A DNA stretch of 36,493 bases, taken from Dehalococcoidia bacterium (GTDB lineage: Bacteria; Chloroflexota; Dehalococcoidia; Lucifugimonadales; UBA3495). Below, piece by piece: positions 1 through 36,493 of the stretch; the stretch's first letter is position 1, and every line of letters begins with the position of its first letter. Under the pieces are notes generated by a model. It was not told the DNA's origin, ran no database searches, and saw nothing but the letters and a program-made list of their open reading frames with translations. The stretch covers positions 1 to 36,493 of the forward strand of contig SHYG01000016.1 of assembly GCA_009692925.1 (NCBI GenBank). The letters run 5' to 3'. The position numbers and the translations under genes are program-made.

Positions 1-267
1 GCCCGGGAGAAGGGGGTGGAGGTGCGGGCCTTCCAGCCCTCGGAGGACAATGATGAGGAAGAAGACCTGTCCGGCGTGATGGAGTCGGCCATGCGGGAGG
101 CGGAAGAGGCGGCCCAGCGCGTGCTGGCCGGGGAGTTCTCCGTGGAGCTCACGCCCCAGAGCTCCTACGTGCGGCGGCTGCAGCACCTGCTGGCGGAGCG
201 GTTCAGTCTGGCCTCCACCAGCCGGGGCCGGGAGCCGGTGCGGGCCGTCCTCTTCTACCGCCCGTAA
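1..267 (+). CDS. R3H-domain AAA-type ATPase, C-terminal fragment (5' end outside window)
   Basis: The reading frame is open from base 1 and ends at TAA 265-267, giving the last 88 residues of a longer protein. The tail carries an acidic stretch (EDNDEEEDL) and then an R3H single-stranded nucleic-acid-binding motif: the segment SSYVRRLQHLLAERF contains Arg-x3-His (RRLQH), followed by the usual GREPxRxVxxYR ending. In Chloroflexota and relatives this tail sits behind a SpoIIIAA-like AAA ATPase domain, and I infer the same here; that domain is not in the window. GTG at 16 is an internal codon, not a start. The gene lies upstream of tmk in the same direction. Confidence 0.75.
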   Translation, partial: AREKGVEVRAFQPSEDNDEEEDLSGVMESAMREAEEAAQRVLAGEFSVELTPQSSYVRRLQHLLAERFSLASTSRGREPVRAVLFYRP

Positions 268-307
268 CCTCCGTCACCGTTAAACAGGCTGAGGAGAAAT
301 GAGGAGT

Positions 308-330
308 GCAGAGGGGTGAACCCCCTCTGC
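308..330. repeat. Perfect 9-bp inverted repeat in the intergenic gap
   Basis: Arms GCAGAGGGG (308-316) and CCCCTCTGC (322-330) flank a 5-nt loop. A second hairpin, CCCCCTT (380-386) with AAGGGGG (397-403), lies in the same gap. No T-run follows either hairpin, so they look more like dispersed palindromic repeats than rho-independent terminators, although the first could help end the upstream transcript. The rest of the 186-bp gap shows nothing I recognise. Confidence 0.55.
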
Positions 331-453
331 CGGTCCTTCTGCTGAAGAATGAAGACGTCCCTCAGGCTCCAGATTATTCCCCCCTTCCTGGACAGTAAGG
401 GGGACACGGCGATGGTCGAAAAGAGTTTTCCAGTACCCCAGCTGGAGATTTGA

Positions 454-1110
454 GTGGCGGCCAGAGACGAGAATATCTTGCCGGGTTCCTTTTTTGCAGT
501 CTTTGAGGGCGGCGACGGCGCGGGCAAGAGCACCCAAGCCCGGGCCTTGCTGGGCCGGCTGCGACGGCGGGGTGTTCCGGCCCTGCTGACCCGCGAGCCC
601 GGCGGCACTACCTTGGGTGAATCCGTGCGCCGCTGGCTCAAATCCCACCGGGACACCGCGCCAATGGCGGAGTTGCTGCTCTTCAGCGCGGCCCGCGCCC
701 AACTGGTGCAGCATGTAATCCGGCCCGCCCTGAGTGATGGCGTAGCCGTCATTTGCGACCGGTTCACCGCCTCCACCGTGGCCTACCAGGGCTGGGGAAG
801 GGGCCTGGACCTGGCTTGGATTGATAAGCTTAACCAGGCCGCTACCGGCGGTCTAGCGCCGGACCTGACCATCCTGCTGGACTTGCCGCCTGAGGCTGCC
901 CTGGCCCGCCGCGCTCGTTCCGGCGACGGCCCGGATGATTCCCGTGCCGACAGATTTGAAGCGGCGCCCCTGGAGTTCCATCGCAAGGTGCGGCAGGGAT
1001 ATCTGGGGCTGGCTGCCAGCTCGCCCCGCCGGTGGCTCGTGCTGGATGCCGCCAGCCCCCCGCAGTTGCTAGCCCGCCAGGTCTGGGAAAAAGTACAGCC
1101 CCTCCTGTGA
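454..1110 (+). CDS. tmk: Thymidylate kinase (dTMP kinase)
   Basis: The product phosphorylates dTMP to dTDP with ATP in cytosolic dTTP synthesis. The 218-residue protein has the usual family length. It shows the P-loop EGGDGAGKST (about residues 19-28), a TREPGGT segment, the substrate motif DRFTASTVAYQG in place of the common DRYxxSSxAYQG, and a late Arg/Asp-rich LID-like region (RADRFE). The start is GTG 454, with GGAG at 444-447 six bases upstream. The stop lies inside a terminator hairpin. The gene follows the R3H ATPase gene after a repeat-bearing gap and may have its own promoter there, which I could not identify. Confidence 0.93.
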   Translation: MAARDENILPGSFFAVFEGGDGAGKSTQARALLGRLRRRGVPALLTREPGGTTLGESVRRWLKSHRDTAPMAELLLFSAARAQLVQHVIRPALSDGVAVICDRFTASTVAYQGWGRGLDLAWIDKLNQAATGGLAPDLTILLDLPPEAALARRARSGDGPDDSRADRFEAAPLEFHRKVRQGYLGLAASSPRRWLVLDAASPPQLLARQVWEKVQPLL

Positions 1111-1122
1111 GGGAGGGGCTGT
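1095..1122 (+). terminator. Terminator hairpin overlapping the tmk stop codon
   Basis: An 11-bp perfect stem pairs 1095-1105 (ACAGCCCCTCC) with 1112-1122 around a 6-nt loop that contains the TGA stop of tmk. Only a short T-containing tail (GTTAGGTT) follows, so the U-tract is weak. It separates tmk from the convergent selenoprotein gene and may serve both. Confidence 0.6.
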
Positions 1123-1151
1123 TAGGTTCCTGAGAGATTTCCGCTGGGCGG

Positions 1152-1436
1152 TTAGTCGTCCGCTGGGACAGGCACCATGCTATCCAGTTTAGCCTTGATG
1201 CGCTCCTTCATCTTGCGGACCCGGGCCAGGTCGGGGTAGATGCCGCCCTCACCCTTGCGGTCGAAGATGCGCTCGCCATCCAGGAACACTTCCATGATGC
1301 CCTGTCCGCGGGGAGAAATGGTGATGGCCGCATCGGGGCCGTAGGCTCGGAAGAACTCATTCGCCATCCACGTGGCGGTGGCATGATGCTGTCAAGGCAC
1401 GCAGTAGGTGATTTCGATCTGAACCTTTCCTTCCAT
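1152..1436 (-). CDS. SelW/SelT/SelH (Rdx) family selenoprotein; TGA at 1392-1394 read as selenocysteine
   Basis: Read from ATG 1436, the frame gives 94 residues beginning MEGKVQIEITYCVPU, where residue 15 is an in-frame TGA (1394-1392). This produces CxxU, the redox motif of the thioredoxin-like Rdx family (SelW, SelT, SelH), at the expected place: after the first beta strand and before helix 1 (TWMANEFFRAYG). The rest fits the family: an ITISP strand, the signature GIMEVFLDGERIF, and a tail ending near an IYPD motif. An AAGGAGG ribosome-binding site lies 6 bases before ATG 1436, while the internal ATG 1367 has none and would lack both redox residues. A TTGACT-16-TAGAAT promoter lies further upstream. 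Family members are small redox proteins; the substrate is unknown. The selenocysteine machinery (selA, selB, selC, selD) is not in the window. The alternative is a Cys-to-stop mutation or sequencing error (TGC/TGT to TGA). Confidence 0.85.
1365..1385 (-). promoter_or_regulatory. Candidate bacterial SECIS hairpin downstream of the UGA
   Basis: On the mRNA strand, CAT-(G)-CCAC (1385-1378) pairs with GTGG-ATG (1371-1365), giving 7 pairs with one bulged G around the hexaloop CGCCAC. The loop has G at its second position, as bacterial SECIS models expect. It begins 14 nt after the UGA, slightly nearer than the usual range. The hairpin is weak and was found by eye only. Confidence 0.35.
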
Positions 1437-1477
1437 GAAAATCCTCCTTCACCCGATAGTTCGGGGCTGTCCCCCTC

Positions 1478-1505
1478 ATTCTAGCGCAAATTGCGCCCAA
1501 GTCAA
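1478..1505 (-). promoter_or_regulatory. Sigma70-type promoter of the selenoprotein gene
   Basis: On the minus strand TTGACT (1505-1500) and TAGAAT (1483-1478) are separated by 16 bp. Both are close to consensus and lie about 40 bp upstream of the AAGGAGG site (1449-1443) and ATG 1436. This placement supports translation from 1436 rather than from the internal ATG. Confidence 0.6.
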
Positions 1506-1597
1506 TGGGTTTTGAACCGGGGTTTGCGGCATATCTACTGGGTAGTGGTTCAGTTGGTTCCTCGTCATACCTTACGCTCGCTGCTAAAACAAGCCGC

Positions 1598-1672
1598 CGC
1601 AAACCGGAATCCATCAGCGCATGCCAACCAGCAGGCATCTGGGCACCGGCCTTCGCCGGTGTGACGGCTAGA
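1598..1672. repeat. Dispersed intergenic repeat with perfect hairpin
   Basis: The segment contains CACCGGC (1644-1650), a CTTC loop and GCCGGTG (1655-1661), with CCGGAATCCATC to its left. On the opposite strand it would translate as the VTPAKAGAQ...MDSGLRR pattern, a signature of widespread intergenic repeats that are often miscalled as genes. I treat it as a repeat; the weak ORFs crossing it on both strands are not genes. Confidence 0.55.
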
Positions 1673-1730
1673 CACTCCATTCCCACTCGCAACAAGCTGT
1701 GACACTGCCGGAAGAGGTGTCTTGCCGTAT

Positions 1731-2912
1731 CTACTGGTACAGCTTGCGGGGGCCCACCGTTTTCATGTAGCCCTCAAAGTTCCGTCGGGTTTCCGGCAGG
1801 GAATCGCCGCCAAACTTCTCCAGGAAGGCATCGGCCAGAACCAGGGCTACCATCGCTTCGCCGATTACCCCCGCCGGCGGCGCCTGGCACACGTCGGAGC
1901 GCTCAAAGTGGGCCTGCACCGCCTCGCCGGTGTCCAGGTCCACAGAGGGCAGCGGATTCCTCAGGGTGGCGATGGGCTTGATGGCGAATCTGGCGACTAT
2001 GGGCATGCCGTCGCTCATGCCGCCCTCGGTGCCGCCGGCCCGGTTGGTCAGACGCTGCCACGGGTGGTCCGGGTCGCTGACCGGCTGGATCACGTCATGC
2101 ACCTGGGAACCCCGCAGGTCCACCACCTCCCAGCCGGGGCCAATGGATACCGCCTTGACGGCGTTGATGGACATGAGGGCCTGGGCGATGCGGCCGTCCA
2201 GCTTGCGATCCCACTGGATATGCGTGCCCAGACCGATGGGCACGTTCTCAGCGATGACCTCCACGGTGCCGCCTACGGTATCGCCCGCCTCTTTGGCGGC
2301 GTCAATGGCGGCGACCATGCGGGAGGCGGCCTCAGGGTCGGCGCAGCGCACCGGCGACTCCTCCACCGATTCCCAGTTTATGGGCTCCACCGGCTTGGCC
2401 CACACGCCGCCAATGGAGACCACGTGGCTGTGCAGGGCGACGCCGAACTCCTCCAGCAGCCGGATGGCCACGGCGCCGGCAGCCACCCGCGCGGCGGTCT
2501 CCCGGGCGCTGGCCCGCTCCAGCACGTTGCGCACGTCCTCAAACCCGTACTTCATGGCCCCCGGCAGGTCGGCGTGGCCGGGGCGGATGCGGGTAACCCG
2601 CCGGTTGCGTCCCTCCTGGGACATGTTCTCCACCGGCGCCACGGACATGGCCTCCTGCCAGTTCACCCAATCCTTGTTCTCCAGGGTTATGCCAATGGGG
2701 CTGCCCAGGGTTAACCCGTGGCGCACACCAGACATAATATGCGCGCGGTCCTGCTCGATGAGCATTCGCCCGCCGCGGCCATAGCCCCGCTGCCGCCGCG
2801 CCAACTGGACGCCAATGTAGTCCTCGCTGATGGTCAGGCCCGCCGGCACTCCCTCTAGAATAATCATCAACCCCTGGCCGTGGGACTCCCCTGCCGTGAA
2901 CCACCGAAACAT
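1731..2912 (-). CDS. aroC: Chorismate synthase
   Basis: The product catalyses the last shikimate-pathway step, 5-enolpyruvylshikimate-3-phosphate to chorismate, using reduced FMN. The 393-residue protein has the family length and its hallmarks: the N-terminal GESHGQGL, RRQRGYGRGGRM followed by EQD, SGVRHGLTLGSPI, an RPGHADLPGAMKYG block, RASARETAARVAAGA, and the late GGTEGGMSDGMPI. ATG 2912 directly abuts the aroE stop (TAG 2915-2913), so the two are almost certainly co-transcribed and translationally coupled. Confidence 0.96.
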   Translation of the reverse strand: MFRWFTAGESHGQGLMIILEGVPAGLTISEDYIGVQLARRQRGYGRGGRMLIEQDRAHIMSGVRHGLTLGSPIGITLENKDWVNWQEAMSVAPVENMSQEGRNRRVTRIRPGHADLPGAMKYGFEDVRNVLERASARETAARVAAGAVAIRLLEEFGVALHSHVVSIGGVWAKPVEPINWESVEESPVRCADPEAASRMVAAIDAAKEAGDTVGGTVEVIAENVPIGLGTHIQWDRKLDGRIAQALMSINAVKAVSIGPGWEVVDLRGSQVHDVIQPVSDPDHPWQRLTNRAGGTEGGMSDGMPIVARFAIKPIATLRNPLPSVDLDTGEAVQAHFERSDVCQAPPAGVIGEAMVALVLADAFLEKFGGDSLPETRRNFEGYMKTVGPRKLYQ

Positions 2913-3773
2913 CTAACTTGCCCTCCGTGCTGCCATGGCCTTTTCCGCCGATTGCAGCATCACGTCCACCGGCGCTGGCTGGCCGGTCCACATCTCAAAG
3001 GCTGCGGCGCCCTGGTACACCAGCATATACAGCCCTCCCAGGGTCCTGGCCCCAGACCGGGCCGCCTCGCGCAGCAATGGCGTCTCCGCAGGATTATACA
3101 CCAGGTCATAGACCAGGGCCGCGGCGGGTATCTGCTGGCTGGAGAGGGGCGTACTTTCCTCCCCTGGCCCGTGGAACATACCCAGGGAGGTGCAGTTAAC
3201 GATCAGGTCTGCCAGGCCCGCCTCGGCCGCAATTTCCGGACCGGTAAGGGAAATGGCCAGGCTGGTCACACCCCGCCGCTCCGACAGCTTCGCAAGCGCC
3301 TTCGCCCGCTCCGGCGTGCGGTTGGCGATGGCCAGGCGGCCCACGCCGTCCCGCACCAGGGCCAGCACCACCGCCCGGGCAGAGCCGCCGGCACCCAGCA
3401 CCAGCGCCCGGCGTCCCTGGGGGCTAAACCCCCTGGCTTCCCGCAGCGCCCGCAGAAAGCCGTAGCCGTCGGTGTTGTGCCCGGTGAGCCTGCCCTGCCG
3501 GTGGACTATGGTATTCACCGCGCCGGCTTCCGTAGCCCAGTCGTCCACCTCGTCCAGGTGGGGGATTACCGCCTCTTTATGGGGTACTGTGACGTTGATG
3601 CCCAGCACGTCTGGGCGGCGCAGGTCTCGGATAAACACGGGTATCTGCGACGGGGGCACTTCCCAGGCGGAGTATGTGGCGTCAATGCCACAGGCATCCA
3701 GCCCCGCCTGCTGGAAAGCGGCCGATATGGAGTGCCCAATGGGATAACCGATGATTCCCAGAATGGATGTCAT
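2913..3773 (-). CDS. aroE: Shikimate dehydrogenase (NADP+)
   Basis: The product reduces 3-dehydroshikimate to shikimate. The 286-residue protein shows the substrate-binding IGYPIGHSIS, GINVTVPHKE (with the catalytic Lys of the VPHK motif), AGAVNTIV and NTDGYGFL, then the Rossmann LVLGAGGSARAV and the NRTPERA dinucleotide-binding region. ATG 3773 is the only usable start after an upstream in-frame stop, and its ribosome-binding site is poor. It is the first gene of an aroE-aroC pair covering two shikimate-pathway steps. Confidence 0.95.
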   Translation of the reverse strand: MTSILGIIGYPIGHSISAAFQQAGLDACGIDATYSAWEVPPSQIPVFIRDLRRPDVLGINVTVPHKEAVIPHLDEVDDWATEAGAVNTIVHRQGRLTGHNTDGYGFLRALREARGFSPQGRRALVLGAGGSARAVVLALVRDGVGRLAIANRTPERAKALAKLSERRGVTSLAISLTGPEIAAEAGLADLIVNCTSLGMFHGPGEESTPLSSQQIPAAALVYDLVYNPAETPLLREAARSGARTLGGLYMLVYQGAAAFEMWTGQPAPVDVMLQSAEKAMAARRAS

Positions 3774-3961
3774 GGTGCGGCGGCTCTCGGAGGGTGCGTG
3801 AAGAACCCCTCCTCAGGAGATTACTTTCATATGACCAAGTCTGCACTGTGAAAACGGGCCGCGTCAATAGCGGTATGGCACAACTTTAGACACGCGCTGA
3901 AGGCCGCCTTGACCCCGTCGCGGTTAGTCCCAGTTGTGCGAGGTAAGCATTAGTCGTAAAA

Positions 3962-3977
3962 TGTGCGAAATCGCACA
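3962..3977. promoter_or_regulatory. Operator-like palindrome before the CoA-transferase gene
   Basis: TGTGCGAAATCGCACA is a 7-bp perfect dyad around a central AA. A further TGTGCGA half-site lies at 3935-3941, and a distant pair GCACAACT (3878-3885) and AGTTGTGC (3932-3939) brackets the gap. It sits just upstream of the chosen start at 3991, where a repressor could block transcription. No regulator gene is adjacent. It could also form a small RNA hairpin. Confidence 0.4.
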
Positions 3978-3990
3978 GGGGGTTGAAGCT

Positions 3991-5223
3991 ATGGTTGAGG
4001 TCAAGGCGCCATTGGCGGGGTACCGAGTCCTAGATTTGGGACGCCAGCAGGCCGGGCCCAGATGCGCCCAAGTCCTGGCGCGTTTGGGCGCGGAGGTCAT
4101 CAAGGTTGAGCGGCTGGGGGGTGAAGAGACTCGTTACAGCCAGCCCTGGGTCGGCAAGCAGAGCGCCTACTGGGTCCAGTATAACAGCGGCAAGAAGAGT
4201 CTCAGCATCGACTTGCGAACCGAGAAGGGCAAGGAGGTGCTGCGGGAGTTGGTGAAGATCTCCGATGTCTTGCTGCAAAATTTCCGGCCCGGCACCATTG
4301 AAAAGATGGGGTTCGGCTACGATGTCTTGAAGAATCTCAACCCCATGATCGTGATGGTGAACGTGTCCGCGTATGGGCAGTTCGGTCCCTACTCGGAACG
4401 CATTGGGGTGGACCCCATCGGCCAGATGATCTCCGGCATCACATACACCACCGGCTCCCGTGACATGCCGCCCATCCGCACCGGGGTGCCCATAATAGAC
4501 CGCACCACCGCCTTGCACGCCGCCATCGGCACCCTGGCGGCGCTGATGGAGCGGCAGGTGTCCGGCCAGGGCCAATGCATTGATGTGTGCCTGGCGGATT
4601 CAGGCTATAGCTTTACAGAGATTCCCATCACCGCCTACCACGGGACTCATGTCACCGAGGAACGGGGTGAAGATGCCGGCGCTGGGGCCACCGGTGGGAT
4701 CTTCCCCTGCAAGAATGGGTATGTGCTCATCACCGCGGGGAGCCAGCCCCAATGGCCCAGGGTCTGCGAGGCCATCGGCAGACCCGAGTGGAAGACCGAT
4801 CCTCGGTTTGGCTCCCGGCATGCCCGCTCGGCCAACCGGGAGATTGTTAGTGACGCCATCAAGGAAACCATCGCCGGGATGACGCCCTACGAGGCCGCCG
4901 AGCACTTCGTCAGCCACGACGTGATCGCGTCGCCGGTGAACACCATTGCCGAGGCGGCGGAGGACCCCCATCCCTGGGAGCGCGGCGCCCTCAAGGAGGT
5001 GCCCGACTTCCTGGCCGGCACCATCGCCGTTTCCGGAGACTTCTGGCACTTCAGCCGGACCCCCGCGGTGGTTGGCTCCACTCCCCGGGTGGGTGAGCAC
5101 AATGAAGAGATCCTCTCCGGGCTGCTGAAGTACTCCGCGGCAGAGATTGCCGGCATGCGGCAGGAGAAGGTCATCGGCGAGTGGGACGAGTATGCCAAAG
5201 TCCCCGGAACCCCCATGGTCTAG
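3991..5223 (+). CDS. Family III (CaiB/BaiF) acyl-CoA transferase
   Basis: The product moves CoA between an acyl-CoA donor and a carboxylic acid; the substrate cannot be read from sequence. The 410-residue protein starts with the family opening PLAGYRVLDLGRQQAGP, continues with GAEVIKVE, NSGKKSLSIDL, a DVLLQNFRPGTIEKMG block and SAYGQFGPY, and has Asp170 in VPIID, matching the position of the catalytic aspartate that forms the acyl anhydride. I chose ATG 3991 because family proteins begin right at this point and a G-rich site (AGGGGG) lies 8 bases upstream. A longer in-frame TTG start at 3934 would put the palindrome 3962-3977 inside the gene. Confidence 0.9.
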   Translation: MVEVKAPLAGYRVLDLGRQQAGPRCAQVLARLGAEVIKVERLGGEETRYSQPWVGKQSAYWVQYNSGKKSLSIDLRTEKGKEVLRELVKISDVLLQNFRPGTIEKMGFGYDVLKNLNPMIVMVNVSAYGQFGPYSERIGVDPIGQMISGITYTTGSRDMPPIRTGVPIIDRTTALHAAIGTLAALMERQVSGQGQCIDVCLADSGYSFTEIPITAYHGTHVTEERGEDAGAGATGGIFPCKNGYVLITAGSQPQWPRVCEAIGRPEWKTDPRFGSRHARSANREIVSDAIKETIAGMTPYEAAEHFVSHDVIASPVNTIAEAAEDPHPWERGALKEVPDFLAGTIAVSGDFWHFSRTPAVVGSTPRVGEHNEEILSGLLKYSAAEIAGMRQEKVIGEWDEYAKVPGTPMV

Positions 5224-5351
5224 TTGCTGTGGTGAGAGCTTGACACCTCAGGGTGCCGGTGGCAGACTACTTGCGCTGTCCGTCCGAGGCCACCCCGAAG
5301 CCACTATTTATGAAGGGCGCACGCAAGTAATACAAACGCGGGAGGAAATAC

Positions 5352-5558
5352 ATGGCAGACAAGGTTGAAGTCCGGCTTAATGGACCTTACCGGGTGTACG
5401 GGCCCCTGAACCTGGTGGATGCCGACGGCAAGGCGTTCAAGCTGCCCTCGGGAGAGTGGGTGTCCCTGTGCCGCTGCGGCGCCTCCGCCACCAAGCCCTT
5501 CTGCGATGGCAACCATAACAAGGCCATCAAGTTCAACGCCCCCACCAAGGCCGTCTAG
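5352..5558 (+). CDS. CDGSH-type iron-sulfur protein, copy 1
   Basis: This 68-residue protein ends with the complete CDGSH-type [2Fe-2S] motif: CRCGASATKPFCDGNH fits CxCx2Sx3PxCDGxH, with three Cys and one His ligand. Such proteins bind a redox-active, pH-labile cluster; the partner is unknown. GGAGG at 5341-5345 lies six bases before ATG 5352. A TTGACA at 5240-5245 lies upstream, but its best -10 (CAGACT) is weak. A close paralogue follows 98 bp downstream; the two share most of the VYGPLNLVDADGKAF segment. Confidence 0.88.
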   Translation: MADKVEVRLNGPYRVYGPLNLVDADGKAFKLPSGEWVSLCRCGASATKPFCDGNHNKAIKFNAPTKAV

Positions 5559-5656
5559 TCCACCGGCGCCTGCACAAGGGCCTCAACTGCTAGGCAGCCG
5601 GGGTCGCTCGGGCGGGTGCGGCAAGCACCGAAACTTGGGAGGGAATAAGGAATAAC

Positions 5657-5863
5657 ATGTCCGACAAGATTGAAGTACGCCCCAACGGTTCGTTACGCGT
5701 GTACGGGCCGCTTAACCTGGTAGACGCCGACGGCAAGGCGTTCACGCTGCCCCAGGGCGAGTTTGTCGCCTTGTGCCGTTGCGGCGCCTCCAAGAACAAG
5801 CCATTTTGCGACAGTAGCCACCGGACCGTCATCAAGTTCGAGGCCAACACCAAGGCCAGCTAG
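5657..5863 (+). CDS. CDGSH-type iron-sulfur protein, copy 2 (CDSSH variant)
   Basis: This 68-residue tandem paralogue of the gene upstream has the same layout and the segment VYGPLNLVDADGKAF. All cluster ligands are kept in CRCGASKNKPFCDSSH, but the Gly after CD is Ser. The ATG has AAGG about six bases upstream, and a canonical terminator follows. The two copies probably arose by tandem duplication and, with one terminator after copy 2, may share a transcript. Function beyond cluster binding is unknown. Confidence 0.85.
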   Translation: MSDKIEVRPNGSLRVYGPLNLVDADGKAFTLPQGEFVALCRCGASKNKPFCDSSHRTVIKFEANTKAS

Positions 5864-5909
5864 CTCCCCAGAGTCTGGTTGGCGAGATGCTTGGGTACTG
5901 GGCAGAATT

Positions 5910-5954
5910 GGGCCGGGGCCGCTCCCTCTAGGAGTGCAGCCCCGGCCCTTTTTT
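5910..5954 (+). terminator. Rho-independent terminator after the CDGSH pair
   Basis: A 10-bp perfect stem pairs GGGCCGGGGC (5910-5919) with GCCCCGGCCC (5939-5948), followed by TTTTTT (5949-5954). The 19-nt loop may fold a small inner CTCC/GGAG hairpin. It ends the plus-strand unit and lies just beyond the convergent dehydrogenase stop. Confidence 0.88.
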
Positions 5955-5963
5955 GTAGTGGGC

Positions 5964-7037
5964 CTACCGGCAGGACCGGTATATGCCCTTGATGGACCGC
6001 ACTGAGGCCAGCCGCGTTTCCGCCAGGCGGTCCGCGGCCAGGGCGGTGGGAATCTCCTCCCGCTTGGAGATTTCAATCACCTTGCCGATAATCTCGTAAA
6101 TGCGCTCTGTCTTCTCCCTGGCCCGCTCGGCGCTGTAGGTGGCGCCAATCTCCGTGGACACGTTGATGATGCCCCCGGCGTTGATGATGTAGTCCGGCGC
6201 GTAGAGAATGCCCCGGCGGTGCAACTCCTGCCCATCGGCCTCGGTCAAGAGCTGGTTGTTGGCCCCGCCGGCCACGATGCGACAGTGCAGCCGGGGAATG
6301 GTGTCGCTGGAGATGACCCCGCCCAGGGCGCAAGGGGCAAAAATATCGCACTGCTCATCGTAAATCTTCTCCGGCGCCACCACCTTCAGCCCCAACTCCC
6401 GCGCCTTATCCAGAGCGCTGTCGTAAACGTCGGTGACCACCAACTGGGCGTCCTCTTTCATCAGGTGATGGGCAGTGTTCTGGGCCACCTTGCCAAAACC
6501 CTGCATTGCCACCCGCTTGCCCCGGAGGGAGTCGGAACCCCACACCTCCTTGGCGCAGGCCTTCATCCCCATGTACACCCCCAGGCCCGTCATGATGGAA
6601 GTGTCGCCGCTGCCGCCCAGGGAGGTGGCCAAACCTACCACGTGCCTGGTCTCCTGGCGAATGTACTCCAGGTCGCGCCCGGTACTGCCCACATCGGTGG
6701 TGGTGATGTACCGGCCGCCCAGAGTGTCCACAAACCGCCCGTAGGCCCGGAGCATGGCCTCGGTTTTCTGAGTACGGGAATCGGCGATGACCACCGCCTT
6801 GCCGCCGCCCAAGGGCACGTCCGCCGCCGCCGACTTGTAGGTCATGGCGCGGGACAGGCGCAGCACGTCGGCCAGCGCCTCCTCCTCGGTGGCGTAGGGC
6901 CAGATGCGGAGGCCGCCGCAGGCCGGGCCCAGGGTGGTGTCATGGATTACTATGATGGCCTTCAGGCCCACCGACGGGTCTGAGCACATTACCAACTGCT
7001 CGTAGCCGTGGCGTCCCAGGTGTTCAAACAGTTCCAT
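5964..7037 (-). CDS. Leucine-dehydrogenase-type (Glu/Leu/Phe/Val dehydrogenase family) amino-acid dehydrogenase
   Basis: The product is an NAD(P)-dependent oxidative deaminase. It resembles leucine/valine dehydrogenases more than glutamate dehydrogenases: 357 residues, early GLKAIIVIHDTTLGPACGG, the catalytic-Lys regions MTYKSAAADVPLGGGKAV, TTTDVGSTGRDLEYI, and the Rossmann fingerprint AMQGFGKVAQNTA. Near the end lie GGANNQL and PDYIINAGGIINV. ATG 7037 has AGGAGG nine bases upstream (7052-7047); the earlier in-frame ATG 7055 would place that site inside the gene. A sigma70-like promoter lies at 7110-7137. The natural substrate among branched-chain or aromatic amino acids is not decided by sequence. 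Confidence 0.88.
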   Translation of the reverse strand: MELFEHLGRHGYEQLVMCSDPSVGLKAIIVIHDTTLGPACGGLRIWPYATEEEALADVLRLSRAMTYKSAAADVPLGGGKAVVIADSRTQKTEAMLRAYGRFVDTLGGRYITTTDVGSTGRDLEYIRQETRHVVGLATSLGGSGDTSIMTGLGVYMGMKACAKEVWGSDSLRGKRVAMQGFGKVAQNTAHHLMKEDAQLVVTDVYDSALDKARELGLKVVAPEKIYDEQCDIFAPCALGGVISSDTIPRLHCRIVAGGANNQLLTEADGQELHRRGILYAPDYIINAGGIINVSTEIGATYSAERAREKTERIYEIIGKVIEISKREEIPTALAADRLAETRLASVRSIKGIYRSCR

Positions 7038-7109
7038 TGCCGGTGGCCTCCTCATGCGGGGTTGTCATTTGCTAGGGAAGTCTGCATCGCAAAACCGTGA
7101 TAATAGTGA

Positions 7110-7137
7110 ATTATAGTCCTGTTTTGAGATAGGGCAA
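7110..7137 (-). promoter_or_regulatory. Sigma70-type promoter of the amino-acid dehydrogenase gene
   Basis: On the minus strand TTGCCC (7137-7132) and a perfect TATAAT (7115-7110) are separated by 16 bp, about 70 bp upstream of ATG 7037. This is the divergent gap shared with the gene at 7289. Confidence 0.6.
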
Positions 7138-7222
7138 ACGGCAGTGGCACGACGATTCGCACTCAAAGCCGCCTCTTTCTCTGCATTCGCCACGCTTAGG
7201 TGCATAATGCCTCCGAAAGGGA

Positions 7223-7228
7223 TATAAT
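7223..7228 (+). promoter_or_regulatory. Candidate -10 element for the gene at 7289
   Basis: A perfect TATAAT sits about 60 bp upstream of ATG 7289. No good -35 hexamer lies 16-18 bp before it (GTGCAT is at the 17-bp position), so only the -10 is supported. Confidence 0.4.
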
Positions 7229-7288
7229 CGGGGGCAGCGACAGGCGAGTCGCACTGGTTATCCAATACTTTCTTGGAGGTGGAGGACC

Positions 7289-7786
7289 ATGGCTACTCAG
7301 CAGGCAATGCATGCCCAGATGGGCGGAGAGACTGGCGGCAAGGAAGAGCTGATCAAGGCAGGCGCGGTAACGTTTGGGGTGGAGTACCGCAAGAATGTCG
7401 GCGGCCGTGACCAGGGCGTGTGCATTCACGTCTATGGCAACGACATGCCCGGCGCCGACAAAGAGTTGCTGCGGTTGGATTGCTTCGACCTGAACCCCCA
7501 CTACCATTATCGCAACGCCACCATCAAGCAGAACATCCGGCTGGAGCTGGACTTCACCTCGGAAGGCCGGCCAATCCCCTGGGCGCTGGACAAGATCCGG
7601 AACCGGTTGCCCATGATGCTGGTCAAGTGCGGCGCTGAGGACATCGCCCGCAAGGTTGACCAGCGGGAGATTAACGCGGCGCTGCCCAAGATTATCGCGT
7701 GGGCCGAGACGCTGACCAACCAGGCCCGCGAGGAAAGCGCGCCTCCCAAGATGGAGCGAGCTGACCGCCCGATGCGGGCCCACTAG
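7289..7786 (+). CDS. Conserved-looking protein of unknown function, 165 aa
   Basis: I do not recognise the function. The protein is soluble, with no signal peptide or membrane segment. After a Gln/Met-rich start it has GAVTFGVEYRKN and GVCIHVYGND, a Cys/Asp/His-rich core LRLDCFDLNPHYHYR, LELDFTSEGRPIPWALDKI, and a helical C-terminus ending ADRPMRAH. The HYHY cluster with the Cys and Asp could bind a metal, but that is only a guess. ATG 7289 has GGAGG at 7275-7279 and again at 7281-7285. It lies divergent from the amino-acid dehydrogenase. Its TAG stop is the first triplet of a MITE (7784-7888); without the element the stop would be TAA at the same codon. Confidence 0.75.
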   Translation: MATQQAMHAQMGGETGGKEELIKAGAVTFGVEYRKNVGGRDQGVCIHVYGNDMPGADKELLRLDCFDLNPHYHYRNATIKQNIRLELDFTSEGRPIPWALDKIRNRLPMMLVKCGAEDIARKVDQREINAALPKIIAWAETLTNQAREESAPPKMERADRPMRAH

Positions 7787-7888
7787 CAGGGTGCTGAAAA
7801 AGGGGTCGACGGCCCGAAATCGTCCCAATTTTCGTATTTGAGAGTCCGTCCATTTTTCGCAAAATCGGGGTTTTTCAGCAGCCTGCTA
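7784..7888. mobile_element. MITE-like element, 105 bp, inserted in the stop codon of the preceding gene
   Basis: Terminal inverted repeats are TAGCAGGGTGCTGAAAAA (7784-7801) and, on the other strand, TAGCAGGCTGCTGAAAAA (7888-7871), with one mismatch in 18. Both ends begin with TA, consistent with a TA target duplication of the IS630/Tc1-mariner kind. It is too short to encode a transposase. The left 53 bp recurs once in inverted orientation at 30451-30503 with one mismatch. Confidence 0.72.
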
Positions 7889-8010
7889 AAGTCACACTAC
7901 ACCGGTCTGCAACAAGACCGCCAACTGTCGCCAGTACCATTCCCCCCGTCGGTGTGGTATCCTTTACGGCAGTTTGTTTTGAATTGTGACAAGGCTGTAG
8001 ATAAGAAACC

Positions 8011-8436
8011 ATGGACGCTTTAGAACTGCTCAAGCTGGAAGGCAACCCCGCCATTGAGGCCTTCACCCCGGGAGACACCGTCAAGGTCAACATCCGCATC
8101 CGTGAAGGCGACCGGGAGCGGGTCCAGCCCTTTCAGGGTGTCGTAATCCGCTGCCGGCACGGCAACACCCCCGGCGCCGACTTCACCGTCCGCCGCATGT
8201 CCGGGGCCATCGGCATTGAGCGGATCTTCCAGTTGCACTCCCCCTTGGTAGAATCGGTGGAGATCGTCCGTCACGGATCAGTGCGGCGGGCCAAGTTGTA
8301 CTACCTGCGAGCCCTGCGGGGCCGCGCCGCCCGCATCAAGGAGCGCAGCCAGTACGGGACAACCGCAACTGCCGCAGCGCCAATTCCAGAGGAGCCCGTC
8401 CAGCCTCCGGAACCCGCCGAGCAGCCGGCAGAATAG
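8011..8436 (+). CDS. rplS: 50S ribosomal protein L19
   Basis: The product sits at the 30S-50S interface. The 141-residue protein has the L19 core: an [29 protein letters not shown] opening strand set, [16 protein letters not shown], and [25 protein letters not shown] (described in parts), then RGRAARIKE. After about residue 114 it has a Pro/Glu/Ala-rich tail ([18 protein letters not shown]) longer than in many homologues. ATG 8011 has only a weak AAGAA upstream. The frequent partner trmD is absent; priA follows. A hairpin CGGTCT/AGACCG (7903-7920) lies in the leader region. Confidence 0.95.
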
Positions 8437-8552
8437 TAGCTCCTTCGTCTCCGTACCACTCCCCATTCCTGCTCCCTGCGGGGCGCCGCGGTTGTTTCTA
8501 ATGCCGACGGGCATCCCAGCCCAGGAGCGGGCGATGGGAGGAGGCCGGGCGC

Positions 8553-10976
8553 ATGAAGTTCGCGGAAGTGGCGGTGGACGCGCCCGTAGCCCACTCCCGT
8601 GCCTTCTCCTACAGCATCCCGGATGGCCTTACGTTGGACCCCGGCCAGTTAGTGTGGGTGCCCTTTGGCCGCAGAGTAGTCCAGGGGCTGGTGATGGAGT
8701 TGGCCGCCGCTCCCCAAGTGGCCGTCACCCGGGATATTATTCAGCCGGTGGAGCCCTCCCCTTTGGTTTACGGCTGGGGCCTGGAACTGGCCCGCTGGAT
8801 TAGCCAGTACTACCTCTGCTCCCTCTTCTCCGCCACGGCCCTGCTATTGCCCCCCGGCTTCCAGTCCCAGGTACGCTCCCAAATCCTGGCTGTCCCCGCT
8901 CCTGATGTCCTTCCGGAAGACACCGCCGCCGCAGCCAGCCCGGCGCTGGCGGCGTTGGCAGATAGACAGCGCATGGCGGAGGCGGAGTTTCTCAAGCTCC
9001 TGGGTCGGAATGGGGAGCGGGAGCTGGCCCGGCTGCTGCGGGCGGGCTTGGTCCAGCGCCGGGCAGACCTGCCCCGGCCTGGGCTGTCGCATCGCTACGG
9101 GTGTTCCCTCTTCCCCGTGGGAACCCCCGGCCCCGGCGGCGCCTGGCCGGCAACGCCTGAAGGCCTGGCTCCGCGGCAGCGCGGGTTGCTCCAGGCAGTG
9201 CGCGAACACACCGGCCAATACCCGGCTTCCCTGGCCAACAAGGAGTTCGGCCCCGGCGTGGCCGACGCCCTGGTGGAGCGCGGGCTCCTGGCCCAGGAGT
9301 GGGAGCGCGTGGAAGCCGCTCCTCCCGTCGCCTCTGACCCCGATGCGTCCGTGCCGTCTCTCACCCTAACCGCCGCTCAAGCCGACGCCCTGGCCCGGAT
9401 CACCCAGGCGCTGGATGACCCGGCGCAACAACCCAGGAGCTTCTTGCTCCACGGGGTCACCGGCAGCGGCAAGACCGAAGTGTATCTGCGGGCGGCCCAG
9501 CGGGTAGTGGACCGGGGCCAACAGGTGATCTTTCTGGTCCCGGAAATCTCCCTTACGCCCCAGACGCTGCACCGGGTCAATGCTCGCTTCCCCGGCCGGG
9601 TGGCGGTGCTTCACAGCCGGCTCACCGCCCGCCAGCAGTTCGACCAATGGTGGAAGGTGCGCGATGGCGAGTATGACGTGGTGGTGGGGCCCCGCAGCGC
9701 CCTCTTCGCCCCGGTGCCCCGGCTGGGGCTGATCGTCGTGGACGAAGAGCACGAGTGGACCTACAAGCAGGAGGAGGCGCAGCCGCTGTACCATGCCCGC
9801 ACTGCGGCGCAAAAGCTGGCCCAGCTTACAGGCGCGGTGTTGGTGCTGGGCAGCGCCACCCCCGACGTGGAAACCTATTACCACGCCCAGCGGGGCCGGC
9901 ACCGGCTGCTGGAGCTGCCCCACCGCGTCGGCGCGGGCGGCGAGCGGGCGCTGGCGTCGGTGGAGATATGCGACATGCGGACGGAGCTGCGGGAGGGCAA
10001 TCGCAGCATTTTCAGCCGCCCGCTGGCCCAGGCCCTGAAACAGTGCGTGGGGCAGGGCCACCAGGCCATCCTGTTCCTCAACCGGCGGGGCAGCGCCCCC
10101 ATTGTGCAGTGCCGGGATTGCGGCTACGTGGCGGTCTGTCCCAGCTGTTCGGTGTCGCTGACCTACCATGCTGACGACGCTCGGCTGGCCTGCCACCGCT
10201 GCAACCGCCGGGTCAGGCCGCCTCGCACCTGCCGTCAGTGCGGCGGGGCGCACATCCGGCGGTTGGGCGCGGGCACCCAGCGAGTGGTGGAAGATGTGGC
10301 CGCCCTGCTGCCGGGGGTGCGGGTGGACCGCTGGGATGCCGACACCTCTCGAACCGGACAAGGTCCTGAAGAAGTGATGGCGCGGCTGACCAGAGGCCAG
10401 ACCCAGGTGCTGGTGGGCACCCAGATGGTGGCCAAAGGACTGGACCTGCCCAACGTAACCCTGGTAGGCGTAGTTCTGGCTGATATTGGCCTGCACCTGC
10501 CCGACTTTCGCGCCGGCGAGCGGGGCTTCGGTCTGCTGTGCCAGGTTGCGGGCCGGGCGGGACGGGGTGACTCTCCAGGCCGGGTGATTATCCAGACCTA
10601 CAACCCGGAGCACTACGCCGTGGCCGCCGCGTCCCGCCAGGACTATCTTGCCATGTACCGGCAGGAGGTGGCGGCCCGCCGCACCCAGGGGAACCCGCCC
10701 TTCGGCCAGTTGGTGCACTTTGTGTTCCAGGAGCTCAACCCCAGCCTGTGCCAGCGGCAGGCTATGGAGCTGAACCGCGCGCTCCGGCAGAAAGTCCAGG
10801 CACAGGGGCTGACCGACGTGGCGGTGATCGGCCCGGCGCCGGGGATCCCGTCGCGGCTGCGGGGGCGGCATCGCTGGCACCTGCTGCTGCGGGGCCGCAA
10901 CCTGCACCGGTTCCTGGAAGGCGTGAACCTACCCCCGGCCTGCACGGTGGATGTAGATCCCGCCCACGTGCTGTAG
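8553..10976 (+). CDS. priA: Primosomal protein N' (PriA replication-restart helicase)
   Basis: The product is a 3'-to-5' DNA helicase that reloads the replisome at stalled forks. The 807-residue protein starts with the 3'-DNA-binding domain (ARAFSYSIPDGL-type opening after VDAPVAHS). Walker A GVTGSGKT lies near residues 300-307 and the Walker B box DEEH at 397-400. Eight zinc-binding Cys follow in four CxxC pairs (CRDC, CPSC, CHRC, CRQC), then LVGTQMVAKGLD, DFRAGERGF and QVAGRAGRG, the helicase C-terminal motifs. GGAGG in the G-rich stretch before ATG 8553 gives a good ribosome-binding site. It follows rplS after 116 bp. Confidence 0.95.
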   Translation: MKFAEVAVDAPVAHSRAFSYSIPDGLTLDPGQLVWVPFGRRVVQGLVMELAAAPQVAVTRDIIQPVEPSPLVYGWGLELARWISQYYLCSLFSATALLLPPGFQSQVRSQILAVPAPDVLPEDTAAAASPALAALADRQRMAEAEFLKLLGRNGERELARLLRAGLVQRRADLPRPGLSHRYGCSLFPVGTPGPGGAWPATPEGLAPRQRGLLQAVREHTGQYPASLANKEFGPGVADALVERGLLAQEWERVEAAPPVASDPDASVPSLTLTAAQADALARITQALDDPAQQPRSFLLHGVTGSGKTEVYLRAAQRVVDRGQQVIFLVPEISLTPQTLHRVNARFPGRVAVLHSRLTARQQFDQWWKVRDGEYDVVVGPRSALFAPVPRLGLIVVDEEHEWTYKQEEAQPLYHARTAAQKLAQLTGAVLVLGSATPDVETYYHAQRGRHRLLELPHRVGAGGERALASVEICDMRTELREGNRSIFSRPLAQALKQCVGQGHQAILFLNRRGSAPIVQCRDCGYVAVCPSCSVSLTYHADDARLACHRCNRRVRPPRTCRQCGGAHIRRLGAGTQRVVEDVAALLPGVRVDRWDADTSRTGQGPEEVMARLTRGQTQVLVGTQMVAKGLDLPNVTLVGVVLADIGLHLPDFRAGERGFGLLCQVAGRAGRGDSPGRVIIQTYNPEHYAVAAASRQDYLAMYRQEVAARRTQGNPPFGQLVHFVFQELNPSLCQRQAMELNRALRQKVQAQGLTDVAVIGPAPGIPSRLRGRHRWHLLLRGRNLHRFLEGVNLPPACTVDVDPAHVL

Positions 10977-11043
10977 TGACATGGGGCAGTAGGCTTTACC
11001 CGCCCCGCCGGAGTGCCTTAACGCAGCTTAGTCGGCAGGGAAC

Positions 11044-11529
11044 TTAGTCTTGCTCATAGGCCCGCTTTAAGCCATCCATGTCAATCTTGACCATCTGAAG
11101 CAACGCCTTCATAACCCTTTCGTATCTCTCAGCATCCTGGTCTTGCAACATCTCGCCCAACGCAGCGGGAACAATCTGCCATGACACGCCATATTTGTCA
11201 GTGAGCCTGCCGCACTGTACCTTTTCTCCGCCCTCAGAAAGCTTGTCCCACAGCTCGTCTAATTCTTGTTGCGTCTCGCAGTTAACCAGGAACGATATGG
11301 CGGGTGAGAAGGTGAATGCCGGGCCACCGTTCAATGCAACGAACTCTTGCCCCTCGATTTGGAAAGTAACGGTCAACACTGATCCTTTTGGTCTTCCGGA
11401 CACCTCTGCTCCAGCTTTCCCATAGCTGGTGATGCTTCCAATCCTGGAGTTCTTAAATATCGAAACATAAAACTTGGCCGCCACTTCGGCTTGGTTGTCG
11501 AACCAGAGATGCGGGATGATCTTTTGCAT
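11044..11529 (-). CDS. VOC-superfamily (PhnB-like, glyoxalase-fold) protein
   Basis: This 161-residue protein opens QKIIPHLWFDNQAEVAAKFY and has VLTVTFQIEGQEFVALNGG, FSFxVNCxTQxExD-like spacing (SFLVNCETQQELDELW), and the ending DKYGVSWQIVP. These mark the PhnB-like branch of vicinal-oxygen-chelate proteins. Many members are annotated as 3-demethylubiquinone methyltransferase-like without proof, and the substrate is unknown. ATG 11529 has AAGGAA about eight bases upstream. It lies against priA and def and is read separately. Base composition looks slightly lower in GC than its neighbours, which may mean later acquisition. Confidence 0.85.
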   Translation of the reverse strand: MQKIIPHLWFDNQAEVAAKFYVSIFKNSRIGSITSYGKAGAEVSGRPKGSVLTVTFQIEGQEFVALNGGPAFTFSPAISFLVNCETQQELDELWDKLSEGGEKVQCGRLTDKYGVSWQIVPAALGEMLQDQDAERYERVMKALLQMVKIDMDGLKRAYEQD

Positions 11530-11602
11530 AATCGAGTTCCTTAGCCGGGATTGCCCATGCCGTCATTCTAGACCCGTGCCTAAAGCCCTTAATCGAAGCT
11601 GG

Positions 11603-11653
11603 CGAAATCCCTCCTCGCTCCCCTTTCGCAAGGGGGGGGTTGGGGGGATTTCG
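11603..11653. repeat. Palindromic dispersed repeat in the 317-bp gap between the VOC gene and def
   Basis: The outer arms CGAAATCCCTCC and GGGGGGATTTCG pair almost completely, and the inner CCCCTT (11620-11625) pairs with AAGGGG (11630-11635) around TCGC. The pattern of C-run, hairpin, G-run and GGGGATTT resembles common intergenic palindromes. Apart from this repeat and the def promoter, the gap 11530-11846 shows no gene. Confidence 0.55.
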
Positions 11654-11731
11654 TCCCAGATTCTTCCCAACCGAATAAGATATTTATGCAAGTCCCGGTC
11701 GATGCTTACACATGGCGCAGCGAAGCTGAGC

Positions 11732-11761
11732 TTTACACTTACGGACAGCCATGTCTATACT
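11732..11761 (+). promoter_or_regulatory. Sigma70-type promoter of the def-cca-secD-secF unit
   Basis: TTTACA (11732-11737) and TATACT (11756-11761) are 18 bp apart, about 80 bp before the def start. An inverted repeat ACATGGC (11710-11716) and GCCATGT (11748-11754) brackets the -35 and could be a regulator site, but 7-bp arms may be chance. Confidence 0.55.
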
Positions 11762-11846
11762 TAAAGTCCCAGCGGTGCTGTCCAGGGTTGCGGCGGCTAG
11801 AGCGGCCTGGAATCACTGGAAACAACCATGAAGAGGTTAACCAAAC

Positions 11847-12485
11847 GTGGCGGTGCTGCCCATGCGGTTTCTTCCAGACCCGGTGCTGCGCCGGCCAGCT
11901 CAGAAGCTGACCAAGGTGCCGCCCGGCCTGAAGCAGATGACCGACGACATGATTGAGACCATGCACGTCCAGCAGGGCGTGGGTTTGGCGGCCAACCAGA
12001 TTGGGTCGCTGCAAAAGGTGGCGGTGATCCAGCTGCCCGACTGGACCGAGGCCCTGGTGCTTATCAACCCGGAGATTGTGAAGCGGGAGGGGGAGCTGGA
12101 GCTGGAGGAGGGGTGCCTGAGCATCCCCGGGTATCGCGGCCTGGTGAAACGCTCGGTGCGCGTGCGTGCCCGCGCCATCGGTCTCGACGGCAAGGTTATC
12201 CGCATCAAGGCCGAGGGCCTGCTGGCCCAGGCCCTGGAACACGAGACGGACCACCTGAACGGCACTCTGTACATCGACCGGCTGGTGGCCCGGGACAAGA
12301 TTTGGAAGATTGGCTACCGCCCGGACGAGGAAGGTCACGAAGGACACGAACACGACGGGCACGAGCACCACGCCTCGGAGGGCGCGCCTGGACCGGGTGA
12401 CAGCCCATCTCCAGATGGCAGCAGCGCCTGCGTAGACCCTCCCGCGGACGCTCCCGACGCGGGCCCGCCCTTTCGGGGACCCTGA
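11847..12485 (+). CDS. def: Peptide deformylase with His-rich C-terminal tail
   Basis: The product removes the N-formyl group from nascent proteins. All three metal motifs are present: GVGLAANQIG (44-53), EEGCLS with Cys90, and HETDH with His132, Glu133 and His136. The catalytic core ends near residue 160. A 50-residue tail then begins with HEGHEHDGHEHH and goes on Pro/Asp/Gly-rich. The tail's first part is encoded by 9-nt-period repeats (GAAGGTCAC, GAAGGACAC, GAACACGAC) that look like captured intergenic repeat. GTG 11847 is the likely start, with GAGG about ten bases upstream. The gene heads def-cca-secD-secF. Confidence 0.92.
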   Translation: MAVLPMRFLPDPVLRRPAQKLTKVPPGLKQMTDDMIETMHVQQGVGLAANQIGSLQKVAVIQLPDWTEALVLINPEIVKREGELELEEGCLSIPGYRGLVKRSVRVRARAIGLDGKVIRIKAEGLLAQALEHETDHLNGTLYIDRLVARDKIWKIGYRPDEEGHEGHEHDGHEHHASEGAPGPGDSPSPDGSSACVDPPADAPDAGPPFRGP

Positions 12486-12500
12486 AGGGGCGGCGACCAG

Positions 12501-14108
12501 TTGACCCAATACGCCGAAGCGGCGTCGGCATATCCGCCCCAGGACACCACCATGCTCACCCGCCTGGCCCGCTTTTTTGCCTCCCGCCAGTGTGCTGCCT
12601 TTCTGGTGGGCGGCCACGTGCGGGACCGGCTGCTGGGCCTTGACCCCCAGGACTTAGACATTGCGGTGTCCGCTGACCCCCAGGACCTGGGCCGGGAGCT
12701 GGCCAAGGAGCTGGACGGCGCCTTTATTCCGGTGAGTCCGGTTCATGGTGTGGCAAGGGTAGTAGTCCGGCCCCAGCGTGAGGCTACCAGGGATTTGGGA
12801 CAGACTGTGGTGGAGGTAACTCCCCTGGCCCAGCGCACTATTGACCTGGCTGCCCTGGCCGGGACTATTGACCAGGACCTGGCCCGCCGGGACTTCACGG
12901 TCAACGCCATGGCCCTGCCCTTGGAACACTGGCTTTCATCCCAGTGGGCCCAGGCGGTGCTGGACCCCTTCAACGGGCGGCAAGACCTGGCACGCAAGTG
13001 CATCCGGGTGGTCAGCCCAGGGGTTTTCCAGGAGGACCCTGGCCGGTTGCTGCGGGCGGTGCGTTTGGCCGCACGGCTGGGCTTCCGGCTGGACCCCGCC
13101 ACGGCCCAGCTCATCCGGGCGGATGCCTCCCGCATCGCCCTGGTGTCAGGTGAGCGGGTGCGGGACGAGTTCCTGGACATCCTGGCGGGTGACGGCGCGC
13201 GGGGCCAGCTGGAAGCCCTGGACCGGCTGGACCTCCTGTGCCGCATCATCCCGGAGCTGGCTATCACCAAAGGGGTGGACCAGCCGCGTGCCCACCACTA
13301 CTGGGACGTGTGGGGTCATTTGCTCCACTGCGTGGAGGCGGCGGAGGGGGTCACCGGGGGGCACCGCAACTCGCCCATTTTCACCCAGGTGCCTTGGACA
13401 GCGGAGAGCAAGGCGTATTTCCAGCAGCCCGCCAGTGATGGACATAACCGCCGCACCATCTTGAAGCTGGCTGCGCTGTTTCACGACATCGCCAAGCCCC
13501 AGACCAAGGGGCCGGACGCCATCGGCCGCATTCGGTTTCTGGGACACCCGGAACAGGGCGCGGAGATGGCCGCGCGCCGGCTGGCGGAGCTGCGCATCAG
13601 CTCGCGGGGCATCAGCATGGTTCGCCGCATGGTGGAGGAGCACCTCCGCCCCGCGCAGATGAGCCAGGGCGCGGAGCTGCCCAGCCCCCGAGCCATCTAC
13701 CGGTACTACCGGGACCTGGGCGACGTGGCAGTGGACAACCTGTATCTCTCCCTGGCGGATTATCTGGCGGCAAAAGGGCCGGACTTGGCTGCCGACCGGT
13801 GGGCCGGCCATGCTAGAATGGTGGCGCACATTTTGCAGGGCGCCGTGCCGCCGGCCGGTCCGGGTCAACCGCTCCGGCTGGTCAGCGGTCACGATCTGAT
13901 GCAGCAGTTCAATCTTCCGCCGGGCCCCCGCGTAGGCCGGATCCTGGACATCGTCGCGGAAGCCCGGGCTGCGGGAGAGATAGCGACTAAGGAAGAGGCG
14001 CTGGTCTTGGTTGCCAGCGAGCTTCGGAAGAGCTACCCAGAGGAGGAACCCGGTGGTCAATCCCGTGATCAAATCGGCAATCAACCCCACGAGAAGTTTG
14101 AGGAGTAA
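12501..14108 (+). CDS. cca: CCA tRNA nucleotidyltransferase / poly(A) polymerase family, with HD domain
   Basis: The product probably adds or repairs the tRNA 3' CCA end; the poly(A)-polymerase branch is an alternative. The N-terminal nucleotidyltransferase domain shows FLVGGHVRDRLLG and QDLDIAV (DxD at 51/53), RRDFTVNAMAL, DPFNGRQDL and EDPGRLLRAVRLAARLGF. A second domain has the HD metal motif LFHDIAKP (His328, Asp329) and a matching GHPEQG. At 535 residues it is of the long type. The start is uncertain: TTG 12501 has AAGGGG about ten bases upstream, while ATG 12552 has AGGA seven bases upstream and would begin nearer the usual position. The stop is 3 bp from secD. Confidence 0.88.
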   Translation: MTQYAEAASAYPPQDTTMLTRLARFFASRQCAAFLVGGHVRDRLLGLDPQDLDIAVSADPQDLGRELAKELDGAFIPVSPVHGVARVVVRPQREATRDLGQTVVEVTPLAQRTIDLAALAGTIDQDLARRDFTVNAMALPLEHWLSSQWAQAVLDPFNGRQDLARKCIRVVSPGVFQEDPGRLLRAVRLAARLGFRLDPATAQLIRADASRIALVSGERVRDEFLDILAGDGARGQLEALDRLDLLCRIIPELAITKGVDQPRAHHYWDVWGHLLHCVEAAEGVTGGHRNSPIFTQVPWTAESKAYFQQPASDGHNRRTILKLAALFHDIAKPQTKGPDAIGRIRFLGHPEQGAEMAARRLAELRISSRGISMVRRMVEEHLRPAQMSQGAELPSPRAIYRYYRDLGDVAVDNLYLSLADYLAAKGPDLAADRWAGHARMVAHILQGAVPPAGPGQPLRLVSGHDLMQQFNLPPGPRVGRILDIVAEARAAGEIATKEEALVLVASELRKSYPEEEPGGQSRDQIGNQPHEKFEE

Positions 14109-14111
14109 CTA

Positions 14112-15908
14112 ATGCGCGGGCGGAACATCCGGCTCTCGATTCTAATTCTGATCGTGTTGAGTCTGTCTATTGCGGCGCTGGCGTTCCATGATGTGAACGT
14201 GGCGATACCTGGACTGACCACCCTGGCTCGTAGCGGCACCGGCCCACTGGGACTGAAGCTGGGGCTGGATCTCCGCGGCGGCGGCCATCTGGTGTACCAG
14301 GCCGATACCAGCACCCAGATTGCGCTAACCTTTGCCGGTGGGATCGTGTTTGACCCCGGTGATGTGCGGGAGGTGCTTTCCAAGCAAGGGATTAAGGTCG
14401 CCAAGGTGGAACCTGTCACGCCCAGCAACACCTTCCGCATCCAGACCGCGCTGCTTAATGAGGCCCAGTTGGCCGGGCTAAGGGAAGCCATCAACACCGA
14501 CGTGGGGGCTGTGGCTACTCTTGAGGCCAGCGATGAGGCCAAAGCCACGGTGGAGCAGATGGAAGGAGCGGTGAGCATCATCGCCCGCCGGGTGAACCTG
14601 TTCGGCACCGAGGAGCCGATTATCCAGCGCTTTGGCGACGACCGGATCATAGTCCAGCTTCCGGGCGCGGCGGGCTCGGTGGCTGAGGTGGAGTTCGGCG
14701 CGGCAGCCACTCCTACCACGGAGATGGTGCGGGAGGCGGTGGCTGGCGCCGGTCTGGAGGGCGCCAAGGTGGATCAGCGCGGCGGCAAGGTCTACCGCAT
14801 CCGCGCCAGCACCCTGGACGAGGCCAAGCGCGCCGAGTTGCGCCAGACCTTGCAGGACAAGGTTGGAGTCATCTCCACCTACAACGTGACCAGCGGCATT
14901 GATGATGCCAAGAAGCTGATCGGCATCACGGCGCGTCTGGAGTTTAAGGAGCGGACCTGCACCGACCAGCTTTGCACCAATTTTATCGACCGCGATATAG
15001 GCCTCAGCGGCGACGACTTGGACAACGCCTTTGCCGCCCAGTCGCCCAACACTGGCGAGTGGGTAGTGGACATCCAGTTCAATGACCGCGGGGCCGAGAT
15101 TTTCTCCGACCTCACCCGCAGCATCGCCAACAAGTCGTCCTACCGCATCGCCGTGTTCCTGGACGACGAGGAGATCATCGCGCCGGTAGCCCGTGCCCAC
15201 ATCCGGGATGGGCGCAGCGAGATAAGCGGCAACTTCACCCGAGAGTCGGCCCGCAACATCTCCATTCAGTTGGAATCGGGCCGGTTGCCGGTGCCCCTGA
15301 AGCTGGTGCAAGAGAGTGAAGTGGACGCCCTGCTGGGGTCGGCCTCCCTGCAGCGCAGCCTGATGGCGGGTATGGTGGGCCTGGGGCTGGTGCTGGTGTT
15401 CATGGTGGCCTACTACCGCATGGCCGGCGTGGTGGCTGCCATCGCCCTGGTTTTCTACAGCCTGTTGATGCTGGCCATCGTCAAGCTAATTCCGGTGACT
15501 TTGACCCTGCCGGGCATCGCCGGATTCATCCTGTCCATCGGCATGGCGGTGGACGCCAACGTGCTCATCTTTGAGCGCATGAAAGAGGAGATACGCATTG
15601 GGCGCACCCTGGCCTCCTCCATGGAGGTGGGGTTCAGCCGTGCCTGGCCGGCAATTCGGGACGGCAATGCAACCATCTTTATCTCCTGCGGCATCCTGCT
15701 CTGGTTTGGCAACCGGCTGGGCGGCCAGCTGGTCACCGGGTTCGCCCTCACACTGTTCATCGGCACGGTGGTCAGCGTTTTCACCGCGATATCGGTCAGC
15801 CGCAACCTGTTGCAACTGCTGGCCTGGGCGGGCATGAGCCGTCAGATAAACCTGTTCACCCCAGAAGGGGGAGCCCGGCCGGTGGCTGTGGCGGGAGGGA
15901 AGCAATAA
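14112..15908 (+). CDS. secD: Protein translocase subunit SecD
   Basis: The product is an RND-type partner of SecYEG that helps complete protein export, using the proton gradient. The 598-residue protein has one N-terminal membrane helix (about 7-25), the hallmark GLDLRGGGHL (51-60), and a large extracytoplasmic P1-like region. The late membrane part (about 415 onward) includes GFILSIGMAVDANVLIFER, the conserved transmembrane signature with the AVDANVLIFERxKEE pattern. ATG 14112 begins three bases after the cca stop, with GAGGAG upstream, and secF starts three bases after its own stop. Confidence 0.96.
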   Translation: MRGRNIRLSILILIVLSLSIAALAFHDVNVAIPGLTTLARSGTGPLGLKLGLDLRGGGHLVYQADTSTQIALTFAGGIVFDPGDVREVLSKQGIKVAKVEPVTPSNTFRIQTALLNEAQLAGLREAINTDVGAVATLEASDEAKATVEQMEGAVSIIARRVNLFGTEEPIIQRFGDDRIIVQLPGAAGSVAEVEFGAAATPTTEMVREAVAGAGLEGAKVDQRGGKVYRIRASTLDEAKRAELRQTLQDKVGVISTYNVTSGIDDAKKLIGITARLEFKERTCTDQLCTNFIDRDIGLSGDDLDNAFAAQSPNTGEWVVDIQFNDRGAEIFSDLTRSIANKSSYRIAVFLDDEEIIAPVARAHIRDGRSEISGNFTRESARNISIQLESGRLPVPLKLVQESEVDALLGSASLQRSLMAGMVGLGLVLVFMVAYYRMAGVVAAIALVFYSLLMLAIVKLIPVTLTLPGIAGFILSIGMAVDANVLIFERMKEEIRIGRTLASSMEVGFSRAWPAIRDGNATIFISCGILLWFGNRLGGQLVTGFALTLFIGTVVSVFTAISVSRNLLQLLAWAGMSRQINLFTPEGGARPVAVAGGKQ

Positions 15909-15911
15909 ACC

Positions 15912-16898
15912 ATGCTAGATATCGTTGGCAAGCGCAAGTGGTACTTTCTGGGCTCCGGCCTGATCATTCTGGTGGGCCTGATCTCCCTGATCCTGCCGCC
16001 GGGGTGGTCCACCTTCAACTCGGGCCTGAAGCCAGGCATTGAGTTCAGCAGCGGCTCCGTGTTGACGGTTACATTTGCCACCCCGGTCTCGGAGGAGGAT
16101 GTGCGCCAGCGCTTGGCGGGACTGGGCCATCCCGAGGCCTTGGTTCAGAAGAGCGGCCGCAACCTGGTAATCATCCGCACGCGGGTGCTGGCAGAGCCCA
16201 CCGCCGGGACCATATCGGAGCGGGAGAGTATTCAGCAAGAGCTGGGGCGGATGGCTCCCATTGAGGCCTCGGAGTTTGCCTCGGTGTCGCCCATCGTCGC
16301 CCAGGAGACGGTGCGCAACGCCTTCATCGCCCTGGCGGTGTCCGCCATTGGGATATTCCTCTACGTTTGGTACTCCTTTCACCGGGTGCCCAAGGCCTAC
16401 CGCTATGGGGCCAGCACAATTTTGGCCTTGGTTCACGACCTGGTCATCGTCTTGGGCATCTTCTCCATCCTGGGCAAGACCATGGGCATGGAGGTCAACT
16501 CCATGTTCATTGTGGGCATGCTGACCCTGGCCGGCTACAGCGTCAACGACACCATCGTGGTGCTGGACAGGATTCGCGAGAACATTTCCAGGCATCCGGA
16601 CCAGCCCCTGGACCAGTTGGTGAACTTGAGCACCTGGGAGACCATGGCCCGGTCGCTGAACACCAGCCTCACCGTGTTCTTTGTGGTGCTGGCGATGCTG
16701 CTCATGGGCGGGGCCAGCATTCGAGAGTTGCTGCTGGTCCTGACTTTTGGCGTGGTGGTGGGAAGCTACAGCTCCATCTTCATCGCCAGCCAGTTCCTGG
16801 TCATCTGGGAGCGGGGCGAGATCGGCCGCTTCTTTGGCCGGGGACGGCGGGCCAGCGTGGCGGCGGCGACCATGCTGCTGCACCTGGTGGCGCGCTAA
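15912..16898 (+). CDS. secF: Protein translocase subunit SecF
   Basis: This is the second half of the SecDF export motor. The 328-residue protein has an N-terminal membrane helix, the GIEFSSGS motif where most relatives have GIDFxGG, and five further helices. The last set contains the SecF signature GYSVNDTIVVLDRIREN and the late LLMGGASIRELLLVL. It starts three bases after secD. The stop is followed by a large palindromic repeat that may act as terminator. Confidence 0.95.
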   Translation: MLDIVGKRKWYFLGSGLIILVGLISLILPPGWSTFNSGLKPGIEFSSGSVLTVTFATPVSEEDVRQRLAGLGHPEALVQKSGRNLVIIRTRVLAEPTAGTISERESIQQELGRMAPIEASEFASVSPIVAQETVRNAFIALAVSAIGIFLYVWYSFHRVPKAYRYGASTILALVHDLVIVLGIFSILGKTMGMEVNSMFIVGMLTLAGYSVNDTIVVLDRIRENISRHPDQPLDQLVNLSTWETMARSLNTSLTVFFVVLAMLLMGGASIRELLLVLTFGVVVGSYSSIFIASQFLVIWERGEIGRFFGRGRRASVAAATMLLHLVAR

Positions 16899-16931
16899 GG
16901 CACACCTAGCAAAACAACTTTGACCGAGACG

Positions 16932-17013
16932 CACCCCCACCTTAATCCTCCCCCGTCGATGGGGAGGAGATTCATCCCTTCCCACTCGATGGGGGAAGGT
17001 TAGGGTGGGGGTG
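16932..17013. repeat. 82-bp palindromic dispersed repeat after secF
   Basis: CACCCCCACCTTAATCC at the left pairs with GGTTAGGGTGGGGGTG at the right (a few mismatches). In between, CCTCCCC and GGGGAGG, and CTTCCC and GGGGAAG, form inner pairs. Repeats of this CACCCCCACC...GGTGGGGGTG kind are common intergenic elements. Lying between the convergent secF and alcohol dehydrogenase genes, it may also stop transcription from both sides. Confidence 0.6.
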
Positions 17014-17045
17014 AAAAGCTCCGCCCAGGGATTTTGCCAGGGATG

Positions 17046-18101
17046 CTAAGGCGCCAGCACCAGCCGGCCCAGCACCTGCCGGGTGGACAATAGCTCAAAG
17101 GCGCGCGCCGCGTCCTCCAGGGGCAGAGCCTGGCTAACTAAAGGCCGCCAGCGCCCCTGGGCGACTAGCGCCGCCCCACGCTGAACCGTGGCCTGGGAAA
17201 CCCCGGCAGAACCCAGCACCTGGGCGTCCCGGAAGATGACTTCGGCCAGGTCCAAGGTCACTCTCCCTCGAGGGGCCACCTCCCCCAGCACCACCCAGCG
17301 GCCGTACTGGGCCAGACTGCGCCAGGTCTGGGGAAATAGGGGCGACCCTACCGTGTCCAGGATCACGTCCACCCCCTGGTCTGCCGTGAAGGCCCGCACC
17401 ACCTCACTAAAATCCAGCGCCATCCCACTCCCCGCAGTGGCTGGTTCTACCTCAATAACTTCCGCGGCGCCCAGGCCGGGCAGGTGCGACGCCTTGTGGG
17501 GCGATGATGTGGCCGCCAGCACGCGTGCGCCTAGCAGCGCTGCGGCCTGCACCGCGTGGACGCCCAGCCCGCCGGTGGCGCCGGTGACCAGCACCGTCTC
17601 GCCGGGCTGCACCTGGGCTACCCGCTCCAGCGCCTGTAGCGTTACCCCCATGGGGCAGGCCAGCAGGGCGGCGCCCACGAGGTCCAGACCGGCGGGCAGA
17701 GCTACCAGGCTGGCGGCGTTCAGGGCTACATACTCGGCAAAGCCGCCGTCGCGGCCGTGGCCTATGCCCTCGCCGCTCCGGCACCGGTGCTCCCGGCCCG
17801 CCAGGCAGCGGTCACAGAGGCCGCAGGCGTTGGTCAGCAGGCTCACCACCCGGTCGCCGGGTCGCAGGGCAGTGACCCTCGGCCCAACCGCCGCCACTAC
17901 GCCGGAAATCTCGTGGCCTAGCACCACCCCCGGCCGTACGCCGCGCCGCAGTACTCCCGACATCACCAGCAGGTCGTGGTGGCAGAAGCCGCAGGCGGTT
18001 ACCCGCACCAGGGCCTCGCCGGGCTGCGGCACCGGGTCGGGAACCTGCTTCACTGCCAGCTTTGGGGGACGGCCGGGCTGCTCCAGCACAAGGGCGCGCA
18101 T
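17046..18101 (-). CDS. Zinc-dependent alcohol dehydrogenase (MDR superfamily)
   Basis: The product is probably an NAD(P)-dependent alcohol or aldehyde oxidoreductase of unknown substrate. The 351-residue protein has the catalytic-zinc regions CGFCHHD and GHEISG, a structural-zinc loop with four Cys (CGLCDRCLAGREHRC), and the Rossmann motif VTGATGGLGVHA. ATG 18101 lies only nine bases after a perfect TATAAT on the same strand, and no ribosome-binding site can fit, so the mRNA is probably leaderless. It is a single gene, convergent with secF and divergent from nfo. Confidence 0.88.
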   Translation of the reverse strand: MRALVLEQPGRPPKLAVKQVPDPVPQPGEALVRVTACGFCHHDLLVMSGVLRRGVRPGVVLGHEISGVVAAVGPRVTALRPGDRVVSLLTNACGLCDRCLAGREHRCRSGEGIGHGRDGGFAEYVALNAASLVALPAGLDLVGAALLACPMGVTLQALERVAQVQPGETVLVTGATGGLGVHAVQAAALLGARVLAATSSPHKASHLPGLGAAEVIEVEPATAGSGMALDFSEVVRAFTADQGVDVILDTVGSPLFPQTWRSLAQYGRWVVLGEVAPRGRVTLDLAEVIFRDAQVLGSAGVSQATVQRGAALVAQGRWRPLVSQALPLEDAARAFELLSTRQVLGRLVLAP

Positions 18102-18110
18102 AGTGGGGCC

Positions 18111-18139
18111 ATTATAAATCAGGGTCTTTTCATTGTCGC
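18111..18139 (-). promoter_or_regulatory. Promoter giving a likely leaderless alcohol dehydrogenase mRNA
   Basis: On the minus strand GCGACA (18139-18134) and TATAAT (18116-18111) are 17 bp apart. Only nine bases separate the -10 from ATG 18101, so the expected start of transcription falls at or within about two bases of the ATG. Confidence 0.6.
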
Positions 18140-18156
18140 CGCCAGCGCCTCACCCC

Positions 18157-18248
18157 CGCTGGTTGAGTAGGCCCGACCGCAGTCGGGCCGTATCGAAACC
18201 CGTCTCCCCGTTGGTCTCGATACGGCCTGCGGGTCTACTCGACCAGCG
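18157..18248. repeat. REP-like 92-bp nested palindrome
   Basis: The outer arms CGCTGGTTGAGTAGGCCCG (18157-18175) and, on the other strand, CGCTGGTCGAGTAGACCCG (18248-18230) match at all but two positions. Inside are GTATCGAAACC paired with GGTCTCGATAC and a small CCGAC/GTCGG hairpin. The TGGTTGAGTA...CGATAC pattern is typical of REP-type elements spread by REP-associated transposases. It fills much of the divergent gap between the alcohol dehydrogenase and nfo. Confidence 0.7.
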
Positions 18249-18316
18249 AATGGAGGCAAATGAAACGGCCCTGCATTATAAATAAGCGGCGCTGTGCCGC
18301 CAACCCGCCGCGGGGG

Positions 18317-18322
18317 TATAAT
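18317..18322 (+). promoter_or_regulatory. Candidate -10 element for nfo
   Basis: A perfect TATAAT lies about 58 bp before ATG 18380. The 17-bp-upstream hexamer (GTGCCG) is a poor -35, so the promoter is only partly supported. Confidence 0.35.
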
Positions 18323-18379
18323 GCGGCGAATGCAGGAAATCCTGGGCAGTGAAAGAATCTTGCAACGAAGGGTGAAGCA

Positions 18380-19246
18380 ATGAGGATTGGCGCGCATGTC
18401 TCCACCGCCGGGGGCATCAGCAAGGCCGTGGACCGAGGGCAAGAGCTGGGCTGCGAGACCATCCAGATTTTTGGCTCGGCCCCGCAGAGCTGGGCCTTCA
18501 AACACGCGCCCGAGGAGGAGGTGGCGGCCTTCCGCCGGCGGCTGGCGGAGACCGGCATGGGGCCGGTGTTTCTCCACGCCATTTACCTCATCAACCTGGG
18601 AAACGCCAACCCAGCCAACGTGAGCAAGGGCGTGCAATCCCTGGTCAACTACCTCACCCTGGCGGCCAGCATCGGTGCGGCGGGGGTGGTGTTCCATCCG
18701 GGTAGCCACAAGGGAGTAGGCTACGAGGCCATCCTGCCCCAGGTGGTGGCGGCCCTGCGTCAGGTGCTGGAGAAGGCGCCGGCCGGCCCGGTGCTGGCGG
18801 TGGAGAACATGGCAGGTATGGGCCAGCACATTGGCGTCAAGTTTGACGAGTTGGGCCGCATTCTCCGCGAGGTGAACAGCCCCCGGCTCAAGGTGTGCCT
18901 GGACACTCAGCACACCTTTGCCGCCGGCCATGACCTAACCAATGCGTCTGGGGTGAATGCCATGATGGCCGAGTTCGACCAGGCCATCGGCGTGGACAAC
19001 CTGGTGGCGGTGCATGCCAACGACTCCAAGCAGCCCCAGGGCTCCGGTGTGGACCGGCATGACAACATCGGCGAGGGCTTTATCGGCGAGGCGGGCTTTG
19101 CCGCGATCATGGCCCACCCGGCCTTCCGCAAACTGCCCTTCTTTCTGGAGGTGCCCGGATTTGAGGGCAAGGGGCCGGACCAGCGCAACGTGGATATCCT
19201 CAAGGGCATCCGCCAGCGGGCAGGCGTTGACGCCGGAGGGCCTTAA
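18380..19246 (+). CDS. nfo: Endonuclease IV (AP endonuclease)
   Basis: The product cuts DNA at abasic sites in base-excision repair, using a three-zinc centre. The 288-residue protein has the family opening IGAHVSTAGG and, in order, metal-ligand motifs FLHAIYLIN (His), FHPGSHKG (His), AVENMAG (Glu), CLDTQHTFA (Asp, His), VHANDSK (His), DRHDNIGEG (Asp, His) and FLEVPG (Glu). The ATG has AAGGG upstream. The C-terminal codons run into a three-unit 16-bp tandem repeat that contains the stop. Confidence 0.96.
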   Translation: MRIGAHVSTAGGISKAVDRGQELGCETIQIFGSAPQSWAFKHAPEEEVAAFRRRLAETGMGPVFLHAIYLINLGNANPANVSKGVQSLVNYLTLAASIGAAGVVFHPGSHKGVGYEAILPQVVAALRQVLEKAPAGPVLAVENMAGMGQHIGVKFDELGRILREVNSPRLKVCLDTQHTFAAGHDLTNASGVNAMMAEFDQAIGVDNLVAVHANDSKQPQGSGVDRHDNIGEGFIGEAGFAAIMAHPAFRKLPFFLEVPGFEGKGPDQRNVDILKGIRQRAGVDAGGP

Positions 19247-19274
19247 CGCCCGTGGGCATTGACGCCCGTGAGTC
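19227..19274. repeat. Three 16-bp tandem repeats across the nfo stop
   Basis: The units are TTGACGCCGGAGGGCC (19227-19242), TTAACGCCCGTGGGCA (19243-19258) and TTGACGCCCGTGAGTC (19259-19274), in exact 16-bp phase. The nfo stop TAA (19244-19246) lies in unit 2, and the next gene starts 11 bp after unit 3. Confidence 0.6.
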
Positions 19275-19284
19275 TTGAGGTTTG

Positions 19285-19650
19285 ATGGTGCTCACCCGGC
19301 AGCAGTTTGTCCGGCTGGTGCGGCGGTCGTACCTGCAGCTTCCCCACGGCGTGCGGCAGGTGCTGCGCAACGTGGATGTGGTGGTGGAAGACCGCCCCAG
19401 GGGAGATGACCGCGATCTGGTATCCCAAGGGGACACGCTGTTCGGTCTGTACACCGGTGTCCCGCTGATCCATCGGGAGGGGCCTGACCCCATGCTCCCC
19501 GACCGTATCACCATCTACCGGCGGCCCATCCTGGAACGCTGCGCCACCGCCGAAGAGGTAGCGGAGCAGGTGCGCATCACCCTTTGGCACGAGGTGGGCC
19601 ACTACTTGGGCCTGGATGAAAGCGACCTGCACCGTCTGGGGTATGGTTAG
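19285..19650 (+). CDS. Small zincin-type metallopeptidase family protein
   Basis: This 121-residue protein fits the minimal zincin family annotated as metallopeptidases, with the motif HEVGHYLGLDE (HExxHxxGxxD) near the C-terminus. Before it lie DTLFGLYTGVPLIHR and PDRITIYRRPI, both typical of this family, whose physiological role is unknown. ATG 19285 has GAGG four bases upstream; a TTG three bases before it is also in frame. It sits between nfo and pgpA in the same direction. Confidence 0.82.
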   Translation: MVLTRQQFVRLVRRSYLQLPHGVRQVLRNVDVVVEDRPRGDDRDLVSQGDTLFGLYTGVPLIHREGPDPMLPDRITIYRRPILERCATAEEVAEQVRITLWHEVGHYLGLDESDLHRLGYG

Positions 19651-19681
19651 CTTCGTGGGGGCTGGCCGGGTGATTGGCTGA

Positions 19682-20149
19682 ATGATTGTCCGGGTGATTC
19701 GCGGGTTAACTTGGCTGGTGGCCACGGGTCTGGGGTCGGGACTGGCGCCGGTGGCTCCGGCCACGGTAGCCAGCTTGCTGGCGCTGGGCATCTACTACTT
19801 CCTGCCCATCTCCGGCACATCTCCCGTGCTGTATGCGATGATTGTTGGCGGCTTTGCGCTGGGCGTGTCTGCCACCGGGTACCTGGTGACGGATGCCGAC
19901 CCCGACCCGCACCGGGCCGTGTGGGACGAGTTTGTGGGTATTTGGGCCACTTGCCTGTGGCTGCCCAAGGAACTCCCCTGGCTGGCGGCGGCCTTCGTCT
20001 GCTTCCGGGTGCTGGACATCGCCAAGCCCTGGCCCATCCGGCGCTTGGAGCGACTGCCCGGCGGCCTGGGCATCATGGCCGACGACCTGGCGGCGGGCCT
20101 GGCAGGCGCTGCCCTGCTTAATGCGGCCCGGCTGTTGGTTTTTCGTTAG
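19682..20149 (+). CDS. pgpA: Phosphatidylglycerophosphatase A
   Basis: The product removes phosphate from phosphatidylglycerophosphate to make phosphatidylglycerol at the membrane. The 155-residue protein has the family motifs GLGSGLAPVAPATVAS, the acidic WDEFVGIW, FRVLDIAKPWPIRRLE and GGLGIMADDLAAG, with four hydrophobic segments. ATG 19682 has no strong ribosome-binding site. It is the last gene before the rpsB promoter region. Confidence 0.92.
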   Translation: MIVRVIRGLTWLVATGLGSGLAPVAPATVASLLALGIYYFLPISGTSPVLYAMIVGGFALGVSATGYLVTDADPDPHRAVWDEFVGIWATCLWLPKELPWLAAAFVCFRVLDIAKPWPIRRLERLPGGLGIMADDLAAGLAGAALLNAARLLVFR

Positions 20150-20215
20150 GATGACGTGAGGTAAATCCACACACTGTTCCAGGATTTTGCCCCGGCGGGA
20201 ACGTCTTCGCGCGCA

Positions 20216-20244
20216 TTGCTCGCCCCTAGTGGCTGTGATATACT
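20216..20244 (+). promoter_or_regulatory. Promoter of the rpsB-tsf-pyrH-frr run
   Basis: TTGCTC (20216-20221) and TATACT (20239-20244) are 17 bp apart, with an extended -10 TG at 20236-20237. Expected transcription start is near 20251, leaving a leader of about 145 nt before rpsB. Confidence 0.68.
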
Positions 20245-20250
20245 CGACCC

Positions 20251-20396
20251 TAAACTATCCGAGCCAGCCCAGGGCCCCGTCGAGTTGGGTAAGGGGCCTA
20301 CCGTAGGACCGACACCTGTGGTAGCATTGCCCAAGCCGTCAGATTGGGCTACCAGCACCACCCGCAGGGCGAGGCAAGTTTAGAAAGGTAGGTTTT
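20251..20396 (+). promoter_or_regulatory. Structured rpsB 5' leader, candidate ribosomal-protein autoregulatory RNA
   Basis: The leader holds a hairpin in which TGGTA (20319-20323) pairs with TACCA (20350-20354) and GCCCAA (20329-20334) with TTGGGC (20344-20349), with an asymmetric GCATT internal loop. Upstream of it AGGGCCCC and GGGGCCT can also pair. S2 controls its own operon through the leader in several bacteria. A like role here is inferred only from position and folding. Confidence 0.4.
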
Positions 20397-21323
20397 ATGG
20401 TACAGTCGCTAGAGCGACCGGCAGAGCAGGTTTCCGCTCCTGCCCGTGAACCTTTAACCATGAAGTCGCTGTTGGAGGCTGGAGTCCATTTTGGACACCA
20501 GACCCGGCGCTGGAACCCGCGGATGAAGCGGTACATCTTCACCCAGCGCAACGGCATCCACATCATTGATCTGCAGCAAACCCTGGGGCTGCTTAACGAT
20601 GCCACGCGGGCCATGACCCAGGTGGCGGCCGACGGCGGCAAGGTGCTGTTCGTGGGCACCAAGAAGCAAGCCCAGGAAGTGATCCAGAGTGAGGCCGACC
20701 GCTGCGGCATGTGGTACGTCAACCAGCGGTGGCTGGGCGGCACCCTCACCAATTTCCAGACCCTGCGCACCCGCATCAACTACATGCTGGAGCTGCAGCA
20801 GAAGAAAGAGCAGGGCTACTTCCGGCAGCTGACCAAGAAAGAGGGCGTCAAGCTGGACGAGACCCTCCAGAAGCTGGAAAAGTACTTCATGGGCATCCGC
20901 AACATGAACCAGATTCCCAAAGCCATGTTCGTCATCGACATTGGCAAAGAGGACATCTGTGTCACCGAAGCCCGCCGCATGGGGGTCAAGGTGTTTGCCA
21001 TCGTGGATACGGACTGCGACCCGGACCTGGCGGACCATATTGTCCCCGGCAACGACGACGCGGTGCGCTCCATCCGCCTGGTTACCAACCGCATGGCCAC
21101 GGCGATCCTGGAAGGCATGGCCCAGCGGGAGGCCGCGCATAAGGCCCAGGAGGATGAGATAACTGCGGCCAACACCCCCCAGACCATGTCCACGGAAGAG
21201 ATTGACAAAATTATGGAGCCGTTGTCTGACATGGACTTGAACCTACCTCCCGGACTAAACGTCGGGATGTCGGCAGGCCTTTTGGATACTGACGGGGACG
21301 ACTCCGCGCGGCGCCGCACCTAG
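20397..21323 (+). CDS. rpsB: 30S ribosomal protein S2
   Basis: The product is a small-subunit protein bound late in assembly. The 308-residue protein has the S2 core from about residue 22: MKSLLEAGVHFGHQTRRWNP, GIHIIDLQQT, VLFVGTKKQAQ, YVNQRWLGGTLTNF, AMFVIDIGKE and NDDAVRSIRLV. It carries a 21-residue N-terminal addition and an acidic C-terminal tail after about 245 (STEEIDKIMEPLSDMD). ATG 20397 has AAAGG/TAGG upstream. The first gene of a long run, it is followed by tsf as in most bacteria. Confidence 0.97.
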   Translation: MVQSLERPAEQVSAPAREPLTMKSLLEAGVHFGHQTRRWNPRMKRYIFTQRNGIHIIDLQQTLGLLNDATRAMTQVAADGGKVLFVGTKKQAQEVIQSEADRCGMWYVNQRWLGGTLTNFQTLRTRINYMLELQQKKEQGYFRQLTKKEGVKLDETLQKLEKYFMGIRNMNQIPKAMFVIDIGKEDICVTEARRMGVKVFAIVDTDCDPDLADHIVPGNDDAVRSIRLVTNRMATAILEGMAQREAAHKAQEDEITAANTPQTMSTEEIDKIMEPLSDMDLNLPPGLNVGMSAGLLDTDGDDSARRRT

Positions 21324-21358
21324 CCCGCCGCCGCATACCACACCACAGGAGGAAACTG

Positions 21359-21862
21359 TTGGCCGTACCAGTTGCAACAATCCGGAACCTCCGGGATCAG
21401 ACCGGGGCCGGTATCATGGACTGCAAGCTGGCCCTGGAAGAAAGCGGGGGTGATCTTTCCAAGGCCACGGAGACCCTGCGCCGCAAGGGCTTTGCCCAGG
21501 CTGCCAAGCGGTCGGATAACGCCACCAGCCAGGGGTTGGTGGAGGCCTACATTCACACTGGAGGCCGGGTGGGAGCGCTGGTGGAGCTGGGATGCGAAAC
21601 CGATTTTGTGGCCCGCACGCCGGAGTTCCGGGAACTGGCCCACAACCTGGCAATGCAGATAGCTGCCATGGCTCCCCAGTACGTGGATCAGAGCCAGGTC
21701 CAAGAAGGAGACGGCCGGCCAACCTCCCAGACCGCCTTGTTGAACCAGCCGTTTATCAAAGACAGCTCTCGCACTGTGTCTGAATTAGTTCAGGAACTTG
21801 CCGCCAAAGTGGGGGAGAACGTCAAGGTGCTCCGGTTCACCCGCTTGGCCCTGGGGGAATAA
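21359..21862 (+). CDS. tsf: Elongation factor Ts (short form)
   Basis: The product recycles EF-Tu by exchanging GDP for GTP. The 167-residue protein keeps the N-terminal UBA-like part (IRNLRDQTGAGIMDCKLALEES, described in parts, then GGDLSKATETLRRKG) and the core TDFVARTPEF that contacts EF-Tu. It lacks the long second core repeat of enteric EF-Ts, like other short forms. TTG 21359 is the start, with AGGAGG at 21347-21352 six bases upstream. Confidence 0.94.
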   Translation: MAVPVATIRNLRDQTGAGIMDCKLALEESGGDLSKATETLRRKGFAQAAKRSDNATSQGLVEAYIHTGGRVGALVELGCETDFVARTPEFRELAHNLAMQIAAMAPQYVDQSQVQEGDGRPTSQTALLNQPFIKDSSRTVSELVQELAAKVGENVKVLRFTRLALGE

Positions 21863-22603
<741 letters not shown>

Positions 22604-22605
22604 CT

Positions 22606-23196
22606 ATGGCAGGAGCCAGTGACGCCGGAGCACAGCCCACCCCAACGGAGCTCTTGGCGGAGAACGACCGGACGATGAGCCGGGTCGTGGAAGCGCTCAA
22701 GCGCGACTTTGGCATGCTGCGTACCGGCCGGGCCAGTCCCGCGTTGGTCGAAAACATTGTAGTGGATTATTACAATACCCCCACGCCGCTCAAGCAGCTC
22801 GCCTCCATTTCAGTCCCGGATGCCCGGGCCATCATGGTTCAGCCGTGGGATAAGCAGGCCATCCGCGAGATTGAGAAGAGTCTGCAGAAGTCAGAGATGG
22901 GGTTCAACCCCTCCAACGATGGCAACACCATTACTGTCCCCATTCCGCCGCTGAGCACGGAGCGGCGCCAGGAGATGGTACGCCTGCTCAAGCGCAAAGT
23001 GGAGGAAGGCAAGGTGTCCATCCGCAACGTGCGGCGGGACTGCATGGAGGCCCTGCGCAAGCTGGAGAAAGACAAGGCTGTATCCCAGGACGTCAATCGC
23101 CGGGCCCAGGAGCAGCTGCAAAAGGCCACCGACGGTCATATCAGGAACCTGGAGCAGGTGGGGACCACCAAAGAATCGGAGATCATGCAGGTCTAG
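22606..23196 (+). CDS. frr: Ribosome recycling factor
   Basis: With EF-G the product splits post-termination ribosomes. The 196-residue protein has an 11-residue N-terminal addition. It carries the three-helix-bundle motifs LRTGRASPALVENIVVDYY (in parts), TPLKQLASISVPDAR, MVQPWDKQAIREIEK and VRRDCMEALRKLEKDK. A GGGAGGG site before ATG 22606 lies inside the end of pyrH. uppS starts 3 bp after its stop. Confidence 0.96.
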   Translation: MAGASDAGAQPTPTELLAENDRTMSRVVEALKRDFGMLRTGRASPALVENIVVDYYNTPTPLKQLASISVPDARAIMVQPWDKQAIREIEKSLQKSEMGFNPSNDGNTITVPIPPLSTERRQEMVRLLKRKVEEGKVSIRNVRRDCMEALRKLEKDKAVSQDVNRRAQEQLQKATDGHIRNLEQVGTTKESEIMQV

Positions 23197-23199
23197 CCG

Positions 23200-23943
23200 A
23201 TGCAGCTCAGTACGGACCCCTCCCAGCCAGCTGCGCCCGGCGCCACTAAGGCCCCCCGCCATGTAGCCATCATTATGGATGGCAATGGCCGTTGGGCTAA
23301 AAAGCGGGGCCTGCCCCGCCTGGCAGGCCACAGGGAGGGCGTGGGCCGTATTCAGAAGGTACTGGAAACCCTGGACGCCCGGGGAGTGCAGCACGTTACC
23401 CTCTTCGCCTTCTCCACGGAAAACTGGAACCGTCCGCCGGGGGAGGTGCAGGGCATCATGGATCTCCTCAGCTTGGCGCTTAAACAGCAGACTTGTCAGC
23501 TTCACGAAAAGAATGTGCGGGTGATCCACCTGGGCAGCGTGGACCAGCTGAGCCCGGCGCTGCGGCAAGGGGTTGCTGAAGCCCAGAAGCTCACCTGCGA
23601 CAATACCGGCGTCACCCTCAACGTAGCTTTCAACTACGGGGGCCGAGACGAGATTCTGGAGGCGGTGCGCCGCATCATCCGCGACCAGATTCCCCCGGAG
23701 GCGGTGGACCAGCGGCTCTTTAGCAGCTACCTCTATTCCGCCCACTCTCCGGACCCAGACCTGATCATCCGCACCGGCGGCGAACTGCGCATCAGCAACT
23801 TCCTATTGTGGCAGTCGGCCTACAGCGAGTATTACCACACCCCCACCCTTTGGCCGGACCTGGAGGCCGCGGAGCTGGAGCAGGCACTGGAAACCTTTGC
23901 CTCCAGGCAGCGGCGCTTTGGCAACGTAACCAGCGAGGCCTGA
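23200..23943 (+). CDS. uppS: Undecaprenyl diphosphate synthase (cis-prenyltransferase)
   Basis: The product extends farnesyl diphosphate with IPP to the C55 lipid carrier used for cell-wall synthesis. The 247-residue protein has the catalytic HVAIIMDGNGRWAK motif, GHREGV, FSTENWNRP, NVAFNYGGRDEI, and the late DLIIRTGGELRISNFLLWQ (in parts) with a following YSEYYHTPTLWPD. It is next to cdsA, dxr and ispG, which make its isoprenoid precursors or other membrane lipids. Confidence 0.97.
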   Translation: MQLSTDPSQPAAPGATKAPRHVAIIMDGNGRWAKKRGLPRLAGHREGVGRIQKVLETLDARGVQHVTLFAFSTENWNRPPGEVQGIMDLLSLALKQQTCQLHEKNVRVIHLGSVDQLSPALRQGVAEAQKLTCDNTGVTLNVAFNYGGRDEILEAVRRIIRDQIPPEAVDQRLFSSYLYSAHSPDPDLIIRTGGELRISNFLLWQSAYSEYYHTPTLWPDLEAAELEQALETFASRQRRFGNVTSEA

Positions 23944-23945
23944 CA

Positions 23946-24752
23946 TTGCGTCGGCGGGTGCTCACGGCTCTGGTGGGCATCCCCATCCTGGTGGGCGCCG
24001 TCTGGTGGGGCGGGATTTGGCTAACCCTGCTGGTGCTAGCTGCCGCGCTGCTGGGCCTGCGCGAAATCTACCGCCTGACGCCGCCGGGGGTTGGTCCGCT
24101 GCCGCTGGCCCTGGGCGCGCTCTGGGTGGCGGCGCTGGTGCTGGCGGGGCAGGCCGCGGCGGACCCTTCGGAGTTGCTGCTGGCGTCTGTCGGCGTATTC
24201 TTGGGCCTGCTGTGGGTGATCGCGTTTTACCGGGGCAGCCGGGTGCCCGCCACTCTGGCGTACCTGGCGGGCGGGGCGCTATACATCGGGTTTCCCCTGG
24301 CCCACGCGCTGGCCCTGCGGCACTTGGGGGACGGTGATGCGCTGGGCCGCAGCTGGCTGCTCTTCGCCCTGCTGGTAACCTTCGCCGTAGACACCGGCGC
24401 CTTCTTCATTGGCCGGTCGGTAGGACGCCATCGCATGGCCCCCGGCATCAGTCCGGGCAAGACCTGGGAGGGCGCAGTTGGTGGTTTTCTGTGTGCGGTG
24501 GTGGTAGCCTTGGCGCTGGCCCAGCTGCTTGAGCTGCGGGTGGCCCTTTGGCAGGCCGGGGCCATCGGCGTCGTCGTGGGAGTGGTTGCCCAGGTGGGAG
24601 ACCTGTTCGAGTCAAAATTAAAGCGCCTGTCGCAGGTCAAGGATTCCGGCAGTATAATTCCGGGACATGGTGGAATCTTGGACCGTCTGGATAGCTTGCT
24701 GGCGGCGATACCGTGCGTATACTATCTGGCGGTGGTGGTGTTCGAGGCATGA
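23946..24752 (+). CDS. cdsA: Phosphatidate cytidylyltransferase (CDP-diacylglycerol synthase)
   Basis: The product joins CTP and phosphatidic acid at the membrane. The 268-residue, highly hydrophobic protein (about seven or eight membrane segments) has the family signatures ISPGKTWEGAVGG and KDSGSIIPGHGGILDRLDSL (two segments). TTG 23946 is the start: it follows the uppS stop by two bases, has GAGG eight bases upstream, and gives the usual RRRVLTALVGIP opening. The longer frame starting at 23808 would overlap uppS and is not credible. Confidence 0.93.
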   Translation: MRRRVLTALVGIPILVGAVWWGGIWLTLLVLAAALLGLREIYRLTPPGVGPLPLALGALWVAALVLAGQAAADPSELLLASVGVFLGLLWVIAFYRGSRVPATLAYLAGGALYIGFPLAHALALRHLGDGDALGRSWLLFALLVTFAVDTGAFFIGRSVGRHRMAPGISPGKTWEGAVGGFLCAVVVALALAQLLELRVALWQAGAIGVVVGVVAQVGDLFESKLKRLSQVKDSGSIIPGHGGILDRLDSLLAAIPCVYYLAVVVFEA

Positions 24753-24759
24753 AACGAGC

Positions 24760-25878
24760 ATGAAAAGAATCGTAGTGCTGGGGTCTACTGGATCGATAGG
24801 CCGCCAAACCCTGGACGTGGTGCGGGCCTTTCCCCAGGAGTTTGAGGTGGTAGGCCTGGCCGCGGGGAACAATGTCCAGTTGCTTTCCCAGCAGATGGCG
24901 GAGTTCCACCCCTCATACGTTTTCTGCCTGCAACGCCCCGGCGAATTGCCGGCGGGCGTCGGGTTTTTGCCCATGGAGGAGATGGTGTGCCTGGAAGAGG
25001 CCAACCTGGTGATGGTGGCGACCACCGGCGTTGCGGGTTTGGTGCCCACCCTCAATGCCCTCCAGCATGGCAAGTCGGTGGCCCTGTCCAACAAGGAGCC
25101 CATCGTCATGGCGGGGGCCATGATCAAGGAGTACGAGCGGCGTTATGGCGGCGCCGTATTGCCGGTGGATAGCGAGCCCAGCGCTATCTGGCAATGCCTG
25201 CAGGGGGAGGATAACGATGTCCAGCGGATCATCATTACCGCCTCCGGGGGCCCCTTCCGCAGCACTCCCCTGGAAGATATGGCCTCCGTGACACCAGTGC
25301 AGGCCCTCAAGCACCCCACCTGGCAGATGGGAAGGAAAATAACCATCGATTCTGCTACGCTTATGAATAAGGCCTTCGAGGTCATAGAGTCGCACTGGTT
25401 ATTTGGCGTACCCTGGGACAAGATTGAAGTGGTGGTTCATCCCCAAAGCACAGTCCATTCCATGGTGGAGTTCGCCGACGGCTCAGTGAAAGCCCAGCTA
25501 GGCCCTCCGGACATGCGGCTGCCTATCCAGTACGCCCTTTTCCATCCCCAGCGCATGGCCAACGGGGTTACGCCCCGGCTTAACACTAGAGTCCCGTTGT
25601 CGTTGACTTTTGAGCCCCTGGAGGAGGGACGTTATCCCTGCTTTGCCCTGGCGCTGCACGCGGCGCAGCAGGGCGGCACCTTTCCCGCGGTGCTCAGCGC
25701 CGCCGACGAGGTGGCGGTCACCGCCTTCCTGGAGGAACGGATCGGGTTCACGGACATTTACCGGGTGGTGGAGCGGGTGCTGGCGGAGCACGACTCCCTC
25801 CCGGGACAAGAGTTGGGTGAACTGCTTGAGGCTGATGCCTGGGCCACCCAACGGACCGCTCAGATAATACGGATGTAG
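24760..25878 (+). CDS. dxr: 1-deoxy-D-xylulose-5-phosphate reductoisomerase
   Basis: The product makes 2-C-methyl-D-erythritol 4-phosphate with NADPH in the MEP isoprenoid pathway. The 372-residue protein has LGSTGSIGRQTLDVV, ALSNKEPIVMAG, PVDSEPSAIWQ (most relatives have PVDSEHSA, so His is Pro), IITASGGPFR, KITIDSATLMNK and VVHPQSTVHSMVEF. ATG 24760 is the start, since it directly precedes the KRIVVLGSTG strand; the frame's earlier start at 24667 lies inside cdsA. rseP starts 6 bp after the stop. Confidence 0.95.
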   Translation: MKRIVVLGSTGSIGRQTLDVVRAFPQEFEVVGLAAGNNVQLLSQQMAEFHPSYVFCLQRPGELPAGVGFLPMEEMVCLEEANLVMVATTGVAGLVPTLNALQHGKSVALSNKEPIVMAGAMIKEYERRYGGAVLPVDSEPSAIWQCLQGEDNDVQRIIITASGGPFRSTPLEDMASVTPVQALKHPTWQMGRKITIDSATLMNKAFEVIESHWLFGVPWDKIEVVVHPQSTVHSMVEFADGSVKAQLGPPDMRLPIQYALFHPQRMANGVTPRLNTRVPLSLTFEPLEEGRYPCFALALHAAQQGGTFPAVLSAADEVAVTAFLEERIGFTDIYRVVERVLAEHDSLPGQELGELLEADAWATQRTAQIIRM

Positions 25879-25884
25879 AGGAAG

Positions 25885-27249
25885 ATGGAAGCATTTCTAA
25901 TAACCCTGGCTTCGTTCATCCCTATGCTCACCATGCTGGTGGTGGTCCACGAGATGGGCCACTTTTTCACGGCAAAATGGTTCCACATCAAGATACTGGA
26001 ATTTGGCGTAGGTTACCCGCCGCGCGCCTTTGGCATTTACACTGGCCGTACCCGCGTGCTGCTGGACGCCAATACCAAATACGTCAATGCGGCGGGATCT
26101 GCGGAGTTGAAGCCCGGACAATTCATCAAGGTTAGCTCTGCCGACGGTCCCGACGGGAACCTGGTGGCTCGAATTATCGAGGTGCCCCAGAAGGGCGTCC
26201 GCCTCAAGAAGGACAAAACAGCCCCTAAACCGCCGAAGCTGCCGAAGTCCCCGAGGCTCCAGGCGCCCAAGGGCGGCGACGAGTTTCTGAAGCACGACGG
26301 CAAAATCCGGGCCATCGGCGCGGACTCCATGATCCTGGCGGACATGGCGTACACCTTCAACTGGACTCCCCTGGGCGGGTTTGTGCGCCTGGCTGGAGAG
26401 AACAACCCGGCGGTGCCCCGCAGCCTGGCCAGTAAGAGCGTATTCGCCCGTTCAGTAGTGCTGGCGGCCGGCTCGGCGATGAACGCGCTGCTCCCCATGG
26501 TCATCATGGCGGTCATGTTCATGATCCCCCAGGACGTGACCGTGGGTAATGTGGTGGTGACGGAGGTGCTCCCGGGGTCTCCGGCCGAGGCTGCTGGCAT
26601 GCGGGCGAGAGATGTGGTGCTGAAGGCCGGCGGGCGCGTCGCTGAGACGCAGTCTGATGTGCCCCGCGCCGTTAGCTTGAACCTGGGCTCGGAGATGGAG
26701 TGGGTGGTGCAGCGGGGAGCGACGCAGCAAGTAATCCGGGTCACTCCCAGATACAATCCTCCGGAAGGCCAGGGCCCCACCGGCGTGCGGCTTTCCTTGG
26801 AGAATTCGCGTGTGGAGACCCGCTCGGATCCACCATGGGTTGCGGTGCCCAAAGGTGTGGCCGGCACCTGGGACCTGCTGATCCTGCTTAAGAAAGAGGT
26901 CGCCAGCTGGGTAGTGGGCGGAAGAAGCCCGGAGCTTTCCGGCCCCATTGGCATTGCCCAGGTGACGGGCGAGGTCACCCGTGAAGGCGGCTTGGGCGGC
27001 TGGCTGGTGCTGGCAGTCCTGTTCAGCGTCAACCTGGCCATCCTCAACATTCTGCCCATCCCCATGCTGGACGGCGGCCGGCTGCTGTTTGTCCTAATCG
27101 AGTGGGTGCGCCGGGGCAAGCGCATCCCCGCGGAGAAAGAGGGGATGGTGCACCTGGCAGGCTTTGTGTTGCTCATCACCTTCGTCCTGTACATCAGCTA
27201 CGGGGACATCGTGCGGCTCATCCAGGGCAAGAGCATACTGGGCGGGTAG
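25885..27249 (+). CDS. rseP: Site-2 metalloprotease RseP with a large cytoplasm-proximal insertion
   Basis: The product is an intramembrane zinc protease that cuts membrane-bound regulators. The 454-residue protein has helix 1 with HEMGH (His22, Glu23, His26), EFGVGYPPRAFG, the PLGGFVRLAGE strand, one PDZ domain (about 225-300) and the second metal motif ILPIPMLDGG (Asp396). Between GIYTGRTRV (51-58) and YTFNWTPLGG (156-165) lies an insertion of roughly 95 residues, with a Lys/Pro-rich run (KPPKLPKSPR), absent from common RseP proteins. GAGG lies before ATG 25885. A terminator hairpin follows. Confidence 0.9.
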   Translation: MEAFLITLASFIPMLTMLVVVHEMGHFFTAKWFHIKILEFGVGYPPRAFGIYTGRTRVLLDANTKYVNAAGSAELKPGQFIKVSSADGPDGNLVARIIEVPQKGVRLKKDKTAPKPPKLPKSPRLQAPKGGDEFLKHDGKIRAIGADSMILADMAYTFNWTPLGGFVRLAGENNPAVPRSLASKSVFARSVVLAAGSAMNALLPMVIMAVMFMIPQDVTVGNVVVTEVLPGSPAEAAGMRARDVVLKAGGRVAETQSDVPRAVSLNLGSEMEWVVQRGATQQVIRVTPRYNPPEGQGPTGVRLSLENSRVETRSDPPWVAVPKGVAGTWDLLILLKKEVASWVVGGRSPELSGPIGIAQVTGEVTREGGLGGWLVLAVLFSVNLAILNILPIPMLDGGRLLFVLIEWVRRGKRIPAEKEGMVHLAGFVLLITFVLYISYGDIVRLIQGKSILGG

Positions 27250-27290
27250 GCATACCAGCCGAATCACGCGACAAGTGGGAGTCTTTGAAC

Positions 27291-27319
27291 GCAGGGGCAG
27301 GTTTCAAACCTGCCCCTGC
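27291..27319 (+). terminator. Terminator-like hairpin after rseP
   Basis: The arms GCAGGGGCAGGTTT (27291-27304) and AAACCTGCCCCTGC (27306-27319) are perfectly complementary. The tail TGCTTTCT has only a short T-run. The same GCAGGGGC theme recurs after the MFS gene, so it may also be a dispersed palindrome. Confidence 0.6.
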
Positions 27320-27468
27320 TGCTTTCTAGGGCGCGTAATCGCATAATAAGGATGGATATACATCCCCCTCCCCTTTCGTGTAACATTCACTCCGCTTACG
27401 ATGTACTAGGTTCACCAGCTCCTTCATGCTGGGACGTTTATCTTCTGGCAAGGGCAGGAGTGTGCTCC

Positions 27469-28596
27469 ATGAACAAGCGCCGGGTCACCAAAGCGGTGTA
27501 CGTGGGCGGAGTCAAGGTTGGCGGCGGGGCCGACATCACCGTCCAGTCCATGACCAAGACCGACACCCGCGACGTCGCCGCCACGGTTCGCCAGATTCAC
27601 GAGCTGGAGGAGGCGGGCTGCGAGATCATTCGCTGCGCCGTGCCCGACATGGCGGCGGCCAAGGCCATGGCGGAGATCAAGAAGCAGATCCACATCCCCC
27701 TCATCGCCGACATCCACTTCCACTACCAGCTTGCCCTGGAGTGTGCCCTGGGCGGCGTAGACTGCCTGCGCCTCAACCCCGGCAATCTGCGCGACGAAGC
27801 CCAGGTGCGGCAGGTGGTGCAGTCCGCCAAGGCGCGGGGCATCCCCATCCGCATCGGCGTCAACTTTGGCAGCCTGCCTCCGGTGGGCGGCATCGGCCGA
27901 ACGCGGGGGTTCTCCCGGCACATGGATTTGGTCAACCGGCTGCCCAAGGCCGGGGAAGGCAAAGAGGGCGAGTACAGCGTGGTGGACCACATGGTCGCCA
28001 CCGCCCTGTGGGAGATTAGCCTTCTGGAAGAGCAGGACTTCGACAACATCAAGATTTCGCTGAAGGCCTTTGACGTGCCCACCACCGTGGAGGCGTACCG
28101 GCGCCTGTCCCAGATGGTGCCCTATCCGCTGCACCTCGGCATCACCGAGGCGGGCACTGTGTCGTCGGGCTCCATCCGCACCGCCGTGGGTCTGGGGATT
28201 TTGCTGTACGAGGGCATCGGCGATACGATCCGCGTCTCCCTGAGCGGCGACTCCAAGGAAGAGGTGGCCGCCGGGTACGAGATTCTCAAGTCGCTAAACC
28301 TGCGCAGCAAAGGCGCCACCCTGGTGGCCTGCCCCAGCTGCGGCCGGGCCGACGTGGACGTGGTGCGCCTGGCCAACGACGTGGACGCCCTGCTGAAGAA
28401 GAGCAACAAGAAGATCAAAGTGGCGGTGATGGGCTGCGAGGTCAACGGCCCCGGCGAGGCCAAGGACGCCGACGTGGGCATCGCCGCGGGTGCGGGCCGG
28501 GCCATTATCTTCCGCAAGGGGCAGAAGGTGCGGGTGGTGCCCGCCGCAGATATGCTGACTGCCCTGATGGAAGAGGTGGAGAAGGCCGAAGCCTGA
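27469..28596 (+). CDS. ispG: (E)-4-hydroxy-3-methylbut-2-enyl-diphosphate synthase (ispG, flavodoxin or ferredoxin type)
   Basis: The product converts MEcPP to HMBPP in the MEP pathway with a [4Fe-4S] cluster. The 375-residue protein is a TIM barrel followed by the cluster domain with Cys288, Cys291 (ACPSCGR) and Cys323 (GCEVNGPGEA). Also seen are IRCAVPDM, PLIADIHFHY, LRLNPGN, RIGVNFGSL, LGITEAGT and DTIRVSLS. ATG 27469 has AGGAG eight bases upstream; the frame runs further up but without homology. The 150 bp between the rseP terminator and this start probably hold its own promoter. Confidence 0.95.
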   Translation: MNKRRVTKAVYVGGVKVGGGADITVQSMTKTDTRDVAATVRQIHELEEAGCEIIRCAVPDMAAAKAMAEIKKQIHIPLIADIHFHYQLALECALGGVDCLRLNPGNLRDEAQVRQVVQSAKARGIPIRIGVNFGSLPPVGGIGRTRGFSRHMDLVNRLPKAGEGKEGEYSVVDHMVATALWEISLLEEQDFDNIKISLKAFDVPTTVEAYRRLSQMVPYPLHLGITEAGTVSSGSIRTAVGLGILLYEGIGDTIRVSLSGDSKEEVAAGYEILKSLNLRSKGATLVACPSCGRADVDVVRLANDVDALLKKSNKKIKVAVMGCEVNGPGEAKDADVGIAAGAGRAIIFRKGQKVRVVPAADMLTALMEEVEKAEA

Positions 28597-28612
28597 TGGT
28601 GGCGCTCGTACT

Positions 28613-30319
28613 ATGAAGTTCACTCGCCTGGTGTCCAAGACCCTGCGCGCCGACCCGCCCGAGGCCGAGACCGCCGCTCATCGCCTGATGCTGCGGGGCG
28701 GGCTGATTTATCAGGTGGCCGCCGGCGTCTACGCCTACCTGCCGCTGGCCTGGCGCTCCCTGCGCAAGATTGAGAACATCATTCGCGAGGAGATGAACGC
28801 CGCCGGCGGGCAGGAGTTGATGATGCCCGCGCTCCAGCCCCTGGAGCTGTGGGAGCAGACCAACCGCCGCGCCGCCTTCGGGGATAACATGTTCTCCCTC
28901 CAGGACCGCCGGGGTCGCGCCATGGTGCTGGCGCCCACCCATGAGGAGGTCATCACCAGCATTGTGCGGGCCAACGTGCAGAGCTACCGAGACCTGCCGG
29001 TGGTCCTGTACCAGATTCAGACCAAGTTCCGGGACGAGCTCCGCCCCCGGGCCGGTCTGGTGCGGGTGCGGGAGTTCACCATGAAGGACGCCTACAGCTT
29101 CCACGCCGACGACGCCAGCCTGGATGAGAGCTATCAGGCTATGGCCCAGGCCTACCGCAACATCTACCGGCGGTGTGGCCTGCCGGTGCTGATGGCCGAG
29201 GCCGACAGCGGGGCCATCGGCGGCAAGGACTCCCACGAGTTCATCCTGCCCACCAGCACTGGAGAGGACACCGTCATCACCTGCCCCGGCTGTGGCTACA
29301 CCGCCAACGCGGAGAAGGCCGCCGGGCGCTTTCCTGACCTGGCGCCAGAGCCGGCGCAGCCCCTGCAAGCGGTGAAGACCCCCGGCATCAAAACTATCGC
29401 CGCGCTGGCGGAGTTTCTGAGCATTCCTGAATCGCGCACCCTCAAGGCGGTGTTATATACCGCCGACGACGAGCTGGTGTTCGCCACGCTGCGGGGCGAC
29501 CTGGAGGTCAACGAGGTCAAGCTGAAGAACGCCCTGCACTGCCGCACCCTGCGCCTGGCCACCGACGAGGAGCTGAAGGCCGCCGGGCTGGTAGCTGGCT
29601 TTGCCTCGCCCATCGGCATCACTGGCGTCAAGCGGGTGGGCGACCCATCTATCACCAGTGGCAGCAGCTTTGTGGCGGGGGCCAACCAGCCCGACACGCA
29701 CCTGCGCGGGGCCAGCTACCCCCGGGACTTCCAGGTAGACCTGCTGGCGGACATCGCCTTGGCCCAGCCGGGCCACGGCTGCCCCCGCTGCGACCGCGTT
29801 CTGGAGTCTACTCGCGGCGTGGAGGTGGGCCATATCTTCAAGCTGGGCACCTACTTCTCCGAGACCCTGGGGGCGCTGCACCTGGACCGGGAGGGGCAGC
29901 AGAAACCCATTATCATGGGGTGCTACGGCATCGGCGTGGGCCGGCTGCTGGCGGCGGCCATCGAGCAGAACCACGATGACAAGGGCATGGTCTTCCCCGC
30001 GCCCATCGCCCCCTACCAGGTGCATCTGGTGGGCCTGAACCTGAGCGACGCCGCGGTGGCCCAAGCCGCCGGGCAGCTATACCGTGACCTGTGGGCGGCG
30101 GGCATCGAGACGCTCTACGACGACCGACCCGACCCGACGGCCGGAGTCAAGCTCAACGACGCTGATCTCTTGGGGATGCCGGTGCGCCTGGTGGTCAGCC
30201 CGCGCAATTTAAGAAACGGCGCGGTGGAGGTAAAGGGACGGCGGGAGGCGGCGGCCAACATGGTGCCCCTGGACCAGGTGGTGTCCCACCTGGCGGCGCG
30301 GCTGGCGGCGGAGGGGTAA
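28613..30319 (+). CDS. proS: Prolyl-tRNA synthetase, bacterial type with editing domain
   Basis: The product charges tRNA-Pro. The 568-residue class II enzyme has motif 2 and surroundings (PTHEEVITSI, YQIQTKFRDELRPR, REFTMKDAYSFH), a YbaK-type editing (INS) domain (about 255-375: IKTIAALAEFLSIP, LVFATLRGDLEVNEVKL, FASPIG), then the active-site strand EVGHIFKLGTYFSE, motif 3 MGCYGIGVGRLLAAAIEQ and an anticodon-binding domain ending QVVSHLAARLAAEG. It starts 16 bp after ispG and ends the conserved run that begins at rpsB. Confidence 0.96.
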   Translation: MKFTRLVSKTLRADPPEAETAAHRLMLRGGLIYQVAAGVYAYLPLAWRSLRKIENIIREEMNAAGGQELMMPALQPLELWEQTNRRAAFGDNMFSLQDRRGRAMVLAPTHEEVITSIVRANVQSYRDLPVVLYQIQTKFRDELRPRAGLVRVREFTMKDAYSFHADDASLDESYQAMAQAYRNIYRRCGLPVLMAEADSGAIGGKDSHEFILPTSTGEDTVITCPGCGYTANAEKAAGRFPDLAPEPAQPLQAVKTPGIKTIAALAEFLSIPESRTLKAVLYTADDELVFATLRGDLEVNEVKLKNALHCRTLRLATDEELKAAGLVAGFASPIGITGVKRVGDPSITSGSSFVAGANQPDTHLRGASYPRDFQVDLLADIALAQPGHGCPRCDRVLESTRGVEVGHIFKLGTYFSETLGALHLDREGQQKPIIMGCYGIGVGRLLAAAIEQNHDDKGMVFPAPIAPYQVHLVGLNLSDAAVAQAAGQLYRDLWAAGIETLYDDRPDPTAGVKLNDADLLGMPVRLVVSPRNLRNGAVEVKGRREAAANMVPLDQVVSHLAARLAAEG

Positions 30320-30351
30320 CCGCTGGTTTCAGTGGCGGCTGGATACGCTCG

Positions 30352-30486
30352 TTATATTTCTTCCTTGTTGTTATCATCGACCCACTTGTAAAGGTCATCG
30401 ATTGAATGGAATACCGGCTTACCAACGGATTGGTAGTAGGCAACTTCACTTACGAAAATTGGGACGATTTCGGGCCGTCGACCCAT
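30352..30486 (-). pseudogene. 44-codon composite ORF: MITE end fused to a possible gene 3' remnant
   Basis: Reading from ATG 30486 (inside the MITE end) gives MGRRPEIVPIFVS, then EVAYYQSVGKPVFHSIDD and LYKWVDDNNKEEI before TAA. Beyond the MITE part the sequence reads like a real soluble protein's C-terminus, and its base composition is lower in GC than the neighbours. I read it as the tail of a lost gene cut by the element. There is no sign of expression. Confidence 0.3.
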
Positions 30487-30503
30487 TTTTCAGCACCCTG
30501 CTA
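30451..30503. repeat. Half-copy of the MITE found at 7784
   Basis: The segment is the reverse complement of 7784-7836 with one mismatch in 53 bp, including the whole 18-bp TAGCAGGGTGCTGAAAAA end. The other end of the element is missing and foreign sequence follows, so it is a truncated copy or a one-ended remnant. Confidence 0.8.
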
Positions 30504-30542
30504 AGCCCTCTCATACAAACAACGACATTTAGATTAACCCTT

Positions 30543-30722
30543 CTACTTCCCCTTCTTCGGCGGCAAGCTCCGCGCGAACTCCAGCCCCGCTTGCGCCCAT
30601 CGCGCCAGGTCCGCTGGGGCGCGGCGGGCCGCCGGGGCCGCCAGCACCATCCCCTTCATGGCCCGCCCGGTGAAGTCCATGGCGCGCGCATGCGGTTGGG
30701 CCAGTGCCTCATCGCAGGCCAT
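30543..30722 (-). pseudogene. Truncated TfoX N-terminal-domain protein
   Basis: The frame from ATG 30722 codes for 59 residues: EALAQPHARAMDFTGRAMKG in the middle and LEFARSLPPKKGK at the end. These match the second half of the TfoX N-terminal domain family (usual pattern: EALAQPHxRPMDFTGRPMKG, then LPPK). The first roughly 45 residues are missing, and in their place lies a 9-bp-period filler (GCAGAGAGC, GCGGAGAAC, GCAGAGATT). No ribosome-binding site is seen. It is probably a remnant. Confidence 0.6.
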
Positions 30723-30769
30723 TGTAGGAATCTCTGCGTTCTCCGCGCTCTCTGCGGTGAAACGCGTTC

Positions 30770-31273
30770 TTAAGTACCCTGCCGGGGCGTCATGACCGCG
30801 CGCAGCAGCTCCAGGTTGGCCTTGATCGGCGGCGCCAGCCGTCCCTCCCGCGATGAGGACAGCAGCAGCAGCAGCCGGAGCTGGGCCGACAGGTCGCCGG
30901 CCAGCTTCTGCTTGGCCTCCGCCACGGTGTCCGCCGCCACCGGCACTCGCAGGCCCTGCAGGGGCAGCGCGCCGGGAGTCTCTCCGGCCCAGAACTGGTC
31001 CAGGCTGTCAATTACCAGGATGGGGATGTCCCGCGTGAGGACGAATATCGCCTCAGGAGGCGCGTCGGTCGCCCGCAGCACGTCCACCATCACCCGGCTG
31101 GTGTCGGTATGGTTGACGTGGAAGGTAGCGGCGTTGGGCTGGCTGGTGCCAATGCGCCGCCACTCCCAGCCCTCCGGCGTGGCGCGGTCAACGCCGGGCT
31201 CAATCTGCACCGGGCAGGCCAAATCCTCGGCCAGGGGACGGTCTGGCGGCGGCGTGTCTGACGGCTGGGTCAC
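30770..31273 (-). CDS. Hypothetical protein, 167 aa, second gene of an unknown two-gene unit
   Basis: I do not recognise it. It has a Pro/Asp-rich opening, a Trp-rich EGWEWRRIG, a strand-rich middle with RVMVDVLRAT, AIFVLTRDIPILVIDSLDQF, and an Ala/Leu helix bundle (EAKQKLAGDLSAQLRLLLLL) before APPIKANLELLRAVM. There is no signal peptide. GTG 31273 overlaps the TGA of the upstream gene in a GTGA junction (31270-31273), indicating translational coupling. The middle could be a beta-sandwich-like domain, but I cannot support a function. Confidence 0.65.
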   Translation of the reverse strand: MTQPSDTPPPDRPLAEDLACPVQIEPGVDRATPEGWEWRRIGTSQPNAATFHVNHTDTSRVMVDVLRATDAPPEAIFVLTRDIPILVIDSLDQFWAGETPGALPLQGLRVPVAADTVAEAKQKLAGDLSAQLRLLLLLSSSREGRLAPPIKANLELLRAVMTPRQGT

Positions 31274-31629
31274 GCCGGCTTCTCCGTCTCAATCTCCCAG
31301 GCCTTGTACACCTGGTCGGGCAGCGTGATGGGGCCCACCGCCTGCTCGTACTCCCGCACGTGCTTGTTGGTGAGCAGGGCCAGGGCCTTCAGCATCTGCG
31401 GGCTGACCTTGATGCGCGCCCGCAGGATGGGCTCCCGCTCCTCCATCTGCTCGCCGAAGAACAGCACCGCTGAGTAAAGGCTGCTGAAGATGTGCATCGA
31501 GTCGCAGTAAAAGGTGATGGGCTCCCCCGCCGCCTGGGCCTGGGTCTGGGTGTCCCCCGGGTTAACATAAGTCTCGTCTTTGGGTATATTGTCTTCGGGT
31601 GGCACGTAGGGCCGCTGGATGATGGGCAT
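31270..31629 (-). CDS. DUF3467-like protein of unknown function, 119 aa
   Basis: The central pattern FYCDSMHIFSSLYSAVLFFGE followed by the segments RARIKVSPQMLKALALL and REYEQAVGPI (given in parts) resembles DUF3467 proteins, which have a DFxLxFG-like strand and SPQxxKxLxxxL. The family has no assigned function. The N-terminus is Pro/Asp-rich and probably unfolded. ATG 31629 has GGGAGG five bases upstream, and a TATAAT (31697-31692) lies about 60 bp before it. It is coupled to the next gene by GTGA and ends about 120 bp from an IS66 element. Confidence 0.65.
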   Translation of the reverse strand: MPIIQRPYVPPEDNIPKDETYVNPGDTQTQAQAAGEPITFYCDSMHIFSSLYSAVLFFGEQMEEREPILRARIKVSPQMLKALALLTNKHVREYEQAVGPITLPDQVYKAWEIETEKPA

Positions 31630-31691
31630 CTGACCTCCCGTTGTGTGACAGCGAACGCTGCCGCTGGCGTGTGCAATCCTAACTGGGCGGT

Positions 31692-31697
31692 ATTATA
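31692..31697 (-). promoter_or_regulatory. Candidate -10 for the DUF3467-like two-gene unit
   Basis: A perfect TATAAT reads on the minus strand, with TG just before it. The hexamer 17 bp upstream is TATCCA, a weak -35. It lies between the IS66 end and the gene start, so transcription can begin outside the insertion element. Confidence 0.4.
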
Positions 31698-31742
31698 CAC
31701 CGGTGGTCTGCCTTTGGATAAAGATGGGCGCAAGCTGCAGGA

Positions 31743-33171
31743 GTAACAGTTCAGACTTGAGGGGAAGTGAGCAACTGGCGGCATTGCAGGAGCGGGTTGA
31801 GGCCTCGGGCGCGCCAGGTGCCGAAGAGGGAAGCCAGGGTCATCTTGCTGTTGGTGCCTTGGTCGGAGCGAGTGCCGCCGCTTATTTTGCGGCTAATGAC
31901 CAGATGGCGCAGGCTGCGCTCGGCGGCGTTGTTCTCCGAGGGCACCACCGGGTGCGCCACAAAGACGAACAGTTCCTTGATGAAGCGGTCGATGCGCCGG
32001 CAGAGCTTGCCCTGGGCCGCTGAGGGGTCGTTGAGGAAGGGGCGGCAGAGGGCCAACAGTCTCCCCTCCAGCTGCAACTGGTCCCGTAGCCTTTGCTGGG
32101 CTTGGGGACTGCGCAGGGCCTTGGCTTCCTCATAGAGTTGGTGGACGGCCGTGGCCCACTGCAATAGCCCAGCGTCGTCGGGGCACACCACCTTCCGCTC
32201 ATGGATGTCCCGCAGCAGATGGGCCCAGCACCGCTGCTTCAGGCCAGGGTAATGGTTATAGGCGGCGTAGAAATCACTGACCAACACCCCGCTGAAGGAC
32301 TCATCCAGCACCTCGTCCACCACCCCTTTACCGCGACCCCGGCGCAGGAAGTACCGCTCGGTGGGGGTGCTGAAGGTCCAGACGTAGCCATTGGCTCCGT
32401 CCTGACGCCAGCCGGTTTCATCGTCGTGCACCACTGGACTGGCGCGGATGCGCTCCAGTACCTGAGTCACCGCGGGTTGAGCCTTTTTGGCCGCCCCATG
32501 GATGACCTGGACGATGCCCCCCACGCTGAGATGCAACTGGTGCACCGTCTGTAGATACCATTGGATGGTCCGCAGGGGCAGCCGTCCTTCCTCCCTTAGG
32601 GTCACCATCAGGCTGACCAGGTTCACGCCAAAGCGCTGCTGTCCCGCCGCCACACCATCCCACTGCGCCTTGGGCACCCGACGCTGCTCACAGATTGGGC
32701 AGACCCGCGCGATAATGACATGCTGGGTGACCTAGGCTAGAGCTACTGGAACCTCGATGACCTCCCGGGTCCGCTGCACCCATCCGCCGCTCAGGTGGCT
32801 GCCACAGTCGGGGCAGACCTCCACCGCATGCTCCACCCGCTGGGTAGGGGCCATGCGCACCCGGGCGAAGCCGTGGGGCCGGCGTTTTCGCTCCGCCTTC
32901 CTGGGTGCTGGCCGGGTGGAAGCTGGCTTATTGCCCGGCATGCCAGGAGTGCCCCGGATGTTCAACCGGGCTTCCAGGGAGGCGACCCGTTGCTGCAGTA
33001 GTGCAATCGTTGCCCGTTGCTCGGCGATGATGGCCAGCAGGGTGTCCCGGCTGGCTGTGGTGAGGTCTAACTCGGTGTCCATGCCTCTGGTTTACCATAA
33101 CCAAGCACCCCAATACCCCGGTTCCACAAGCAGCTTTGGACCAATTCACCTCATCAAGTCTGAACAGGTAC
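31743..33171 (-). mobile_element. IS66-family insertion sequence, 1429 bp, degraded
   Basis: The ends are inverted repeats: GTAACAGTTCAGACTTGA at 31743-31760 and GTACCTGTTCAGACTTGA reading inward from 33171. They share 16 of 18 positions and start with GTA, as in IS66. The flanks CTGCAGGA (31735-31742) and CTGTGGGA (33172-33179) match at 6 of 8 positions, consistent with an aged 8-bp target duplication. Only the transposase gene is present, without the accessory tnpA/tnpB, like the ISBst12 subgroup. Confidence 0.8.
31751..33082 (-). pseudogene. IS66 transposase (TnpC-like) interrupted by an in-frame amber codon
   Basis: One frame, 443 residues if the stop is read through, runs from ATG 33082 to the TGA in the left inverted repeat. 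It has an N-terminal coiled coil (LLQQRVASLEARL), a zinc-ribbon region with CPDC then CPIC, and a DDE core: VVHDDETGW, VLVSDFYAAY and VPSENNAAERSLR. A single TAG (32734-32732) splits it between VPVALA and VTQHVII, where CAG is the likely ancestral codon. The second half alone (308 residues) holds the catalytic core but lacks the DNA-binding start. It is probably inactive unless TAG is suppressed. Confidence 0.85.
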
Positions 33172-33242
33172 CTGTGGGACTGCTCCATTGCAATGTGCGG
33201 CGTAAAGCGTAAAATGGTTGCAATTCTCCAGTTAAGAGGGAT

Positions 33243-34595
33243 GTGGCCAACTTGGGTATAGACAACTGGGTCCGGTCAGTTAAGGTTAGTCCCAAGCTGC
33301 ACTTTGCTTGGGTGATTGCCACCATGGCCGCGGTGCTGCAGGTCAGCACCAACTTCATCAGCCAGGCCTTTGCGGTGTTGCTGCCGGTGATCCAGGACAA
33401 CTTTGGCTGGAGCCTCACCGCCATCACCCTGGCCTACTTCTTCAAGAGCATCATCCAGGCCTTCCTGTCTCCGCTGGCCGGGATGCTGGCGGACCGGTAC
33501 GGTGCGCGCCGCTTCCTGTTGGTGGGGGCCTGTTTCCACGTAGCGGGACTGCTGCTGTTGAGCACCGTAACCGAGATCTGGCAGCTATACCTGTACTTCA
33601 GCGTGGTATTGGGCATTGCCCAGGCGATGTTCCAGGTGAACATCCCTACCACGGTGGCGGCGTGGTTCCGCAAGAAGCTGGGTGTGGCCGTGGGCTTGCA
33701 GCAGTCGCTGGGCGGCATGGGCGCATCCATCATGGCTCCGGTGCTGGCCCTGCTGCTGGGCAACACGGACTGGAAGCCGGCCTTCTGGCTCATCGCCGGA
33801 GTAGGCGGCACCATTATCTTCGTCCTGCTCTACTTCTTCCGGGGCGACCCTGAGTCTAAGGGCCTCCGGCCCTACGGCGACACCCAGGACGATAAACCGA
33901 TTCCAGCGCCCAGCAGTCCTGCCGCCTCCAAGATACGCACCCAAGTGTTCATGCGTCACGTGCGGCGTACCCGCGCCTTCTGGAACCTGATGGCCATCCA
34001 CCACCTGGGGTGTTTGGGCCACGCCATCATCATGGTATCGGCGGTGCATTTCGCCACCACCAAAGGCGTGCCGCTGGCGGGAGCGGCGTGGATCGTCAGC
34101 ATCTACTCCCTGGCCAGCGTCGGCGGCCGGTTTACGGTGCCGATTCTGGCCGACCGGTTCGGCGCCAAAGGGGTGATGGCCCTGTTCTTCTTCCTCCAGG
34201 GCATGGCCGTGTTGATGCTCTTCTGGACCCAGGAGGCCTGGCAGTTCTACTTGTTTGCCTTTGCCTTTGGCATCGGTCTGGGCGGCGAGATGTCGGCCTT
34301 CATCGTCATCAACCGCCAGTACTACGGCATGGGGCCGGTGCGCATGATATTTGGCTTCCAGCAGATGGGGTCCCAGACCGGCATGGCGGTGGGCGGCCTC
34401 ATGGGCAGCGTCATTTTTGACGCTTTTGGCAGCTACGACTTGGCCTGGGCGCTGTCCATCGCCGCCAGCCTGGGCGGCGTAGTCTGCATTTGGCTGCTGG
34501 AACCCACCTCCCGGGTGTTGGTGCCCCACTGGGAGGATGACCTGCCCGCGGAGGCCCGGCCCGTGGGGGCGCCGGCGCCAGTTGCTGGGGACTAG
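33243..34595 (+). CDS. MFS transporter, OFA (oxalate/formate antiporter)-like
   Basis: The product is a 12-helix inner-membrane transporter. The 450-residue protein has the MFS loop 2-3 motif GMLADRYGARRF, FGWSLTAITLAYF before it, a QQSLGGMGASIMAP helix and a second-half copy of the motif, ILADRFGAKG. The general build is close to the oxalate/formate and monocarboxylate group, but the substrate cannot be read. GTG 33243 has GAGGG only two or three bases upstream. An ORF antisense to it is an artefact of GC-rich coding. A terminator hairpin follows. Confidence 0.85.
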   Translation: MANLGIDNWVRSVKVSPKLHFAWVIATMAAVLQVSTNFISQAFAVLLPVIQDNFGWSLTAITLAYFFKSIIQAFLSPLAGMLADRYGARRFLLVGACFHVAGLLLLSTVTEIWQLYLYFSVVLGIAQAMFQVNIPTTVAAWFRKKLGVAVGLQQSLGGMGASIMAPVLALLLGNTDWKPAFWLIAGVGGTIIFVLLYFFRGDPESKGLRPYGDTQDDKPIPAPSSPAASKIRTQVFMRHVRRTRAFWNLMAIHHLGCLGHAIIMVSAVHFATTKGVPLAGAAWIVSIYSLASVGGRFTVPILADRFGAKGVMALFFFLQGMAVLMLFWTQEAWQFYLFAFAFGIGLGGEMSAFIVINRQYYGMGPVRMIFGFQQMGSQTGMAVGGLMGSVIFDAFGSYDLAWALSIAASLGGVVCIWLLEPTSRVLVPHWEDDLPAEARPVGAPAPVAGD

Positions 34596-34603
34596 CGATT
34601 GAC

Positions 34604-34635
34604 CCGCAGGGGCGAGGCATGTCTCGCCCCTGCGG
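34604..34635 (+). terminator. Terminator-like hairpin after the MFS gene
   Basis: The perfect 13-bp arms CCGCAGGGGCGAG (34604-34616) and CTCGCCCCTGCGG (34623-34635) enclose GCATGT. No T-run follows. The GCAGGGGC theme is shared with the hairpin after rseP. Confidence 0.5.
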
Positions 34636-34653
34636 ATAGCGAGTGATGTGTCT

Positions 34654-35439
34654 ATGCCCGATATCTTAGAGTCCTCCACCAACCCCTTTGGCGGGGTGAT
34701 ACCCAAACCGGCGGCGCTGCCGGGCGACCCCCAGGAGTTCCGGCGGCGGTTGCAAGATTCGCTGCCGGCGTGGCGCGCCAAGGGCTTCAAGGTGGTGTGG
34801 CTGGAAGTGCCCACCGCCAAGGCCGCGGTCATCCCGGTGGCGGTGGAAGCGGGCTTCGAATTTCACCATACTGGGCACGACTACCTCATGCTCACTCATC
34901 GCCTGGTGGAGGGCGCGTTCGTGCCGCCTTACGCCTCCCACTACATCGGCGCTGGCGGCGTGGTGCTGAACGACCGCAGCGAGCTGCTGGTGGTGTGCGA
35001 GCGGCACCGGGCCACCGCCGCGCTGTCTTTCAAACTGCCCGGCGGCGCGCTCCAGCCGGGGGAGCACCTGGTGGACGCGGTGATCCGGGAGGTGCTAGAG
35101 GAGACCGGGGTGCGGACTCGCTTCGACGCCCTGGTGTGCCTGCGCCACTGGCACGGCTACCGCTACGGCAAGTCGGACATCTACTTTGTGTGCCGGCTCA
35201 GCCCATTGAGCCAAGACATCACCATGCAGACCGAAGAGATTGAGGAGTGCCAGTGGATGCCGGTGGGACAGTATCTGGAGGCCGGCAACGTCAGCGCCTT
35301 CAACAAGCACATTGTGCAGGCGGCGCTGGAAAGTCCCGGTCTGGCGCCAATCCACATTGACGGGTTCGCCGACCCGGAGAAGCGGGAGTTCTTCATGCCA
35401 CGCAACCCGCCGGGGAACGGCACTTCGCCGCTGCTATAG
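34654..35439 (+). CDS. NUDT6-like Nudix hydrolase with pre-Nudix domain
   Basis: The product hydrolyses a nucleoside-diphosphate-linked compound, substrate unknown. The 261-residue protein begins with a domain known from human NUDT6 and plant Nudix proteins (LPAWRAKGFKVVWLEVP, IPVAVEAGFEFHH, DYLMLTHRL). The Nudix box follows at 131-153: G-x5-E-x7-REVLEETGV, complete with the metal-binding Glu residues. ATG 34654 is my start; GTG 34648 is in frame and possible. It lies between the MFS gene and oxaloacetate decarboxylase; the three may be one transcript after the hairpin. Confidence 0.88.
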   Translation: MPDILESSTNPFGGVIPKPAALPGDPQEFRRRLQDSLPAWRAKGFKVVWLEVPTAKAAVIPVAVEAGFEFHHTGHDYLMLTHRLVEGAFVPPYASHYIGAGGVVLNDRSELLVVCERHRATAALSFKLPGGALQPGEHLVDAVIREVLEETGVRTRFDALVCLRHWHGYRYGKSDIYFVCRLSPLSQDITMQTEEIEECQWMPVGQYLEAGNVSAFNKHIVQAALESPGLAPIHIDGFADPEKREFFMPRNPPGNGTSPLL

Positions 35440-35473
35440 GGTAGTCCACTACTTTACCCAGGAGGCCCGCGCC

Positions 35474-36337
35474 ATGTCGCAAGCACGCCAGCGTTTCCGC
35501 GATGTTCTCTTTCGCCCGAGCTGCACCTTGGCGGCCAACATCTTCGACCCCCTGTCGGCGCACATCGCTCACCTGCTGGAGTACGAGGTGTGCGTGCTGT
35601 CAGGCTCCGTGGGCAAGGTGGCCAACCTGGGGGTGCCGGACATCGTAATGACCAACATGTCCGACGTGGTGGACTGCTGCCGCCGCATCACCCGCATTGA
35701 CCCAGTGAGCCTGATGGTGGATGCCGAGGACGGTTTCGGCAACGCGGTGAACGTGCGGCGCACGGTGCAGGAGCTGGAGGCCGCCGGCGCATCGGCCATC
35801 GAGATTGAGGACAACGTGGTGCCCAAGCGGTTCAACGTGTCCCACCCCGGCCTGGTGACTACCGCGGAGCAGGTGGGCAAGCTGCGCTCGGCGGTGGCGG
35901 CCCGCTCAGACCCCGCCACGGTCATCGTGGCCCGCAGCGCCGCCCTGGGGGAGTGTCCGCTGGAGGAGGCCCTGGACCGCATTCGCGCCTACTCGGACAC
36001 CGGCGCGGAAGCCCTGATGCTCACCGGCGTCCGGGGCGGCCGCAGCGCTATTGAGGCGGTGCACCGGGTCACGTCGCTGCCCATCTGTGTGCTCAACCCG
36101 CCGCCCGAGGCCCGCAACGACCTGGCCTTTCTGGGAGACAACGGGGTGCGCATCCTGATGCTGGGCAATCCCACCTTTGCCGTGGCGGTGAAGGCGGTGC
36201 ACGATGCCCTGCTGCATCTGCGCGACGGCGGGGCCATGGAGGACCTGCGGGAGCAGCAGGCGACGCCGGAGTTGCTGCGGGCGGTGAACCGCACTGAGGA
36301 GTTCATCCAGTGGCAGCGGGAGTACCTGAGGGAGTGA
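35474..36337 (+). CDS. Isocitrate lyase/PEP mutase superfamily protein, PA4872-like oxaloacetate decarboxylase
   Basis: The product probably splits oxaloacetate into pyruvate and CO2. The 287-residue protein has the TIM-barrel motifs NIFDPLSAHIA, LSGSVGKVANLGVPD, DAEDGFGNAVNV (83-94, metal-binding acids) and AIEIEDNVVPKRF (109-121). The catalytic KKCGH of isocitrate lyases and methylisocitrate lyases is absent, as in PA4872-type oxaloacetate decarboxylases. AGGAGG (35460-35465) lies before ATG 35474. The longer frame begins inside the Nudix gene. The gene ends 8 bp from the convergent tRNA-Lys. Confidence 0.85.
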   Translation: MSQARQRFRDVLFRPSCTLAANIFDPLSAHIAHLLEYEVCVLSGSVGKVANLGVPDIVMTNMSDVVDCCRRITRIDPVSLMVDAEDGFGNAVNVRRTVQELEAAGASAIEIEDNVVPKRFNVSHPGLVTTAEQVGKLRSAVAARSDPATVIVARSAALGECPLEEALDRIRAYSDTGAEALMLTGVRGGRSAIEAVHRVTSLPICVLNPPPEARNDLAFLGDNGVRILMLGNPTFAVAVKAVHDALLHLRDGGAMEDLREQQATPELLRAVNRTEEFIQWQREYLRE

Positions 36338-36345
36338 GAAGGTGG

Positions 36346-36421
36346 TGGTGGGCCGGGTGGGGATCGAACCCACGACACTCGGATTAAAAGTCCGATGCTC
36401 TACCAACTGAGCTACCGGCCC
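36346..36421 (-). tRNA. tRNA-Lys (anticodon TTT), CCA encoded
   Basis: On the minus strand the cloverleaf starts GGGCCGG (36421-36415). It has a D-arm GCTCAGTTGGTAGAGC, a TCGGA/TCCGA anticodon stem around CTTTTAA with anticodon TTT, a GTGGG/CCCAC T-stem around TTCGATC, and acceptor end CCGGCCC with discriminator A and encoded CCA (36348-36346). It is 73 nt plus CCA. I see no upstream promoter in the remaining 72 bp, and no integrase or attachment-site duplication beside it. Confidence 0.96.
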
Positions 36422-36493
36422 ATGAGGCATGCTTATTCTATCACAGGCCCTGCCGCCACGGTAAACCGCTTGCAGAAAACGGCGTGCCGGGCA

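Follow-up and report, generated by a model that had tools for sequence, protein, structure and literature searches.

The minus strand of the window (the whole 36,493-nucleotide stretch of DNA analysed) very probably carries a gene for a SelW-like selenoprotein of the Rdx family, in which SECIS-directed selenocysteine (Sec) at residue 15 would form a redox site with Cys12. The gene (positions 1152–1436) has 94 codons followed by TAA. The frame running from ATG 1436 to TAA 1152 is interrupted solely by a TGA at 1394–1392, with a local reading of YCVPU; our re-reading of this frame agrees with the sequence-only reading, which had first proposed it. When the TGA is translated as Sec, a 94-residue product is obtained: MEGKVQIEITYCVPUQHHATATWMANEFFRAYGPDAAITISPRGQGIMEVFLDGERIFDRKGEGGIYPDLARVRKMKERIKAKLDSMVPVPADD. 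Under the standard code the sole remainder is a spurious 71-residue ORF from an internal ATG (1365–1367, Met24 of the long frame) that lacks the CxxU site, which is the product without an active site that a standard gene caller had been expected to report. Judged from the comparisons described below, the UGA in this small redox protein gene almost certainly encodes selenocysteine rather than a stop.

The read-through product was compared with the Rdx/SelW family, as had been suggested, and belongs to Pfam Rdx (PF10262; E = 5e-14, 52.7 bits against a cut-off of 22.6); the match covers residues 6–67 and spans the TGA. The redox motif C12-V-P-U15 follows the first strand, and Sec15 stands where Cys homologues have CxxC (residue 15 is Cys in homologues L095–L099). 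The solved bacterial SelW-family chains 2oka, 2obk, 2fa8, 2ojl and 2p0g match over almost the entire length (E = 1e-10 to 1e-8), and residue-by-residue alignments with 2oka and 2obk place Cys at the Sec position of the query. With U entered as C, the product scores 32.2 bits against the NCBIfam model TIGR02174 (CXXU_selWTH; SelT/SelW/SelH), for which the cut-off is 34.2. SelTWH_Campy (NF041051) gives the same superfamily match, and the query lies under both curated cut-offs, which points to a divergent subfamily.

The gene and its TGA are conserved in relatives. An Rdx match was found in 87 of 99 genomes (the host and its relatives), nearly all of the matches listed having exactly one TGA. Within the same family the protein was found in 49 of 50 genomes (host included), with TGA in every match listed; the one exception is 66% complete. 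Every one of 44 distinct orthologue sequences keeps the TGA, and 43 of them have a MEGK-type start. A separate scan recovered 43 loci titled as Chloroflexi, Dehalococcoidia or SAR202 metagenome-assembled genomes (MAGs), and the nearest named relatives are SAR202/Dehalococcoidia (Chloroflexota) MAGs; the lineage assignment of the host derives from these titles. Of the 43 loci, 37 have a convergent thymidylate kinase gene downstream, so the position of the selW-like gene is stable. The base preceding the Sec UGA (codon 14, window 1395–1397) is T in 43 of the 44 orthologues despite a switch between Pro (CCT) and Ser (AGT), and is possibly a decoding-context signal.

The flanking signals that had been cited for a start at ATG 1436 are both present on the minus strand: an AAGGAGG ribosome-binding site (1449–1443) six nucleotides before the ATG, and a σ70-like promoter, TTGACT-16-TAGAAT (1505–1478), with ten of 12 consensus matches, which is agreement with a consensus and not proof. 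One promoter-like site was found upstream of the gene, compared with 0.1 in shuffled sequences. A hairpin with a T-rich tail (1122–1095, minus strand; 11 pairs, eight of them G–C), which the sequence-only reading had not listed, resembles an intrinsic terminator; it closes the selW-like gene and shares sequence with the final codons of the thymidylate kinase gene. Also upstream, at window positions 1641–1661 (minus strand), is the palindromic repeat CACCGGCGAAGGCCGGTGCCC, which has seven copies in the genome at three or fewer mismatches (control 0) and is possibly a REP-like dispersed element. Elsewhere in the window, positions 7289–7786 (plus strand) encode a DUF7700 protein (PF24777, 6e-35).

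The best-surviving alternative, although very improbable, is that the TGA is a true stop, which would make the locus a pseudogene or truncated leader and the 71-residue ORF from ATG 1367 the real product. This ORF is indeed all that the standard code yields, but it lacks the redox motif of the family, and no AAGGAGG-type ribosome site lies upstream of ATG 1367, whereas ATG 1436 recurs in the orthologues with GGAGG-like sites in the relatives inspected. Moreover, conservation at the protein level extends over the 14 codons upstream of the TGA, and decay would not preserve both the TGA and open frames across dozens of genera.

The RNA downstream of the UGA is predicted to be a SECIS element of the bacterial type from a rule-fitting hairpin, the strongest synonymous conservation in the gene and one compensated pair. 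The core hairpin (1377–1362, minus strand; stem CGCCA/UGGCG, loop CGUGGA) occupies the same position in all 44 orthologues; in several more distant Sec members the stem is shifted (GGCC-UGGAU-GGCC). The published bSECIS model (PMC13188914) specifies a loop of 3–9 nt, a stem no shorter than 4 bp, a G at loop position 1 or 2, a distance of 16–37 nt from the UGA and an MFE of −7.5 or lower. Here the loop has 6 nt and the stem 5 bp, the second loop base is G and the third U, and the UGA-to-loop spacing is 19 nt; the energy falls below the limit for a 46-nt stretch only (MFE −12.8, with partly different pairing), the core hairpin alone giving −5.9. An equally good hairpin was retained in only 33 of 5000 synonymous recodings. 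Folding energy was rejected as stand-alone proof of a SECIS because 134 of the 877 TGA triplets in the window (15%) have an equally stable hairpin and the 46-nt fold does not stand out from dinucleotide shuffles (z = −1.2); synonymous-site constraint and changes in pairing were relied on in its place. The hairpin thus supports a SECIS but does not prove it.

Conservation of the hairpin region was observed directly. Third-base homozygosity is highest in codons 14, 19–22 and 25, which take the top six places among the 23 fourfold-degenerate sites (Mann–Whitney p = 0.0002 against the other 17); since all of these sites share one tree, relatedness alone does not explain the constraint on codons 14–25. 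Codons 21 and 22 are GCC and ACG, respectively, in all 44 orthologues, and codon 25 is GCG in 41 and GCA in three. The outermost pair of the stem, between the third bases of codons 20 and 25, changes with compensation: C–G, U–A, U–G and G–C were all found.

The host genome (91% complete; 2.07 Mb in 101 contigs) was searched for selA, selB, selC and selD, as had been proposed, and all four are present; the absence of selB, selC and selD that had been named as refuting evidence is therefore not observed. selB, found by profile search on contig C39 (333 bits; cut-off 242), is one open frame of 710 codons that matches TIGR00475 in both its GTPase and its C-terminal part; its true start is probably the internal MYVIGTSGHVDHGKS. 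The tRNA-Sec gene (contig C89, 66 bits) has the anticodon TCA, selA (contig C13, 554.7 bits) was identified from its profile match alone, and selD (contig C38, 399.3 bits) reads HCAGUAAKL with an in-frame TGA of its own. These genes are spread over four contigs, so one misbinned contig cannot explain them. Two more Rdx paralogues in Sec form were found at C15:7112–7357 (YCVPU) and C101:9810–10025 (YCQPU), with a hairpin downstream of each TGA. The use of Sec by this lineage, which the sequence-only reading had derived from the selW-like gene, therefore holds, although it follows not from that gene alone but from the machinery and the other redox genes with TGA.

Three AhpC-TSA/thioredoxin-like genes on contigs C93, C61 and C71 have TGA at UxxC motifs (GHWUSYC, YCUINC and SWUPTC; loci L118, L120 and L121, respectively) and are candidates for further selenoproteins of the same genome. 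No in-frame TGA was found among 20 matches to CMD/AhpD proteins. The host genome is predicted to contain at least seven selenoprotein genes.

Reassignment or suppression, with the UGA specifying Trp or Cys instead of Sec, would also account for an in-frame UGA that is read through, but the complete Sec system in the genome, the location of the in-frame TGAs found at redox positions that are Cys in homologues, and ordinary window genes that are open under table 11 leave it a smaller chance still than a true stop. Least credible of all is a sequencing or assembly error that changed a Cys codon (TGC or TGT) to TGA: the sequence comes from a MAG and Cys forms are known in the family, but independent genomes share the TGA, single-contig assemblies among them, and neither Cys codon, either of which had been named as refuting evidence, is found at the site matching 1394–1392 in any of the 44 orthologues, so that error is refuted at the family level.

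Natural contrasts bear on Sec decoding of the gene. Relative G077 (97% complete) has the Cys form YCVPC, with no tRNA-Sec above background and no selA over the cut-off. Relative G083 has selA and tRNA-Sec, yet only the Cys form among the matches listed; Cys replacement thus occurs without loss of the Sec trait. In 13 genomes with a TGA-containing Rdx gene no tRNA-Sec stood clearly above the tRNA background; nine of these have selA at more than 500 bits and the other four are 71–88% complete, and absent contigs or stricter filters are the likely cause. Co-occurrence of tRNA-Sec and TGA-containing Rdx genes, among relatives or across the phylum, is a limited test because nearly all of these genomes use Sec, and single contrasts such as G077 are more telling.

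For the insertion of Sec, the chemistry of the redox site and the function in the cell, we infer the following. SelB-GTP with Sec-tRNA-Sec would bind the SECIS hairpin just 3′ of the UGA, which would be decoded as selenocysteine at residue 15. In the small thioredoxin-like product the C12–U15 (CVPU) couple would cycle between selenolthiol and selenosulfide. The protein is probably a thiol or glutathione-linked oxidoreductase in this SAR202-type Chloroflexota bacterium; an interaction of SelW with glutathione is reported in PMC1088965.

PMC1088965, PMC1794560 and PMC2398784 describe SelW-like selenoproteins of marine and other bacteria as CxxU-containing Rdx proteins of about 90 residues with a bacterial-type SECIS by the UGA and few Cys forms in Sec-using bacteria. 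The same features are found here, and the comparison gave no mechanistic difference; what differs is the SAR202-type Chloroflexota lineage and the presence of three Sec paralogues in one genome. Among the known marine selenoproteins none are more abundant than the SelW-like CxxU proteins (PMC2398784, PMC1088965), and this makes a Sec form here less surprising. Sec use in Chloroflexi has already been reported, and a sponge-symbiont study found COGs for SelA and SelB throughout symbiont bins belonging to several phyla. Within partial literature coverage, no publication joining SAR202 with selenoproteins was found, and the marine metagenome survey passages on SelW-like selenoproteins mention neither Chloroflexi nor SAR202 among the hosts. 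The family itself is thus already known, and known to be common in the sea; of modest note here are the order-wide retention of Sec and the three Sec paralogues in a single genome.

For annotation, ordinary gene calling truncates the selW-like gene, and standard calling in the host genome would leave at least seven redox or selenium-metabolism proteins without their active sites. The analysis documents predicted Sec decoding in bacteria that are abundant and uncultured, and suggests them as a possible host lineage of the marine selenoprotein family with the highest abundance. Tentatively, and with the odds rather against it, SAR202-type Chloroflexota, which would keep as many as three Sec-SelW paralogues per genome throughout the order, may be a major source of the SelW-like selenoproteins prevailing in marine metagenomes.
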